Shown one piece after another: positions 1 through 60,909 of a DNA stretch of 60,909 bases. Made by a program: the position numbers and the translations under genes. Each line of letters begins with the position of its first letter. The stretch's first letter is position 1. The notes beneath the pieces are model-generated. The model was not told the DNA's origin. It ran no database searches and saw nothing but the letters and a program-made list of their open reading frames with translations. Origin of the DNA: Clostridia bacterium. Lineage in GTDB: Bacteria > Bacillota_A > Clostridia > Christensenellales > CAG-138. The stretch covers positions 1 to 60,909 of the forward strand of contig JAFPXU010000117.1 in NCBI GenBank assembly GCA_017394605.1. Reading direction: 5' to 3'.

Positions 1-3
1 CGG

Positions 4-25
4 AAAAACGCCCCTTGAGGGGCGT
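4..25 (-). terminator. intrinsic terminator at left edge
   Basis: A perfect 7-bp stem (ACGCCCC at 8-14 with GGGGCGT at 19-25, loop TTGA) is followed on the minus strand by five T residues. It would stop leftward transcripts coming from the VanW gene or from the element between them. On the plus strand there is no T-run after the stem. Confidence 0.65.
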
Positions 26-139
26 AAAGTAAGATGAGACACTGTAGCTTGAGCCTGCGAAAGCAGCGCCTTGAGACGCGAGTCGGCAACGCGGGCTTAT
101 AGCCATAGATCAAACCACCCTTTTGAAGGGTGGTGATGA
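26..139. other. hairpin-rich non-coding element, possible IS200/IS605-type right end
   Basis: No convincing coding frame is present. Read on the plus strand, the stretch holds a GAAA-capped hairpin (CTGC-GAAA-GCAG near 57-68), a CGCG/CGCG stem near 77-93, a GGCT-TAT-AGCC hairpin near 94-104 and a perfect 7-bp hairpin (ACCACCC 114-120 with GGGTGGT 128-134, loop TTTTGAA). The last hairpin ends six bases from the VanW stop codon. Successive compact hairpins ending in a palindrome and GATGAC resemble the right ends and omega-RNA scaffolds of IS200/IS605 TnpB elements. That identity is inferred from general appearance; any transposase would lie left of the window. It could instead be a 3' UTR structure of the VanW gene. 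Confidence 0.35.
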
Positions 140-1843
140 CTAGGGCTGTTCCGAATCGGGATCGGTGTAGGTAATGACGCCGTCTGTCGGCGGATCCGGG
201 TCGATATAGACCGGTTCGGGCGTGGGAAGGATCTCGGGCGGATCGGTGATGACCGGTATGTTCGGGTCGGGCGTTTCGACGACCGTTCCCGTGGCGGGAT
301 CGACATAGACCGGGTCCGGTCCGACACGCTTCGATCCGTTGAACGCCTTGTACGTGGAGAGCGCCAGCTTTTCGGTGCGGACCAGTTTTCCGTCTTTGTA
401 GTAATGCTTATAGGACTGGTATATGGCACCGTTCTGCGTCGCAACGTCGATCTCTTCCGTGCCAGGCTCCAGAGTCGGATCAAGAATGACTTCCATTTCA
501 CCGTCCGGGTAGAGGGTCTCGATCTTTTCCGCGGTCAGACGGATCTCGTCATACTCGTCCGTATCGAATTCCACGCGGTAGATTTTGAAGTAAACGTTTT
601 TGCCTTCCGTCCAGCTGAAAATCACGATATCGTTGTCGGTATTGTTGCTGAACTTGAAATCGATCATGTTTCCGACGGAGTTGATCGTAGCGTCCAGTCC
701 CTTGTCGATATAGGAGACCGGCATGGAGTGGTTTCTCCGTGAGACGATTTTCAGATCGGCCTTAACAGCGGCATTGTACAGCGTGGAGGAAAGCTGGCAT
801 ACGCCGCCTCCCGCCTGGATTTCGGTCGTGCCGGATACGTACGCGTTAGCTTCCTTCCAACCTCTGGAGAGCGTTCTTACGCCGAGGGTGTCGTTGGTGG
901 AGAAGGTTTCTCCGGGAGCGAGCTTTGTTCCGTTGATCAGATCGGCGCCCTTCTGAATATTGAAGATACGGCTGCTGGAACTGCCCTTGAAGCTGGTATC
1001 AAACTGTACCGATATGTATTCGGAAGAAGCGGTTTCTTTAATGTCGCAGGGTATCTGAATGTTCTGGCTTGTTCTGTTCGTAAGTGCGTTGAGAATCATG
1101 CCGGACAGCTCGTCCTGACGCACGGTGACCTGACGGGTGGAACCGGATGTTTCGATCGTGTGGTTTTCCCTGTCGATATTTGTGATGCCGATTCCGGAAC
1201 CGCTGTGGTTGATCTGGTTCGCGAGCGAGGACGCGATACTTTTGACGGAGGCTTCCGACGGCGTAAAGGTGATTTCGTATGTCCTTCCTTCCGCGGCGAT
1301 CCTGTCCGCGGCGGCGAGTGCCAGATCGATGGAATCGGACTGCGGTTCCTTGATCGCTTTCTTGATCAGGGCGGCAGCATCATTGGAATAGGCAACGTTT
1401 GAAAGGTCGATCGGGGTCGAACTGCCTTCAAACTGCGCGTTGATTTGGATGCCGGGAGCATATGCTTCAATGACCGGGCGGAGCGCCGACATGGCTTCCG
1501 ACTCCGTCATGCCGCCGAGATCCTGACCGTTGATCGTAACGCCCTGCGGAACGGTGGATCCGCTCATGATTGTTTCGTACCGGACGCGCCGCTCTTCTTC
1601 CTGACGCCGAAGTTCTTCCGCTTCCGCGAGCGCAATCGCGGCTTTCTCTTCCGAGATGCGCTTCTGCTCAATGATAAAATAGGAAGCCATCGCGATCAGT
1701 ACGATCGCAATGCAGACGCATACGATCACAATCGCCTTTTTGGAAGTGCCTGCTTTTTTCCGGGAAGGCAGCAGATCAAATTCCTCGTCAAAGGAAGAGG
1801 AGGAATTTGAAGAATAATTGGATTCAGCTGGTTTGTTTTTCAT
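140..1843 (-). CDS. VanW-family membrane-anchored surface protein with G5-like domain
   Basis: A 567-residue protein. A polar, Ser-rich cytoplasmic N-terminus (1-34) precedes one membrane segment (about 35-58), then an extracellular part with a peptidoglycan-binding-4-like region. The VanW domain follows (GGGVCQLSSTLYN near residue 348, then RRNHSMPVSYI), then a G5-like segment (LDPTLEPGTEEI, YYKDGKLVRTEKL) and a Pro/Asp/Glu-rich tail. VanW proteins are common in Gram-positive cell envelopes, but their biochemical role is not settled; G5 domains are linked to wall or glycan binding. The ATG at 1843 gives a normal signal anchor; an in-frame start at 1885 would add 14 residues without better support. 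The gene is divergent from recX. Two hairpins follow its stop. Confidence 0.85.
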   Translation of the reverse strand: MKNKPAESNYSSNSSSSFDEEFDLLPSRKKAGTSKKAIVIVCVCIAIVLIAMASYFIIEQKRISEEKAAIALAEAEELRRQEEERRVRYETIMSGSTVPQGVTINGQDLGGMTESEAMSALRPVIEAYAPGIQINAQFEGSSTPIDLSNVAYSNDAAALIKKAIKEPQSDSIDLALAAADRIAAEGRTYEITFTPSEASVKSIASSLANQINHSGSGIGITNIDRENHTIETSGSTRQVTVRQDELSGMILNALTNRTSQNIQIPCDIKETASSEYISVQFDTSFKGSSSSRIFNIQKGADLINGTKLAPGETFSTNDTLGVRTLSRGWKEANAYVSGTTEIQAGGGVCQLSSTLYNAAVKADLKIVSRRNHSMPVSYIDKGLDATINSVGNMIDFKFSNNTDNDIVIFSWTEGKNVYFKIYRVEFDTDEYDEIRLTAEKIETLYPDGEMEVILDPTLEPGTEEIDVATQNGAIYQSYKHYYKDGKLVRTEKLALSTYKAFNGSKRVGPDPVYVDPATGTVVETPDPNIPVITDPPEILPTPEPVYIDPDPPTDGVITYTDPDSEQP

Positions 1844-1974
1844 CGTTACACCGTTAAAAAATGATATATGATTATTATGCAACAAATAATCCGCCCTTTT
1901 TCGGGGTTTTCAGTTTTGTTACAATTTGTTCATGCCAGTTTCTAACAAATCAGAGGGTGTGGTATATTACAAAA
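1844..1974. promoter_or_regulatory. divergent intergenic region vanW-like / recX
   Basis: AT-rich spacer between divergent genes. It contains an inverted repeat (TTTGTTA at 1915-1921 with TAACAAA at 1943-1949) that could be an operator or a leader hairpin for recX. No confident -35/-10 pair could be assigned on either strand. Confidence 0.35.
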
Positions 1975-2490
1975 ATGGAAAAGAAATCTGCGCCTAAAAA
2001 GTCGGCTATGGACGCTGCTTTATTCTATCTCGGAATAAGGGACAGGTCCGTCGGGGAGATGCGTGAGTATCTTCAGAAGAAACAGTACGAAGCGGATGAG
2101 ATCGAAAGCATTCTCACGCGCCTGAAGGAGCTTTCGCTCCTTGATGACAGTGCTTTTGCCCGGAGGGTGCTGCGCTCCAAGACAGCCATGAAACCGGTCA
2201 GCCGGAAGGAAATGAAAGCCGTGCTGATCCGGCACAAGATTGGGAAAGAGATCGTAGAGGATACGCTTTCGGAATTTGACCACGAAATGGAGCTGGCCTC
2301 CGCCAGGAAACTTGCGGAGGAAGTGACCCGCAAGGTCGCAAAATATCCGAAGGAGGAACGGTGGAGACGCGCAGCCGCCAAAATGTCAGCGAAAGGGTAT
2401 CCGTACGGAGTGATCCGTGAGGCTCTTGCGGGTATGAGCGGGGAAGATCCAGAAATCACGGACGACGCGGAACAGGAGTACACGGAATGA
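1975..2490 (+). CDS. recX: RecX, regulator of RecA
   Basis: 171 residues with the three-helix tandem repeats of RecX (ALFYLGIRDRSVGEMREYL, then LKELSLLDDSAFARRVLRSK, then AKMSAKGYPYGVIREAL). RecX binds RecA filaments and modulates recombination and the SOS response. The ATG at 1975 was chosen because the Lys-rich start MEKKSAPKK leads straight into the first repeat; a longer in-frame extension to 1861 is hydrophobic and unlike RecX. No classical Shine-Dalgarno lies close to this ATG (an AGAGGG is about 17 nt upstream). recA is not in the window. The gene overlaps nnr by 4 nt (ATGA), so the two are translationally coupled. Confidence 0.88.
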   Translation: MEKKSAPKKSAMDAALFYLGIRDRSVGEMREYLQKKQYEADEIESILTRLKELSLLDDSAFARRVLRSKTAMKPVSRKEMKAVLIRHKIGKEIVEDTLSEFDHEMELASARKLAEEVTRKVAKYPKEERWRRAAAKMSAKGYPYGVIREALAGMSGEDPEITDDAEQEYTE

Positions 2491-3995
2491 TCGGATTGTA
2501 TACCCCGCAGCAGATGCGGGAAATGGATTCCTTCCTGATAGACGGAGGGATTATCAGCGGTTACGCGCTGATGAAAAACGCTGCCAAAGCCGCATTGAAC
2601 GATATCGTCCGTCTCGTTCCGGATCTGCGCGAAAGACAGATTGTCATAGCATGCGGGAAGGGAAACAACGGCGGAGACGGACTCTGCATTCTTAGAATGC
2701 TGCATGAGACCGGATACAGCGTCCGCGGGCTGCTGATGTCGGACCGTTTTTCGGGGGATGCGCTGGATGCCTATGAGGACGCTGTTCGAAGCGGATGCAG
2801 GATGGATATATTCACCGGAAGTCCGGACGTGGACCGCAGCACGATCGTCATTGACGCGTTGTTCGGTACGGGACTTAACCGGGAACTGAACGGCGCCTAT
2901 GCCGAAATCATCGAATCGATCAATCATTCCGGGGCGTATGTTGTTTCCATCGACATTCCATCCGGCGTTAACGGGGAAAACGGCCGGATCATGGGATGCG
3001 CGGTCCGCGCGGACATGACGGTGACGCTTCAGTATCTGAAACCGGGACTCCTTCTGTATCCCGGCAGGGCGAATGCCGGCATAGTTACGTCAGTACCGAT
3101 CGACGACCGGTATCCGAAGCCGGAGACGAAACTGTTAACCATGGAGAAAAGCGATCTCCGCGCATGGATTCCCGAACAGAAAGCGGACGATTACAAGGGG
3201 AAAAACGGCAAGGCACTGATTCTGGCGGGCAGCAGGAATTATTCCGGAGCGGCGCTGATGTGCACCGCGTCCGCGCTGCGGACGGGTTCCGGCCTGACTT
3301 ACTGCGCGGTTCCGCACGCGCTGAAAAACATGTTTTCCGTTCTGCCGGAAGCCATTTCCGTCCCGCTCGGCGAGGACCGCGACGATTCGTGGAGCGTCGG
3401 TTGCTGCTGCGAGGCAAGGGAGTTGATTTCAGGGAAGGATGTCGTATGCGCTGGTCCCGGGATGGGACCGGTCGAGGATCCGGAACTGATAGCCTGCATC
3501 CTGAGGTCCGGTGTTTCCTGCGTTATTGACGCGGACGCTTTGAACTGCATAGCGTCGAATCCCGCACTGCTTGAACTGCTTCACGCGAATACCGTAATCA
3601 CGCCTCACGTCGGTGAAATGTCCAGACTGACCGGGGACAGCATCACGTCGATCCAGTCGGATCCCGTGAAATCCGCGGTTACGTTCTCGGAACGGTATCA
3701 CTGCGTGACGGTACTGAAAGGCGCAACCTCCTGCATCAGCAACGGATCGGATTGCGTCCTGAACACGACCGGCAATCCCGGTCTGGCCAAAGGCGGGAGC
3801 GGCGATGTTCTGAGCGGCATCATCACGGCGCTTATGGCTCTGAAAGTGGATCCGTTTCACGCGGCTTGCGCAGGAGCGTATCTGCTAGGCGCATCCAGCG
3901 AGACTGCTCTCGAACTTTTAAAAGCGCGCGCCATGATCGCGGGGGACGTGATCTCCGCGATCCGCGAAACGCTTGAAAAGCATTTTGTTTTCTGA
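2487..3995 (+). CDS. nnr: bifunctional NAD(P)H-hydrate epimerase / ADP-dependent dehydratase
   Basis: 502 residues, the full length of the fused metabolite-repair enzyme. The N-terminal YjeF_N epimerase (about 1-215) shows GKGNNGGDG at 57-65 and DALFGTGLNRE. The C-terminal ribokinase-like dehydratase carries AGSRNYSGAALM and NPGLAKGGSGDVLSG near 429-443. Together they epimerise and dehydrate NAD(P)HX, the damaged hydrated cofactor. The start overlaps recX by 4 nt. The stop codon (3993-3995) directly abuts the stop codon of the convergent alr gene with no spacer, so there is no room for a dedicated terminator. Confidence 0.95.
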   Translation: MIGLYTPQQMREMDSFLIDGGIISGYALMKNAAKAALNDIVRLVPDLRERQIVIACGKGNNGGDGLCILRMLHETGYSVRGLLMSDRFSGDALDAYEDAVRSGCRMDIFTGSPDVDRSTIVIDALFGTGLNRELNGAYAEIIESINHSGAYVVSIDIPSGVNGENGRIMGCAVRADMTVTLQYLKPGLLLYPGRANAGIVTSVPIDDRYPKPETKLLTMEKSDLRAWIPEQKADDYKGKNGKALILAGSRNYSGAALMCTASALRTGSGLTYCAVPHALKNMFSVLPEAISVPLGEDRDDSWSVGCCCEARELISGKDVVCAGPGMGPVEDPELIACILRSGVSCVIDADALNCIASNPALLELLHANTVITPHVGEMSRLTGDSITSIQSDPVKSAVTFSERYHCVTVLKGATSCISNGSDCVLNTTGNPGLAKGGSGDVLSGIITALMALKVDPFHAACAGAYLLGASSETALELLKARAMIAGDVISAIRETLEKHFVF

Positions 3996-5108
3996 TTATG
4001 AAACGAAAAAGACTCTCGGTACGCGGCTGTTGATGCTGAGAAGGATCTCATAGCTGATCGTACCGGCAAGATCCGCGAGCTCGTCCGCTGAAATATATCC
4101 GTCTCCCTGCTTTCCGAGGAGAACGACTTCGTCGCCGACGGAAACATTTCCTGCATCCGTGATATCGCACATCATCTGGTCCATGCAGATGGTGCCGATC
4201 AGAGGAGCCCGTTTCCCGTTGATCAGGACGAAAGCCTTTCCCGAAAGGCATCTTTTATACCCGTCGCCGTATCCGACAGGAAGCGTGGCGATTCTGCGGA
4301 CAGAATCCGCGATATACTTCCGCCCGTAACTGACGGAGTCGCCCGGATGGATCTCCTTGACAAAGGATACGTGCGTCTTCCAGGTAAGCGCGGGGGAGAG
4401 TTCGTCCACGATATCCGAGGATCCGCGCGGACTGTATCCGTAGAGGGAGATTCCTCCGCGGACCATGTCATAGTGCAGGGACGGGTGGTAGAAGATCGCG
4501 CCGCTGTTGGCGGCATGAATGATCGGGTCAAATCCGCGTTTATGCGCTTCATGGATGAACAGCTCAAAACGCTCATGCTGGCGGTCCGTAAAGGACGGAT
4601 CGCTGATCTCGGAAACGGCGAAATGGGTGAACATGCCGATGAATTTCAGGGAAGACAGAGATGGAAGAAGGTCCAACGCGTCCCTGAAGTCCTTCAGATC
4701 GATAAAGCCGATACGGTTCATTCCGGTATCGATCTTAAAGTGGAATCCGCAGATCTTCCCTTGCCTGGCTGCTTCCGTGTTCAACGCGGAAAGGCTTTCC
4801 TTCTGCGCCACGGCGGGATGGAGATCGTACGCGACAACCGACGGAAACTCGTCCGGAAGCGTGGCGCCCAGGATCAGGATAGGCTTCCGGATGCCTGCCT
4901 CGCGCAGCCGGATTCCTTCCTCCGTGATCGCGACGCCGAAGTAGTCCACGTGATCCTCAAGATGAAGCGCGGTATCCACAAGCCCATGTCCGTAGGCGTT
5001 TGCCTTGATTACAGCAAGGAATTTCGTACCGTCCGGTATATGCGATTTCAGGACGCTTACGTTATGGAGTATATGATCAAGATTGATTTCAGCAATTGTC
5101 GGTCTCAT
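3996..5108 (-). CDS. alr: alanine racemase
   Basis: 370-residue fold-type III PLP enzyme that interconverts L- and D-alanine for peptidoglycan. The PLP lysine is K35 in IKANAYGHG. The second catalytic residue is the tyrosine in VSYGRKY, near GYGDGYKR. Alr is usually just downstream of nnr on the same strand in Firmicutes; here it is inverted and converges on nnr with zero spacing, which suggests a local inversion (inference). Its start (TTTGACAGCC side at 5108) faces the rsmD promoter region. Confidence 0.96.
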   Translation of the reverse strand: MRPTIAEINLDHILHNVSVLKSHIPDGTKFLAVIKANAYGHGLVDTALHLEDHVDYFGVAITEEGIRLREAGIRKPILILGATLPDEFPSVVAYDLHPAVAQKESLSALNTEAARQGKICGFHFKIDTGMNRIGFIDLKDFRDALDLLPSLSSLKFIGMFTHFAVSEISDPSFTDRQHERFELFIHEAHKRGFDPIIHAANSGAIFYHPSLHYDMVRGGISLYGYSPRGSSDIVDELSPALTWKTHVSFVKEIHPGDSVSYGRKYIADSVRRIATLPVGYGDGYKRCLSGKAFVLINGKRAPLIGTICMDQMMCDITDAGNVSVGDEVVLLGKQGDGYISADELADLAGTISYEILLSINSRVPRVFFVS

Positions 5109-5118
5109 TTGACAGCCT

Positions 5119-5240
5119 TTGGATTGGATTTATTACATCAGTATAATACACCCGGAGGCAATATATGAATAAAAAAGTCAGATATTAGTATACATCTTGT
5201 ACGATGGATTGCAAGAATGATATAATCTACAGGTTGAATT
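5119..5240 (+). promoter_or_regulatory. two promoters and a possible 7-codon leader ORF upstream of rsmD
   Basis: Promoter 1 is TTGGAT (5119-5124), a 17-bp spacer and TATAAT (5142-5147). Promoter 2 is TTGTAC (5197-5202), an 18-bp spacer and TATAAT (5221-5226). Between them a good ribosome-binding site (CGGAGG, 5154-5159) precedes ATG at 5165, which opens a frame encoding only MNKKVRY before TAG at 5186-5188. Transcripts from promoter 1 would start almost at that ribosome-binding site. The role of the mini-ORF is unknown, and it may be chance. Confidence 0.5.
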
Positions 5241-5798
5241 ATGCGAATCATTACGGGAAAAGCGAAGGGAAAGGTTCTGACCGCGCCGGAAGGACTTGAA
5301 ACACGTCCGACACTGGATCGTGTCAAGGAGGCGCTTTTCGGAAGCATCCAGTTTGAAGTGGAGGGTGCAGCCGTTCTGGACCTGTTTTCCGGCTCCGGGA
5401 ATATCGGTCTGGAAGCGGCGTCGAGAGGGGCGCGTAAAACGGTCATGAACGATCATTCTCCCGCAGCGGTATCCTGTATCCGGCGGAACACGGATATTAC
5501 AGGTCTTTCGGATCATGTGGAGATTCTGCAGAAGGATTTCCGGGACTGTGTACGTTTTCTTGCCTGTCGCGGGGACAGATTTGATTTCGTGTTTATCGAC
5601 GCGCCGTTCCGTACAGGCCTTGCCGCGGAGGCAGCGGGGCTTGTTTTCTCGGAAGGCATATTGAACCCCGGCGGTTCGGTATTTGTGGAGCACGCTTCGG
5701 ACGACGTTCCGGTATGTGTCCCGGAACTGTATGAAATAAAGAGAACAAGAAGATACGGCGCCTCCAGTTTTTCCCTTCTGAAAAGGAGCAATGAATGA
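5241..5798 (+). CDS. rsmD: 16S rRNA (guanine966-N2)-methyltransferase RsmD
   Basis: 185 residues with the Rossmann-fold methyltransferase core: AdoMet loop DLFSGSGNIGLEA at about 47-59 and the catalytic motif IV written as DAPF near residue 120 instead of the more usual DPPY. The N-terminus MRIITGKAKGKVL and TRPTLDRVKEALF are typical RsmD signatures. It methylates G966 of 16S rRNA during small-subunit assembly. The gene overlaps coaD by 4 nt; rsmD-coaD is a widespread bacterial pair. Confidence 0.94.
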   Translation: MRIITGKAKGKVLTAPEGLETRPTLDRVKEALFGSIQFEVEGAAVLDLFSGSGNIGLEAASRGARKTVMNDHSPAAVSCIRRNTDITGLSDHVEILQKDFRDCVRFLACRGDRFDFVFIDAPFRTGLAAEAAGLVFSEGILNPGGSVFVEHASDDVPVCVPELYEIKRTRRYGASSFSLLKRSNE

Positions 5799-6283
5799 AG
5801 ATCTGCGTTTACCCCGGTAGTTTTGATCCGTTTACGATCGGCCATCTGGATGTTCTGACGAGCGCGGCGAGTCTTTTTGACAAGGTATATGTCGGCGTTT
5901 TGAACAATACATCGAAGAATCCCGTTTTCACACCGGACGAACGGGTGGAAATGATCCAGAAGGTGATCGATTCCTATTCGATGAAGAACGTCATTGCGGA
6001 TCAGTTCAACGGTCTTCTCGTGGAATATGCCAAGAAGATCAACGCGGGATATCTGATCAGAGGATTGCGGGCTATTACGGATTTCGAGTACGAATTTCAG
6101 ATCGACGCGATGAATCATCATCTGGCACCGGACATCAAAACGGTATATTTCATGTCCTCGCCGGCGCATTCTTTTCTGAGTTCGAGTACGATCAAGGAAG
6201 TCGTCAGTCTCGGAGCGGACATCAAGGGACTCGTTCCGGATTGCATTTTAGATAAAATAACAGAGAGGTTGAATAAAAAATGA
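5795..6283 (+). CDS. coaD: phosphopantetheine adenylyltransferase
   Basis: 162 residues, the standard length. The nucleotidyltransferase motif PGSFDPFTIGHLDVL covers about 7-21 and the second signature HSFLSSSTIKEV lies near the C-terminus. It transfers AMP to 4'-phosphopantetheine in coenzyme A synthesis. ATGA overlaps join it to rsmD upstream and to the coiled-coil gene downstream, so the three are one translational unit that ends at the 7259 terminator. Confidence 0.97.
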   Translation: MKICVYPGSFDPFTIGHLDVLTSAASLFDKVYVGVLNNTSKNPVFTPDERVEMIQKVIDSYSMKNVIADQFNGLLVEYAKKINAGYLIRGLRAITDFEYEFQIDAMNHHLAPDIKTVYFMSSPAHSFLSSSTIKEVVSLGADIKGLVPDCILDKITERLNKK

Positions 6284-7236
6284 GCAGTGCACAGACAATG
6301 AAGATCTACAGTATCATCTCCAGGATAGAGGACGAGCTGGAAGACAGCCCGAAAACCAAATTCGCCGGACAGGGCAACAGGCGTGTCGTGGAAATAGACC
6401 GGCTGTTCGATCTTCTGGACGACCTGAAGGTGACGATTCCTGAGGACATCAGGAGAGCGACCGGCATTATCGCAGAAGCGGAGAACACGATCCGGGACGC
6501 GAAGGAGAAGGCGGATGACATCATCGCCGAGTCCCAGCAGGAAGCGGATCAGATTCTCCAGCAGGCACAGAACAACGCAGAGAGCATCTATCGGAAGGCA
6601 CAGACCGAATACGAGCAGCGCGTCAGCGAATCCGAGATCTACAGAGAAGCGCTCAACCGCGCGAACGAGATCTCCCAGGAAGCGGAGACAAACGCGAACG
6701 CCATCTATAACGGCGCCAAGAACTATGCCGAGGGCATTCTTCTCGATCTCCAGAATTACCTGAGCGAATATCACAGAATGATTGCAGACAATAGGGCGGA
6801 GCTGTCCGACACGCCCGACGTCCGTCAGCCTGACCTTGAAGCGGCTCCGGAACGCAGCTTTAACGAGACCTATGTGCGCGCTCCGAAGGCGGAGGAATAC
6901 CGTCCTGCTCCCGCGGCGCCGGCACCGGCTCCCACACAGGATACGGTTCTGTTTGACCGGAACGAGTATCAGAACTACGCGCAGGAACAGCAGGCGCCCG
7001 CTCCAAGAGAGGAGAGAGCATTCGCTCCGAAGAACGTCCGCAAGCGTGCCGATGAGGACGAGGAAGACTTCTCCTTTGAAGATGAGGAGGAAGAAGTAAA
7101 GCCGAAGAAAAAGAACTTTTTCCAGCGGATGTTCGAAGTCGAAGAGTATGACGACGACGATGACGATGAGGATGAGGATGATTTCGAGGAAGAGCCGCCG
7201 AAAAAACGCAAATCTCTCCTTAAATCACGCAAATAA
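6280..7236 (+). CDS. coiled-coil protein with acidic C-terminal tail (DivIVA / ATPase stalk-like)
   Basis: 318 residues in three parts. Residues 1-175 are alpha-helical, heptad-patterned and rich in Glu, Gln and Ala, like F/V-type ATPase stalk subunits or DivIVA-like proteins. About 180-250 is a Pro/Ala-rich linker (RPAPAAPAPAP). The C-terminus has long Asp/Glu runs and closes with basic KKRKSLLKSRK. No membrane segment or catalytic motif is visible. Clostridial genomes often carry an uncharacterised coiled-coil gene after coaD, commonly labelled ATPase or ATP synthase B-like; no ATPase neighbours are present here, so a structural or cell-division scaffold role is more likely (inference). It overlaps coaD by 4 nt. 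Confidence 0.7.
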   Translation: MSSAQTMKIYSIISRIEDELEDSPKTKFAGQGNRRVVEIDRLFDLLDDLKVTIPEDIRRATGIIAEAENTIRDAKEKADDIIAESQQEADQILQQAQNNAESIYRKAQTEYEQRVSESEIYREALNRANEISQEAETNANAIYNGAKNYAEGILLDLQNYLSEYHRMIADNRAELSDTPDVRQPDLEAAPERSFNETYVRAPKAEEYRPAPAAPAPAPTQDTVLFDRNEYQNYAQEQQAPAPREERAFAPKNVRKRADEDEEDFSFEDEEEEVKPKKKNFFQRMFEVEEYDDDDDDEDEDDFEEEPPKKRKSLLKSRK

Positions 7237-7258
7237 CTTTATATGAGATCATAAAGAC

Positions 7259-7282
7259 AGGCGCCGGAAACGGCGCCTTTTT
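7259..7282 (+). terminator. terminator of the rsmD-coaD operon
   Basis: An 8-bp GC-rich stem (AGGCGCCG at 7259-7266, CGGCGCCT at 7271-7278) capped by a GAAA tetraloop and followed by a T5 run. Confidence 0.9.
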
Positions 7283-7311
7283 ACTTCTGATTTTCTCCTT
7301 CCGGATCAAAT

Positions 7312-7349
7312 AAAAAAGCTGTCTCACCGCATCGGATGGGACAGCTTTT
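7312..7349 (-). terminator. terminator of the blaI/M56 operon
   Basis: The stem AAAAGCTGTC / GACAGCTTTT encloses a 16-nt loop. On the minus strand it is followed by TTTTTTATTT, so it ends the leftward regulatory operon. It lies back-to-back with the plus-strand terminator at 7259. Confidence 0.8.
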
Positions 7350-7383
7350 AAATCGACCGGATAAGCCGGAGAAATCATAGAGA

Positions 7384-10218
7384 TCAGTCTGCTTTCTTGT
7401 AGGGACCCGCGCCGGGCAGATCGATTGCTTCGTTCGGGGAGAGCTTCTTCCCGTCCAGCACGACATCCTTGCACGAGAACAGCTGGAATGTCGGATAGGC
7501 GCAGTCGTGGATCGAATTCTGCTCGAATGTGCAGTCCGTGCAGGATTCCAGTTGTACTGCTCCCAGGCTGCAGGAATAGATCTCGCAGTCCTTCACGGTC
7601 ATGTATTCCGACTGTTCGCCGGTGATTCCACGAATCCCGCAGCCGAACAGTCCGCATTTTTCCACATCGATTCCGTCGCAGTTGCGGAACATCAGTACGC
7701 CTCCGATGCACTCACCGGGTTCGGAGGTGTGTCCGGCGGTGAACCCGCTGAGCAGGATATCATTGCTGTATTCAAAGGTCAGAACATCGACATACCTCGG
7801 TTCCGTAACGATTTTCGTTTTGTCCTTGCCTGCGCCTACGATCTGCAGTCCGTGGATTTCGGATATTACGATCCCGGGACCGTCATACGGGTTTTCCCAG
7901 TGAAAATACTCGTTCCGTACGGCACCGTAGCCGAACGCGGCAGACAGATTATAGGTGCCTTCCTCCAGATAGATGACCGTTTCGGGGGCGATGGCGGCCA
8001 GGAATTCGTCGATATTGGAGACTTTCACGGTACGCTTTCCCTTTGCGGATTCGGGAAGCGGGAGAGCTGCCGCTTCTTCCTGCGTCAGTTCGGTGACTTC
8101 CGGCAACTCAAACAAACGGAATCCGTCAAAATCGGATGGCGCATGCTGCATGGAAGAAAGATCGGCTTCGTAGAGGTCGGCTCTGCTTCTGGACTGCGCT
8201 CTATCGGAATAATCCGCGTACATTTTCGCGGAACCGGTAAAAGCGCATTTGTCAATGATGACAGGCGCGCCGAAGATCTGCAGGACCGCGCTGTTCTGAC
8301 CGATACCCGGATGATCGACGGTGTTTCCGATGAAGTAGACCTCCTGCGAGTGATCGCTGGCAAGAACCGTTGCGGTGCGGTTCCCGTAGACCGAGCTGTC
8401 AAGGACCGCGACGCCGTAGCAGGAGTAAATCTCGATCAGAGGGGCAGAGGGATCATCCGTTTCCTCCCCGCAGTCGCGGAAGACGCATCCGGAGAACTGA
8501 ATGTTGCTGGAATTGTAGAGTGAAGCGGCGCCGTAGGAGCATTCGTGGAGATCGGAATCCTCGACAAAGACCCAGTTGCAGTTATCCGCGTAGACCGCCA
8601 GCACGCCGCACCCGTAGAGCGAGCAATTCTGTATTTTTATGTCCAGACTGTCGGTCATGCTGACCACGCCGCCCGTGCATTCTCCGAGACCTGCTTCAAC
8701 CGTATGGCCTGCCGTGATGCCGGCAAGCGTTATCCCGTTGCAGCCGCTAAGAGAAAGAACATTTGCGTAACGCGGGCGTGTTTCAATCGAGACATCCTCG
8801 GGTTTTCCGGTAGCGGAGCGGATGCTCAGGTTGGAAACACCCGTCAGGGTCAGTTCGGAGCCGTCATAGGCGTCTCTCCAGAAATACCAGGCGCTTCCCG
8901 TGTTCTGTGAACCGTAGTCTTTTGCTTTCGTCAGATCGTAGACGCCGGGTTCAAGTATGATATCCGCGTCCGGATGGATCGCGCGTAGCAGGGAATCCAC
9001 ATCGGATACACGTACGGCTCCGGAGGATTCCAAAGAAGCGGCAAGGGACGTCTTTTCAACGGAAGGCTTCTCAACGGAAGTTTTTTCCTCCTGGACGGTG
9101 TCCGTGCTGCTTTCGATCGCAAGCGGCGGCGGAGCGGAAGGGGAAGCTGCCGAGGGACCGGACGCCGCAAGGCATCCTCCGAAGAGAAACAGGACAAGCG
9201 TGAGCAGAATCAGAATGCTCTTTTTTGGAATACTGTATTTCAAGATTTGTACCAGCCTTTCTTTCAGTTTGCGCTTCTCCGTCACGAAGGATACGGAAAC
9301 GATCTGACGGGAAAGCGGACATTGCGCTGCGGCGTCCAGAAGGGCCTCCCCGTAGGCTTCGCGCCCGGACAGGGACAGCCTTTTCAGAATGGAAGCGTCA
9401 CAGCTGAGTTCGATCACGCGGTCAAGTTCCGCACGGAACACGCGCGTTAAAGGATTGAACCAGTGAATGGATGAAACAAGGAGAGCAAACCATTTGACAT
9501 AGAGGTCGCCGCGCCTGTAATGGGTAAGCTCATGATTCAGGATCATACGGATCCTCGCACTGTCTGCGAGTCCTTCCGGAAGAAGGATTCTGGGATGAAG
9601 GAATCCGATGAGCATGGGCGTACGGATCCACGGGCACTTCATCAGCTCCGGTTTCCGGCCTGGGAGAAAACCCCATCCGGAGGATTCCTCTGCGCTGACA
9701 GGCGTAAGCGAAGGCTTGATTAGGGCGATAAACCTGAAATAGCCGTACAGCTGCCGCAAAACCGTGAAGAAGGCACCTGCAAGCCATAGCGCAAACCACA
9801 GTGCCGGATCGGAAAGGATCCTGCGCAAGGAAATGCGGACGGCAGATGCGTCCGGAGCAGGTTCCGCCGGATGCGGGAGGACAGGCTCGCTGCCGTCCCG
9901 TGAAGAGACTTCCAGATTTGTGGACGGGAATGAAACTATCCGCTCGCGGAGCGGGGCTTCCGATTCTGGATGGGATTCCGTTCCGATTCTGATAGCTGCC
10001 ACGGGTTCTGCGGCAGAGATTGCCGGGCTCAGAGATTCAGGCGCTTTCATCAGTCCGGGTATCGGAAGGACAAGACGCAGAAACACGAGGACCCACGCGG
10101 CATGCCAGAATAAGGCGGGCACCCGCGTCCCGGTGACTTTTCGGATCAGGACAAGAAGCAGACCGGCGATGGATCCCGCTGCGCTCAGCAGGAGAAGATG
10201 ATACAGAAACTGGATCAT
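7384..10218 (-). CDS. BlaR1/MecR1-type M56 membrane metallopeptidase fused to two beta-helix domains
   Basis: 944 residues, far longer than a normal BlaR1 (about 600). The N-terminal M56 signal transducer has membrane segments at about 1-25, 36-56, 139-158 and 333-350. A zinc site HELTH lies at 229-233, with E270 in ELSCD a likely third ligand. After a Ser/Pro/Glu-rich linker (350-400), the extracytoplasmic part holds two homologous right-handed parallel beta-helix domains, about 400-665 and 728-925. Both contain a matching WFWRDAYDG or FHWENPYDG segment, ETRPRYANVL or TEPRYVDVL, and TAGHT followed by GECTGG or GECIGG. The beta-lactam-binding sensor of BlaR1 is absent. By family knowledge M56 proteins cleave or trigger cleavage of the BlaI repressor; the ligand here may be a carbohydrate or wall polymer (inference). 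It overlaps blaI by 4 nt. Confidence 0.88.
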   Translation of the reverse strand: MIQFLYHLLLLSAAGSIAGLLLVLIRKVTGTRVPALFWHAAWVLVFLRLVLPIPGLMKAPESLSPAISAAEPVAAIRIGTESHPESEAPLRERIVSFPSTNLEVSSRDGSEPVLPHPAEPAPDASAVRISLRRILSDPALWFALWLAGAFFTVLRQLYGYFRFIALIKPSLTPVSAEESSGWGFLPGRKPELMKCPWIRTPMLIGFLHPRILLPEGLADSARIRMILNHELTHYRRGDLYVKWFALLVSSIHWFNPLTRVFRAELDRVIELSCDASILKRLSLSGREAYGEALLDAAAQCPLSRQIVSVSFVTEKRKLKERLVQILKYSIPKKSILILLTLVLFLFGGCLAASGPSAASPSAPPPLAIESSTDTVQEEKTSVEKPSVEKTSLAASLESSGAVRVSDVDSLLRAIHPDADIILEPGVYDLTKAKDYGSQNTGSAWYFWRDAYDGSELTLTGVSNLSIRSATGKPEDVSIETRPRYANVLSLSGCNGITLAGITAGHTVEAGLGECTGGVVSMTDSLDIKIQNCSLYGCGVLAVYADNCNWVFVEDSDLHECSYGAASLYNSSNIQFSGCVFRDCGEETDDPSAPLIEIYSCYGVAVLDSSVYGNRTATVLASDHSQEVYFIGNTVDHPGIGQNSAVLQIFGAPVIIDKCAFTGSAKMYADYSDRAQSRSRADLYEADLSSMQHAPSDFDGFRLFELPEVTELTQEEAAALPLPESAKGKRTVKVSNIDEFLAAIAPETVIYLEEGTYNLSAAFGYGAVRNEYFHWENPYDGPGIVISEIHGLQIVGAGKDKTKIVTEPRYVDVLTFEYSNDILLSGFTAGHTSEPGECIGGVLMFRNCDGIDVEKCGLFGCGIRGITGEQSEYMTVKDCEIYSCSLGAVQLESCTDCTFEQNSIHDCAYPTFQLFSCKDVVLDGKKLSPNEAIDLPGAGPYKKAD

Positions 10219-10598
10219 GACTGCCTCCCTGAACGGAACATGTCTCTCAGTTCGTCGATTTCATCAGGAGAAAGCGACTCGGCAGAGATCAGCGCCGCGA
10301 CCAGGTTTCTTGCGCTGCCGCTGTAAACCTTGTCGATGAGCTGCTCGGTTGCCTGTCTGGTGTATTCTTCCTCGCTGACCGCCGGACTGTAATAATACAC
10401 CTGCCTGGCTTCCTGCATGACAGCTCCTTTTTTGACGAGCCTCTGAACGAGAGTTTTGATCGTTGTATCCTCCCAGCCGGTTTTTGCTTTCAGCTGTTTC
10501 CGGATTTCCGAAACAGGAAGCGCGTCCTGCGCTTTCCAAAGGACCCGCATGATCTCAAGTTCCGAATCGCTGATTTTCTGCACGGCTTCGATCGACAT
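10215..10598 (-). CDS. BlaI/MecI/CopY-family transcriptional repressor
   Basis: 127 residues with the penicillinase-repressor winged helix: ISDSELEIMRVLWKAQDALPVSEIRKQL, then TTIKTLVQRLVKKGAV. The C-terminal dimerisation part includes the region cut by the partner protease in this family. A strong ribosome-binding site (AAGGAGGTAG) precedes the ATG. The gene is translationally coupled to the M56-beta-helix gene, forming a two-gene sensor/repressor unit. It is probably autorepressed, because two BlaI-type operators overlap its promoter. No beta-lactamase gene is next to it, so regulon members must lie elsewhere. Confidence 0.93.
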   Translation of the reverse strand: MSIEAVQKISDSELEIMRVLWKAQDALPVSEIRKQLKAKTGWEDTTIKTLVQRLVKKGAVMQEARQVYYYSPAVSEEEYTRQATEQLIDKVYSGSARNLVAALISAESLSPDEIDELRDMFRSGRQS

Positions 10599-10622
10599 GG
10601 TTCCTACCTCCTTGATAAGCAG

Positions 10623-10674
10623 ATTACACGTGTAGTCTGATTATTATGCTATCCATGCAGACTACAACTGTCAA
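10623..10674 (-). promoter_or_regulatory. blaI promoter with two BlaI-type operators
   Basis: On the minus strand, TTGACA (10674-10669), a 17-bp spacer and TAGCAT (10651-10646) form a sigma-A promoter. Two dyads related to the BlaI/MecI consensus TACAnnTGTA flank it. One is TACACGTGTA at 10625-10634, just downstream of the -10. The other is TACAACTGTC at 10663-10672, overlapping the -35. Repressor binding at these sites would block RNA polymerase, which fits autoregulation. Confidence 0.75.
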
Positions 10675-10899
10675 CCGGGGAAAGAGGGAAACATGTAAAC
10701 CGAATGTGAAGAAAATGCAAAACAGAAAAAAGGGACAGTCCCGCCTTTTATGGCTCGGAAGTCCCGCTTTGACCAAATCAGCGTGCATGATGCTTGAAAG
10801 AAGGGGTGAAGAAATCTATCCTGCGTCGCTCGGACGGATAACGGAGAGATGGACGGCAGGGAAAACTTTGAATAATCAGCCGTTTAGGCGGAAGCGGTT
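10675..10899. other. non-coding spacer between blaI promoter and tmcAL
   Basis: No supported gene. A small palindrome (GGGAC-A-GTCCC near 10731-10741) inside a CTTTT-flanked context could be a weak hairpin. A GCC-GTTTA-GGC stem near 10880-10890 is too weak to call a terminator for tmcAL. The one open frame here starts inside the blaI promoter without a ribosome-binding site. Confidence 0.4.
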
Positions 10900-12135
10900 T
10901 TAAAAAGCGTCCTCCGGATTCAGGGATTTTAAACTGACCATGAGCGGACCCTGATAGTCACGCCGGATCTCCGCGCCCGTCGCGATGGAGTAGATATCCG
11001 TGGAGAGACTGTCTGCGTTGACGTTCCGCTGGATCATCTCATTGCAATAGTACTGGTCCTTTTTCTTCATGAGAACAGGCGCATAACCGTATTTCCGCAT
11101 CGCGGAGATCAGGTTCTGACTGTCCTGGTTGACCGCGAGCACGTGGATATAGTCCGCCGCCTTGTTCTGGATGGAATGGATGAGATCGCTTTTCGTAATG
11201 TTCAGCAGCGCGGAAAGCATGATGCGCTTGCAACGCGACATGGTATAACGCTTGCTTTTGATTTTATCCAGAAGATCGTTGAGAGAGCAGGCGTTTTTGA
11301 CGGAGTCGGAAATGAGGTTTTCGAATCCTTCGGTCACGTCGGGCAGCCGCGCGATATCCTCCGGATGCATCATGCGAAGCCTGTACAGGATCATTTTCTC
11401 GAAGCTCTGCATCGAAACGGGATAATCCTCATCGTAGAACAGCTTTCCTCCGACGAAGAAAGGCATCGTTCCGAGCACTTCCTCGCGGTTTTCCGACAGC
11501 GCAAGACGGATCGCGGTGGCGCTGGAAAGATAGCCCGAAAGTGTTTCCTGATCGTACGTACACGAATCCCTGGCGACGGGAACGGGGACGACATCCGGCG
11601 CGTAAAGCTTCAGAGCGCGGAGATACTCGATCGCAAGGATGTTGTTCGGCTTGTCGATGATGTCCAGATCCTCCTCCGGAATGCCGAGATCGTACAGCGC
11701 GTCATACCGCGCGCGCGGATAGGACTTTCCCTGCTTCAGGTGATAGTGCAGGCTTTCCTTGAATTCCGGGGTCTCGTTTGCGAGCATGTCGGACATTTTC
11801 AGAAGCCTGTCGATATCCGGCTCCTCACATCCGAAGGAGAGATGCGTTACGATGCCGGTCCCGATCAGCGTACGGATCCCGCCCAGCGCGAACCGTTCCG
11901 CGCTTGAGACCGCGTAAACAGACGGAAGCTCGATCACCAGATCGGCGCCGGCACGCACGGCCCACTCCGCACGCTGGAACTTGTCCGCGACGGCGGGTTC
12001 CCCGCGCTGGACAAAATTGCCAGACATGACGACGATGCATTTGTCCGTGCCGGAAAGCTTTTTCGCCTGCTCGATGTGGTATACGTGCCCGTTATGGAGC
12101 GGATTGTATTCCGCGATGATTCCCACAATTTTCAT
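10900..12135 (-). CDS. tmcAL: tRNA(Met) cytidine acetate ligase TmcAL
   Basis: 411 residues. The HIGH-like nucleotidyltransferase start MKIVGIIAEYNPLHNGHVYHI and the segment VMSGNFVQRGEPAVADK are diagnostic of the family formerly called DUF795/YlbM. TmcAL activates acetate with ATP and acetylates the wobble cytidine of elongator tRNA-Met. It is divergent from pta-ackA, a common clostridial arrangement, and an acetate-using tRNA enzyme beside the acetate pathway is a tidy association. AAAGGAA lies just upstream of the start. Confidence 0.93.
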   Translation of the reverse strand: MKIVGIIAEYNPLHNGHVYHIEQAKKLSGTDKCIVVMSGNFVQRGEPAVADKFQRAEWAVRAGADLVIELPSVYAVSSAERFALGGIRTLIGTGIVTHLSFGCEEPDIDRLLKMSDMLANETPEFKESLHYHLKQGKSYPRARYDALYDLGIPEEDLDIIDKPNNILAIEYLRALKLYAPDVVPVPVARDSCTYDQETLSGYLSSATAIRLALSENREEVLGTMPFFVGGKLFYDEDYPVSMQSFEKMILYRLRMMHPEDIARLPDVTEGFENLISDSVKNACSLNDLLDKIKSKRYTMSRCKRIMLSALLNITKSDLIHSIQNKAADYIHVLAVNQDSQNLISAMRKYGYAPVLMKKKDQYYCNEMIQRNVNADSLSTDIYSIATGAEIRRDYQGPLMVSLKSLNPEDAF

Positions 12136-12158
12136 AACGCTTATTCCTTTGTTTCAGT

Positions 12159-12211
12159 ATACCATTAATTTATGCGTATGCTATAATCATACTATCTCAA
12201 TTTATGGAGGA
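12159..12211 (+). promoter_or_regulatory. pta-ackA promoter
   Basis: A consensus TATAAT lies at 12182-12187 with a weak -35 (TATACC-like) about 17-18 bp upstream. A TGGAGGA ribosome-binding site at 12205-12211 precedes the pta ATG at 12220. Confidence 0.6.
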
Positions 12212-12219
12212 ATACTGGA

Positions 12220-13218
12220 ATGGCTTTAATGGACCTGATTAAAGAAAAAGCGAAATCCGACCTCAAGCGGATCGTTCTTCCGGAAGGAACCGAGGAACGC
12301 ACGGTTTGTGCTTCCCAGCTGATCGCCGAGCAGGGAATCGCGCATGTGATCCTGCTGGGAAAACCGGAGGAAGTACAGAAAGTGGCAGACGCAAACGGCG
12401 TTGATCTCAGCAAAGTCGAAATTCTCGACTATCTGGCAAGCGCTGATTTCGATAGATACGTGGACGAATTCTACGAACTGCGGAAAGCGAAGGGCGTTAC
12501 GCCCGAGAAAGCGCGTTCCATGATCAGCAGCGCACTGTTCTATGCAGGCATGATGATCAAGGACGGGAAAGCGGACGGCATGGTCGCGGGCGCGATCAGC
12601 ACCACGGGCGACACGCTCCGTCCGGGACTCCAGATCGTCAAGATGGCGCCCGGCATCTCCGTCGTTTCCAGCTGCTTCATCATGGAGCTTCCGAACAAGA
12701 ACTACGGAGCGGACGGACTCATGGTCTTCGGCGACTGCGCCGTCAATCCCTGCCCGACCGCGGAACAGCTCGCGGCGATCGCGGTTTCCACCGCCAACAC
12801 CGCCAAAGTTCTCTGCAACATGACGCCTAAGGTCGCGATGCTTTCCTTCTCCACAAAGGGAAGCGCCAAGCATGAACTGGTCGACAAGGTCACGCAGGCG
12901 ACCGCGCTCGTTCATGAGCTCGCTCCGGATCTCGAGGTGGACGGCGAGCTTCAGGCGGATGCCGCGCTTGTCGAGAAGGTCGGCAAACTGAAATCCCCGG
13001 GCAGCACAGTCGCGGGACACGCGAACGTGCTGATCTTCCCGGATCTTCAGGCGGGAAATATCGGATACAAACTCGTTCAGCGTCTTGCCGGTGCGGAAGC
13101 GATCGGACCGATCTGCCAAGGCTTCAAGGCGCCGATCAACGACCTTTCCAGAGGCTGCAGCGTCGAGGACATCGTTTCCGTAGTCGCTATCACAGCCGTT
13201 CAGGCTCAGAAATCTTAA
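12220..13218 (+). CDS. pta: phosphate acetyltransferase
   Basis: 332 residues, the short Pta form without the N-terminal regulatory DRTGG/AAA domains. Typical segments are RIVLPEGTEERT at the start, GMVAGAISTTGDTLRPGLQ in the middle and the C-terminal GAEAIGPICQGFKAPINDLSRGC. It converts acetyl-CoA and phosphate to acetyl phosphate. It lies 15 nt upstream of ackA in one transcript; together they make ATP and acetate, and acetyl phosphate as a signalling intermediate. Confidence 0.97.
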   Translation: MALMDLIKEKAKSDLKRIVLPEGTEERTVCASQLIAEQGIAHVILLGKPEEVQKVADANGVDLSKVEILDYLASADFDRYVDEFYELRKAKGVTPEKARSMISSALFYAGMMIKDGKADGMVAGAISTTGDTLRPGLQIVKMAPGISVVSSCFIMELPNKNYGADGLMVFGDCAVNPCPTAEQLAAIAVSTANTAKVLCNMTPKVAMLSFSTKGSAKHELVDKVTQATALVHELAPDLEVDGELQADAALVEKVGKLKSPGSTVAGHANVLIFPDLQAGNIGYKLVQRLAGAEAIGPICQGFKAPINDLSRGCSVEDIVSVVAITAVQAQKS

Positions 13219-13233
13219 AAGGAGAAAAACACA

Positions 13234-14445
13234 ATGACGTATATTTTGGTTATCAATGCCGGCAGTTCCTCCCTTAAATATCAGCTGATCGATATCGACA
13301 CGGAGTCCGTTATCGCGAAAGGCATCTGCGAAAGAATCGGTATCGCGGGTTCCCAGCTGACGTACAGCCCCGCGAACGGCGAGAAGGTCGTCAAGCAGCA
13401 GGACATGCGCAACCATGAGGACGCGATCAGCCTGGTGCTGGATATTCTGGCGGATAAAGACGTCGGCGTCATCAAGGACATGTCCTCCATCGCGGCGGTC
13501 GGCCACAGAGTCCTCCACGGCGGCGAGAAGTATTCCGAGCCGGTCCTTGTGGACGACAAGGTTCTTGAGGCGATTGAAGAGTGCATCCCGCTCGGACCGC
13601 TGCACAATCCCGCCAACCTGATGGGTATCCGCGGCTGCATGGCGGTCATGCCGGGTGTCCCGATGGTTGCCGTGTTCGATACGGCGTGGGGTCAGGCGAT
13701 GGAGCCGAAAGCATATATGTACGGCACGCCGTACGCGGATTATGAGGAGTTCAAGGTCAGGAGATACGGCTTCCACGGAACGTCCCACCGCTATGTGACG
13801 GGACGAGCCATCGAGTGGCTGAAGAAAGCCGGCATTCCGAAGGAAGAAGCCAGAGTCATTACCTGCCATCTCGGCAACGGTTCCAGCGTTTCCTGCTCGA
13901 AGGGCGGCAAGTGCGTGGATACTTCCATGGGTCTCACGCCTTTGGAGGGACCGCCGATGGGCACCCGCTGCGGCAGCATCGATCCGGCTATCGTGCCGTT
14001 CATCATGGAGAAACGGAATCTTACCCCTGCGGAAATGGATACCTACATGAACAAGAAGAGCGGTATGCTCGGCATCTCCGGCGTTTCCAGCGACTTCAGG
14101 GATCTGGACGCCGCGCGGAAAGCGGGCAACGAGAAGGCTGCTCTTGCACTGGATATGTTCGCCTATAAGGTCAAGCAGTATATCGGCGCGTATGCGGCGG
14201 TTCTGAACGGCGTTGACGCGATCGTGTTCACAGCAGGCGTCGGCGAGAACGACAGGACGATGCGCCAGATGATCATCGAGAATCTGGACTATCTGGGCGT
14301 TAAGGTCGACTTCGATTACAACCTGTCCTGCCCGCGCGGCGAAGAGGTAGAACTCTCCACTCCGGACAGCAAGGTCCGCGTCTATGTCATTCCGACGGAC
14401 GAAGAGATGACGATCGCGCACGACACAGCTGCGCTTGCCCTCTGA
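13234..14445 (+). CDS. ackA: acetate kinase
   Basis: 403 residues, the standard length. The ASKHA fold is evident from VINAGSSSLKYQL at the N-terminus, RYGFHGTSHRYV, CHLGNGSSV and the C-terminal FTAGVGENDRTMR. It transfers the phosphoryl group of acetyl phosphate to ADP, the substrate-level ATP step of acetogenic fermentation. AAGGAG lies upstream of the ATG and a hairpin terminator follows the stop. Confidence 0.98.
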   Translation: MTYILVINAGSSSLKYQLIDIDTESVIAKGICERIGIAGSQLTYSPANGEKVVKQQDMRNHEDAISLVLDILADKDVGVIKDMSSIAAVGHRVLHGGEKYSEPVLVDDKVLEAIEECIPLGPLHNPANLMGIRGCMAVMPGVPMVAVFDTAWGQAMEPKAYMYGTPYADYEEFKVRRYGFHGTSHRYVTGRAIEWLKKAGIPKEEARVITCHLGNGSSVSCSKGGKCVDTSMGLTPLEGPPMGTRCGSIDPAIVPFIMEKRNLTPAEMDTYMNKKSGMLGISGVSSDFRDLDAARKAGNEKAALALDMFAYKVKQYIGAYAAVLNGVDAIVFTAGVGENDRTMRQMIIENLDYLGVKVDFDYNLSCPRGEEVELSTPDSKVRVYVIPTDEEMTIAHDTAALAL

Positions 14446-14463
14446 TCAATAGGATTTCCGCAT

Positions 14464-14486
14464 GAAAGGCCTTAACGGCCTTTCTT
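14464..14486 (+). terminator. terminator after ackA
   Basis: The stem GAAAGGCC / GGCCTTTC is followed by a short, interrupted T-run (TTGCG context), so termination may be partial and recJ may also be read from upstream. Confidence 0.6.
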
Positions 14487-14504
14487 GCGTTATGGAGAAA
14501 CGGA

Positions 14505-16574
14505 ATGCCCAGACAGAAGTTTGTGAGACTTCATCCGGAGACGGAGCAGTTCACCGAAAAAGAAATGACTGTATTTGGCGGGCTCGAGCCGATGACCGTC
14601 CGGCTGCTCCGCGACCGCGGTATTACTACGGCGGAACGGTACGAACGGTTTCTTCATCCGTCGCTGGAGAATTTTTACGATCCTTATCTGCTTCCGGATA
14701 TGGAGCAGGCGGTCAACAGAATCCGTAAAGCGGTTGAAAACGGCGAGAAGATCGTTGTTTACGGCGATTATGACGCGGACGGGACATGCGCCGCGGCGAT
14801 TCTGATCAAACAGCTCAGAGAGATCGGCGCGTCGGCAGGGTACTTTATTCCGAGCAGGCATACCGACGGATACGGACTGCATATCCATACGCTCGAGCCC
14901 CTGATCGACGACGGAGCGAATCTGATCATCACGGTGGACACGGGAATCAACGCTACGGAGGAAGTGCGGTACTGCACGGAGCGCGGAACGGACGTGATCG
15001 TAACGGATCATCATATCCAGAGCGGCGATATTCCCGCATGCTGCGCTGTCGTAGCGGCTTCACGGAATGATTCCGTCTATCCGGTCCCGAATCTTTGCGG
15101 CGCGGGAATCGCGTATAAGCTGGCGTGCGCCCTGAGCGGAAAGGTTCTTACAGGGGATTATCTGGCTCTGGCGGCGGTCGCTACGCTTGCGGACATCGTG
15201 TCCCTTGAGGACGAAAACCGCATGATCGTACAGCTCGGAATGCCGTATGTTACGGAGAACAGAGGCTTTTCGGCGCTTTTAGCGGAAAGCGGATATGCGT
15301 ACCCGGTCGATTATACCTGCGTGTCGTTTGTGATCGCGCCGAGACTGAATGCTGCGGGCAGGATGGGGGACGCGTCCCGGATCGTCCGGCTGCTGACCGA
15401 ACAGGATCCGTACGGGATCGCGAGACTCGCTTCGGAGATCGAACAGGAAAACAGAAACCGGAAAAACGCGGAAGAGGAGATCTTCAGAACGATCGAGACG
15501 GAGTACGCGGAGCAATGCGATAAGCCGGCTGTCGTGATCTATCATCCCGGGTGGAACCCGGGCGTGCTCGGGATAGCCGCGTCGAAGCTAGTGGAAAAAT
15601 TCGGGAGGCCTGCCATTGTCTTTACGGACATGAAGGGAACGTGCTCCGGATCGGGCAGATCCGTGCCGGACATTCCGCTTTACGAGTCCCTTCTTCCGTT
15701 TACGGATTATTTCCTGCGCTTCGGCGGTCATGCGAAGGCGGTCGGCCTGGCCGTGCCGCCGGAAAAATTCGAGGAGTTCCGAAACGCGTACCACGCGTAT
15801 CTGTCCCTGAATTATCCTGCGGAGAATACGAAACGGTACTACTACGATTATGAGATCCGGATCCCGGAGATCACGCTCAAACTTGCAAGGGAGATCGAAA
15901 CGCTCGCGCCGTTCGGGGAAGAGAATCCCGCTCCCGTCTTCAAACTCGCGCATGCCTCTATCGGCGGAGTCAGGCAGATCGGAAGGAACGGGGCCCATCT
16001 GGACATGACCCTGTCGGAAGGTGGGGAATCGATCCGTACGATCTCGTTCCAGACGGGAGAACAGTTCGACTCCTACCGGCTCGCTTCTTACGGCGATTTT
16101 CTGATCCGTCTTCAGATCAATTCATTCCGCGGGGTCGATTCCCCGGAAGTCATACTGTCCGCCGGAAATCTGTACGGCTACTCAGCGGACGGGAACGCGG
16201 GGGATCAGGTGCATAAAATTAAGCGGGAATTATTGTGCCACAATCCGTGCGACTATGATATAATTAAAAACAGTTTTCTTGACATATGCGCGCACGGCGA
16301 CAGGCCGTTCATCTGCTGCGATACCGTTTTCCTGCGGGCGGTTTACGCTTCCCTTGCGGGAAGGATCAGAAAGACCGGCGGGATATCCATGAACGATCTG
16401 GATGATCCGGATGTTCTGTTCGGCGCCTGCGTGTTCTCGGAACTGGGTTTTCTTGAACCGGATCCCGAACGCGGAATGCTCCGCTTGTGCAGCGATCCAC
16501 CACGAAGGCAGCTGGCGGAAAGCGGAATCTTCCGGTCGGTTTCCGATTTTCAGTCAAGATATTATGGAGGTTGA
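14505..16574 (+). CDS. recJ: single-stranded-DNA-specific exonuclease RecJ
   Basis: 689 residues. DHH phosphoesterase motifs are intact: VVYGDYDADGTCAA near residues 84-97, VDTGIN near 146, VTDHH near 168. The DHHA1 domain contains GGHAKAVGLAV, and an OB-fold and a C-terminal RecJ extension follow. RecJ degrades 5'-ended single strands in recombinational and mismatch repair, which ties in with mutS-mutL further right. The start is the ATG at 14505 with a GGAG upstream. The stop is two bases before the apt start. Confidence 0.95.
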   Translation: MPRQKFVRLHPETEQFTEKEMTVFGGLEPMTVRLLRDRGITTAERYERFLHPSLENFYDPYLLPDMEQAVNRIRKAVENGEKIVVYGDYDADGTCAAAILIKQLREIGASAGYFIPSRHTDGYGLHIHTLEPLIDDGANLIITVDTGINATEEVRYCTERGTDVIVTDHHIQSGDIPACCAVVAASRNDSVYPVPNLCGAGIAYKLACALSGKVLTGDYLALAAVATLADIVSLEDENRMIVQLGMPYVTENRGFSALLAESGYAYPVDYTCVSFVIAPRLNAAGRMGDASRIVRLLTEQDPYGIARLASEIEQENRNRKNAEEEIFRTIETEYAEQCDKPAVVIYHPGWNPGVLGIAASKLVEKFGRPAIVFTDMKGTCSGSGRSVPDIPLYESLLPFTDYFLRFGGHAKAVGLAVPPEKFEEFRNAYHAYLSLNYPAENTKRYYYDYEIRIPEITLKLAREIETLAPFGEENPAPVFKLAHASIGGVRQIGRNGAHLDMTLSEGGESIRTISFQTGEQFDSYRLASYGDFLIRLQINSFRGVDSPEVILSAGNLYGYSADGNAGDQVHKIKRELLCHNPCDYDIIKNSFLDICAHGDRPFICCDTVFLRAVYASLAGRIRKTGGISMNDLDDPDVLFGACVFSELGFLEPDPERGMLRLCSDPPRRQLAESGIFRSVSDFQSRYYGG

Positions 16575-16576
16575 TT

Positions 16577-17092
16577 ATGGATCTTAAAGCATTAATCAGA
16601 AGCATCCCCAATTTCCCGATTGAAGGCGTTCTCTTCAGAGATATCACCACGCTTCTCAAGGATAAGGACGGCTATCGCTGCCTGATCGACGAGATTGTGA
16701 AAAGCCTGGACGGAAAAAAGGTGGACCTTGTTGTCGGACCGGAAGCGAGAGGCTTCGTGATCGGCTCTGCGCTTGCGTACGCGATCGGTGCAGGTTTTGT
16801 TCTCGCGCGCAAGCCGGGCAAGCTTCCCTGCAAGACCATGAAATTTGACTACGGTCTCGAATACGGTTCGGATTCTCTCGAGATCCATGAAGACGCGATC
16901 AAGCCCGGACAGAACGTCGTGATCGTGGACGACCTGCTCGCTACCGGCGGTACCGCTCTCGCGACTGCCAAGCTGATCGAACAGGCCGGAGGCAATGTCG
17001 TGGCTCTCAGATTCGCCATTGAGCTTTCCTCTGAGTTTGACGGAAGAGGACTTCTGAAGGACTACGACGTGCAGTCCGTTATGCAGTACTGA
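16577..17092 (+). CDS. apt: adenine phosphoribosyltransferase
   Basis: 171 residues. The start MDLKALIRSIPNFP, the segment VGPEARGFVIG and the PRPP-binding loop VIVDDLLATGGTA (about 115-127) identify Apt, which salvages adenine to AMP. The ATG at 16577 has a strong GGAGG 8 nt upstream; longer in-frame readings overlap recJ and lack similarity. recJ-apt-rel is a classical Firmicutes order. Confidence 0.97.
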   Translation: MDLKALIRSIPNFPIEGVLFRDITTLLKDKDGYRCLIDEIVKSLDGKKVDLVVGPEARGFVIGSALAYAIGAGFVLARKPGKLPCKTMKFDYGLEYGSDSLEIHEDAIKPGQNVVIVDDLLATGGTALATAKLIEQAGGNVVALRFAIELSSEFDGRGLLKDYDVQSVMQY

Positions 17093-17115
17093 TTCAATCT
17101 ATTTATCCTTAAAAG

Positions 17116-17144
17116 AAAATCAACGGCTTTCCGTTGATTTTTTT
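17116..17144 (+). terminator. terminator between apt and rel
   Basis: A long A/T-flanked stem (ATCAACGG 17119-17126 with CCGTTGAT 17131-17138, loop CTTT) is followed by TTTTTT. It ends only about 12 nt before the rel start codon. Confidence 0.9.
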
Positions 17145-17155
17145 GAACGCGGACC

Positions 17156-19342
17156 ATGAATATCGACCAGTTTAAAAAACAGCTTATCAATAAGTTTTCC
17201 GCATCCTACACGCCCGAGCAGACGGAGCTGTTTACCAAGGCGATCGATTTTGCGATCGACCATCATGAAGGACAGCTTCGCGAATCCGGCGAGCCGTATA
17301 TCACGCATCCTTTTCAGGTGGCGAAAATCGTCCTGGACCTTGGAATGGACGCGGAGAGTATCATCGCAGCAATCCTTCATGACTCTGTGGAGGACTGCAA
17401 GGGCGTGACGCTTGAGGAAGTCGAACATGAATTCGGCAAGGGCGTCGCCATGCTTGTCGACGGCGTCACAAAACTGACGAAGTCCGCGAATAACGAGTAT
17501 ATTACCAAAAAGCAGGAACAGGTCGAGAACCTGAGAAAGCTGTTCCTGTCCATAGCGTCCGATGTCCGCGTCGTGATCATCAAACTCGCCGACAGACTGC
17601 ACAACATGCGGACGCTTTCCTACTGCAGCCGTGAAAAACAGATGCGGGTCTCCAAGGAAACGCTGGAAGTCTACGCGCCGCTCGCGCACCGCTTCGGCAT
17701 GGGCGCCATCAAGGGCGAACTGGAAGACCTTTCGTTCATGTACCTTTACCCGGACGAATACCGCGCGACGAAGGAAGCGTTCAACGAGAAAAAAAGAGAG
17801 CGGGAGATCCTTCTCAACACGACGATGCAGCAGATATCCGAAAAGATCATGGATGCTGGGATCAACGGGACGATCAACGGCCGCCCGAAGCATCTGTACA
17901 GCGTTTACAGAAAGCTGCAGCGGCAGAACTGCACGATCAACGAGATCTACGACTTGATCGCGATCCGCGTCATCGTGGATACCGTAAACGACTGCTACGC
18001 TACGCTCGGTGTCCTTCACGCGAACTGGAAGCCGTTTCCGGGAAGATTCAAGGACTATATCGCCACGCCGAAACCGAACATGTACCGTTCTCTGCACACC
18101 ACGCTTCTCGGCGCGAACGGAATTCCGTTCGAAGTTCAGATCCGCACGGTCGAGATGCACCGGACGGCCGAGTACGGCATCGCCGCGCACTGGATGTATA
18201 AGGAAGGCAGGAACGTTCAGAGCGATCTTGACCGGAAAACGAGCTGGATCCGACAGGTTCTGGAGACGAAGGACACGACGGAGAACAGCAGCGAGTTCGT
18301 CGAGAGCATCCTGAAGGATTTTCTGGGCGAATATGTGTTCGTGCTGTCTCCGAAAGGCGAGATCTTCGATCTTCCGAAAGGCTCGACGGTCCTGGATTTT
18401 GCCTACAGGATCCATACCAACGTCGGTCATCACTGCACGCGCGCCAAGGTCAACGGCTCCATCGTCAAACTGGATTACAAGCTCAAGACGAACGACATGG
18501 TCGAGATCATCACGTCCAAGTCGCAGCAGGGGCCGAGCCGTGACTGGCTGAAGATCGTCAAGACGCAGTCCGCGAGGAACAGGATCAAACAGTGGTTCAA
18601 GAAGGAGAACCGAGAGGAGAACATCGTCCGGGGCCGCGAGATGATCGAGGATTCCGCGAAACGCGCGAATCAGGATCTGACGGAACTGCTGCATCCGGAT
18701 ATCTACGAGCCTGTTCTGGAACGGCTTAACATGTCCACACTTGACGATTTCTACGCTGCGGTCGGATTCGGCGGAATCACGTCCATGCAGGCGCTGCATA
18801 AACTGATCGATCAGGCAGTCAAGCTGAAGAAGAAAACGGCTCCGCAGGTCAAGCAGAACAAGGGACAGGGCAGAGGATCGAAGACGACCGCGACGAACGG
18901 CATTATCGTGTACGGGGACCCGGGCATGGCGGTCCGCTTCGGAAACTGCTGCAATCCGCTTCCCGGCGATCCGATCATCGGATATATCACGCGGGGCAGG
19001 GGTGTATCCGTTCACAAGAAGGATTGTCCGAACATCGCTTCCCTGACGCAGGATTCCGACCGTCTGATAGACGTGGAATGGGCGGTCAACACCGAATCCT
19101 CCTTCGAGGCGGCGCTTCAGATCCATGCGGACAACCGTCCGGGCACGCTGCTCGAGATTTCCGCGCTGCTGTCGGGCCTCGATATCAATATCGTCAGCAT
19201 CAACGGACGTCCGATGCACGACGGAAGCAAATACGTTGTGGAAATGACGTTCGATGTGAAAAACTCATCGCAGATGGAGACGGTCGTGACGAATCTCAAA
19301 AAACTGAAGTGCGTGTACGACGTCTACCGTCAGTACAAATAG
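17156..19342 (+). CDS. rel: bifunctional (p)ppGpp synthetase/hydrolase Rel
   Basis: 728 residues, full-length long RSH protein. In order: HD hydrolase (H75-D76 in HDSVED, and LADRLHNMRTL near 143), synthetase (GRFKDYIATPKPNMYRSLHT, EVQIRT), TGS (VFVLSPKGEIFDLPKGST near 395), zinc-finger region with NCCNPLPGD, and C-terminal ACT. Both catalytic centres look intact, so it can make and remove the stringent-response alarmones. The start at 17156 fits the family N-terminus, but no Shine-Dalgarno precedes it and a terminator sits 12 nt upstream. dtd follows after 8 nt. Confidence 0.96.
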   Translation: MNIDQFKKQLINKFSASYTPEQTELFTKAIDFAIDHHEGQLRESGEPYITHPFQVAKIVLDLGMDAESIIAAILHDSVEDCKGVTLEEVEHEFGKGVAMLVDGVTKLTKSANNEYITKKQEQVENLRKLFLSIASDVRVVIIKLADRLHNMRTLSYCSREKQMRVSKETLEVYAPLAHRFGMGAIKGELEDLSFMYLYPDEYRATKEAFNEKKREREILLNTTMQQISEKIMDAGINGTINGRPKHLYSVYRKLQRQNCTINEIYDLIAIRVIVDTVNDCYATLGVLHANWKPFPGRFKDYIATPKPNMYRSLHTTLLGANGIPFEVQIRTVEMHRTAEYGIAAHWMYKEGRNVQSDLDRKTSWIRQVLETKDTTENSSEFVESILKDFLGEYVFVLSPKGEIFDLPKGSTVLDFAYRIHTNVGHHCTRAKVNGSIVKLDYKLKTNDMVEIITSKSQQGPSRDWLKIVKTQSARNRIKQWFKKENREENIVRGREMIEDSAKRANQDLTELLHPDIYEPVLERLNMSTLDDFYAAVGFGGITSMQALHKLIDQAVKLKKKTAPQVKQNKGQGRGSKTTATNGIIVYGDPGMAVRFGNCCNPLPGDPIIGYITRGRGVSVHKKDCPNIASLTQDSDRLIDVEWAVNTESSFEAALQIHADNRPGTLLEISALLSGLDINIVSINGRPMHDGSKYVVEMTFDVKNSSQMETVVTNLKKLKCVYDVYRQYK

Positions 19343-19350
19343 GATCGGAT

Positions 19351-19785
19351 ATGAAAGCAGTTATACAGAGAGTGACGGATGCGTCCGTCACAGTGGAAAA
19401 GAAGACCGTCTCTTCCATCGAACACGGCCTTCTTGTTTATCTGGGGATCACCGGAACGGATACGGAGCAGGAAGCAGCCAAGATGGCGGAGAAAATCGTC
19501 CATCTCCGTATCTTTGACGATGAGAACGGCGTTCCGAACCGCTCGGTTCTTGATGTGAACGGGAAAGTGCTGCTTGTGTCGCAGTTTACGCTGTATGCGG
19601 ATGCTTCGCACGGGAGACGGCCGAGCTATATCAAAGCGGCGCCTTCCGAGAGCGCGGAGCCTCTCTATCTGACGGCTCTCAAGGAGATCCGCCGCTACGT
19701 CCCCGCCGAATGCGGCGTGTTCGGAGCGAATATGAAGATCGCGTCCGTCAACGACGGACCGTTCACGATTCTTCTGGAGATCTGA
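19351..19785 (+). CDS. dtd: D-aminoacyl-tRNA deacylase
   Basis: 144 residues. The start MKAVIQRVTDASVTV, the catalytic SQFTLYAD segment and the cross-subunit NDGPFT motif near the C-terminus match Dtd, which hydrolyses D-amino acids (and glycine mischarged on tRNA-Ala) from tRNA. It lies 8 nt after rel, a common pairing, and 2 nt before the next gene. An in-frame extension to 19024 overlaps rel and has no similarity, so the ATG at 19351 is used. Confidence 0.95.
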   Translation: MKAVIQRVTDASVTVEKKTVSSIEHGLLVYLGITGTDTEQEAAKMAEKIVHLRIFDDENGVPNRSVLDVNGKVLLVSQFTLYADASHGRRPSYIKAAPSESAEPLYLTALKEIRRYVPAECGVFGANMKIASVNDGPFTILLEI

Positions 19786-19787
19786 GT

Positions 19788-20420
19788 ATGAACGTAAAGA
19801 TTCTTCCGTGCGGACCGCTGTCCGTCAATACCTATATCGTGAGCGGCAATGCTCCCGGGTGCCTTGTGATCGATCCGGGAGACGAGGCTCCCGTAACGCG
19901 TTACCTTGAAGCGAACGGACTGTCCTGCTCCGCCATTCTTCTGACGCACGGCCATTTTGACCATATCAACGGCGTTCCAGCGCTGCAGAGGAAAAATCCC
20001 GGATGTCCGGTCTATATCCATCCGGACGACGCGGATATGCTTTCCGATCCGAGAGCGTGCCTCGCTTCATACTTCGGAAGAAGCTTCGAACCGGTATCCG
20101 AATACCGGACACTTGCGGAAGGAACGATGACCGTGGCCGGCTTTTCCTTTGAGGTGCTTCATACGCCCGGTCATTCGAGGGGAAGCGTTTCTTTTCTTTT
20201 CGCGGATTCCGGAGTTCTTTTTTCCGGAGATACCGTATTCCAGTGCAGCGTCGGAAGAAGCGATCTTCCCGGCGGAGACGAGATGACGCTGCTCAGGTCT
20301 GTTCATGCGCTCATTGATTCGATCCCCGACGGGACTCTCATCTATCCGGGACATGGTCCGGAGACGGAAAAATCCTATGAACAGGCGCACAATCCCTATT
20401 ATCTTTATTACATGCCATGA
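19788..20420 (+). CDS. MBL-fold hydrolase (glyoxalase II-like)
   Basis: 210 residues with the metallo-beta-lactamase core: LTHGHFDHINGV (zinc ligands HxHxDH), TPGHSRGSVSF, SGDTVFQCSVGRSDLPGGD and the final YPGHGPET. The compact form lacks the C-terminal hydroxyacylglutathione domain of true glyoxalase II, so substrate is open; YcbL-like thiolesterase activity is plausible. It has a fixed place in the clostridial rel-dtd-MBL-hemZ series and overlaps hemZ by 4 nt. Confidence 0.88.
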   Translation: MNVKILPCGPLSVNTYIVSGNAPGCLVIDPGDEAPVTRYLEANGLSCSAILLTHGHFDHINGVPALQRKNPGCPVYIHPDDADMLSDPRACLASYFGRSFEPVSEYRTLAEGTMTVAGFSFEVLHTPGHSRGSVSFLFADSGVLFSGDTVFQCSVGRSDLPGGDEMTLLRSVHALIDSIPDGTLIYPGHGPETEKSYEQAHNPYYLYYMP

Positions 20421-21871
20421 TACGCATCGATTCGGATCTTCCCGAGTTTTACAACGACATATCCGAAGAAGTCCGTCTTTTTTTCGGAAGGGAAACCATC
20501 ACGGAAGCGCAGGAAGAAGAGCCTGCTGACGATGTCCGGACGCTCGGTGTCCGCCATTCGTTCGATCAGGACGGCACGGTGTTTTCCGCCTGCGCGGAAT
20601 GGGAGGGGCAGACGCTGTCCCAGTCGGCCGAACTGCCGCCGGATGAGAACGCGCTTGTGCGGAAACGGCTGATCAAGCGCTGCCTGAAATCCACCGTGTT
20701 CCGGCTACTGAAAGCGAACTGCGGAACGGAGACGCCGTGGGGATCTCTGACCGGCGTCCGGCCGTCGAAACTGTTCAGGGAACTCGCTGAAACCTACGGC
20801 ACGGAAGGCGCTGCGCGAACGCTTTCTGAGACATATGATGTGAGTTCTGACAAGATCCGCCTCTCGGAGGAGATCTATCATATCCAGAAACCCGTGATCG
20901 ATTCCGCGTCCGAACGGGATATCGATGTGTATGTCAACATTCCGTTCTGCGTTTCAAAATGCCTTTACTGTTCCTTCCCGTCCCGGGTTCTTAAGGAAGG
21001 CAGTTCGGAACTGGACGATTATCTGAGCGTTCTGGAAAAGGACATCCGGTTCGGAGGAAATATCGTTTCCGCGACCGGAAGGCGGGTGCGGGCAGTCTAC
21101 ATCGGCGGAGGAACGCCGACCGTGCTCTCAGCCACGCAGCTTGAGCGGCTGCTTCTGATGATTGCGGACGCCTATGCCGTGCGCGGGCTCGAGTATACGG
21201 TAGAGTCAGGACGTCCCGATACGATCACGGAGCAGAAGCTCCGGATCATGAAAAAGCATGGTGTCACGCGGATCTCGATCAATCCGCAGACGATGAACGC
21301 GGAAACGCTGGTACGGATGGGCAGAAGCCATACCCCGGATCAGATCACGGATGCGTTCCGCATGGCGAGAGACGCCGGATTCGACGATATCAACATGGAT
21401 CTGATCGCCGGGCTTCCCGGAGAGGGTCTGAAAGACTTTACCGCAAGCCTCGATGCCGTCATGTTGCTCGAGCCGGACGATATCACGGTCCACTCGCTAG
21501 CCCTGAAGCGCTCTGCCGCGCTGTTCCAGACGGACTTCGCTTTGAACGAGAGGGAGACCGCTTCCATGATCGCCCTGAGCCAGGAAGAGCTGCCGAAGAA
21601 GGGATACCTGCCCTATTACATGTACAGGCAGAAATACATGAGCGGGAACCTGGAGAACATCGGCTATGCCAGGCCGGGAAAACTCTGTGTATACAATATC
21701 GACATGATGGAGGAAACGGCGCAGATCATGTCGCACGGCGCCTGCGCCGTATCCAAGCGTATTTACGGCAGCGAGAACAGGATCGAGCGGATCTTCCATC
21801 CGAAGGACGTTACCACATACGCGTCGAAACTGGACCAGGTCAACCTGCAGAAACAGATGCTTTTCAATTGA
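20417..21871 (+). CDS. hemZ: HemZ-type coproporphyrinogen dehydrogenase-like radical SAM protein
   Basis: 484 residues. The radical SAM cluster motif is CVSKCLYC in VNIPFCVSKCLYCSFPSR, followed by YIGGGTPTVLS and INMDLIAGLPGE as in the HemN/HemZ family. The N-terminal extension of about 160 residues (WGSLTGVRPSKL) is HemZ-specific. Family members are named oxygen-independent coproporphyrinogen oxidases, but HemZ function in organisms lacking a heme pathway is uncertain, and no other heme genes are in the window. Its stop codon overlaps the -35 element of the hisS promoter. Confidence 0.88.
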   Translation: MIRIDSDLPEFYNDISEEVRLFFGRETITEAQEEEPADDVRTLGVRHSFDQDGTVFSACAEWEGQTLSQSAELPPDENALVRKRLIKRCLKSTVFRLLKANCGTETPWGSLTGVRPSKLFRELAETYGTEGAARTLSETYDVSSDKIRLSEEIYHIQKPVIDSASERDIDVYVNIPFCVSKCLYCSFPSRVLKEGSSELDDYLSVLEKDIRFGGNIVSATGRRVRAVYIGGGTPTVLSATQLERLLLMIADAYAVRGLEYTVESGRPDTITEQKLRIMKKHGVTRISINPQTMNAETLVRMGRSHTPDQITDAFRMARDAGFDDINMDLIAGLPGEGLKDFTASLDAVMLLEPDDITVHSLALKRSAALFQTDFALNERETASMIALSQEELPKKGYLPYYMYRQKYMSGNLENIGYARPGKLCVYNIDMMEETAQIMSHGACAVSKRIYGSENRIERIFHPKDVTTYASKLDQVNLQKQMLFN

Positions 21872-21971
21872 CGCAAAGCCCGATTGAAAGTATAATTAAT
21901 AATTTGATAAGAGCCTGATGACCTGCGGCGGTCCGCACGGGAACGGGCGAACGGTTGAAAGGATAAAATCC
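21868..21971 (+). promoter_or_regulatory. hisS-aspS promoter and short leader
   Basis: TTGACG (21868-21873), a 17-bp spacer and a perfect TATAAT (21891-21896). The -35 overlaps the hemZ stop. The leader is only about 70 nt and holds a small GCGG/CCGC hairpin near 21925; it is too short for a T-box. GAAAGGA at 21958-21964 sets the GTG start. Confidence 0.85.
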
Positions 21972-23252
21972 GTGAATTACAGAGCTCCAAAGGGAACAAA
22001 AGATGTACTGCCGGGCGACAGCTACAAATGGCAGTATCTCGAAAACAAGATCAGGGAACTGACCGCGAAATACGGGATCCGGGAAGCAAGGACGCCCGTC
22101 ATTGAACATACGGAACTCTTTCTGAGAGGCGTGGGAGATACCACGGACATCGTGCAGAAGGAGATGTATACGTTCGAGGATAAGGGCGGGAGGTCCATTA
22201 CGCTGAAGCCGGAGGGAACCGCGGGCATCGTCAGGATGTTCGTCGAAAACAATCTCTGCAGTGATCTTCAGCCTACCAAGATCTATTACCTGAACAGCCC
22301 CGTGTTCCGGTACGAGAGACCCCAGGCGGGCAGGCTGCGCGAGCATCATCAGTTCGGCGTGGAGTTTTTCGGCGCGCCGGAACCGACCGCCGACGCGGAG
22401 TGCATCGCTCTCGTGCTCGAGTTTCTTTCCGGGATCGGCCTCAAAAACCTCAAGGTCAAGCTGAACAGCATCGGCTGCCCGGAATGCAGACCGACCTACC
22501 ACAAGGCGCTGCACGCGTATCTCGAGGAGCGGTACGACGCCCTGTGCGAGACATGCAAGGGAAGATTCGAGACGAATCCGCTCCGCATCCTGGACTGCAA
22601 GGTGCCGAGCTGCCAGGCGCTTCTGACGGATACGCCCGTCATCACGGACTATCTGTGCGATTCCTGCAGGACGCATTTTGAAACGCTCCAGCATTATCTG
22701 AAGCTTATGGGCGTTTCCTGTGAGCTGGATCCGAAACTGGTCCGCGGACTCGACTATTACACGAAGACGGTCTTCGAAGTCGTGTCGGAGGACATGACGC
22801 CCCAGATCGCGATCTGCGGCGGCGGAAGATACGACAATCTTGTCCGTGAGCTCGGCGGTCCCGACTGCGCGGGCATCGGGTTCGGGCTCGGAATGGAACG
22901 GCTTCTGATGCTGATGGAGGAAACGGGAACGGAAGTCCCGTCCGCTCCGCTTTACGATCTGTTCATCGCGTCCGCGGGAGCAGAATCGAAGGATAAGGTG
23001 TTCGAACTCTGCTGGAAGCTCCGGTCGAAGGGGCTGAAGGTCGATATCGATCATGTGGGCCGCAGTCTCAAGGCACAGATGAAATTCGCCGACAAGGTCG
23101 GCGCCGTGCGGATCGTCGTCATAGGCGAGAATGAGCTTGCGTCCGGAACCGGCCGCATCAAGAACATGCGCACGGGAGAGGAAAAGGAAATCGGGCTGGA
23201 TGCGGACAGCATTGCCGGCTTTATCTTGAATGGAGAAAAGGAAAATGAGTGA
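21972..23252 (+). CDS. hisS: histidyl-tRNA synthetase
   Basis: 426 residues starting at GTG 21972 (MNYRAPKGTKDVLPGDSY), chosen because GAAAGGA lies 7 nt upstream and RAPKGTKD is the usual N-terminus. Class II motifs are visible: LKPEGTAGIVR (motif 2 region), LVRGLDYYTKTVFEV (histidine A signature) and GIGFGLGMERLLML (motif 3). It charges tRNA-His. The reading frame overlaps aspS by 8 nt, so the two synthetases are coupled. Confidence 0.96.
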   Translation: MNYRAPKGTKDVLPGDSYKWQYLENKIRELTAKYGIREARTPVIEHTELFLRGVGDTTDIVQKEMYTFEDKGGRSITLKPEGTAGIVRMFVENNLCSDLQPTKIYYLNSPVFRYERPQAGRLREHHQFGVEFFGAPEPTADAECIALVLEFLSGIGLKNLKVKLNSIGCPECRPTYHKALHAYLEERYDALCETCKGRFETNPLRILDCKVPSCQALLTDTPVITDYLCDSCRTHFETLQHYLKLMGVSCELDPKLVRGLDYYTKTVFEVVSEDMTPQIAICGGGRYDNLVRELGGPDCAGIGFGLGMERLLMLMEETGTEVPSAPLYDLFIASAGAESKDKVFELCWKLRSKGLKVDIDHVGRSLKAQMKFADKVGAVRIVVIGENELASGTGRIKNMRTGEEKEIGLDADSIAGFILNGEKENE

Positions 23253-25032
23253 ACTATTGAACGGTTGGAAGAGAACCTGCTACTGCACGGAGCTTTCGAA
23301 GGAGAACGCCGGGCAGGAGGTCGTTCTGATGGGCTGGGTGAATGTGTACAGAAACCTGGGCTCCCTGATTTTTATTCAGCTGCGCGACCGCAGCGGACTG
23401 ATCCAGATCGTATTTGACAAGAATGCGCTGTCCGAGGCGGACTATGAGAAAGCGGCCTCGTTCCGGACGGAATACGTGCTTGCCGTTAAGGGCGTCGTAT
23501 CCGAGCGTACGGGCAACATGGTCAATCCGAACATGAAAACGGGCGAGATCGAGATTCTGGTCAGGGAATTCAAAATGCTCAGCGCGAGCGAGACCACGCC
23601 GTTTGAGATCGATGACGACTGCAACGCGAATGAAGCGCTCCGGCTCAGATACCGCTATTTGGACCTCAGACGCCCGGTCATGCAGAGGAATCTGATCATG
23701 CGGCATGAGATCGCGCATATCGCGCGCAACTATTTCGCCGAGAACGGATTTCTGGAGATCGAGACCCCGATCCTGACAAAGAGCACGCCGGAAGGCGCCC
23801 GCGATTATCTTGTCCCGAGCCGCGTGCATCCCGGTTCGTTCTATGCGCTTCCGCAGAGCCCGCAGCTGTTCAAACAGCTTCTCATGCTCTCCGGATTCGA
23901 CCGTTATATGCAGATCGCGAGATGTTTCCGCGACGAAGACCTTCGCGCGGACCGTCAGCCAGACTTTACGCAGATCGACCTTGAGATGTCGTTTGTTGAA
24001 GAAGACGATGTCATGGAGGTAAACGAGCGGTTTCTGAAGAGACTGTTCAAGGAAATGCTGAACTACGATGTACAGCTTCCGCTGCCGCGGCTTCCCTATT
24101 CGGAGGCGATGGGCAGATACGGCTCCGACAAACCGGATACCCGTTTCGGCATGGAACTCTGCGAACTGACCGACCTTCTGAAGGATTCCGAGTTTACGGT
24201 TTTTCGCAGCGTGATCGAATCGAAAGGATCGATCGAGTGCATCGTCGCGAAGGGCGCTGCCGATACGCTTTCCAGAAAGGATATCGACGCTCTGACCGAG
24301 TTCGTGAAGGGATACAACGCGAAGGGCCTGATGTGGATCAGCAGCAAGGACGACGGGATCCATTCCCCGGCGCTGAAGCATATGACGGAGACAGAACTCC
24401 AGTCCGTCCTTTCAAGAGCCGGTATCGAAAAGCACGACATCGCCTTCATCGTCGCGGACAAGATCAGCGTCGTGAAGGCCGCGCTCGGCGCACTCCGGTG
24501 CCATCTTGCGAACAAGCTGGGGCTGATCCGTCCAGGACAGTACAACCTGCTCTGGGTGACCGACTTCCCGCTGCTTGAGTACAGCGAGGAGGAAGGGAGA
24601 TACGTCGCGATGCACCACCCGTTCACCAGCCCGAAGGACGAGGATCTGGACAAACTCGAGTCCGATCCCGGTGAAGTCCGCGCGAAAGCGTACGACATCA
24701 TTCTCAACGGCGTTGAGCTTGGCGGCGGTTCCATCCGTATCCATTCCCAGGAACTGCAGAAACGGATGTTCAAGGCGCTCGGATTCACGGAAGAGCAGGC
24801 GCAGGAACGCTTCGGGTTCCTTCTCAACGCGTTCAAATACGGTGCGCCGCCGCACGGCGGAATGGCATACGGACTCGACCGGCTTGCCATGCTGATCTGC
24901 GGAACGGACAGCATCCGCGACGTGATCGCGTTCCCGAAGGTCCAGAATGCCTCCTGCCCGCTGACAGGTGCGCCGGATACCGTCGACGCCAAGCAGCTGA
25001 AAGAGCTGCATATCGCCTGTACGGATGAGTAA
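23245..25032 (+). CDS. aspS: aspartyl-tRNA synthetase
   Basis: 595 residues, bacterial type. The N-terminal OB anticodon-binding domain has GWVNVYRNLGSLIFIQLRDR. Class II motif 2 is FRDEDLRADRQPDFTQID, the GAD insertion lies in the middle, and motif 3 is GGMAYGLDRLAMLICG near the end. The ATG at 23245 follows GGAGAAAAGG and begins inside hisS. Whether it also charges tRNA-Asn cannot be judged without knowing if the genome has asnS and gatCAB. Confidence 0.97.
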   Translation: MSELLNGWKRTCYCTELSKENAGQEVVLMGWVNVYRNLGSLIFIQLRDRSGLIQIVFDKNALSEADYEKAASFRTEYVLAVKGVVSERTGNMVNPNMKTGEIEILVREFKMLSASETTPFEIDDDCNANEALRLRYRYLDLRRPVMQRNLIMRHEIAHIARNYFAENGFLEIETPILTKSTPEGARDYLVPSRVHPGSFYALPQSPQLFKQLLMLSGFDRYMQIARCFRDEDLRADRQPDFTQIDLEMSFVEEDDVMEVNERFLKRLFKEMLNYDVQLPLPRLPYSEAMGRYGSDKPDTRFGMELCELTDLLKDSEFTVFRSVIESKGSIECIVAKGAADTLSRKDIDALTEFVKGYNAKGLMWISSKDDGIHSPALKHMTETELQSVLSRAGIEKHDIAFIVADKISVVKAALGALRCHLANKLGLIRPGQYNLLWVTDFPLLEYSEEEGRYVAMHHPFTSPKDEDLDKLESDPGEVRAKAYDIILNGVELGGGSIRIHSQELQKRMFKALGFTEEQAQERFGFLLNAFKYGAPPHGGMAYGLDRLAMLICGTDSIRDVIAFPKVQNASCPLTGAPDTVDAKQLKELHIACTDE

Positions 25033-25110
25033 TACCGTCCGTGGAACGGCCGGCTCAGCGATGCGGACCCGTTATGACGGAAATCATAAAACGAAAGGAA
25101 GAAGACACAC

Positions 25111-25431
25111 ATGAGTAAGATTCTTGAACTGACATCTGACACGTTTGATGCGAATATTAAAAAAGACGGACTTGCCCTGGTGGATTTCTGGGCGAGCTGG
25201 TGCGGACCGTGCAGGATGATGGCACCGGTCATTGACGAGATCGCGGAGGAGATGGGCGATAAGGTCACGTTCGCGAAGGTGAACGTGGACGAGAACACGC
25301 TCCTTGCGATGGGCTACCGCGTATCATCCATTCCCGCGTTTGTTCTTTTCAAGAACGGCGAGGTCGCGGACAAGATCATCGGCGCCGTCCCGAAGGACAG
25401 GATCGTCGACATGATCAAAAAACACATCTGA
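25111..25431 (+). CDS. trxA: thioredoxin
   Basis: 106 residues. The redox site WCGPC covers 30-34 within VDFWASWCGPCRMM, and the cis-proline segment is SSIPAFVLFKNGE. It is a cytosolic disulfide reductant. AAAGGAAGAA lies upstream of the ATG. It sits 15 nt before a cysteine desulfurase, so thioredoxin could reduce persulfides or the enzyme's catalytic cysteine (inference). Confidence 0.95.
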   Translation: MSKILELTSDTFDANIKKDGLALVDFWASWCGPCRMMAPVIDEIAEEMGDKVTFAKVNVDENTLLAMGYRVSSIPAFVLFKNGEVADKIIGAVPKDRIVDMIKKHI

Positions 25432-25446
25432 ACGCGAACGTACGGT

Positions 25447-26598
25447 ATGCGTCCCGTATATCTTGATAATGCCGCCACGACGAGGGTAAGGGATGAAGTC
25501 CTTGCCGAAATGATGCCCGTCCTGATGCAGGACTACGGGAATCCTTCCGGAACGCATTCCTTTTCCCGCGCTGCGCGGCATTATGTGGATAAGGCGAGAT
25601 CGCGCGTCGCGGGCGCGCTTGGCTGCAGACCCGGGAACATCCTGTTCACCGCCGGGGGTACGGAGAGCGATAACCTTGCCATATACAGCGCCGTGCAGAC
25701 GTTTCGGCAGCGCACGGGCAGGATGCCGCACGTGATCACGTCGCGTACGGAGCATCACGCCGTGCTGAATACGCTGCGCGAATACGCGGACAGGGGAATG
25801 GCTTCCGTGACATTTCTTGAAACGGACCGGTACGGAAGAGTCACTCCGGAACAGGTGCGGGACGCGGTCACGCCGGATACCGCGCTTGTGACCGTGATGG
25901 CCGCCAACAATGAAACGGGCAATCTCTCACCTGTATCCGGGATTTCCGAAGTCTGCCGAGACTGCGGCGTACCGTTTCACACCGACGCCGTGCAGGCGTT
26001 CGGACACATGCCGCTCCGCACGGAAGAGATCAAAGCCGATTTCATATCCGTTTCTTCGCATAAGATCCACGGTCCGAAAGGCGCCGGCGCGCTCTACTGC
26101 GCCGATCCGAAGAAGATCCGTCCGCTGATGTTCGGCGGAATGCAGGAAAACGGGCTCAGGCCGGGAACGGAAAACGTTCCTGCCTTAACAGGCTTCGGGA
26201 AGGCTGCGGAATGCGCTTCTTCCGGTCTTTGCGGGAAGATGGACGCGGTACGTTCCCTCCGCGACAGGCTTGCGGGGAACATTTCGGAAAACATCGGCTG
26301 CTCGTCGCTCAATACGGATCCTGACCGCAGTCTTCCCAATATCCTGAATGTCACGTTCAGGGGAGTTGACGGAAAAGCGCTTCTTTTGCTGATGGACATG
26401 AACGGAATCGCCGTTTCCGCCGGCGCTGCCTGCGCGGCCGGTTCTCCGGAGCCGTCCCACGTGCTTCTCGCAATGGGGCTGAGCCGTCAGGACGCGTACA
26501 GCTCGATCCGTTTTTCTCTGTCGGAGTTTACGACTTCCGATGAGATCGACCGTGTCTGTTCGGTTCTTCCGGATCTTGTCCGGCAGGCTGCATTCTGA
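25447..26598 (+). CDS. cysteine desulfurase (IscS/NifS-type)
   Basis: 383 residues of fold-type I PLP enzyme. The start VYLDNAATTRV, the substrate-binding HTDAVQAFG, the PLP-lysine segment SVSSHKIHGPKG (Lys near 205) and the persulfide-forming cysteine in SAGAACAAGSPEPSH (near 328) are all present. It takes sulfur from cysteine for Fe-S clusters, thio-tRNA or cofactors. No iscU, iscR or thiI is adjacent, so the acceptor is not shown; MiaB in this window is one Fe-S client. The catalytic-loop length suggests the NifS/IscS group. Confidence 0.92.
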   Translation: MRPVYLDNAATTRVRDEVLAEMMPVLMQDYGNPSGTHSFSRAARHYVDKARSRVAGALGCRPGNILFTAGGTESDNLAIYSAVQTFRQRTGRMPHVITSRTEHHAVLNTLREYADRGMASVTFLETDRYGRVTPEQVRDAVTPDTALVTVMAANNETGNLSPVSGISEVCRDCGVPFHTDAVQAFGHMPLRTEEIKADFISVSSHKIHGPKGAGALYCADPKKIRPLMFGGMQENGLRPGTENVPALTGFGKAAECASSGLCGKMDAVRSLRDRLAGNISENIGCSSLNTDPDRSLPNILNVTFRGVDGKALLLLMDMNGIAVSAGAACAAGSPEPSHVLLAMGLSRQDAYSSIRFSLSEFTTSDEIDRVCSVLPDLVRQAAF

Positions 26599-26634
26599 TC
26601 CCGTTTCCCTTTTTGAGGGGGCGCCGTGTGGTAC

Positions 26635-26663
26635 TTGACGTAAAAAACGGAAACCATTAAAAT
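26635..26663 (+). promoter_or_regulatory. yajC promoter
   Basis: TTGACG (26635-26640), a 17-bp spacer and TAAAAT (26658-26663). An AAGGAAGGG ribosome-binding site follows before the yajC ATG at 26699. Confidence 0.8.
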
Positions 26664-26698
26664 GACTATATATCTAACGTAAGGAAGGGTATGAATAC

Positions 26699-27031
26699 AT
26701 GAGTGCTTCAGTTGCAAACGGCGCAGGTTCTTTCTTTGGAACATATGGAATCCTGATTCTTGCTCTGGTGGCGATGTTCGCCATTATGATCATTCCGCAG
26801 AGAAGAAAAGATAAAAAAATCCGTCAAATGCTTGATTCCCTGAAACCGGGCGACCGTGTCAGAACGATCGGCGGCATCTACGGAACCATCAGCTCCATCA
26901 AGGACGAGGTCATCGTTCTTGCTGTCGGACCGGATAAGGTCAAACTCGTGTTTGCGCGCGGTGCGGTCTCCCAGGTGGAGGATGCCGGTGTGGAGAACAC
27001 GATGGAGGATGGAGTCAAGGAATCCAAATAA
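26699..27031 (+). CDS. yajC: preprotein translocase accessory subunit YajC
   Basis: 110 residues. One N-terminal membrane segment (about 13-33, ending IIPQRRKDKK) and the small YajC domain (LKPGDRVRTIGGIYGTISSI) identify it. YajC associates with SecDF-SecYEG at the membrane. No secD or secF is adjacent. It has its own promoter and is followed by a hairpin, so it is probably monocistronic. Confidence 0.95.
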   Translation: MSASVANGAGSFFGTYGILILALVAMFAIMIIPQRRKDKKIRQMLDSLKPGDRVRTIGGIYGTISSIKDEVIVLAVGPDKVKLVFARGAVSQVEDAGVENTMEDGVKESK

Positions 27032-27050
27032 CTGCATCCGCTGAAACAGG

Positions 27051-27087
27051 CTCGATGCATTTCCGTGCGTCGAGTCCTTTTCATTTT
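27051..27087 (+). terminator. terminator-like hairpin after yajC
   Basis: A 9-bp stem with one G-U pair (CTCGATGCA 27051-27059, TGCGTCGAG 27066-27074), followed by TCCTTTTCATTTT. The T-run is broken, so termination is probably incomplete. Confidence 0.6.
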
Positions 27088-27115
27088 ATGATCATGAGAG
27101 GAAGGAGCTGTTCGA

Positions 27116-27376
27116 ATGTACAGAGACGAAACGCAGCAGTTCAATCCGTCCAAGGATAACCGGACTGCCAGTGACATCATCATGATGGTTTACAACTCCA
27201 TGCTCGAAAAAGGATACGATCCGGTCAACCAGATCGTCGGATACCTCCTGTCTGGAGACCCGACCTACATTTCGAGCTATAACAACTGCAGATATCTGAT
27301 TTCCCGCATGGACAGGGACGAACTGCTGGAAGAGCTCCTCCGCTATTATGTCCGTCAGCACGGAGAGAAGCGATGA
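27116..27376 (+). CDS. ireB: IreB-family regulatory phosphoprotein (UPF0297)
   Basis: 86 residues, the exact family size: MYRDETQQFNPSKDN, GYDPVNQIVGYLLSGDPTYI and SRMDRDELLEELLRYYV. In Enterococcus IreB is phosphorylated by the PASTA kinase IreK and affects cephalosporin resistance. The start with ETQQF carries the Thr cluster that is modified in that system. It overlaps ruvX by 4 nt; ireB-ruvX-DUF1292 is a fixed Firmicutes trio. Confidence 0.95.
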   Translation: MYRDETQQFNPSKDNRTASDIIMMVYNSMLEKGYDPVNQIVGYLLSGDPTYISSYNNCRYLISRMDRDELLEELLRYYVRQHGEKR

Positions 27377-27804
27377 CCGGGTATAAGCGTATCCTCGCGT
27401 TCGATGTGGGCGACAGGCGGATCGGGATCGCGGTCAGCGACCTTCTCGGCATCACGGCGCAGCCTGTAGAGACGTATACCCGTACGGATGACGAGCAGAA
27501 GGATATCCGTTATCTTTTGTCCGTGGCGGAGAAATACGGGGCTGAGAAGCTCGTGTTCGGTCTCCCGCGGAACATGAACGGAACATACGGGTTCCAGGCG
27601 GAAAAGGTGAAGGAGTTTGCCGGAAAGCTTCTGGAAGACTGGAACGGCGAGCACGATTTCTACGATGAACGTCTGACGACCGTTACCGCGGAACGGGTCC
27701 TTCTCGAGGCGGATGTCAGCAGGAAAAAGAGAAAAAAAGTCGTCGATAAGATCGCCGCGGTGGTGATTCTGCAGGGCTATCTTGACAGCAGGGGGAATTA
27801 TTGA
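27373..27804 (+). CDS. ruvX: RuvX/YqgF-family Holliday junction resolvase-like nuclease
   Basis: 143 residues with RNase H-fold motifs: RILAFDVGDRRIGIAVSD, LVFGLPRNMNGTYG and YDERLTTVTAERVL. YqgF proteins act in pre-16S rRNA 5'-end processing and possibly recombination; an essential rRNA role is likely. It is coupled to ireB upstream and followed after two bases by the DUF1292 gene. Confidence 0.94.
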   Translation: MTGYKRILAFDVGDRRIGIAVSDLLGITAQPVETYTRTDDEQKDIRYLLSVAEKYGAEKLVFGLPRNMNGTYGFQAEKVKEFAGKLLEDWNGEHDFYDERLTTVTAERVLLEADVSRKKRKKVVDKIAAVVILQGYLDSRGNY

Positions 27805-27806
27805 TT

Positions 27807-28091
27807 ATGGAAGAGAACAACATCGTAACCCTTGTGGACGAAAACGGAAAAGAGGTCGAGTTCGATCTGGTCATGACCTTCGACTATGAGGGGTGCCGCT
27901 ACGCGGCGCTGCTTCCCATGGAGGAGATCGAAAACGTCGGAAACGACGAAGTCGTCCTTCTTCAGATCGTGAAAGAAGGCTCCGAGGAACAGTACGTTTC
28001 AATCGACAATCCGATCCTTCTGGACGAGGTCTTCAACGAATTCCTCGATCTGTTCGACGCGCAGTTCGACGACGAGGATTCCGAGGAATAA
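27807..28091 (+). CDS. DUF1292-family small acidic protein
   Basis: 94 residues, strongly acidic, with VDENGKEVEFDLVMTFDYEG and ALLPMEE as in DUF1292 (YrzB-like). Function is unknown; the gene habitually follows ruvX. ATG at 27807 is preferred, although a TTG two codons upstream is also in frame; AGGGGGA is the ribosome-binding site. The operon ends at the 28116 terminator. Confidence 0.9.
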   Translation: MEENNIVTLVDENGKEVEFDLVMTFDYEGCRYAALLPMEEIENVGNDEVVLLQIVKEGSEEQYVSIDNPILLDEVFNEFLDLFDAQFDDEDSEE

Positions 28092-28115
28092 TAATCTATA
28101 AAAAATCTTTGATTT

Positions 28116-28139
28116 AGGGGATTTTATCCCCTTTTTTTT
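28116..28139 (+). terminator. terminator of the ireB-ruvX operon
   Basis: A 7-bp stem AGGGGAT / ATCCCCT with a 3-nt loop, followed by TTTTTTTC. The next promoter (rpsB) begins two bases later. Confidence 0.95.
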
Positions 28140-28140
28140 C

Positions 28141-28169
28141 TTGCATTGAAGTATGGCAGATGATATAAT
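28141..28169 (+). promoter_or_regulatory. rpsB-tsf promoter
   Basis: TTGCAT (28141-28146), a 17-bp spacer and a perfect TATAAT (28164-28169), right behind the upstream terminator. Transcription should start near 28176. Confidence 0.85.
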
Positions 28170-28175
28170 CTGCGA

Positions 28176-28262
28176 TGGCAAACTGCACCGGTATCGATTT
28201 CAGGGCTCGTGCCGCAAGGTCTCCCTGAAAGAAGACGTACCGGGAAGATTAGAACGAGGAGG
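28176..28262 (+). promoter_or_regulatory. structured 5' leader of rpsB, candidate S2 autoregulatory element
   Basis: The roughly 97-nt leader folds as a stacked arm. The outer helix is CCGGTA (28188-28193) with TACCGG (28238-28243). The inner helix is TTTCAGGG (28198-28205) with CCCTGAAA (28223-28230). The apex is CC-GCAA-GG within CTCGTGCCGCAAGGTCT. The ribosome-binding site GAGGAGG (28256-28262) follows about 13 nt later. Leaders that bind ribosomal protein S2 and repress their own message are known for rpsB in gammaproteobacteria; equivalence here is inference. Confidence 0.55.
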
Positions 28263-28272
28263 TTTAATAAGC

Positions 28273-29004
28273 ATGTCTGTCATTTCTATGAAACAGCTCT
28301 TGGAAGCAGGTGTCCATTTCGGTCACCAGACCCGCCGCTGGAACCCGAAGATGAAAGAGTACATCTTCACGGAGCGCAACGGCATCTACATCATCGATCT
28401 TTCTAAAACCGTAAAGAAAATCGAAGAAGCGTATTCGTTTATCCGCGACCTCGCGGCTGACAACAAGACGGTTCTGTTTGTCGGCACGAAAAAGCAGGCG
28501 CAGGAGTCCATCGAGCAGGAAGCAAAACGCTGCGACATGTTCTATGTCAATCAGCGCTGGCTCGGCGGTATGCTGACCAACTTCAAGACGATCCAGGAAC
28601 GCATCGCACGCATGCGCAAGATCGAGGCGATGGAAGAGAACGGCGAATTCGATCTTCTCCCGAAGAAGGAAGTCGTCAAACTGAAGCTCGAGTATGATAA
28701 GCTCGTCAAAAACCTCGGCGGCATCAAGGAAATGAAGAAGCTGCCCGGCGCACTGTTCGTCGTCGATCCGAGAAAAGAGCACATCGCGATTGCGGAAGCC
28801 CGTACGCTCCACATCCCGATCGTCGCGATCATCGATACAAACTGTGACCCCGAAGAAGTCGATTATCCGATCCCCGGCAACGATGACGCCATCCGTGCGG
28901 TGAAGCTGATCGCAAGCAAGATCGCGGACGCAGTTCTCGAAGGCCATCAGGGTGAGCAGATGAACGACGAAGACGCTCCGGCAGACGAAGCCGCAGCGGA
29001 ATAA
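28273..29004 (+). CDS. rpsB: 30S ribosomal protein S2
   Basis: 243 residues. The start [19 protein letters not shown], the segment [17 protein letters not shown] and the GGMLTNFKT motif are standard S2. The ATG at 28273 has GAGGAGG 10 nt upstream; a longer in-frame extension would translate the structured leader and is rejected. The C-terminal tail is short and acidic. It shares a transcript with tsf (20 nt spacing), the near-universal bacterial pair. Confidence 0.98.
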
Positions 29005-29024
29005 TTGATCCGGAGGAAAATGCT

Positions 29025-29906
29025 ATGTTTACAGCGAAAGATGTTATGGCACTGCGCGAGCGCACAGGTGCCGGTATGATGGATTGCAAGAAGGCTCTGA
29101 CCGAATGCAACGGCGACGCTGAAAAGGCGATCGATTATCTGCGCGAGAAGGGTCTCGCCGCGGCCGCCAAGAAAGCGGGACGCATCGCAGCGGAAGGCGT
29201 CGTAGGCAGCTACGTCTCCGACGACAGGAAAGTCGGCGTCATCGTGGAAGTCAACTGCGAGACCGACTTCGTCGCCAAGACCGACGATTTCAAGAACTTT
29301 GTTTCCACCGTTGCAAAGCAGATCGCGGAAACGAATCCCGTCGATGTCGAGACGCTGCTCGAGCAGCCGCTCGTATCCGACAGCGCCGTGACGGTGAACA
29401 TGCTGCTCAACCAGGCTGTCGCCAAGATCGGTGAAAAGATCAGCATCCGCAGATTCGTCCGCTGTGAGGGCATCGTAGACACTTACGTGCATCTCGGCGG
29501 CAAGATCGGCGTCATCGTGGACGTCGAGGGCGGAAACGACCCGCAGAAGCTGCATGATATCGCAATGCAGATCGCGGCTGCGAAGCCGACCTGCATTTCC
29601 AGAGACGACATCAATCAGGATGACGTCGAGAAGGAGAAGGAGATCCTCCGCGCGCAGGCCCTGAACGAGCCGAAGCCGAAGCCGGCAGCGATCATCGAGA
29701 AGATGGTCAACGGCAGGATCGAGAAGTACTACAAAGAGGTCTGCCTGATGGAGCAGGCGTTCGTCAAGGATCAGGACGTTTCCGTCCAGAACATGATCAA
29801 CGGCGCTTTCACCGTCAAGTCCTTCACGAGATTTGAGATGGGCGAAGGCCTCCAGAAGCGCGAGGACAACTTCGTAGACGAAGTCATGAGTCAGACAAAA
29901 GCATAA
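29025..29906 (+). CDS. tsf: translation elongation factor Ts
   Basis: 293 residues. [25 protein letters not shown] is the UBA-like N-terminus and [14 protein letters not shown] carries the TDFV motif that contacts EF-Tu. The two core repeats are complete. It is the guanine-nucleotide exchange factor for EF-Tu. A strong terminator follows. Confidence 0.98.
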
Positions 29907-29920
29907 TGCTTAAACCGGAA

Positions 29921-29953
29921 ACTGGTACAGAAACCTTCTGTACCAGTTTTTTC
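29921..29953 (+). terminator. terminator after tsf
   Basis: A perfect 13-bp stem (AACTGGTACAGAA 29921-29933 with TTCTGTACCAGTT 29937-29949), 3-nt loop, followed by a T-run. Confidence 0.95.
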
Positions 29954-29972
29954 ATGCGGTTTCCGATCATAT

Positions 29973-30001
29973 TGCCTGTCTATTTTCCGTTTGCTATAAT
30001 A
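29973..30001 (+). promoter_or_regulatory. promoter of the pyrH-frr-uppS-cdsA-dxr-rseP-ispG-polC gene series
   Basis: TTGCCT (29973-29978), a 17-bp spacer and a perfect TATAAT (29996-30001). No intrinsic terminator with a proper T-run is seen between here and 40330, so all genes to polC could be one transcript. Confidence 0.8.
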
Positions 30002-30027
30002 GAACGTAGTTTTTTAGTGAGGTTGCC

Positions 30028-30717
30028 ATGTATAAAAGAGTTTTGCTGAAAATCAGCGGCGAGGCGCTCTCTTCCAAGGATTCTGTCCTGTGCAGGGAAC
30101 ATATCAAGAAAACGGTGGACGATATCGTCTACATGCATGACCTGGGCATCCAGATCGGCATCGTCTGCGGAGGCGGAAACATTCTCCGCGGACGCAGCAA
30201 CGCGCATATGGAGCGCAGCAGAGCGGATCACATGGGCATGCTTGCCACCGCGATCAACTCGCTGGCGCTGCAGGACGAGATCGAGCAGAGGGGAGTCCCG
30301 TGCAGGGTTCTTTCCTCGGTCGAGATGCCTGTGTTCTGCGACCGATATACGTCCCGCGACGCGAAGCGCTATCTGGATGCGAATACCGTCGTGATCTTCG
30401 CGTGCGGCACCGGTTCGCCGTTCTTCTCGACGGATACCGGCGCTTCGCTGAGAGCGGCGGAGATCGGTGCGGACATCCTGCTTCTCGCAAAGAACATCGA
30501 CGCGGTCTATTCGGACGACCCGAAGACGAATCCGAACGCGGAACGCTATACGCATCTGAGCTATGACCGCGTGATCGGCGAGGGACTGCGCGCGACCGAT
30601 CTGACGGCGATTACCATGTGCAAGGAGCAGCACATCCCGATCCGCGTGTTCGCGCTTAAGGAGATCCGTAAAATTCTGGACGATCCTTCCATAGGAACGA
30701 CCATTGACGACGCATAA
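30028..30717 (+). CDS. pyrH: UMP kinase
   Basis: 229 residues of the bacterial amino-acid-kinase fold: YKRVLLKISGEAL, IGIVCGGGNILRG and the DDPKTNPNAERY segment. It phosphorylates UMP to UDP, feeding nucleotides and UDP-sugars for wall synthesis. It is followed by frr after 24 nt, the standard tsf-pyrH-frr order. Confidence 0.97.
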   Translation: MYKRVLLKISGEALSSKDSVLCREHIKKTVDDIVYMHDLGIQIGIVCGGGNILRGRSNAHMERSRADHMGMLATAINSLALQDEIEQRGVPCRVLSSVEMPVFCDRYTSRDAKRYLDANTVVIFACGTGSPFFSTDTGASLRAAEIGADILLLAKNIDAVYSDDPKTNPNAERYTHLSYDRVIGEGLRATDLTAITMCKEQHIPIRVFALKEIRKILDDPSIGTTIDDA

Positions 30718-30741
30718 TTACAGAAAGGCGGTATTACCTTC

Positions 30742-31299
30742 ATGGATCATGAGATTTTGGACAACAGTTCGGACAAAATGAACAAGACCATTTCCGTTCT
30801 GAAGCAGGAACTCGGCGGCCTCCGCGCCGGCAGAGCCAACCCGCAGCTTCTTGACAGACTGATGGTCGACTATTACGGGACGCAGACCCCGGTCAACCAG
30901 CTGGGCAACATCAGTACGCCTGAGCCCCGCCTCCTGGTGATTTCCGTATGGGATCAGAAGGCGATTCCCGCCATCGAGAAAGCCATCCAGAAATCCGAAC
31001 TCGGCATCAACCCGGCAAACGACGGCAGAGTGATCCGTCTCGTTTTCCCGGAACTGACGGAAGAGCGCCGCAAGGAGCTTGTCAAGATCGTCAAGAAAAA
31101 AGGCGAGGAATCGAAGGTCGCGATCCGCTCCATCCGCCGCGACGCGAACGAGCAGAGCAAGAAGGCCCAGAAGGACAATCTCCTGACGGAAGACGATCAG
31201 AAACAGCTCGAGGACAAGATCCAGAAGTTGACGGATGAGAAGATCAAGGAGATCGACGGCATCCTCGCAGCCAAGGAGAAGGAGATCCTTTCTGTCTGA
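30742..31299 (+). CDS. frr: ribosome recycling factor
   Basis: 185 residues. [23 protein letters not shown] and the [27 protein letters not shown] helix are family signatures. It dissociates post-termination ribosomes with EF-G. AAAGGCGG lies upstream of the start. Its stop overlaps the start of the next small ORF (TGATG). Confidence 0.98.
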
Positions 31300-31502
31300 T
31301 GGAAGATCTTCTCGGACTGCCTCTTGACGTCGGGACAGGCGTTCTTGATCAGAAGGGGATCCGCTACGAGCTGAAGGAAGCAAGATGCAACAAGGGCACC
31401 GGTGGGTCGGACGCCCGGATCATTGCCGTCAGGGAACGGCAGGACGGAAGCGCCGAGATCCTGTATTCCTTCTTCGTGACGGACATCAAAAACGACACTT
31501 GA
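31299..31502 (+). CDS. small conserved-looking protein between frr and uppS (PASTA-like)
   Basis: 67 residues with a 1-nt TGATG overlap with frr, so it is translationally coupled and very probably real. The pattern LGLPLDVGTGVLDQKGIRYEL, a Gly-rich turn, then ARIIAVRERQDGSAEILYSFF resembles one PASTA-like beta-alpha-beta unit (a hydrophobic helix around Leu-x-x-x-Gly-Ile, then paired strands). There is no signal peptide or membrane segment, so it should be cytosolic. Function unknown. Position within the frr-uppS join suggests a link to translation or lipid-carrier synthesis, but this is only context. Confidence 0.7.
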   Translation: MEDLLGLPLDVGTGVLDQKGIRYELKEARCNKGTGGSDARIIAVRERQDGSAEILYSFFVTDIKNDT

Positions 31503-31529
31503 TGCAAGCAGTAGCCATCCTGCTTGCAT
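31502..31529 (+). other. 10-bp hairpin just upstream of uppS
   Basis: A perfect stem ATGCAAGCAG (31502-31511) with CTGCTTGCAT (31520-31529) and an 8-nt loop. Only scattered T residues follow (TGATTTAGTTTG), so it is a poor terminator. It lies 13 nt before the uppS ATG, which lacks a visible Shine-Dalgarno; the hairpin may set mRNA stability or translation. Confidence 0.6.
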
Positions 31530-31542
31530 TGATTTAGTTTGA

Positions 31543-32274
31543 ATGAAATATACGGACGAACAAATCAAGGCATTCGGATTGAACAGGGAGTCGATCCCCG
31601 CTCATGTCGCCATCATCATGGACGGAAACGGACGCTGGGCGAAACAGCGGGGGATTCCGCGCGCGCTGGGTCACCGCGCGGGCGTGACGCGGCTCAAGGA
31701 GATTATCCGCTTCTCCTCTGATATCGGCGTAAAGGCGCTTAGTCTGTACGCTTTCTCTACAGAAAACTGGGCAAGGCCGAAAACGGAGATCGACGCGCTC
31801 TGCTCGCTGTTTGTGGAGTTTTTCAACAGGGAATTCGACGAGCTGAACGAGAACAACGTCTGTATCCGCGCGCTCGGAGATACATCCAAATTCCCCGCTG
31901 AGGTGGATAGGCTGATCCGGAACGCGAATCAGAAAACAAAGGACAACACGGGCCTGAAGCTGAATATCGCCATGAACTACGGTAGCAGGGACGAGATCCT
32001 TCGTGCCGCGAGACTTGCCGCGGAGGAACCCGGCGGCGTGACACAGGAGAACTTCGAGAAGCATCTGTACACGGCCGGCCTTCCGGATGTGGACCTTCTG
32101 ATCCGGACGGGCGGGGAGGAGCGCGTCTCGAACTTCCTGCTTTACCAGATCTCCTATGCGGAATTTGTGTTTCCGAAGACTTTCTGGCCAGACTTTACAC
32201 AGGAAAGGTACATTGAAACGCTGAAGACCTTCTCCGAACGTTCGAGAAGATTCGGCGGATTGGAAAAACCATGA
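31543..32274 (+). CDS. uppS: undecaprenyl diphosphate synthase
   Basis: 243 residues. The catalytic segment HVAIIMDGNGRWAKQRG holds the Asp that binds Mg-diphosphate. LSLYAFSTENWARP and the C-terminal DLLIRTGGEERVSNFLLYQ follow. It makes the C55 carrier lipid for peptidoglycan. The start at 31543 lacks a clear ribosome-binding site. The gene overlaps cdsA by 4 nt. Confidence 0.97.
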   Translation: MKYTDEQIKAFGLNRESIPAHVAIIMDGNGRWAKQRGIPRALGHRAGVTRLKEIIRFSSDIGVKALSLYAFSTENWARPKTEIDALCSLFVEFFNREFDELNENNVCIRALGDTSKFPAEVDRLIRNANQKTKDNTGLKLNIAMNYGSRDEILRAARLAAEEPGGVTQENFEKHLYTAGLPDVDLLIRTGGEERVSNFLLYQISYAEFVFPKTFWPDFTQERYIETLKTFSERSRRFGGLEKP

Positions 32275-33080
32275 AATCCAGAATTATGATCGGGATCCCG
32301 CTGGCGGCGCTGCTCATCTCGGTGATCGCTTTTGACGGACTCTACCCCATAATCGTTATATCGCTGTTTTCCTTTGCGGGGACGTATGAAGTGTCTCACG
32401 CTTCGCTGAAGCGCGCCTTCCGCCCGTTCCCGGTTCCGGCTTATCTGTTTTCTTTTTTCTTTCCGTACGTATTCTATTTCGCGGGCGAGATGGCGGCGTT
32501 TCTTCTTTTCCTTGCCTGCTATATTGCTTCCATGATCCTTCTGGTCATCCGGAGGCCTGCGGAACCTGCCAATGTGCTGATCTCGCTTTTTCTTTACATC
32601 TATCCGATCCTGAACTTCGTGTGCGTGACGCTGACCGCGAACTCCTTCTCGAAGGATTCGAACTGCATCGCAAAGATTCTGATGATGGTGGTTCCGCTGA
32701 TCTCGGATATGTGTGCCTACTTTGTAGGGAGGGCGTTCGGAAAGCACAAGCTCGCGCCCGCCGTCAGCCCGAACAAGACCTGGGAAGGCGCGTTCGGCGC
32801 CGTTGCGGGAGGCATTCTGGCGGGCGTCGTGATCTGCCTCGTCCGGTTTGCCTCGAGAAACGATTCCATCCCGTACTACGTGATCATGATCATCAGTACC
32901 GTCTGCGCCGTGGTCGGGATGTTCGGAGATCTGTTTGCCTCGCTGTACAAACGCTGGACAGGGGTGAAGGATTACTCCGGACTGTTCAAGGAGCACGGCG
33001 GCGTGATCGACAGACTGGACAGCATCCTGATCTGCGCGCCGGTCGTCCTTCTTCTGTTCCATCTTTTCGGCATTTCCTGA
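32271..33080 (+). CDS. cdsA: phosphatidate cytidylyltransferase
   Basis: 269 residues, highly hydrophobic with about seven to eight membrane segments. The CTP_transf_1 signature lies at the C-terminal end (MFGDLFASLYKRWTGVKDYS, KEHGGVIDRLDS), preceded by SPNKTWEGAFGA. It makes CDP-diacylglycerol for phospholipids. It is coupled to uppS and lies 12 nt before dxr. Confidence 0.95.
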   Translation: MKSRIMIGIPLAALLISVIAFDGLYPIIVISLFSFAGTYEVSHASLKRAFRPFPVPAYLFSFFFPYVFYFAGEMAAFLLFLACYIASMILLVIRRPAEPANVLISLFLYIYPILNFVCVTLTANSFSKDSNCIAKILMMVVPLISDMCAYFVGRAFGKHKLAPAVSPNKTWEGAFGAVAGGILAGVVICLVRFASRNDSIPYYVIMIISTVCAVVGMFGDLFASLYKRWTGVKDYSGLFKEHGGVIDRLDSILICAPVVLLLFHLFGIS

Positions 33081-33092
33081 CAGGAGCCATAT

Positions 33093-34244
33093 ATGAAGAA
33101 TGTTGTCGTGCTTGGCAGTACCGGCTCGATTGGTACGCAGGCGCTTGAAGTAATAGAATCCCATCCCGATCAGTTCCGGCTTCTCGGAATTTCCGGAAAA
33201 CACCGGACGGATCTTCTCGCGAAACAGATCGATGCGTTCCGGCCGCGGTATGTTGCCGGACCCGGCGCGTTTCCGGAGGAATACCTTCTGAACGGCGCGT
33301 GCCGGTTTCTTCCCGGAGAGGAAGGGATCTGTTCGCTTGCTTCCATGGAGGAAGCGGATATCGTCGTGAACGGCATCTCCGGGTTCAGCGCGCTGATGCC
33401 TCTTTCGGAATCCCTGAAAAGGGGGAAGACCGTCGCGCTTGCGAACAAGGAAAGCATCGTCTGCGGAAAACCGCTGATCGCAGACCTTCTGACAAGATAC
33501 GGCGGAACCATTCTCCCCGTCGACAGCGAACAGTCGGCGATTTTCCAGTGCATGAACGGAGAGAAGCGGGAACAGATCAGGCGTCTCATTCTGACCGCTT
33601 CCGGAGGCAGGTTCTTCCGCTTCACACGTGAGGAACTGAAGAACGTGACGGTCAGTCAGGCGCTCAGTCATCCGACCTGGTCGATGGGCAGCAAGATCAC
33701 GATCGATTCCTCCACGCTGTTCAACAAGGGGCTGGAGATCATGGAGGCAGCTTATCTGTTCGATTTTCCGGGTGAAAAGATCGACGTTCTGATTCACCCC
33801 CAGTCGATCGTGCATTCCATGGTCGAATATGAGGACGGAACCGTATTTGCCAACATGAGCAATCCGGATATGCGCCTTCCGATCCAGTACGCGATGACGT
33901 ATCCGGACAGAATCCCGTCCGTATGCAAAGCGCTGGATCTTGCAGACATTATGGAACTGACGTTTTTCCGCGCGGACCCGGAACGCTATCCCGCGATCCG
34001 GATGGCGTATGAATGCCTGAAACAGGGCGGCGGCTATCCGATCGCCTACAACGCCGCGAACGAGGTTGCGGTCGAGGCGTTTGTGAACGGACGCATCCTG
34101 TTCACGGATATTTACGATACGGTCGAGGATGTTCTTTCGCGCGAGATTCCTCGCCCCGAAGCGGATCTGGCGTCCATCTGCGATTGCGACCGCGTCGCGC
34201 GAGAATTTGCGGAAACCTACGTGGGTTCCGTTCAAGGAGTTTGA
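33093..34244 (+). CDS. dxr: 1-deoxy-D-xylulose 5-phosphate reductoisomerase
   Basis: 383 residues. The NADPH-binding VVLGSTGSIGTQALEVI, the ALANKESIVCGK segment, the metal-site region LPVDSEQSAIFQ and ASGGRFF are intact. It commits DXP to the MEP isoprenoid pathway. With ispG in the same series it supplies precursors that uppS consumes. AGGAG precedes the start. Confidence 0.97.
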   Translation: MKNVVVLGSTGSIGTQALEVIESHPDQFRLLGISGKHRTDLLAKQIDAFRPRYVAGPGAFPEEYLLNGACRFLPGEEGICSLASMEEADIVVNGISGFSALMPLSESLKRGKTVALANKESIVCGKPLIADLLTRYGGTILPVDSEQSAIFQCMNGEKREQIRRLILTASGGRFFRFTREELKNVTVSQALSHPTWSMGSKITIDSSTLFNKGLEIMEAAYLFDFPGEKIDVLIHPQSIVHSMVEYEDGTVFANMSNPDMRLPIQYAMTYPDRIPSVCKALDLADIMELTFFRADPERYPAIRMAYECLKQGGGYPIAYNAANEVAVEAFVNGRILFTDIYDTVEDVLSREIPRPEADLASICDCDRVAREFAETYVGSVQGV

Positions 34245-34246
34245 AA

Positions 34247-35284
34247 TTGAGTCGTATTCTATCGATCATTGCCGCACTAGTCGTGCTTTCCATATTCGTT
34301 ACGGTCCATGAGCTCGGACATTTCATCGTCGGCTGCCTTCTGAAGTTCAGAATCACCGGCTTTTCGATCGGCATGGGTCCGGTCCTGTTCGGCAGAGAGA
34401 AGAACGGAACGCTTTTCGCGGTCCGCGCTTTTCCGATCGGAGGCATGTGCCAGTTTTACGGAGAGGACAGCGAATCCGGATCGGGCGAAGGTTTTAACGA
34501 CCATCCGGTCTGGAAGCGGTTCCTCGTCGTACTGGCGGGCCCGGTCATGAATCTGCTGCTTGCCCTGATCCTTTCCGTCGCTGCGCTTTCCGCTTACGGG
34601 AACTATATGCCGCAGATCGCGGAGATCATGGAGGGGACACCCGCCGCGACTTCCGATCTGAAGCAGTTTGACATCGTCACGGCCGTGGACGGAACACCCG
34701 TTACGTTTTACAGCGAGGTGTTCGACATGATCACAGACTGCATGGAGGATTCCATCCACCTGACGGTGATCAGGGAAGGGCGGACCGAACATGTGACGAT
34801 CGACAACATCTACAACGAAGAGAAAGCGTCGAATTTCCTCGGCGTATCCATCTCTCCGGCACGGCTTCGGTATTCCTTCGCGAAATCGCTCATAGGCGCG
34901 TTCTCCTATGTAGGAGGCGTGATCCGCCAGACGTTCGCGTTTTTCGGCGTTCTGTTATCCGGCAAGGCGCAGCCGGGAGACGTTGCGGGACCTGTCGGAA
35001 CGATCGCGTATATCAGCGAGGCGGTCCGGTACGGGTTCGAGCCCATCCTGCAGCTTTCCATCCTGATCAACATCAGCCTCGGCATCATGAATCTTCTCCC
35101 GATCCCTGCACTTGACGGAGGGAGGATCCTGTTCTTTGTCGTGGAGGCGATCAGCGGAAAGCCGATCGACCGGAACAAGGAAGGTCTCATTCACATGATC
35201 GGCTTCATTCTTCTGATCGGTCTGATTGTGTTCCTTACCTATAACGACATTTCCAATCTGATCAGTGGGAATCTTTTGCAATGA
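34247..35284 (+). CDS. rseP: RIP metalloprotease RseP (site-2 protease family)
   Basis: 345 residues from a TTG start at 34247, chosen because AAGGAG (34234-34239) lies 7 nt upstream and MSRILSIIAALVVLS forms the first membrane helix. The zinc site HELGH is at 21-25, a PDZ domain lies in the middle (AEIMEGTPAATSDLKQFDIV), and the C-terminal NLLPIPALDGGRILF supplies the aspartate ligand. It cleaves transmembrane anti-sigma factors or signal-peptide remnants. A reading starting at 34013 would overlap dxr and is rejected. It overlaps ispG by 4 nt. Confidence 0.95.
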   Translation: MSRILSIIAALVVLSIFVTVHELGHFIVGCLLKFRITGFSIGMGPVLFGREKNGTLFAVRAFPIGGMCQFYGEDSESGSGEGFNDHPVWKRFLVVLAGPVMNLLLALILSVAALSAYGNYMPQIAEIMEGTPAATSDLKQFDIVTAVDGTPVTFYSEVFDMITDCMEDSIHLTVIREGRTEHVTIDNIYNEEKASNFLGVSISPARLRYSFAKSLIGAFSYVGGVIRQTFAFFGVLLSGKAQPGDVAGPVGTIAYISEAVRYGFEPILQLSILINISLGIMNLLPIPALDGGRILFFVVEAISGKPIDRNKEGLIHMIGFILLIGLIVFLTYNDISNLISGNLLQ

Positions 35285-36336
35285 AAACGAGAGAAGTCAG
35301 AATCGGAAACAGAACGATCGGGAACGGGAATCCCGTCCTGATTCAGTCCATGACCAACACCGACACGAAGGATACGGAACGCACGGTCGCGCAGATCCTG
35401 TCGCTCGAAGAGGCCGGATGCGACATCGTCCGCTTTACTGTTTACGATATGGATTGCGCGAAGGCGGTCGAGACGATCCGGCGATCCGTGCGCATTCCGA
35501 TCGTTGCGGACATCCATTTCGACTACCGTCTCGCGATCGCAGCGATCGAGCACGGGATCGATAAGATCCGTTTCAATCCGGGAAACATCGGGGGAAGGGA
35601 AAAGGTAGAGGAACTCGTTTCCTGCGCCAAAGCGCACCATATCCCGATCCGCATCGGCGTGAACGCCGGGTCTCTCGAAAAAGATCTGAAGGAACAGTAC
35701 GGACCGCATTCCCCGAAGGCGATGACGGAGAGCGCGCTGCGTCACGTGCGCATTCTGGAGAAGGCGGGATTTGAGGATATCGTGCTCTCACTCAAGGCAT
35801 CCACCGTACGGGATACCGTGGACGCCTACCGCATGATCAGCGGGATCGTGGATTATCCGCTGCACGTTGGCGTTACGGAGACGGGAGAGCCGGAATCCGG
35901 CATCATCAAGTCCGCTGCGGGGATCGGCGCACTGCTGCTGGACGGGATCGGCGACACGATCCGCGTCTCGCTGACGGACGATCCGGTCAGAGAGGTGACC
36001 GTAGCGCAGAAACTGCTCGCGGCGCTCGGGCTGAGAAGGGACGATGTGGACATCGTAAGCTGTCCGACCTGCGGAAGAACCAGAGTGGATCTTTTCGAAG
36101 CGGTCCGGTACGTCAACGAAAGGCTCCTTCATCAGAAAGGCTATCTTAAGGTCGCTGTCATGGGATGCGCCGTGAACGGACCCGGCGAAGCAGCGGACGC
36201 GGATATCGGGATCTGCTTCGGAAAAGACAACGGCGTGATTTTTAAAAAAGGCGTGAAGTATAAGAGCGGTCAGGTGCCGGGCATCATCGACGAGATGATT
36301 TCGGAAGCAAACCGCATGATTGAGGGAACAGACTGA
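35281..36336 (+). CDS. ispG: 4-hydroxy-3-methylbut-2-en-1-yl diphosphate synthase (flavodoxin)
   Basis: 351 residues, the short bacterial form. Cluster ligands are in VSCPTCGRTRVDL and MGCAVNGPGEAADAD; the N-terminus shows NPVLIQSMTNTDTKD. It is the penultimate MEP-pathway enzyme and needs a [4Fe-4S] cluster. It is coupled to rseP upstream, and its stop lies just before polC. Confidence 0.97.
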   Translation: MKTREVRIGNRTIGNGNPVLIQSMTNTDTKDTERTVAQILSLEEAGCDIVRFTVYDMDCAKAVETIRRSVRIPIVADIHFDYRLAIAAIEHGIDKIRFNPGNIGGREKVEELVSCAKAHHIPIRIGVNAGSLEKDLKEQYGPHSPKAMTESALRHVRILEKAGFEDIVLSLKASTVRDTVDAYRMISGIVDYPLHVGVTETGEPESGIIKSAAGIGALLLDGIGDTIRVSLTDDPVREVTVAQKLLAALGLRRDDVDIVSCPTCGRTRVDLFEAVRYVNERLLHQKGYLKVAVMGCAVNGPGEAADADIGICFGKDNGVIFKKGVKYKSGQVPGIIDEMISEANRMIEGTD

Positions 36337-36343
36337 CAGATTT

Positions 36344-39300
36344 ATGGAAGGCGCTCCGAAACCGACAGAATCCAATATGTATGTCGAAAAGGCCGTTCTG
36401 CAGAAATCGCAGAACAGGCTTGTGCTGTACTGCGCCGAAAACGTCCGCATGACGGATGCCGAGTCGGTCGATCTGATCGAGTCATACGCCAGACTGTTTC
36501 CGAACCTGCATGTTGTGCTCGGAAAGACGGGCGATGACATTCCGCAGGCTCCCATACCTCGCGAAGAAGCGCAGTCCGCGCAAGGAATGGTGTTCGCAAA
36601 AAGCGAGAAGCCTGCTGAAAAACGGGACGCTTCGATCCTTTACGGCAGCAAGATCAGGGAGACGAAGGGCATGCCGATCCACGATCTGACCGACGGGACC
36701 GGGCTGACGGTGATTTCCGGCCATATCCTTTCGGGAGAGATGAAAGAGGGATGGGCAGGCAGGCGCGGAGGCCAGCAGGGGCAGCAGCACGCGTCCTACA
36801 GGATCCAGTTTACCTTTACGGACGATACGGATTCGATCTACTGCGTGTTCAGTTTTGCGGAAGAAAGCCGTGCACAGAAGTTTTACGACCTGATCAGCCC
36901 GTACTTCGGAACAGATCAGGAGTTTCTGATCAAGGGCGTCTGCAAGATGCCGAAGTTCTCCAAGGAGATCCTGTTCTACCCGAACGATATCAATCTGACG
37001 GAGAAGAAGAAGCGGACGGATACGAGTCCGGACAAACGCGTGGAACTGCATCTGCACACCAGAATGTCGACCATGGACGGCCTGACGGACCTGACAAAAG
37101 CGTTCATGACCGCGAAGGCATTCGGACACAAGGCGCTTGCCGTGACGGATCACGGCGTCGTTCAGGCGTTTCCGGAGGCGGCAAAGGCTGCCAAGAAATC
37201 GGGCGTAAAGGCGATCTACGGCGTGGAAGGATATCTGCTGCCCGACTGTGCGTTCGTCCCGGTCACATCCGACCACGTCGTGTTCGACATCGAAACGACC
37301 GGACTCAAATACAAGAACTGCGATATCATCGAGATCGGCGCGGTAAAGGTCAGCGGCGGGGAGATCGTGGACCGGTTCCAGACGTTCGTCAACGACGGCG
37401 CCGTCATCCCGCCGAACATTTCCGCCCTGACGCATATCACAAACGACATGATCGCTGGCGCGCCTTCCTCCAATGAAGTTCTGCGCTCGTTCCGTGAATT
37501 CTGCGAAGGCTGTTATCTCGTCGCGCATAACGCGAAATTCGACACCTCGTTCATCAAGTATCACGGGGCGAAGCACGGGATCGATTTCCCGATGCCCGTA
37601 GCCGATACCCTGATGCTTTCCCGGTATCTGCTTCACGATCTTCCCAATCATAAGCTCGATACCATCTGCGAACACTTTTCGATCGATCTGTCCAATCATC
37701 ACAGAGCGAGCGACGACGCGGAGGCGACGTCAGAGATCTTCGACAGATTCTGCGGGATGATCCGCGAACTCGGAAGCGACCAGATCCCCGTCTATGAGAA
37801 TCTGGCGGAAGAAGAGGATGAAAAGACAGCGGGGCATACGAACCACATCATCATCCTCGCCAAAACGCAAGCCGGCATGAAGAATCTCTACAGGCTTGTC
37901 AGTTACGCGCATCTCGATTATTTCCGCAAAAGGCCGAGGATCCCGAAGAGCCTGCTTTCAATCTACCGCAGCGGTCTGATTCTGGGATCCGCATGCGAAC
38001 AGGGCGAGCTTTACCGCGCGATCCTTGCGGGCAGGGAAGAGGATGAGATCCGGCGCATCGCGTCGTTCTATGATTATTTCGAGATCCAGCCGGACGGGAA
38101 CAATCAGTTCATGGTCCGCGAACGGATCGTTGACTCGGTTGAAGACCTTCATGAGATAAACCGGAAGATCATTTCGCTCGGCAAGGAACTGGGAAGACCG
38201 GTCGCAGCGACCGGGGACGTGCATTTTCTGAATCCGGAGGATGCCGTTTACCGGAAGCTCCTTCTCTGCAAACTCGGGTTCAAGGACGCGGAATTCCAGG
38301 CTCCCCTGTATTTCAAGACGACCGACGAGATGCTTTCGGACTTTTCCTATCTGGACGAGGAAACGGCACGTTCCGTTGTAATCGACGTTCCGAACCGGAT
38401 CGCCGACATGTGCGACGTGCTGAAGCCGTTCCCGGACGGAACGCACGCGCCGGAGATCCCGAATGCGAGCGAGATTCTGAGGGATATGACCCTGAAGCGC
38501 GCCCATGAGATCTATGGCGATCCGCTACCGGATCTGATCCAGAAACGTCTTGACAAGGAACTGACATCCATCATCGGCAACGGATTCGCTTCCCTTTACC
38601 TGATGGCGCAGCGTCTCGTGCACAAGTCCGAGTCGGACGGCTATCTGGTCGGATCCAGGGGATCCGTCGGTTCGTCCTTTGTCGCTACGATGGCAGGGAT
38701 CACGGAAGTCAATCCGCTTCCCGCACATTACGTCTGCCCGAAGTGCAAGTACACGGAATTCAATTCAGTCCAGATGGACTCTGCGTGCGGACTTGATATG
38801 CCGGACAAAAACTGCCCGAAATGCGGCACGCTGCTTAAAAAGCAGGGATTCGACATTCCGTTCGAAGTCTTCCTTGGATTCCACGGAGACAAGACGCCGG
38901 ATATCGATCTTAACTTCTCGGGCGAGTATCAGCCCATCGCGCACAAGTACGTGGAAGAGATGTTCGGAAAAGGACATGCTTTCCGTGCCGGAACCATTTC
39001 AGGCCTTGCGGAAAGGAAAGCGTTCGAGTGTATCTTCCATTATCAGGACGAAACCGGAACGGTGTTCCGCAACGCGGAGATGGAGCGTCTATGCAAGGGA
39101 TGCCTGAACGTCAAGGTGACTACCGGACAGCATCCGGGCGGCATCGTCATCGTCCCGAAGGAGGACGATATCCTCGATTACACGCCGGTACAGTATCCCG
39201 CCGACAAGCAGGATAAAAACACCATCACCACCCATTTCGATTTCCACGCGATGGACGACCGTCTCGTCAAGCTTGACATCCTTGGTCACGACGATCCGAC

Positions 39301-40330
39301 CGCCATCCGAATGCTGCAGGACGTGACAGGCATCAACCCGAGGACCATCCCGCTGGACGACCCCGAAACGAGAAGCCTGTTCTCATCGCCTGAGGCGCTC
39401 GGAATCGACCTTTCCAAGATCAACTGCACCGTCGGATCTCTGGGCGTTCCGGAATTCGGTACGGAATTCGTACGCGGAGTTCTGGAAAGCACGAAACCGA
39501 CCACGATGGAAGAGTTTGTCCGTATTTCCGGCCTCACGCACGGAACGGACGTCTGGCTGAACAACGCGGAGCCTCTCGTCACGAACCATATCGCCAAGCT
39601 TTCAGAGGTCCTCTGCACGCGTGACGATATCATGAATTACCTGATCGCGCACGGCATGGACGCTTCGGTTTCCTTCTCGATCATGGAGAAGGTGCGTAAG
39701 GGAAAGGGGCTGTCGGAGGAGCATGAGAAGGCGCTGGCCGACGGCAACATACCGGAATGGTTCATCGATTCCTGCAAAAAGATCAAATACATGTTTCCGA
39801 GAGGACACGCGGTCGCCTACGTTACGATGGCATTCCGGATCGCGTACTTCAAGGTGCATTACCCGCTCGCGTTCTACGCGGTCTATTTCTCCGTCCGCGC
39901 CGATATCTTCGACGTGACGAAATCGCTCGGCGGACCGGAGAAGGTACTCGCGGTCATCAAGGAACTCAGCAAGGATTCCCAGAATAAGGAAGCCGCTGAA
40001 AAGAAACGCGACCGCGAACTCCAGACGATCCTTGAGCTGGTATACGAGATGAATCTCAGGGGGATCGAGCTGCTTCCGGTCGACATCTACAAATCGGACG
40101 CGACGAAGTTCCTGATCGAAGGGAACGCGCTGAGACCGCCGTTCAATTCCATTCCCGGGATCGGCGATACCGCCGCTATCTCGATCGTCAAGAACAGGGG
40201 GGACAGCAGATTTGTTTCCGTTGAGGACTTCCAGAACAGAACGGGCGCCAACACGGGTGTTACCGCCATGCTGGAAGAGTGCGGATGTTTTATGAATCTT
40301 CCGAAAACAAATCAGATATCACTGTTTTGA
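36344..40330 (+). CDS. polC: DNA polymerase III alpha subunit, PolC type
   Basis: 1328 residues, slightly shorter than many PolC proteins (about 1430). In order: an OB-type domain near 120-220, PHP domain (ELHLHTRMSTMDGL near 235), inserted DEDDh 3'-5' exonuclease (FDIETTGLKYKN near 314, with HNAKFDTSF), a zinc module CPKC...CPKCG near 797-825, the palm aspartates in GDKTPDIDLNFSGEY near 850, and the finger and helix-hairpin-helix end. It is the replicative polymerase of low-GC Gram-positives. The ATG at 36344 is chosen over an in-frame TTG at 36320; neither has a strong ribosome-binding site. The short N-terminus may reflect a reduced domain I. Confidence 0.95.
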   Translation: MEGAPKPTESNMYVEKAVLQKSQNRLVLYCAENVRMTDAESVDLIESYARLFPNLHVVLGKTGDDIPQAPIPREEAQSAQGMVFAKSEKPAEKRDASILYGSKIRETKGMPIHDLTDGTGLTVISGHILSGEMKEGWAGRRGGQQGQQHASYRIQFTFTDDTDSIYCVFSFAEESRAQKFYDLISPYFGTDQEFLIKGVCKMPKFSKEILFYPNDINLTEKKKRTDTSPDKRVELHLHTRMSTMDGLTDLTKAFMTAKAFGHKALAVTDHGVVQAFPEAAKAAKKSGVKAIYGVEGYLLPDCAFVPVTSDHVVFDIETTGLKYKNCDIIEIGAVKVSGGEIVDRFQTFVNDGAVIPPNISALTHITNDMIAGAPSSNEVLRSFREFCEGCYLVAHNAKFDTSFIKYHGAKHGIDFPMPVADTLMLSRYLLHDLPNHKLDTICEHFSIDLSNHHRASDDAEATSEIFDRFCGMIRELGSDQIPVYENLAEEEDEKTAGHTNHIIILAKTQAGMKNLYRLVSYAHLDYFRKRPRIPKSLLSIYRSGLILGSACEQGELYRAILAGREEDEIRRIASFYDYFEIQPDGNNQFMVRERIVDSVEDLHEINRKIISLGKELGRPVAATGDVHFLNPEDAVYRKLLLCKLGFKDAEFQAPLYFKTTDEMLSDFSYLDEETARSVVIDVPNRIADMCDVLKPFPDGTHAPEIPNASEILRDMTLKRAHEIYGDPLPDLIQKRLDKELTSIIGNGFASLYLMAQRLVHKSESDGYLVGSRGSVGSSFVATMAGITEVNPLPAHYVCPKCKYTEFNSVQMDSACGLDMPDKNCPKCGTLLKKQGFDIPFEVFLGFHGDKTPDIDLNFSGEYQPIAHKYVEEMFGKGHAFRAGTISGLAERKAFECIFHYQDETGTVFRNAEMERLCKGCLNVKVTTGQHPGGIVIVPKEDDILDYTPVQYPADKQDKNTITTHFDFHAMDDRLVKLDILGHDDPTAIRMLQDVTGINPRTIPLDDPETRSLFSSPEALGIDLSKINCTVGSLGVPEFGTEFVRGVLESTKPTTMEEFVRISGLTHGTDVWLNNAEPLVTNHIAKLSEVLCTRDDIMNYLIAHGMDASVSFSIMEKVRKGKGLSEEHEKALADGNIPEWFIDSCKKIKYMFPRGHAVAYVTMAFRIAYFKVHYPLAFYAVYFSVRADIFDVTKSLGGPEKVLAVIKELSKDSQNKEAAEKKRDRELQTILELVYEMNLRGIELLPVDIYKSDATKFLIEGNALRPPFNSIPGIGDTAAISIVKNRGDSRFVSVEDFQNRTGANTGVTAMLEECGCFMNLPKTNQISLF

Positions 40331-40332
40331 AC

Positions 40333-40361
40333 TTGACGCTGATTTTATGGTTTTGTATAAT
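40333..40361 (+). promoter_or_regulatory. RNase Y promoter
   Basis: TTGACG (40333-40338), a 17-bp spacer and a perfect TATAAT (40356-40361). It starts two bases after the polC stop, so no terminator separates polC from this unit other than the attenuator below. Confidence 0.9.
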
Positions 40362-40367
40362 AGTTTA

Positions 40368-40505
40368 GTAAAAGAATACCTGCACTTTTAGTGCGTTCAT
40401 ATAGATATCTAATCGATTTTTAAAGCGATGCTTTTTTTGTGATATACACTATCTACGGAACGTTTTACCGGGCAGGTATTCTGTCCGGTTATTTTTTTTT
40501 TGAAT
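40368..40505 (+). promoter_or_regulatory. candidate riboswitch or attenuator in the RNase Y leader
   Basis: The leader can adopt two exclusive folds. The antiterminator fold is closed by a perfect 10-bp helix, GAATACCTGC (40374-40383) with GCAGGTATTC (40472-40481). It encloses a small hairpin (CAC/GTG, 40384-40393) and a long arm formed by CGTTC (40394-40398) with GAACG (40458-40462) and TAGATA (40402-40407) with TATCTA (40450-40455), that is, a three-way junction. The terminator fold uses the same 40472-40481 strand. No known riboswitch class was recognised by eye. Readthrough would require stabilising the closing helix, so a ligand or protein would act as an ON signal (inference). Confidence 0.6.
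40467..40501 (+). terminator. attenuator terminator before rny
   Basis: A 9-bp stem with one G-U pair (40467-40475 with 40481-40489, loop GTATT) is followed by TATTTTTTTTTT. It lies inside the rny leader, 17 nt before the start codon, and also stops polC readthrough. Confidence 0.9.
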
Positions 40506-40517
40506 GGAGAATGGCAT

Positions 40518-42059
40518 ATGTCTTTGTGGTTGACGATATTGATTGCATTGATAGCCGGCCTGATCTGCCTGTTCATCGGATATTACTACAGAAAGAACGT
40601 GGCGGAAGCGAAGATAGAGAAAGCGGAAGAAACCGTCAAGAAACTCTATGACGACGCGAAAGGAAAAGCGGCTGACATTAAGAAGGAAATGATCCTCGAG
40701 GCGAAAGAGGAAGTTATCAAGATCCGGAACGAAGCGGAACGCGAGAACCGCGAACGTCGCAACGAACTCCAGAAAACGGAAAGAAGGCTGTTCCAGCGCG
40801 AAGAGGTCATCGATAAGAAACTGGACGGCATCGAACTGAGAGAGAAGGCGCTTGCCAACAAGGAAGCGGATGTCGAAAGAATGGAGAACGACATCTCCGA
40901 GATCAAGCAGCAGCAGCTGCACGAACTGGAACGGATCTCCGGCATGTCCATGGAGACCGCAAAGCAGATCCTTCTGGAAAACGTGGAACAGGAAGCGCGT
41001 CATGACGCGGCGGTCCTGATCAGGGACATCGAGGCGAAGACAAAGGAGGAAGCGGACAAGAAGGCGAGGAACATCATCACGATGGCGATCCAGCGCTGTG
41101 CCGCCGATCAGGTTGCGGAAGCGACCGTATCCGTCGTGCCCCTCCCGAATGACGAAATGAAAGGCCGCATCATCGGCCGTGAGGGCAGAAATATCCGCGC
41201 TCTGGAAACCGCGACCGGCATCGACCTGATCATCGACGATACGCCGGAAGCCGTGATCCTTTCCGGATTTGATCCCGTCCGTCGTGAGATCGCGCGAATC
41301 GCTCTGGAGAAACTCATCCTGGACGGACGTATCCATCCAGCGCGTATCGAGGAAATGGTCGAGAAGGCGAAAAAGGAAGTGGATGCCGCGATCCGCGAAG
41401 CGGGCGAACAGGCTGTTCTGAGCACCGGCGTCAACGGACTGCATCACGAGCTGATCCGTCTGCTCGGCAGAATGCGCTACCGCACGAGCTATGGTCAGAA
41501 CGTACTGAACCATTCCATCGAGGTTTCCCATCTTGCCGGCCTCATGGCAAGCGAGATCGGCGCGAATGTCGCGCTGGCGAAGAGAGCGGGCCTGCTGCAT
41601 GATATCGGCAAATCCATCGATCATGAGGTCGAGGGCGCTCATTCCCAGATCGGTGCGGATCTTGCCAAGAAGTACAGAGAAAGCAATCAGGTCGTCCACG
41701 CGATCATGGCACATCACGGAGACGTGGAGCCGACGACAATCGAGGCTGTGCTTGTCCAGGCCGCCGACGCCATTTCCGCTGCAAGGCCGGGCGCGCGCAG
41801 AGAAACGCTCGAGACTTACATCAAGCGTCTGGAGAAACTGGAAGAGATCGCCAATTCGTTTGACGGCGTCGATTCCTCATACGCAATCCAGGCCGGACGC
41901 GAAGTCCGCATCATCGTCAAGCCCGAGCAGGTCAACGACGCGGATACCGTCCTGATCGCCAGGGACATCGCCAAGCGCATCGAGGATGAACTTGAGTATC
42001 CGGGACAGATCAAGGTCAACGTCATCCGCGAGACCCGCACGGTCGATTACGCGAAATAA
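40518..42059 (+). CDS. rny: ribonuclease Y
   Basis: 513 residues. One N-terminal membrane helix ([19 protein letters not shown]) is followed by a long coiled coil (about 30-200), a KH domain ([19 protein letters not shown]) and an HD endonuclease domain ([18 protein letters not shown]). RNase Y starts mRNA decay in Firmicutes and anchors the degradosome-like network at the membrane. GGAGA (40506-40510) sets the ATG at 40518. Expression is probably controlled by the terminator-containing leader. YlbF, a member of a complex that steers RNase Y in Bacillus, is encoded 10 kb away. Confidence 0.97.
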
Positions 42060-42081
42060 ACATCTGAAGTCACTGTTTTTG

Positions 42082-42110
42082 AAAGGATATGTTGCGGCAT
42101 ATCCTTTTTT
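42082..42110 (+). terminator. terminator after rny
   Basis: A 10-bp stem AAAGGATATG (42082-42091) with CATATCCTTT (42098-42107) continues into a T-run. The ribosome-binding site of the dipeptidase (AAGGAGG, 42112-42118) begins only two bases after, so the downstream gene depends on readthrough or an unseen promoter. Confidence 0.85.
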
Positions 42111-42122
42111 CAAGGAGGAACC

Positions 42123-43052
42123 ATGCTTTTTCCCGCTGCGGACGGACACTGCGATTATCTCTACGGACAGATCAATTCGAATTATGATCTGAGCCGGCCC
42201 GTTTCTTCACAGGCGATCCGTTTGAAAGACATGAAGGAAGGAAATGTAAAGCTTCAGTTTTTTGCCGTTTGGATCGATATGAAGATAAAGATCCCGCCGC
42301 TTCACCAGGCCATGAGCATGATCGACGCGTATCATGAGAATTTGGAACGGTATCCGGACGATCTGTGCGTGCTGACGAAGGATTATATGCCGGATTCCTC
42401 AAAGATCGCGACTGTTCTGTCGATAGAAGGGGGAGAGGCGATCGACGGAAGCCTGATGATCCTCCACGATATGTACCGTCTCGGCGTTAGAGCCATGACG
42501 CTGACATGGAATTACAACAATGAGCTTGCAGGCGCGGCGCTCGCGTTCGGAAACAAAGGCCTGTCATCGCTAGGCAAGGATGTCGTGAAAGAGATGAACC
42601 GTCTAGGAATCGCCGTGGACGTTTCGCACCTGAGCGACAGGGGCGTCAATGATATTCTGGCTCTATCCGGGGAACCCATTTTCGCTTCGCATTCGAACGC
42701 CAGGAGCGTTTTCTCGTCCAACCGCTCGCTTTCGGACGAACATATCCGTGAGATCGCGCGGCGCGGCGGAACGATAGGCGTCAACTTTTATTACAAGCAG
42801 CTGTCAAAGAAGCCTGTCGCGGATTATGACGATATCATCGATCACATGATCCATATCGCGGAAGTGGGCGGAATTGGATGCTGTGCCGTTGGGTCGGATT
42901 TTGACGGAATGCCCGTTTATCCGACAGGGCTCAGTACGAGCAAAGGTCTTCCCGGGCTTGCGGACCGCATGCTGGAACGCGGTTTTACGGAACAGGAAGT
43001 CTCGGCTGTCTTTTATCAGAATCTTCACGATTATATCGTCAGATATGTTTGA
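42123..43052 (+). CDS. M19 (renal dipeptidase-type) membrane dipeptidase
   Basis: 309 residues with the binuclear-zinc signatures of peptidase M19: DGHCD near the start, SIEGGEA (bridging Glu), DVSHLSD, ASHSNARSV and GSDFDG. No signal peptide is seen, so it is probably cytosolic in spite of the family name. It hydrolyses dipeptides, often with D-residues. A strong ribosome-binding site precedes it, placed directly behind the rny terminator. Confidence 0.9.
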   Translation: MLFPAADGHCDYLYGQINSNYDLSRPVSSQAIRLKDMKEGNVKLQFFAVWIDMKIKIPPLHQAMSMIDAYHENLERYPDDLCVLTKDYMPDSSKIATVLSIEGGEAIDGSLMILHDMYRLGVRAMTLTWNYNNELAGAALAFGNKGLSSLGKDVVKEMNRLGIAVDVSHLSDRGVNDILALSGEPIFASHSNARSVFSSNRSLSDEHIREIARRGGTIGVNFYYKQLSKKPVADYDDIIDHMIHIAEVGGIGCCAVGSDFDGMPVYPTGLSTSKGLPGLADRMLERGFTEQEVSAVFYQNLHDYIVRYV

Positions 43053-43078
43053 CATCCGTCAATATGCGGTGTTATAAT
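43049..43078 (+). promoter_or_regulatory. tRNA-Trp promoter
   Basis: Consensus TTGACA (43049-43054), an 18-bp spacer and TATAAT (43073-43078). The -35 overlaps the dipeptidase stop. Confidence 0.9.
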
Positions 43079-43095
43079 CGCACTGTTGCAGAATT

Positions 43096-43169
43096 AGGGG
43101 CATGATGTAATGGTAACATAGCGGTCTCCAAAACCGTTCTTCTGAGTTCGAATCTTAGTGCCCCTGCCA
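43096..43169 (+). tRNA. tRNA-Trp (anticodon CCA)
   Basis: The acceptor stem AGGGGCA (43096-43102) pairs with TGCCCCT (43159-43165), with discriminator G and an encoded CCA end (43167-43169). The anticodon CCA is at 43138-43140 in loop CTCCAAA, and the T-arm carries GTTCGAAT. It has its own promoter and terminator and is the only tRNA gene in the window. Confidence 0.97.
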
Positions 43170-43170
43170 A

Positions 43171-43210
43171 AAAACCTCTTTTGTCCTGTGAAGGCGGAAG
43201 AGGTTTTTTT
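43171..43210 (+). terminator. terminator after tRNA-Trp
   Basis: The stem AAAACCTCTT (43171-43180) pairs with AAGAGGTTTT (43198-43207), followed by T residues; it begins one base after the CCA end. Confidence 0.93.
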
Positions 43211-43270
43211 ATCGGGATCCCGTTTGTTAATCAGCAAAGGAACGGATGAAGTTCAGGATAAGTCATTGGA

Positions 43271-43394
43271 TTGTGCAATTATCCCCGGGACAGTATAATA
43301 ATGATCAGGACGGACTGATTGTCAAATCATGCTGATTCGTTATTCTGAATACCGACAAAAATATATATAATATATAATTTAGCTGTGCAGGTTT
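43271..43394 (+). promoter_or_regulatory. rnhA upstream region with candidate promoters
   Basis: One candidate is TTGTGC (43271-43276), a 17-bp spacer and TATAAT (43294-43299). Nearer the gene, overlapping TATAAT boxes at 43366-43371 and 43373-43378 have only a weak -35 (TTCTGA at 43343-43348). Between them lies a short ATCAG/CTGAT hairpin near 43303-43319. No ORF or recognised RNA was found. Confidence 0.45.
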
Positions 43395-43853
43395 ATGAGA
43401 AGAAAAAAAGTCACAATCTATACAGACGGCGCCTGTTCCGGCAATCCCGGTCCGGGCGGCTGGGGCGTTGTTCTGATGTACCGTCAGAACCGCAAGGAAC
43501 TGAACGGCGGCGAAGCGTACACGACAAACAACCGCATGGAGATCACGGCTGTAATCAGAGGTCTGGAAGCGCTCAGGGAACCGTGCGACGTGGACGTATA
43601 TACGGACAGCGCGTACGTCTGCAACGCGTTTCAGAATCAGTGGCTGGACAGATGGTTGATGAACGGCTGGAAAACGTCTCAGAAAAAAGACGTGGAAAAC
43701 CGCGATCTGTGGGAACAGCTGTTAAAACTGACGCAAACGCACAACATGTCGATCCATAAAGTGAAAGGCCACGCAGACAACGAATTCAATAACCGCTGCG
43801 ACGAACTGGCCAGAGCAGCCATCAAAGAGCTGCCAAAAGAGCCGATTTCTTAA
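43395..43853 (+). CDS. rnhA: ribonuclease HI
   Basis: 152 residues. The catalytic carboxylates are in IYTDGACSGNPGPGG (D11), NNRMEITAVI (Glu), VYTDSAYV (Asp) and the C-terminal CDELAR (Asp), and the basic handle WLMNGWKTSQKK is present. It removes RNA from RNA-DNA hybrids. The start is the ATG at 43395. It precedes a tyrosine-recombinase gene, separated by the inverted repeat at 43866. Confidence 0.96.
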   Translation: MRRKKVTIYTDGACSGNPGPGGWGVVLMYRQNRKELNGGEAYTTNNRMEITAVIRGLEALREPCDVDVYTDSAYVCNAFQNQWLDRWLMNGWKTSQKKDVENRDLWEQLLKLTQTHNMSIHKVKGHADNEFNNRCDELARAAIKELPKEPIS

Positions 43854-43865
43854 TTTTCTGTTACT

Positions 43866-43899
43866 AACTATTCGTTAAAGTTGTGTTTAACGAATAGTT
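43866..43899. repeat. perfect 14-bp inverted repeat at the recombinase promoter
   Basis: AACTATTCGTTAAA (43866-43879) and TTTAACGAATAGTT (43886-43899) are exact inverted copies around a 6-bp centre GTTGTG. No T-run follows, so it is not a simple terminator. The right half lies inside the promoter of the recombinase gene, making it a candidate operator. The 14-6-14 architecture also resembles a tyrosine-recombinase core site. Confidence 0.8.
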
Positions 43900-43909
43900 G
43901 TGTTAAAAT
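43881..43909 (+). promoter_or_regulatory. promoter of the tyrosine recombinase gene
   Basis: TTGTGT (43881-43886), a 17-bp spacer and TAAAAT (43904-43909) with an extended TG (43901-43902). The right arm of the inverted repeat occupies the spacer. GGAGG (43938-43942) is the ribosome-binding site for ATG 43948. Confidence 0.6.
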
Positions 43910-43947
43910 CTCCGTATCTTCCCCGGGAAGGTTTTTCGGAGGTTTTT

Positions 43948-45000
43948 ATGAAAGAGTCTACCTATCAGGATTCCAAAAACAAATCCTATACTCTCAAAAT
44001 CCGCGAAGTTCAGAAAGAACTTCCGGAATTTTGCGGAGAATATTTCAGAAGCCTTTCCAATATGAACATGTCCGTGCTGACGAGGTACGGTTACGCGGTG
44101 GACCTGAGGGGATTTTTCCGGTTTCTTACGGAGGAGGTTCCCCTGTTTTCCGGTACCACTCCCCTGTCCTTTACGATCGATGATCTAAAAAAGGTCACGT
44201 CCAACCATATCGATCTTTATCTTGAGTACGTCTCCGTATATGAGAAAAACGATCAGGAGATCAGCAACGGTGAGAACGGCCGCGCGAGAAAGCTTGCCGC
44301 TGTCCGGTCCTTTTTCAAGTATTATTTCAAGCACCAGTACCTGGATTCCAATGTCGCGGCGCTTGTGGAATCTCCGAAGCTTCATGAGCACGCGATCATC
44401 CGCCTCGAGCCGAACGAGGTCGCCGTACTGCTCGATCAGGCGGAAAGCGGTGCCAATCTGACGGATAAACAGCGTCAGTTCCATAAGAACACGCAGCTCA
44501 GGGACATCGCCATCCTGACCCTGTTCCTCGGTACGGGGATCCGTATCAGCGAGCTGGTCGGTATAAACGTGAACGATATCGATTTCGACAACTACGCGTT
44601 TACCATTACGAGAAAAGGCGGAAAGCAGGATATCCTGTCCTTCGGCGAGGAAGTCGCGGGCGCTTTGAAGGATTACGCGGACCAGCGCAAGAACATGAGC
44701 CCCCTCGAAGGACATGAGAACGCGTTCTTCCTGTCCCTTCAGAACCGTCGCATCACGGTGCGCGCCGTGGAGAATCTGGTGAAAAAGTACGCCTCCTCCG
44801 CCGTTCCGCTCAAAAAAATAACGCCGCACAAGCTCAGAAGCACGTACGGCACAATGCTGTATCAGGAATCGCAGGATATCTATCTTGTCGCGGACGTGCT
44901 CGGTCATAAGGATGTCAATACGACGAGAAAGCACTACGCGGCGCAGTCAAGGGACAACAAGCGCGCGGCGGCAAGGATGATCCATCTGCGCGACGACTGA
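43948..45000 (+). CDS. tyrosine-type site-specific recombinase (XerC/XerD family)
   Basis: 350 residues. A SAM-like N-terminal core-binding domain (about 20-130) is followed by the catalytic domain. The first Arg is in GTGIRISELVG (near 197), then HKLR in ITPHKLRSTYG (near 293-296), and LGHKDVNTTRKHYAA with His near 320 and the nucleophilic Tyr near 331. The catalytic set appears complete. It is chromosomal, with no integrase-like neighbours, so a housekeeping Xer-like or a regulated inversion role is possible. Clostridial mutS/miaB regions often carry such a gene near lexA; lexA is not seen here. A GTG upstream at 43900 is rejected because ATG 43948 has a strong GGAGG. Confidence 0.9.
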   Translation: MKESTYQDSKNKSYTLKIREVQKELPEFCGEYFRSLSNMNMSVLTRYGYAVDLRGFFRFLTEEVPLFSGTTPLSFTIDDLKKVTSNHIDLYLEYVSVYEKNDQEISNGENGRARKLAAVRSFFKYYFKHQYLDSNVAALVESPKLHEHAIIRLEPNEVAVLLDQAESGANLTDKQRQFHKNTQLRDIAILTLFLGTGIRISELVGINVNDIDFDNYAFTITRKGGKQDILSFGEEVAGALKDYADQRKNMSPLEGHENAFFLSLQNRRITVRAVENLVKKYASSAVPLKKITPHKLRSTYGTMLYQESQDIYLVADVLGHKDVNTTRKHYAAQSRDNKRAAARMIHLRDD

Positions 45001-45004
45001 CCGG

Positions 45005-45289
45005 TTATTTATGATATTTGAACGGCGTGTCCGCGAAATCGAACGCGTGCTCATCCATATCCATGATGATTTCCCCGATTTTGATTTCTTCATAATCGGG
45101 GATATTGCTGTCCAGACATTTGAAGCAATTATCGCACTTCTTTGACGGATCAAGATCGCAGCGGTCGTCTTCTTCCCCGCTATCGTCCCATTCCCCATCG
45201 TCTACATCGTGCGAATCGGATTCGTCGATCGGGAAATTGTCTTCCTCTATGATTTCCATTTCTTCGGAATCATGCAGAAAATCTTTCAT
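45005..45289 (-). CDS. small acidic Cys-motif protein, putative metal-binding
   Basis: 94 residues, about one third Asp/Glu. A cysteine cluster RCDLDPSKKCDNCFKCLD (C-x7-C-x2-C-x2-C) suggests binding of zinc or an Fe-S centre. AGGAGAAAAGG sits just before the ATG. It is the last gene of the miaB-mutS operon, 16 nt after the PLP lyase gene, and ends 4 nt from the convergent recombinase stop. Function unknown; the Cys motif and the repeated association with this operon in Clostridia suggest a conserved protein (association recalled, not tested). Confidence 0.75.
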   Translation of the reverse strand: MKDFLHDSEEMEIIEEDNFPIDESDSHDVDDGEWDDSGEEDDRCDLDPSKKCDNCFKCLDSNIPDYEEIKIGEIIMDMDEHAFDFADTPFKYHK

Positions 45290-45305
45290 CCTTTTCTCCT
45301 CAGGT

Positions 45306-46553
45306 TCAGTTGTTAAGAAAATGATCGTAAACGATCATGGCAGCGATCCTGCCGTGTGCGTATGTCAGGCTGCCCTGCATATAGGCGGTATACGGCTCGA
45401 TGACCGGTCCGTCGGCGCTCAGCTCGCTGGTCGCTCCCTGAATAAACGTTCCCGCCGCCATGATGACCGGTGCGTCGTATCCCGGCATATCCCAGGCTTC
45501 CGGCACGACGTTGCTGTCCACGGGAGAGGCTTTCTGAATGCAGCGGCAGAACGCGATCAGTTCGTCCGCTGAATTGAAACGCACAGACTGAACGGTATCG
45601 CTTCTGTATGCGTCCTTATCCGGAAGCGTATCGAATCCGAGCCGCTGAAAGACGGCGGAAAACAGTACAGCGGTCTTTAAGCATTCCGCAACGATATGCG
45701 GTGCCATGAAGATGCCCTGATAGAACAATCTGTAGTCGCCTGCGTACGAGCCGACTTCGGCGCCGAGTCCCGGAACGGTCAGACGGTCGGCAATCTCCGC
45801 GACATATTCGCTCTTCCCCGCCACGTATCCTCCTGTCGGCGCAAGTCCGCCGCCGGGATTCTTGATGAGCGATCCTGCGATCACGTCCGCACCGTACGCG
45901 GTCGGTTCGTTGATCTCGCAGAACTCGCAGTAGCAGTTATCGACGAAAATGATCGCTTTCGGATTCAGATAATGGACCAGTGAGAATACCTCCTCAAGAT
46001 CCCTCTGACCAAGTGATTTGCGCCAGGAATAGCCCCGTGAGCGCTGAAAATACACGATACGGACGTCGTCCGTCATTTTTGCCTCGATCATCTGCTGGTC
46101 GATCTCGAAGTTTTCCGTCAGGTCGATCTGTTCGTAACGGATACCATATGCTTTCAGCGAATGCTTGGCGTTTCCGCGGATTCCGATTGCTTCTTCCAGC
46201 GTGTCGTAAGGTTTTCCCGTGACGGAAAGGATCTTGTCGCCGGGCTTTGTAAGCCCTGCGATCGCGGTAAAGATCGCGTGGGTGCCGTTTACGAACTGGG
46301 GACGTACGAGAGCCGACTCCGACTGCAGAGCGAATGAAAACACGATATCGAGCGTATCCCTGCTGATATCGTCATAACCATATCCCGTAGAAGGATTGAA
46401 ATGCCTTGTCGCGACACCCGCATTCTGAAAAGCCTCCAGGACTCTCGCCTGCGTGACGGTTTCAACGGAATGGATCCGGGCAAAAGCCTCGGAACAGGTC
46501 CGTTCCGCTCTCCAGATGTTTTCCTTCGCCAGATCCGATATCTGAATGCTCAT
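45306..46553 (-). CDS. methionine gamma-lyase-family PLP protein (aluminium-resistance annotated)
   Basis: 415 residues, the PF06838 group: FNPSTGYGYDDISRDTLD near the N-terminus, RPQFVNGTHAIFTAI, IFVDNCYCEFCE, and the PLP-lysine region GSLIKNPGGGLAPTGGY. The substrate is not established; names such as YnbB or aluminium resistance protein are historical. It overlaps miaA by 4 nt (ATGA) with GGAGG upstream, so it belongs to the mismatch-repair/tRNA operon. Confidence 0.9.
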   Translation of the reverse strand: MSIQISDLAKENIWRAERTCSEAFARIHSVETVTQARVLEAFQNAGVATRHFNPSTGYGYDDISRDTLDIVFSFALQSESALVRPQFVNGTHAIFTAIAGLTKPGDKILSVTGKPYDTLEEAIGIRGNAKHSLKAYGIRYEQIDLTENFEIDQQMIEAKMTDDVRIVYFQRSRGYSWRKSLGQRDLEEVFSLVHYLNPKAIIFVDNCYCEFCEINEPTAYGADVIAGSLIKNPGGGLAPTGGYVAGKSEYVAEIADRLTVPGLGAEVGSYAGDYRLFYQGIFMAPHIVAECLKTAVLFSAVFQRLGFDTLPDKDAYRSDTVQSVRFNSADELIAFCRCIQKASPVDSNVVPEAWDMPGYDAPVIMAAGTFIQGATSELSADGPVIEPYTAYMQGSLTYAHGRIAAMIVYDHFLNN

Positions 46554-47491
46554 GGTTCCTCCAATCTTTCATTGACTGTTTCCACCGCTTTTTCAAGAAG
46601 ATCCGGATCGTGAAGATCGAACCAGACGATCCTTTTGTCGCGGTTGAACCAGGTCAGCTGCCGTTTCGCGAAATGCCTTGTTTCCGTTTTGATCTGATCG
46701 ACCGCCTCGGAAAGACTGATCATTCCGTCGAAATACCGGAACAGCTGCCTGTATCCGAGCGCCTGCATGGCGGGAAGCGACCGATCGGAATAATGCCCGT
46801 AAATTGCCCTTGCTTCGTCGATAAGGCCATCCACAATCATTTTGTCGACCCGAAGCTCAATGCGCTTATAGAGGTCTTCTCGTGCCGTTTTGAGGCCGAT
46901 CTGAACCGAAGAGTACGGCGGTACGCGTTCTTCTTCGTTGCGGAAATCATTTCCGAACGAGGAGAGCGGTTTTCCGGTCAGCGTATATACTTCCAGCGCG
47001 CGCACGATCCGTTTGGCGTCGTTTTCATGGATCCGTTTCGCCAGTTCCGGATCGGTTTCCTTAAATCGAGCGTAGCAATTGTGCGGATCCTGTTCATATT
47101 CCAGGCGGATCTGTTCGCGTACATCCGGATCGGACGGAACCGCGAATCCCAAAGGATCCACCATGGAGGAAATGTAAAGCCCGCTTCCCCCCGCCACGAC
47201 CGGAAGCTTTCCTTCCGAAAGAAGTCTGTCCAGGACCGGGAAAGCCATCTGTTTGAAGCGCGCAACGGAAAACCCCGCGTCATCGATCTCCACACAGTCG
47301 ATCATATGGTGTTTGACGCGAGCCTGTTCCTCTTTGCTCGGTTTGGCTGAGCCGATATCCATTTCTCTGTAGACCTGAACGGAATCCGCGCTGACGATCT
47401 CCGAACCGTAATGTTCGGCAAGATCCAGCGCCAGGGCGGATTTACCCGTCGCGGTGGGACCGACGATGCAGATGATAAAGGGATCGCGCAT
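46550..47491 (-). CDS. miaA: tRNA dimethylallyltransferase
   Basis: 313 residues. The P-loop IVGPTATGKSALALDLAE, VSADSVQVYREMDIGSAKP and the tRNA-contact region GYRQLFRYFDG are intact. It adds dimethylallyl to A37 of UNN-reading tRNAs; MiaB, encoded in the same operon, then methylthiolates that base. The DMAPP donor comes from the MEP pathway (dxr, ispG in this window). It begins 1 nt after mutL. Confidence 0.96.
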   Translation of the reverse strand: MRDPFIICIVGPTATGKSALALDLAEHYGSEIVSADSVQVYREMDIGSAKPSKEEQARVKHHMIDCVEIDDAGFSVARFKQMAFPVLDRLLSEGKLPVVAGGSGLYISSMVDPLGFAVPSDPDVREQIRLEYEQDPHNCYARFKETDPELAKRIHENDAKRIVRALEVYTLTGKPLSSFGNDFRNEEERVPPYSSVQIGLKTAREDLYKRIELRVDKMIVDGLIDEARAIYGHYSDRSLPAMQALGYRQLFRYFDGMISLSEAVDQIKTETRHFAKRQLTWFNRDKRIVWFDLHDPDLLEKAVETVNERLEEP

Positions 47492-47492
47492 A

Positions 47493-49340
47493 TCAGAAAA
47501 CCCGCTTGAACATTTTTTCGAAGTCCAGTTTCGTATAGCAGACCATTACGGGACGTCCGTGCGGACATGTGAGAGGAATGCCGTTTTCCTGAAACTGCCT
47601 GAGAAGTCGGGCAATCTCTTCATTGCTGATGGATTCCGTCACCTTGATGGCGTGTTTGCAGGAAGACTGGATCAGAACGGACCGGCAGTAATCCTTCGCG
47701 TCCGGGCGAACGCCCGAGGCAAGACCGTCCGCTACGTCAATGACGGAGACCGGCGGAAGGATGGCACCGTTCAGGACGGGGGTCGCGCATACGTCCACCG
47801 AGTGACCGTCATCCGGGAATTCAAGTTCGTATCCGAACGCAGAAATCTCGTCCAGATTGCTCTTCAGCGCTTCGTACTCGATATCCGTGACACGGACATG
47901 GATCGGCGTGAGAAGCCGCTGCGAAGCGGTCTCAATCTCGCGGGACATGTATTTCTCATACAGCGTCCGTTCATGCGCGGCATGCTGGTCGATAAAGAAT
48001 ACCTTGTCTCCCTGCTCCACAATCCAGTACCCGGAAAAGACAGCGCCGACGATCTTTACCGGATCGCCGTCGAACGTATCCAGCTGCGGCCCGGGTTCCT
48101 GTATATCCGAAGAACGCTTCCGGATGTTGAAAACGGGCAGAGTGTCCTTCGGCTGTTCGGAAACGGTCTTTACGGAAAAACCTCCGGAAGTCTTATAGGA
48201 AACGGCAACGTCGGAACGGGGTCCGGCATAGACGGTATCTGCATGGTGAAAGTTTGTAGACGCAGGCGTCGGAACGGAAACGGCGGCGGGACGCTTATCA
48301 GGCTCATGCTGGACCTCCCTGCCATAGAATACCGGTTTTTCAACGCTTCGTTTTGTTCCTTCCAGCGTATTCCTGCACGCGTTCAGAACCGCGTCGCAGA
48401 CCCGTCTTTCGTCCGCAAACCTTACCTCCATCTTGCTCGGATGGACGTTGACATCCACTTCGCGTATATCGAGAGAAAGGTTCAGAACGGCGTATGGGAA
48501 ACGTCCGGACATAAGCTTTGTCTGGTAGGCGTCCACAACCGCAAAACCGACGGATCTGGAATTGATGTAACGCTGATTCAGAAAGAATGACAATCTGGAA
48601 CGGTTCGGATAACTCAGTTCTCCCGTTCCGATGAATCCGCTGACTGAGATATAGCCGTCCGAATACCCGACTTCACGGATGCAGCGGACCAGATCGCTGC
48701 CGTAGATGGCATAGATCGCCGTTTTCAGATCTCCGTCACCGTAGGAACGGTATACCGTTTTTCCGTTATTGACATAGGTAAAAGCAATATTCGGATAGGC
48801 CATGATCATCCTGGAGAGATAATCGCCGATATATCCCGCTTCCGTGCGGGCGCTTTTCAGGAATTTATATCTCGCGGGTGTTTTGGAGAAGAGATTGAGG
48901 ACCTCAATCGAGGTGCCTGCGGGACAGGCGCACGGTGTTTCGGAGACTACTTTTCCGTAATGGATCATAATCTCCGTACCGCTTTCGCAATCCTTCGTTC
49001 TTGTTTTCATGGTGATCTCGGAAACGGACGCGATCGAGGCAAGCGCCTCGCCGCGGAATCCAAGCGTACCGATCATCGAGATATCTTCCGGGGTCCTGAT
49101 CTTGCTTGTGGCGTGAGGAAGAAACGCTGTCCTGCAGTCGGAAGCGTCGATTCCGGAACCATTGTCCGTTACGCGGATCTCGTCGATCCCGCCGTTCAGG
49201 ATCTCCACCGAAACGGCGTCCGCCCCGGCGTCGATCGCGTTTTCAACGAGCTCCTTCACAACGGATGAAGGACGTTCCACCACTTCTCCCGCGGCGATCA
49301 GATTTGCGACATGCGGCGGCAATACTTTGATTTCTGGCAT
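47493..49340 (-). CDS. mutL: DNA mismatch repair protein MutL
   Basis: 615 residues. The GHKL ATPase domain shows GEVVERPSSVVKELVENAIDAGAD, DNGSGID and GFRGEALASIASV. The C-terminal domain has the endonuclease metal motif DQHAAHERTLYE, so this MutL nicks DNA itself, as in bacteria without MutH. The middle linker (about 330-400) is poorly conserved. It lies 5 nt after mutS on the same transcript. Confidence 0.96.
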   Translation of the reverse strand: MPEIKVLPPHVANLIAAGEVVERPSSVVKELVENAIDAGADAVSVEILNGGIDEIRVTDNGSGIDASDCRTAFLPHATSKIRTPEDISMIGTLGFRGEALASIASVSEITMKTRTKDCESGTEIMIHYGKVVSETPCACPAGTSIEVLNLFSKTPARYKFLKSARTEAGYIGDYLSRMIMAYPNIAFTYVNNGKTVYRSYGDGDLKTAIYAIYGSDLVRCIREVGYSDGYISVSGFIGTGELSYPNRSRLSFFLNQRYINSRSVGFAVVDAYQTKLMSGRFPYAVLNLSLDIREVDVNVHPSKMEVRFADERRVCDAVLNACRNTLEGTKRSVEKPVFYGREVQHEPDKRPAAVSVPTPASTNFHHADTVYAGPRSDVAVSYKTSGGFSVKTVSEQPKDTLPVFNIRKRSSDIQEPGPQLDTFDGDPVKIVGAVFSGYWIVEQGDKVFFIDQHAAHERTLYEKYMSREIETASQRLLTPIHVRVTDIEYEALKSNLDEISAFGYELEFPDDGHSVDVCATPVLNGAILPPVSVIDVADGLASGVRPDAKDYCRSVLIQSSCKHAIKVTESISNEEIARLLRQFQENGIPLTCPHGRPVMVCYTKLDFEKMFKRVF

Positions 49341-49345
49341 GGAGG

Positions 49346-51976
49346 TCAGTCTCCCTTCGTGACGACGGATTTCAGAACGTACAGCTGGTCAAGCGCCTCT
49401 TTCGGAGACATGGAATCCGGGTCGATCTCTTTCAGAAGCCTTGTCAGAACCGCTTCCCTGTTATCGTCGAACAGGGAAGTCTGCACGAACTGCGGCTGTT
49501 TCGCGGGCGTCTGTTCAGGCGTGTTTTCCTGTTTCCTGTTGATGTCCGCGTTTTCCAGATCGTACAGGATCTTTTTCGCGCGGTTCAGAACCTCTTTCGG
49601 GAGTCCCGCCAGCCTTGCGACCTGGATCCCGAAACTCTTGTCGCCGCTTCCCTTGACGATGCGGCGCAAAAACAGGATATCCTCCCCCACTTCCTTGACG
49701 GAGATGCGGTAGTTGACGACACCTGCGATCTTGTCCTCAAGCTCGGTCAGTTCATGGTAATGGGTCGCGAACAGCGTTTTCGCGCCGCAGAGCTTTTTGT
49801 CCGCGATATGCTCGAGGATTGCCCATGCGATGCTCAGACCGTCGAACGTGCTCGTTCCCCTTCCGATCTCGTCGAGAATGAGAAGGCTTTTCGAGGTGGC
49901 GTTATTGATGATGTTCGCCATCTCGCTCATCTCGACCATGAAGGTGCTCTGCCCGGACGCGAGGTCATCGCTGGCGCCGATCCTTGTAAAGATTCGGTCC
50001 ACGATGCAGATATCCGCGAAACTCGCAGGTATGAACGAGCCGATGTGCGCCATAAGCGTGATCAGCGCGACCTGGCGCATGTACGTGCTCTTGCCTGCCA
50101 TATTCGGACCGGTGATGATCAGAAGACGGTTGTCCGAGTTGTCAAGATAGACATCGTTCGGGATGAACCGTTCCCTGGAATTGTTTTCAACGATCGGATG
50201 ACGTCCCTGACGGATGTGGATGATGCCGTCCTCGGTAATGTTCGGACGGGTGTATCCGTGGTCGGCGGCGACCGTCGCGAGCGACTGGAAACAGTCGACC
50301 ATGGCAATCAGGTCCGCGTTTTTCTGCAGCTTTTCTGTATATGTGAGGAGCGTGTCCCGGAGTTCCGAGAAGAGTTTCAGCTCGAGCGCGAGGATCTTTT
50401 CGTCTGCGCCGAGGATCGTGTCCTCCATCTCCTTGAGTTCCGGCGTGATGAAGCGCTCGGCGTTCGCGAGCGTCTGTTTGCGGATGTAATGCTCCGGCAC
50501 CTGGTCGAAATTGGACCGTGTCACCTCGATATAATAGCCGAATACGCGGTTGTATCCGATGCGGAGCTTCTTGATGCCGGTATTGTTCCGCTCCGCCTGC
50601 TCGAAATCCTGCAGCCACTGGTGGCTGTTTTCACGGATCGAACGGAGTTCATCGATTTCCTGACTGTAGCCCGGGCGGATGAATCCACCGTCGCGGATCA
50701 CCGCGGGAGGATCGTCGACAATCGCGGCATGGAGCGTGTTCTTGAGTTCCGTGAGCTCGTCCGTTTCGTCCAGAAAGCGGCGGATCCCGGCGGAAGAACA
50801 CTTGGACAGCAGCATTTTCAGTTCCGGTATCGCGTCCAGCGTCGCGGCGAGCGCGTTGCAGTCCCTCGCGTTCAGCGTTCCGTAGACGATCTTGCTGCAG
50901 AGGCGCTCGATGTCCGACATCGCGGAAAGCCTGTCCCTTACGGCGGCGCGCAGCAGCACGTCCTTGACGAACTCCTCCACGGAATCCTGTCTGAAACAGA
51001 TCGCTTCCCTGCTCTGCAGCGGACGGTCGATCCAGTCGTGCAGCTTTCTCGATCCCATCGAGGTGCAGGACGCGTTCAGAAGGCTCAGCAGCGTGTTCTT
51101 CCGGTTTCCGTCCGTCCTCAGCGGCATCGTCAGCTCCAGATTCCGCCTGGTTGCCGTGTCGAGCACCATAAAGGAGGAATGGTTCACGACGGAGATCCTG
51201 TGGATATGCGAAAGGGAATTGCGCTGCGTCTCCTCCAGATAGGACATGAGCGCGCCGGCGGACGACACGGCGGCGGGCATGGATTCGCAGCCGTATCCGG
51301 AAAGGGACGCGATCTGGAAATGCCGGATCAGCCGTTCGTAAGCAGATTTATACGCATAGAAACTGTCGGAGTATTTCTGCACGTAATAGGCGGGCAGAAC
51401 ATATTTCGAGAAAGCGGAAACACCGTACAGCGCCTCGTTTACGAGGATCTCGGTCGGATGAACGCGGGTGATCTCGTCGATCAGCGCGCGGACGCGGTCT
51501 CCCTCCGTGATCTCCTCCACCATAAAGGAACCGGTCGACACGTCGCAGTAGGCAAGACCGCAGGCACGGTCGGAAAGGAACGCGGAGGCGATATAATTGT
51601 TCTCCTCCTTTTCGAGCATCTGATCCTCGATGACCGTTCCGGGCGTGATGATGCGGATCACATCGCGCTCCACCAGACCCTTGGCAAGCGCGGGATCCTC
51701 CATCTGCTCGCAGATGGCCACCTTGTATCCTTTCGAGATCAGGCGGGAAACGTACGTGTCGACCGCGTGAAACGGCACGCCGCACATGGGCGCGCGCTCA
51801 GAAAGCCCGCAGTCTCTTCCCGTCAGGGTCAGATCGAGTTCCTTTGACGCCGTGGCGGCGTCGTCGAAGAACATCTCATAGAAGTCCCCGAGCCGGAAAA
51901 ACAGGAGACAGTCCTTGTATTTTTCTTTGATTTCGAGATACTGACGCATCATGGGCGTCATTCCCTGCTGAACCAT
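49346..51976 (-). CDS. mutS: DNA mismatch repair protein MutS
   Basis: 876 residues, full length. The N-terminal mismatch wedge is LGDFYEMFFDDA (Phe-x-Glu). The lever and clamp are followed by the ATPase: GPNMAGKSTYMRQVALI (Walker A), LLILDEIGRGTSTFDGLSI (Walker B) and FATHYHEL. The C-terminus (VQTSLFDD) resembles a beta-clamp-binding peptide. The start MVQQGMTPMMRQYLEIK has an AAGGGATA upstream. It follows ylbF by 22 nt. Confidence 0.97.
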   Translation of the reverse strand: MVQQGMTPMMRQYLEIKEKYKDCLLFFRLGDFYEMFFDDAATASKELDLTLTGRDCGLSERAPMCGVPFHAVDTYVSRLISKGYKVAICEQMEDPALAKGLVERDVIRIITPGTVIEDQMLEKEENNYIASAFLSDRACGLAYCDVSTGSFMVEEITEGDRVRALIDEITRVHPTEILVNEALYGVSAFSKYVLPAYYVQKYSDSFYAYKSAYERLIRHFQIASLSGYGCESMPAAVSSAGALMSYLEETQRNSLSHIHRISVVNHSSFMVLDTATRRNLELTMPLRTDGNRKNTLLSLLNASCTSMGSRKLHDWIDRPLQSREAICFRQDSVEEFVKDVLLRAAVRDRLSAMSDIERLCSKIVYGTLNARDCNALAATLDAIPELKMLLSKCSSAGIRRFLDETDELTELKNTLHAAIVDDPPAVIRDGGFIRPGYSQEIDELRSIRENSHQWLQDFEQAERNNTGIKKLRIGYNRVFGYYIEVTRSNFDQVPEHYIRKQTLANAERFITPELKEMEDTILGADEKILALELKLFSELRDTLLTYTEKLQKNADLIAMVDCFQSLATVAADHGYTRPNITEDGIIHIRQGRHPIVENNSRERFIPNDVYLDNSDNRLLIITGPNMAGKSTYMRQVALITLMAHIGSFIPASFADICIVDRIFTRIGASDDLASGQSTFMVEMSEMANIINNATSKSLLILDEIGRGTSTFDGLSIAWAILEHIADKKLCGAKTLFATHYHELTELEDKIAGVVNYRISVKEVGEDILFLRRIVKGSGDKSFGIQVARLAGLPKEVLNRAKKILYDLENADINRKQENTPEQTPAKQPQFVQTSLFDDNREAVLTRLLKEIDPDSMSPKEALDQLYVLKSVVTKGD

Positions 51977-51998
51977 GAAATATCCCTTTTCTCTTATC

Positions 51999-52388
51999 TC
52001 AGTGAGCGCAGCCCGAGCATCCGGAGCAGTCTCCGCTGCATCCGGGTGCCTGATCGGATCCGATGCAGGCGTTGATCTCGCGGTTGACCGATGCGACCAG
52101 ATTCTGGAAATCCTGCTCCGCGGTCATCAGGCCGGAGAACAGCGGATTCTCGTACAGCTGCTGCTGAAGCCTCTCCATGTCCGCCGAAGCCGCGATGGCA
52201 TCCTCCTTGTCCAGATCCGGGGACGACATCATATCATACACATCCTGCCGTTTCTGATGAAACGAGCGGATAAGTTCCGTCAGCGCGTCGTCTTCCGCCA
52301 CGCGGTGCCTCGCTACAAGCACCTTCTGAAATTCTTCCGATTCCGCAAGGGATACGCCGAGTTCCCTCGCTATTTCAATCGTTGTCAT
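51999..52388 (-). CDS. YlbF/YmcA-family protein with Cys-rich C-terminus
   Basis: 129 residues. The helical Com_YlbF domain spans about 5-110. The C-terminal tail CIGSDQAPGCSGDCSGCSGCAH has five cysteines. In Bacillus, YlbF, YmcA and YaaT form the RicAFT complex, which binds [4Fe-4S] clusters and assists RNase Y in mRNA maturation; cysteines in the C-termini bind the clusters. This protein may be the cluster-carrying member (inference). The gene overlaps miaB, itself an Fe-S enzyme gene, by 14 nt. YaaT is not in the window. Confidence 0.85.
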   Translation of the reverse strand: MTTIEIARELGVSLAESEEFQKVLVARHRVAEDDALTELIRSFHQKRQDVYDMMSSPDLDKEDAIAASADMERLQQQLYENPLFSGLMTAEQDFQNLVASVNREINACIGSDQAPGCSGDCSGCSGCAH

Positions 52389-53709
52389 GCTGTATATGTC
52401 CTCTCAGTGAGTTTTTCCTGACGGCGTCCGCCGTCACGTTTACGTACTGACCGATCTCCGTTCCCTCTCTGTCAAAGTACACCATCTTGAAGTTCGTATA
52501 CTTGCCGAAAGCGACGGATTCGTTTTTGGAATCCAGCCCTTCGATCAGCACCTCGCCGGTATAGCCGACGTATTTTTCGTTATTTTCCTGCGTTTTCCTG
52601 TTCTGAAGCTCGTTCAGCCTTCTGAGACGGTCCGCCTTTAATGCTTCCGGAATCTGGTCCTCCATCCTTGCGGCAGATGTCCCCTGTCTTGGAGAGTACT
52701 TGAACGTGAACGCGGACGCGAATCCGATCCGGTCGATCGCGTCCATCGTTTCAAGGAAATCCTCCTCCGTTTCTCCGGGGAACCCGACGATGATGTCGGT
52801 CGTGATCTCGACATTTTTTACCGTTCGTCTCAGACGGTCCACGATCGAGGTATAGCGCTCCATATCGTAATGGCGGTTCATCCGTTTCAGAATGCGGTCG
52901 GATCCGGACTGGAGCGGCAGATGAACGTGATTGCAGACGTTGGCGTTTTCCGCCATCGCGTCGATCAGACTGTCGGAAAGGTCCTTCGGATGCGAGGTCA
53001 TGAAGCGGATCCGCTTCAGCCCTTCCACCCCGTTGACGCGGGACAGCAGCTCGGGGAATTTCATATCCCCGTTCGTGTTGCCGTAGGAATTGACGTTCTG
53101 CCCAAGCAGCGTGATTTCCGTATATCCTGCGTCTGCAAGGGAACGGATTTCGCTCAGAATATCTTCTGAGCGTCTCGAACGCTCGGGGCCGCGCACGTAC
53201 GGAACGATGCAGTAGGTGCAGTAGTTATTGCATCCGTACATGATGTTGACGAACGCGGAATGCTTAAGATTGCGGACGGACGGAAGTCCTTCGACAACGT
53301 CCTCGCTGACGCCTGTTACGGCGTTCACCCGGTATCCGGAACGGATCTTCAGAAGATAATCAGGAAGATTTCCGATCGAATTGGTGCCCATGATCAGGTC
53401 CACGTGCCGGAACCGTTTGAAAAAGCGGTCGGAGACCTCCTTCTGCTGCATCATGCAGCCGCATACGCCGATCACGGTTTCAGGTTTTTCGTCCTTCAGT
53501 TCCTTGAGCGCGCCGATGTTGCCCATGAGACGTTTTTCCGCGTGATCACGGACGCAGCATGTATTGAACAGGATCAGATCCGCCTCCGCGGGTGAGGACG
53601 CGGCGGCGTAACCTTCTTTTTGAAGCACGCCTGCCATGAGTTCACTGTCGCGGACGTTCATCTGGCATCCGTAGGTTTCAATATAGTATTTCGGATTGTT
53701 GTTTTCCAT
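52375..53709 (-). CDS. miaB: tRNA-2-methylthio-N6-dimethylallyladenosine synthase
   Basis: 444 residues. The N-terminal UPF0004 domain contributes cysteines in ETYGCQMNVRDSE, FNTCCVRDHAE and GVCGCMMQ; the radical SAM motif is GCNNYCTYCIVPYVRG; a TRAM domain (YTGEVLIEGLD) closes the protein. It methylthiolates i6A37 of tRNA, following MiaA. It is the first gene of the operon, with a promoter at 53750-53779. Its end overlaps ylbF. Confidence 0.96.
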   Translation of the reverse strand: MENNNPKYYIETYGCQMNVRDSELMAGVLQKEGYAAASSPAEADLILFNTCCVRDHAEKRLMGNIGALKELKDEKPETVIGVCGCMMQQKEVSDRFFKRFRHVDLIMGTNSIGNLPDYLLKIRSGYRVNAVTGVSEDVVEGLPSVRNLKHSAFVNIMYGCNNYCTYCIVPYVRGPERSRRSEDILSEIRSLADAGYTEITLLGQNVNSYGNTNGDMKFPELLSRVNGVEGLKRIRFMTSHPKDLSDSLIDAMAENANVCNHVHLPLQSGSDRILKRMNRHYDMERYTSIVDRLRRTVKNVEITTDIIVGFPGETEEDFLETMDAIDRIGFASAFTFKYSPRQGTSAARMEDQIPEALKADRLRRLNELQNRKTQENNEKYVGYTGEVLIEGLDSKNESVAFGKYTNFKMVYFDREGTEIGQYVNVTADAVRKNSLRGHIQHDND

Positions 53710-53749
53710 GTACGGGTATCAGGTTTCCCTTCTCATTACATATTTATTA

Positions 53750-53779
53750 ATTATACATCAGGTGCGGATGATTCCTCAA
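53750..53779 (-). promoter_or_regulatory. promoter of the miaB-mutS-mutL-miaA operon
   Basis: On the minus strand TTGAGG (53779-53774), an 18-bp spacer and a perfect TATAAT (53755-53750). It reads into miaB about 40 nt downstream. Confidence 0.75.
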
Positions 53780-53824
53780 CCGTTCTGAAGCGCCTTGCAT
53801 ACCTATCCGGCGCCGATAATCCCC

Positions 53825-54367
53825 TTATACGTAAACGCTGATGGCCGAGGAAACGAGATTGTGGATAAACAGGACTGTCGCATGACGGTCATGCGTGCCG
53901 CTCTCCGTCACGGCGATTTGGAATACGGCGGCGGCGACCGAGGAGAGCATCATCTCAACCTGTTCGTCCGTTGCTTTCGCCATTTTCTTTTTCCAGTCGG
54001 CAAAGCTGTACTGCCGGAACACTTCCATCATCCGGAACTTCATCGTGTCGGAGATCTGCCCCATGACGACGGCATCGTTCAGTGCCCGGTTTTTCTCGAG
54101 CATATCCAGGATCGACTGCGTCAGTTTCACGCCGAACTTCTCGTTTTCCGTCAGGATCTGGCGGAACTCCTCGATCTGTTCGTTTTCGAGCTGCTCCACC
54201 ACGTCATGGCAGTCCTTGTAATGGTAATAGAACGTGGCGCGGTTGATGCCGGCCCTGTCGCATACCTCCCGGACCGTGACGTTCATGAGCGGTTTTTCCT
54301 TGAGACAGTCGAAAAGGGAGTCACGTATCATTTTTTTCGTATACCGCACGCGTGCGTCTGTAGACAT
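53825..54367 (-). CDS. TetR/AcrR-family transcriptional regulator
   Basis: 180 residues from the ATG at 54367 (AAGGATG upstream). The N-terminal HTH reads NVTVREVCDRAGINRATFYYHYK, the hallmark of TetR proteins. The C-terminal part is all-helical and of the small type often found beside DegV or dihydroxyacetone-kinase genes. An upstream in-frame extension of 21 residues is rejected. Divergent orientation to the DegV gene suggests it controls that gene and itself through the CAACA/TGTTG sites between them. Confidence 0.9.
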   Translation of the reverse strand: MSTDARVRYTKKMIRDSLFDCLKEKPLMNVTVREVCDRAGINRATFYYHYKDCHDVVEQLENEQIEEFRQILTENEKFGVKLTQSILDMLEKNRALNDAVVMGQISDTMKFRMMEVFRQYSFADWKKKMAKATDEQVEMMLSSVAAAVFQIAVTESGTHDRHATVLFIHNLVSSAISVYV

Positions 54368-54633
54368 GGAATCATCCTTTCTTGCGCAGTTATTCAACAT
54401 TAACCGTAGGAAATGTATGATATTTTTCATTCAACGGATAAATGTTGATTGCATAACTCCAGATAATAATTTATACTAATTTATCGGAAATTTTCAACAC
54501 TATGTTGGATATTTTTCATTGTGATGCGCGATTTATGCCTCCGGACGGTACGCGATGCCGTGCTTCACGGTCCGGAATGCCGCGCGGGCGAAAAATGAAA
54601 CGAAAAACAATTTACCGGAAAGGCTTTATTCTC
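54368..54633. promoter_or_regulatory. TetR/DegV divergent regulatory region with CAACA/TGTTG repeats
   Basis: Three copies of the same short word are found: ATTCAACAT (54392-54400), ATGTTGAT (54442-54449, inverted), and a dyad CAACA-CTA-TGTTG (54495-54507). The region is AT-rich near 54420-54490. No secure promoter pair could be set. An in-frame start at 54502 for the DegV gene would add a low-complexity 44-residue leader and is rejected. The dyads are candidate TetR operators (inference). Confidence 0.45.
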
Positions 54634-55524
54634 ATGTCAAACTACATTCTGAGCTGCAGCTCTACCGCCGATCTCAGCAGGGAACACTTTGAATCCCGCG
54701 ACATTCACTACATCTGCTTCCATTATGAGCTGGACGGTGTTTCCCATCCGGACGATCTCGGTCAGTCCATTTCCTTCGACGATTTCTACAGGGCGATGGA
54801 CGAAGGCGCCGAAACAAAAACGAGCCAGATTAATACGGAAGAATACTGCGATTATTTCGAATCGTTTCTGAAGCAGGGACTGGACATTCTTCATATTACG
54901 CTTTCGAGCGGGCTTTCCGGCACGATCAACTCCGCGCTCGGCGCGAAGGGCATCCTTACCGAGAAATACCCGGACCGTAAGATCATTGTGCTTGACTCTC
55001 TCGCCGCGTCATCCGGATACGGACTTCTGATGGACAAGATTGCCGATATGCGCGACAGCGGCATGGATATCGAGGAACTCGCGGACTGGATCGAGGAAAA
55101 CAAACGGAAACTGCAGCACTGGTTCTTCTCCACGACGCTGAAGTATTATATTCGCGGCGGCAGGGTCTCTCGGACCGCCGGTTTTATCGGCGAAGTGCTC
55201 GGTATCTGTCCCCTGCTGCATGTCGACGAAGCGGGCAAGCTGATCCCCATGGAAAAGATCCGCAGCAAAAAGGCTGTCTATAAGGCAATCGTGCAGAAAA
55301 TGATGGCGCTTGCGGAAAAAGGCGCAGACTACGATGGGAAGTGCTATATCTCCCAGTCCTACTGCATGAACGATGCCCGGGCGGTTGCGGATCTTGTCGA
55401 AGCAAGTTTTCCGCATCTGAACGGCAAGGTCGAGATCTATGACATCGGTACGACGATCGGCGCCCATACCGGTCCCGGAACCGTGGCGCTTTTCTTCTGG
55501 GGGAAGAGCCGTACGGAAGGCTGA
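54634..55524 (+). CDS. DegV-family fatty-acid-binding protein
   Basis: 296 residues. The start MSNYILSCSSTADLS, the lipid-head contact TLSSGLSGTINSA, SLAASSGYGLL, and ALFFWGK at the end match DegV. These proteins bind long-chain fatty acids; in Firmicutes the FakB members present them to the kinase FakA for phosphorylation. AAAGG lies upstream of ATG 54634. FakA is not encoded here. Control by the divergent TetR protein is likely from context. Confidence 0.9.
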   Translation: MSNYILSCSSTADLSREHFESRDIHYICFHYELDGVSHPDDLGQSISFDDFYRAMDEGAETKTSQINTEEYCDYFESFLKQGLDILHITLSSGLSGTINSALGAKGILTEKYPDRKIIVLDSLAASSGYGLLMDKIADMRDSGMDIEELADWIEENKRKLQHWFFSTTLKYYIRGGRVSRTAGFIGEVLGICPLLHVDEAGKLIPMEKIRSKKAVYKAIVQKMMALAEKGADYDGKCYISQSYCMNDARAVADLVEASFPHLNGKVEIYDIGTTIGAHTGPGTVALFFWGKSRTEG

Positions 55525-55546
55525 TAATTGTCCGAAGGAAATAAAT

Positions 55547-55578
55547 AAGCCGTCTGCGGTCGCAGGCGGCTTTTCTTT
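55547..55578 (+). terminator. terminator after the DegV gene (possibly bidirectional)
   Basis: An 11-bp stem with one G-U pair (55547-55557 with 55562-55572, loop GGTC) is followed by TTCTTTG on plus. On minus it is followed by ATTTATTT, so it may also stop the SGNH-hydrolase transcript. Confidence 0.85.
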
Positions 55579-55596
55579 GTTCTGTATGCCTTCTTT

Positions 55597-56280
55597 TCAG
55601 ACGGTGATAAGGCTGCCCAGTTTACTCATGAGGATTTCGGAGATCAGACGCTGTCCTTTTTCCGTCGGATGGATCCCGTCCTCGCAGATTAGGCTTTCGA
55701 GATCGTTCCCGTTTGAAGGAAACTCCGCGCGCAGATCGATCAGATCGACCTGCTCCTCCCGGGCGATCTGCTGGATCAGTTCCGAATAGGTCTTCTGCCA
55801 GCGTTCGATGGAGAAAACGGATCCGAGCCATCTGAGAATGTTTGAACGGGAATTACCGTTCCTGCAGATGAAGTCAAAATAACGGTTTGCCAGGATCGGC
55901 GGGAGCGTCAGCATGACGGGATGACTGCCGTTATTTCGGAGCACAGAAATCGCCTCCCTGTAATCCGATACAAAGACTTCCGGAGGTGTTTTGCACTGGT
56001 GACGGCCGGACGGATCGTCCGAGATCGCCTTCCAGTCATAGTCGCAGTCGTTTCCGCCGAACTCGAGGAACACGATGCTTCTGCCCTCTTCTCCCTCGCC
56101 GGATTTCTTTTTTATGACCGGAAGCGCTTTCGGAATCGTGCAGCCGAAACGGGAACGGTTGATGACGTTCATGCCGAAACGGTCTTTCAGGTGCTGCTCC
56201 CAGAAAGAGCAGACGCGGTATTTTCCGTCCGTGTAGCGGACGCCTTTCATGATGGAATCACCGTATGCGATCAGATTCAT
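55597..56280 (-). CDS. SGNH/GDSL-type hydrolase
   Basis: 227 residues. Block I GDSIMKG gives the catalytic serine near residue 9, FGGND is block III, and DGIHPTEKG supplies the Asp-His pair near the C-terminus. No signal peptide is visible, so it is predicted cytosolic. SGNH enzymes remove acyl or acetyl groups from lipids, carbohydrates or peptides; the substrate is not shown. Proximity to the DegV gene could point to lipids (weak inference). Confidence 0.88.
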   Translation of the reverse strand: MNLIAYGDSIMKGVRYTDGKYRVCSFWEQHLKDRFGMNVINRSRFGCTIPKALPVIKKKSGEGEEGRSIVFLEFGGNDCDYDWKAISDDPSGRHQCKTPPEVFVSDYREAISVLRNNGSHPVMLTLPPILANRYFDFICRNGNSRSNILRWLGSVFSIERWQKTYSELIQQIAREEQVDLIDLRAEFPSNGNDLESLICEDGIHPTEKGQRLISEILMSKLGSLITV

Positions 56281-56428
56281 GGAACACCTCTAAGATACAA
56301 AGAACTATTACATCTAGTATTTAATACTATATTAAGTCGTAGAATGAATTATGTCAAGGTATTTATTACTTGACGTAATTGCATTTTCGGTAACAGATTG
56401 ATATGATGAACGGGAAGGAGATGGGACT
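56281..56428. promoter_or_regulatory. divergent region SGNH hydrolase / DUF1836 with two dyads
   Basis: AT-rich. It holds a palindrome TAGTATT-T-AATACTA (56315-56329) and an inverted repeat GTCAAG (56353-56358) with CTTGAC (56369-56374), the latter overlapping a TTGACG (56370-56375). These are plausible operators, perhaps for the adjacent DUF1836 protein. No properly spaced -10 was found. Confidence 0.4.
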
Positions 56429-56959
56429 ATGGATGAAAAACTCAACGAACTGACGGCCGGTCTCTGCGACCAGCTGAAAGATCACAGGCTTCCCCGCTGG
56501 GAAGAGATTCCCGATCTGGATCTGTACATGGATCAGGTGCTGAATCTGGTCCGCCGTCACCTTGGATCCTATCCGGGATTCGAGGAAACGGGCTTGACGT
56601 CTTCGATGGTCAACAATTACGTGAAAGCGGGATTGCTTCCCCCGCCTGTCCGGAAACGTTACGCGACGGAACACGTGGCGCGTCTTTTCATGATCTGCAT
56701 ACTCAAGAACTCGCTCCCGATCGCCATGATCAAAAAGATTTTCGACGATATTGCCGCGTCCGAGGCGGGCATGCCGATCTTCTACAACGTATTCTGTGAC
56801 AGGTTCAGCGAGACCGCCGATTCCGCGGTCCGGGAACATCTGTCCGCCGGATACCGTTCCATGACGGACATCATACTGAGCGCCGCGCTCCGCGCCCAGG
56901 CGGAACAGGCTCTAGCCGTGAAACTGTGCGGATGCGATCAGAAACCGGGCGAGCGATGA
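56429..56959 (+). CDS. DUF1836-family putative transcriptional regulator
   Basis: 176 residues. The N-terminal half contains ETGLTSSMVNNYVKAGLLPPPVRKRY and HVARLFMICILKNSLPIAMIKKIF, the MerR-like winged-helix pattern typical of DUF1836. The C-terminal half is helical without recognised ligand motifs. AAGGAGATGG precedes the start. Members are unstudied but are generally thought to bind DNA. The gene could regulate the SGNH hydrolase opposite it or the sugar genes downstream. Confidence 0.82.
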   Translation: MDEKLNELTAGLCDQLKDHRLPRWEEIPDLDLYMDQVLNLVRRHLGSYPGFEETGLTSSMVNNYVKAGLLPPPVRKRYATEHVARLFMICILKNSLPIAMIKKIFDDIAASEAGMPIFYNVFCDRFSETADSAVREHLSAGYRSMTDIILSAALRAQAEQALAVKLCGCDQKPGER

Positions 56960-56977
56960 GCTGATCGTCAAAACGGA

Positions 56978-57032
56978 TTACAAACCAAACCTATATCTGC
57001 TATGCTGAAAAGGACGGAACGGTCATTCCGTC
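56978..57032 (+). promoter_or_regulatory. amylosucrase promoter with downstream dyad
   Basis: A weak TTACAA (56978-56983), a 17-bp spacer and TATGCT (57001-57006) with an extended TG (56998-56999). A perfect 7-bp dyad GACGGAA (57013-57019) with TTCCGTC (57026-57032) lies around the start site, in the position of an operator, or as a leader hairpin. Confidence 0.5.
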
Positions 57033-57069
57033 AAAGAGTGCCATACCACATCAATCAGGAGGAAAGAGA

Positions 57070-58929
57070 ATGCCGCTAACAGAGCAAACTCCGGTTTTCG
57101 ACACGCGTTTTCAGCGTCACGAAACGGAACTGAAACAGATCTATGAGGGACTGTATCACGATCAGCAGGCCTATTCATATTTTGTCGGCATGCTCCGACG
57201 CATGTGGGAAGCAAGGAACGAACATCTGAGGCTTCTGGACGAGCAAAGAGAACGCAACGCAAAATGGTACAGAGGCCGAGATCTCGTCGGCATGCTGATG
57301 TACGTGGACGCCTTTGCGGGTACGCTTTCGGGGGTCCGGGAAAAGCTGGATTATATTCAGGAGGCGGGCGTCAACTATCTGCACCTGATGCCGTTGCTGG
57401 AGAGTCCCGCTGGACGCAGCGACGGCGGGTACGCTGTATCGGATTTCCGACGCGTGCAGCCGGAACTCGGCACGATGGGAGATCTCGCCTCGCTCGCGGA
57501 AGACTGCCACGGACGCGGCATGGCGCTCTGCCTCGATTTTGTGATGAACCATACGAGCGAGGACCACGAATGGGCGGTCCGCGCGCGGAAGGGCGATCCG
57601 GAATACCAGCGGCGCTATTTCTTCTTTGACGACTGGAAACTTCCCTACGAATACGAGATCACCGTACCGCAGGTGTTCCCAACCACCGCTCCTGGAAATT
57701 TCACATGGTGCGAGGAAGCGAAAAAGGTCGTCATGACGACCTTCTACCCGTACCAGTGGGATCTGAACTACGCGAATCCGACGGTCTTCAACGATATGAC
57801 CGAAAACATGCTGTATCTGTGCAACCAGGGTGTCGACATCATCCGTCTTGACGCGGTCCCTTATATCTGGAAGGAACTTGGCACGAACTGCAGGAATCTT
57901 CCGCAGGTACACGCACTGGTGCGCATGATGCGGATCGTATGCGAGATCGTCTGCCCCGGCACACTGCTTCTCGGCGAGGTCGTCATGGAACCGAGCAAGG
58001 TCGTCCCCTATTTCGGAACGGTCGAAAAACCGGAGTGCCATCTGCTGTATAACGTGACGACCATGGCGAGCACCTGGCATACCGTCGCGACCAAGGACGT
58101 AAGGCTTCTGAAGCATCAGCTCGGCCAGGTTTTCGCACTCCCCAAGGAATACGGCTTTCTGAATTATCTGCGATGCCATGACGATATCGGCTGGGGTCTG
58201 GATTACGCGTATCTCAACCGGTTCGGCATGGACGAGGTCAAACACAAGAAATTTCTCAACGATTATCTGACCGGAAAATGGCCGGGAAGCCCCGCCCGCG
58301 GAGAGCTTTACAACGACGATCCGCGGCTCGGTGACGCACGGCTCTGCGGAACGACCGCGTCGCTGTGCGGCGTCGAATCGGCACGCTACGACCGTGATGC
58401 GGACAGGCTTTCCTGGGCACTGCGTCTGGACCTGATGCTTCATGCATACATGTTCACGCTCAGCGGAATTCCTGTGCTTTACAGCGGTGACGAGATCGCG
58501 CAGGAGAATGATTACAGCTATCACGCGGATCCGCTCAAAAACGCGGACAGCCGCTATCTGCACCGCGGGAAGATGGACTGGACAAAAGCCGGGAAACGGC
58601 ACGACCCGGGATCTCCGGAAGGGATCCTTTTCAATCAGCTTTTGAGGCTGGAGGAACTCAGGGGTTCGCACCGCGTATTTGACGGCGGAGCGGATACCTG
58701 GATCGTGAATACCGGAGACTACGGCGTGCTCGGGATCGGGCGCTATTACCGCGGTGAGAAGCTCGTTGCCCTGTTCAACTTCAGCGAATGGGACAAGACG
58801 GTGTCCGTCGACGAACTCGGAGATTTTACCGATCTCATCACCGGAGATGAAACGGACAAAAAAAATATCCGGATTCCGTCCGGCGGATTTGCCTGGCTCA
58901 TCTGCGATTTCGGGGAGGAAGAGAAATGA
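57070..58929 (+). CDS. amylosucrase-type GH13 glucansucrase
   Basis: 619 residues resembling amylosucrase (GH13_4) along its length: helical N-domain (1-90), (beta/alpha)8 barrel and C-terminal beta domain. Catalytic residues can be placed: nucleophile Asp in IRLDAVPYIWKELGTNC (near 260), acid/base Glu in LLGEVV (near 304), and the transition-state Asp in RCHDDIGW (near 371). The block NDYLTGKWPGSPARGELY, with LGDARLCGTTASL, is amylosucrase-like, as is the DGG near 540. The enzyme builds alpha-1,4-glucan from sucrose and releases fructose. There is no signal peptide. A related phosphorylase or a sucrose-6-phosphate-specific activity cannot be excluded. It overlaps the HAD gene by 4 nt and lies upstream of a sucrose PTS. 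Confidence 0.85.
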   Translation: MPLTEQTPVFDTRFQRHETELKQIYEGLYHDQQAYSYFVGMLRRMWEARNEHLRLLDEQRERNAKWYRGRDLVGMLMYVDAFAGTLSGVREKLDYIQEAGVNYLHLMPLLESPAGRSDGGYAVSDFRRVQPELGTMGDLASLAEDCHGRGMALCLDFVMNHTSEDHEWAVRARKGDPEYQRRYFFFDDWKLPYEYEITVPQVFPTTAPGNFTWCEEAKKVVMTTFYPYQWDLNYANPTVFNDMTENMLYLCNQGVDIIRLDAVPYIWKELGTNCRNLPQVHALVRMMRIVCEIVCPGTLLLGEVVMEPSKVVPYFGTVEKPECHLLYNVTTMASTWHTVATKDVRLLKHQLGQVFALPKEYGFLNYLRCHDDIGWGLDYAYLNRFGMDEVKHKKFLNDYLTGKWPGSPARGELYNDDPRLGDARLCGTTASLCGVESARYDRDADRLSWALRLDLMLHAYMFTLSGIPVLYSGDEIAQENDYSYHADPLKNADSRYLHRGKMDWTKAGKRHDPGSPEGILFNQLLRLEELRGSHRVFDGGADTWIVNTGDYGVLGIGRYYRGEKLVALFNFSEWDKTVSVDELGDFTDLITGDETDKKNIRIPSGGFAWLICDFGEEEK

Positions 58930-59759
58930 AGAGCAAGCTGATTTTTCTGGATATCGACGGAACTCTGACCTCGCCGGGGAGCAACATCCCCCCCGCGAGC
59001 GCGCTGGGCGCCATTCGTTCCGCCCAGAAAGCGGGACACAAGGTGTTTCTCTGCTCGGGACGGAACTACGAAATGCTGAAGCCGCTTCTTGTTTATCCAT
59101 TTGACGGCGCCGTTGCCAGCGGAGGCGGATATGTTTTTGCCGGTGACCGTGTGCTCTACGACTGCCCGATGACCGAGGATCAGAAAGACCGTGCGCTGAA
59201 GCTTTTTGCGGAAGGCGGCGTCCTCCGCACGATCGAGGCGAGGGATGCCAGTTACTGCGACGAAGGCATGGGAGAATTCCTTCAGATGAGCTCGGGCGGA
59301 AACAGCGAGCTGCTGAGATGGCGCGAGGCGCTGGAGAAGGACCTCGGCATCCGTCCGATGAAGGAATACGACGGCAGACCGATCTACAAGGTGGTCTTCA
59401 TGTGCGCGACGAAGGATCAGCTGACGCCTGCGATCAAAGAACTGGAGAACGAATTCCACTTTCTCGTTCAGGATCTTTCCGGCGCGAACTGCCTGAACGG
59501 AGAGCTCATCAACCGGCGGTTCGACAAGGGAACGGGGATCCGGTGCGTCTGTGAAGCGCTCGGTTATTCCGTCGAGGATACGATCGGCTTCGGGGACAGC
59601 ATGAACGATCTCGAGATGATCCAGACTGTTGCGGTCGGAGTCTGCATGGAAAACGGCAGTCCCACGCTGAAAAAGGAATGCTCCCTCGTCTGCCCGTCTG
59701 TTGAGAACGACGGTATTGCCTGGGCGTTCAGAGAACTGGGGCTTCTGGAAACGACATAA
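58926..59759 (+). CDS. HAD-superfamily Cof-type phosphatase
   Basis: 277 residues. Motif I FLDIDGTLT (about 7-15) carries the catalytic Asp pair, LCSGRN is motif II, and IGFGDSMNDLEMI is motif IV, with a C2-type cap between. Members dephosphorylate sugar phosphates, and plant and cyanobacterial sucrose-6-phosphate phosphatases belong to the same superfamily subclass. Coupling to the amylosucrase gene and the PTS gene downstream suggests a sugar phosphate substrate, possibly sucrose-6-phosphate (inference). The start overlaps the previous stop by 4 nt. Confidence 0.88.
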   Translation: MKSKLIFLDIDGTLTSPGSNIPPASALGAIRSAQKAGHKVFLCSGRNYEMLKPLLVYPFDGAVASGGGYVFAGDRVLYDCPMTEDQKDRALKLFAEGGVLRTIEARDASYCDEGMGEFLQMSSGGNSELLRWREALEKDLGIRPMKEYDGRPIYKVVFMCATKDQLTPAIKELENEFHFLVQDLSGANCLNGELINRRFDKGTGIRCVCEALGYSVEDTIGFGDSMNDLEMIQTVAVGVCMENGSPTLKKECSLVCPSVENDGIAWAFRELGLLETT

Positions 59760-59798
59760 AGCCGCTCTGATTTGCGCCTATATATTTTATTTGGGACA

Positions 59799-59891
59799 TT
59801 GTGGTATCCATCGGGATTTGATATAATGTTTAGAAAAATGTGGCCGCCTCTTTTCAGACGGCCACAATCTTGATAAAGGAAAAAGGAGAGG
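59799..59891 (+). promoter_or_regulatory. promoter and leader hairpin of the PTS gene
   Basis: TTGTGG (59799-59804), a 17-bp spacer and a perfect TATAAT (59822-59827). A perfect 8-bp hairpin TGTGGCCG (59839-59846) with CGGCCACA (59859-59866) follows; with no T-run it is not a terminator, and it does not look like a standard RAT antiterminator. GGAGAGG near 59885-59891 is the ribosome-binding site. Confidence 0.65.
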
Positions 59892-59898
59892 TAATAGT

Positions 59899-60909
59899 AT
59901 GGCGCTTGACTATCGCAAATGCGCTGAAGAGATTTTTTCCCATCTTGGCGGAAAAGAGAACATCATCAGCGCTGCACACTGTGCTACCCGCCTGCGTCTC
60001 GTGATCGCGGACAACAGCAAAATCGACACCAAAGCACTGGAGGAAGTTGAGGGCGTAAAGGGCCTCTTCGATTCCAACGGTCAGCTTCAGCTCATCATCG
60101 GTACCGGAACCGTCAACAAGGTCTATGACGAATTCTTAGCGGTGACCGGTCTGACAGCCGCCAGCAAGGCGGACGTCAAAGCTGCAGCGGCTTCCCGCAT
60201 GCCGCTCTGGAAGAAGATCCTGAAGACGCCTGGCGACGTTTTCGTTCCCATCCTCCCCGCCATCGTGGCCTCCGGTCTGATGATGGGTCTCGTGGAAGCC
60301 ATTCCGAAGTTCTGGCCCGCTTTCGGCGCATCCGACTGGTTCAGCTTCCTTGACCTGGTCGCCAACACCGCTTTCGCTCTGTTGCCCGTGCTGGTTGCCA
60401 TCTCGGCAGCCCGCGTATTCGGCGGAAACGTATTTCTGGGAGCCGTTATCGGCCTGATGATGGTCCATCCCGCGCTGATCAACGCGTGGACTGTCGGCAA
60501 CTATGCCGCCGGAGAGATTCCTGTCTGGCATCTTTTTTTCTTCAACGTTCAGCAGGTTGGCTATCAGGGACATGTCATCCCGGTCATACTGGCAGTCCTT
60601 CTCATGTCGACGGTTGAGAAGTGGCTGCATAAAGTGGTGCCCGAGATGATCGATCTCTTTGTCACTCCGCTTGTTACCGTTCTTGTAACCGCGTTCGTGA
60701 CGTTCACGGTTATCGGACCCGTCTTCTCCGTACTGGAGAACTGGGTGCTCGCGGGAGCAAAGTGGCTTGCAAGCTCTCTGCTCGGATCCCTGGTCATGGG
60801 CGCGATCTATCCGTGGACGGTCGTCATGGGCCTGCACCACATGTACAACGTGATCGAAGCCGGCATGATCGCGCAGACGGGGCTCAACACCTGGATGCCG
60901 ATCGCGTCC
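59899..60909 (+). CDS. scrA: PTS sucrose-type EIIBC transporter, partial at the window edge
   Basis: 337 codons are visible before the window ends; the gene continues. The IIB domain (1-90) has the phosphorylatable cysteine in SAAHCATRLRLV. The IIC domain follows with many membrane segments (VPILPAIVASGLMMGLVEA, FLGAVIGLMMVHPALINAW). MGLHHMYNVIEAGMIAQTG and NTWMPIA match the sucrose-specific members rather than trehalose or beta-glucoside ones. It imports and phosphorylates sucrose, using a separate IIA. The ATG at 59899 has a strong ribosome-binding site. Together with the amylosucrase and HAD genes it forms a sucrose-use locus. Confidence 0.85.
   Translation, partial: MALDYRKCAEEIFSHLGGKENIISAAHCATRLRLVIADNSKIDTKALEEVEGVKGLFDSNGQLQLIIGTGTVNKVYDEFLAVTGLTAASKADVKAAAASRMPLWKKILKTPGDVFVPILPAIVASGLMMGLVEAIPKFWPAFGASDWFSFLDLVANTAFALLPVLVAISAARVFGGNVFLGAVIGLMMVHPALINAWTVGNYAAGEIPVWHLFFFNVQQVGYQGHVIPVILAVLLMSTVEKWLHKVVPEMIDLFVTPLVTVLVTAFVTFTVIGPVFSVLENWVLAGAKWLASSLLGSLVMGAIYPWTVVMGLHHMYNVIEAGMIAQTGLNTWMPIAS

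Follow-up and report, generated by a model that had tools for sequence, protein, structure and literature searches.

The rny locus and the helices of its leader

The window, that is, the whole analysed stretch of 60,909 nucleotides, contains an rny gene and, between promoter and gene, a leader of about 150 nt. Upstream of the leader lies a polC-type gene encoding DNA polymerase III alpha domains, whose open reading frame ends at 40330. The rny product carries the RNase_Y_N, HD and KH_1 domains (PF12072, PF01966 and PF00013), all above the Pfam cut-offs, in agreement with the preliminary description, which had named rny as the controlled gene. In many Firmicutes, mRNA decay is initiated by RNase Y, of which a steady supply is needed. 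The features of the locus are the following.

40333..40361, + strand: promoter TTGACG-17-TATAAT, 11/12 consensus matches
40373..40383, + strand: P1 5' strand (antiterminator), AGAATACCTGC, part of an 11-bp perfect inverted repeat
40382..40394, + strand: P2 hairpin GCAC-UUUUA-GUGC, from the RNAalifold consensus of 30 leaders
40394..40462, + strand: P3 arm, pairings 40394-40398/40458-40462 and 40402-40407/40450-40455, in the window and L083
40467..40489, + strand: T, a terminator-type hairpin, ACCGGGCAG/CTGTCCGGT with loop GTATT, from a terminator scan, arms read by eye
40472..40482, + strand: P1 3' strand, GCAGGTATTCT, 100% complementary to the 5' strand and overlapping the T 5' arm and loop
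40490..40501, + strand: U-tract of T, TA followed by ten T, read from the sequence
40506..40509, + strand: Shine-Dalgarno GGAG, read from the sequence
40518..42059, + strand: rny, encoding RNase Y, ATG at 40518, from Pfam domains

Most elements of the preliminary description are recovered in this arrangement. The promoter is near-consensus, much as claimed, and the small hairpin and both arm pairings are present in the window. The long-range helix, described earlier as ten perfect base pairs, is indeed perfect and is one pair longer (11 bp, 40373-40383/40472-40482). Its 3' strand overlaps the 5' arm and loop of T, which is followed by the U-tract. An intrinsic terminator is predicted between the promoter of rny and its start codon. 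P1 and T have bases in common and cannot coexist; bases 40382-40383 are additionally shared by P1 and P2.

The two folds are nearly equal in predicted energy. The segment 40365-40505 folds at -35.5 kcal/mol against a shuffled mean of -22.86 (z -3.44; 1/200 shuffles as good), and in its most stable fold T is formed and the U-tract pairs with the 5' end. Over 40367-40502 the P1 state is the most stable, at -35.1 kcal/mol compared with -33.9 kcal/mol when T is forced, and the ensemble pair probabilities are about 0.6 for P1 and about 0.4 for T. In the nearest relative, L083, the corresponding values are -31.9 for the P1 state and -33.5 for the T state. Folding of growing-transcript prefixes places the formation of P1 from 40478 on, earlier than T can form. 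Between the window and L083, none of the 22 P1 positions is changed, against 24 of 122 positions elsewhere (P 0.025). Near-equal energies and conservation in relatives thus bear out the earlier proposal of mutually exclusive P1 and terminator folds.

Two further features of the region stand apart from the leader fold. A tRNA gene at 43096-43166, downstream of rny, is the sole Rfam match of the window at gathering score. A 17-nt inverted repeat (40304-40320/40404-40420, 76% complementary) is probably due to chance, because its first arm lies before the promoter.

Leader types, conservation and gene specificity

A contig scan with the RNase Y of the window found at least 551 stretches encoding relatives, and the best 80 of these at least 551, mostly clostridial, were used; among those 80, similar leaders occur in L001 and L014. 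In the clostridial family to which the L001 genome belongs, an RNase Y match is present in 96 of 103 genomes; that of G009 (locus L083) is the closest, with 97% identity to the protein of the window. Upstream regions from 90 of these 96 genomes, the remaining six having mostly split genes, together with the window give a set of 91 leaders: at least 45 of type A (43 plus the cut copies L094 and L115), 15 of type B, 13 of type C, 8 of type D and 10 unplaced. Type A follows the order promoter, RAGTAATCCTGCAC-loop-GTGCGTTCAT, variable middle, T, AU-rich stretch and GGAG, and the window is a divergent member of it. Type B has a different P1, the 3' strand of which shares three columns with a hairpin. 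The leaders of types C and D are shorter and have no separate T; in 7/7 type-D sequences the entire leader is closed at its 5' end by six outer pairs, five of them invariant and hence without covariation. Types A, C and D all end in a helix, an AU-rich stretch and the Shine-Dalgarno sequence. Two family leaders outside types A-D, L165 and L166, are mutually similar and much longer, with about 300 nt from the -10 box to the gene start.

A TTGAC box precedes 51/51 leaders of types A and B, pooled and chosen through a start motif whose regular expression demanded the -10 box and left the -35 box free. In the same 51 leaders the -10 box lies 2-7 nt from the start motif.

The structure alignment of 30 type-A leaders yields an RNAalifold consensus consisting of P2 and T and no further helix. 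P3 is therefore missing from it, and the three-way junction previously suggested is not supported as a conserved fold. Specifically, 95.8% of cells are paired in P2, with one pair changed on both sides, and 95.5% in T, with three such pairs; together the two helices have 95.6% of cells paired and 11 cells changed on both sides. None of 500 shuffles reaches the paired percentage, the number of two-sided cells or the covariation score, and on the other two of the five measures, two-sided pairs and further pair types, 63/500 and 43/500 shuffles do so. Conservation and covariation in relatives are accordingly present for P2 and T. The expectation of compensatory changes is borne out for these two helices and not for P1, where the four conserved columns (CUGC/GCAG; 97.4% of cells paired in the same 30 leaders) never change on both sides and so prove nothing. 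P1 is consequently not upheld as a column-wise covarying helix, and the case for it rests on the register-free complementarity tests described below. On types B and C, RNAalifold gives weak structures. In type B, P1 has 93.3% of cells paired with one two-sided pair, and T has 77.9% paired, not above shuffles on most measures.

The conservation of T as a helix differs from its quality as a terminator. Among the 42 type-A tails tabulated, only those of the window and L083 have 7/8 T, the other 40 having 4-6/8, and in the type-A alignment the stem of T often extends into the tail. Judged from these sequences, the terminator reported earlier is convincing in the lineage of the window and uncertain elsewhere; the hairpin itself is conserved. 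Because the U-tract is weak in 40/42 tails and the stem runs into the tail, termination may not be the conserved task of T.

The element is tied to a single gene. A covariance model built from type-A leaders was run with stricter filters, under which weak matches may be lost. Among 103 family genomes it finds 47 places at E below 1e-4, in 46 genomes, and all but one of the 47 are immediately followed by an rny match or a fragment of rny. The exception, in G066, ends exactly at a contig end, while the other place in this genome precedes rny at the start of another contig; we read the two as one leader split in assembly. Of four weaker family places (E 0.28-0.95), one, in G091 (C64), is situated just upstream of rny. 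When 396 genomes sampled from the order were searched, 15 yielded a match with E no higher than 0.1; 13 of these have E 4.4e-5 or below, each just before rny, and the loci of the two weak ones (G259, G316) contain no rny match. Moreover, the order promoter, terminator and start is found before 53/167 rny genes (45/91 in the family set, 8/76 outside) and before 4/228 further genes at those loci, of which two are themselves rny judging by their opening residues. The N-termini encoded by the other two, L041 and L054, are alike, and another gene family may carry an attenuator.

Rfam gives no match for the leader at gathering scores. The best low-threshold match is to L20_leader, at 19.2 bits (gathering score 58.7; E 0.12), and it comes from the hairpin and U-run. 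This match, ten others in the window stretch and a Pedo-repair match outside the L114 leader were judged to be due to chance.

Complementarity between the 5' end and the terminator hairpin

By eye, each clade pairs its 5' end with T in a register of its own. The pairing of the window and L083 spans 11 bp at the 5' end; in L100 and its kin (A)CGCUCGGU pairs with ACCGGGCG(U), in L137 GUGCUGCC pairs with GGCAGCAC, and in L086 and L171 CUGCAC pairs with GUGCAG.

In the swap test, the 5' region of each leader, taken as its first 40 nt, is paired with the T 5' arm plus loop of the same leader, and the duplex energy is compared with that obtained when partners are swapped between leaders. For 20 hand-picked representatives the own pairing averages -13.4 and the permuted mean is -11.5 (sd 0.39; 0/20000 permutations as low). 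With one row per clade (n=10, likewise hand-picked) the result persists (z -4.5, 0/20000), and leaving out the window again gives 0/20000. When four other segments of the same leaders serve as targets, P is 0.49-0.69. Type B, tested in the same manner with 12 sequences, gives P 0.0066.

The shuffle test uses dinucleotide shuffles of the 5' part against the T 5' arm plus loop. With 12 family representatives, also hand-picked, the combined P is 1.1e-5 for the whole 5' part and 1.9e-10 for the first 45 nt, values that treat related sequences as independent; the control target, the T 3' arm with tail, gives P 0.47 and 0.30. The bare T arm gives no signal (P 0.17 for 16 family representatives and 0.20 outside the family, hand-picked as well). 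The target was widened to arm plus loop after this null result, because P1 uses the loop; the earlier swap tests already used arm plus loop. Single leaders above 0.05 are L086 and L109 in both settings and L171, L097 and L117 for the whole part only, and L124 has no 5'/T pairing in this test. For eight leaders from beyond the family, arm plus loop yields P 0.43 and 0.46, hence no signal there. On these sequence comparisons, complementarity of the 5' region to the T 5' arm and loop is kept in most clades by different letters.

A candidate attenuator and competing explanations

Both folds, their conservation, the kept complementarity and the link to rny alone are established at the level of sequence. 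The reading we consider to have about an even chance is that the rny leader is a bistable, cis-acting transcription attenuator through which RNase Y or a partner exerts feedback. We infer termination in vivo, the direction of control and the trigger. In the ON state, the 5' end of the transcript would pair with the T 5' arm and loop as P1, T would be blocked and transcription would enter rny. In the OFF state, P2 and T would form and, in the lineage of the window with its canonical U-tract, transcription would stop just before the Shine-Dalgarno sequence. Since P1 is complete before the 3' arm of T has been made, readthrough would be the default and something must favour P2 plus T. The putative trigger is RNase Y, or else a partner protein, bound to the conserved 5' hairpin together with the GUUCAU-NAUAG flank of that hairpin; the consequence of such binding would be negative feedback on RNase Y. 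A more far-reaching version, which we hold to be doubtful, is that the leader represents an undescribed RNA family whose nascent 5' hairpin is recognised by RNase Y or a degradosome partner, so that the terminator is turned on, with related two-state or 5'-closing leaders occurring family-wide.

The main rival, which we regard as a tentative alternative, is post-transcriptional feedback: the leader would be a protective folded 5' cap, RNase Y would cut the AU-rich stretch before the Shine-Dalgarno sequence, and T would act as a barrier. The common ending of types A, C and D, the six closing pairs of type D (7/7, five invariant) and the mostly weak U-tracts agree with this arrangement, as does the cutting by B. 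subtilis RNase Y of its own 5' UTR (PMC10303841). Against it stand the canonical U-tract in the window and L083 and the retention in type A of the exclusivity between P1 and T, although a simple closed stem would do; in type B, furthermore, there is support for P1 but not for T, which fails to exceed most shuffles. A plainer explanation, which we hold to be improbable, is a constitutive terminator or insulating hairpin that is complementary to the 5' end by chance and has no regulatory role. GC-rich words (CTGC/GCAG) do supply part of the complementarity, and the bare-arm shuffle test is not significant; however, T sits between rny's own promoter and start, and the swap and shuffle tests are positive with null controls.

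A metabolite riboswitch, in which a small molecule would hold the leader in one of its two folds, was among the ideas put forward in the preliminary description, and it now appears distinctly improbable. The architecture does resemble that of transcriptional riboswitches and letters are conserved in the 5' domain, but 46/47 confident model places adjoin rny only, so that no metabolic gene hints at a metabolite, the gathering and low-threshold Rfam searches give no match to a riboswitch family, and the leader varies in its middle part. The sequence support for two exclusive folds under selection, together with the link to rny alone, favours feedback over a metabolite. By analogy, action of RNase Y on its own leader, an alternative already named in the preliminary description, would also fit the autoregulation reported for B. 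subtilis (PMC10303841) better than a metabolite does. Attenuation by a leader peptide is a generic possibility and is here very improbable: the open reading frames of at least 20 amino acids comprise one that starts upstream of the promoter, a GTG frame at 40439 that runs through T into rny, and rny itself, none of the leader frames being a plausible candidate.

If the conserved terminator switch before rny is real, it adds control at the level of transcription elongation; the conserved 5' hairpin would likewise be a concrete candidate for a sequence-specific site at which RNase Y or a partner binds. In transcriptional riboswitches and ribosomal-protein leaders, a promoter is followed by a folded leader, an intrinsic terminator and the gene. 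The rny leader has the same order of parts; unlike these systems it comes without evidence of a ligand, and its L20_leader match is far below the gathering score.

Among RNase genes, the nearest parallels are leaders through which the enzyme feeds back on its own message. In B. subtilis, RNase Y cleaves its mRNA in the 5' UTR and early coding region and so reduces the level of that mRNA. The 164-nt leader there is similar in length to the present one and, as is proposed here too, a target of feedback on RNase Y supply; control is by cleavage, however, and the sections of that report used here describe neither a terminator switch nor a defined recognition sequence (PMC10303841). Its authors, who report no features that predict RNase Y cutting sites, set this enzyme apart from RNase E, for which binding of a stem-loop in the leader is described (PMC10303841). 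In E. coli, this stem-loop in the rne 5' UTR is a part of an RNase mRNA bound by the enzyme itself, but the control acts on mRNA stability, and the accounts drawn on describe no exclusive terminator (PMC10303841, PMC10989929). In Synechocystis 6803, cleavage of the RNase E leader takes place within a U-run, and autoregulation is reported to involve premature termination (PMC10989929). That case shares with ours the leader of a main decay endonuclease and, as proposed here, premature termination; it differs in the enzyme and in cleavage within the leader U-run (PMC10989929). Autoregulation through the RNase Y 5' UTR and premature termination in an RNase E leader are thus already published. The titles and opening abstract lines of the open-access literature searched describe no such leader for rny or RNase Y, and the main text of two surveys of attenuators and structured RNAs names no rny, ymdA or RNase (PMC2965389, PMC8040213); the rny element was found neither in Rfam nor in this literature.

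Leaders of rny beyond the family have features of their own. Hairpin arms resembling CCGAG/CTCGG are seen by eye before rny in other Clostridia, but the 5'-pairing test on eight leaders from outside the family came out negative. In L192, from the order and outside the family search, a terminator GACCGAGA/TCTCGGTC is present and a 5' UUCGGUC might pair with the 5' arm of this terminator (P 0.022 when the bare arm is the target, but 0.13-0.18 with arm plus loop). Eight leaders from Clostridium or similar genomes (L024, L026, L033, L046, L048, L051, L053 and L070) have in common ACACCUUUU upstream of the Shine-Dalgarno sequence AAGGAGGUGU; judged by eye, the two could pair, which suggests sequestration of the ribosome site. 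Additionally, in L064, L074 and L076 a hairpin followed by TTTTTGTGCGG or a similar run lies early in the rny leader, a possible further terminator before rny in a different clade.
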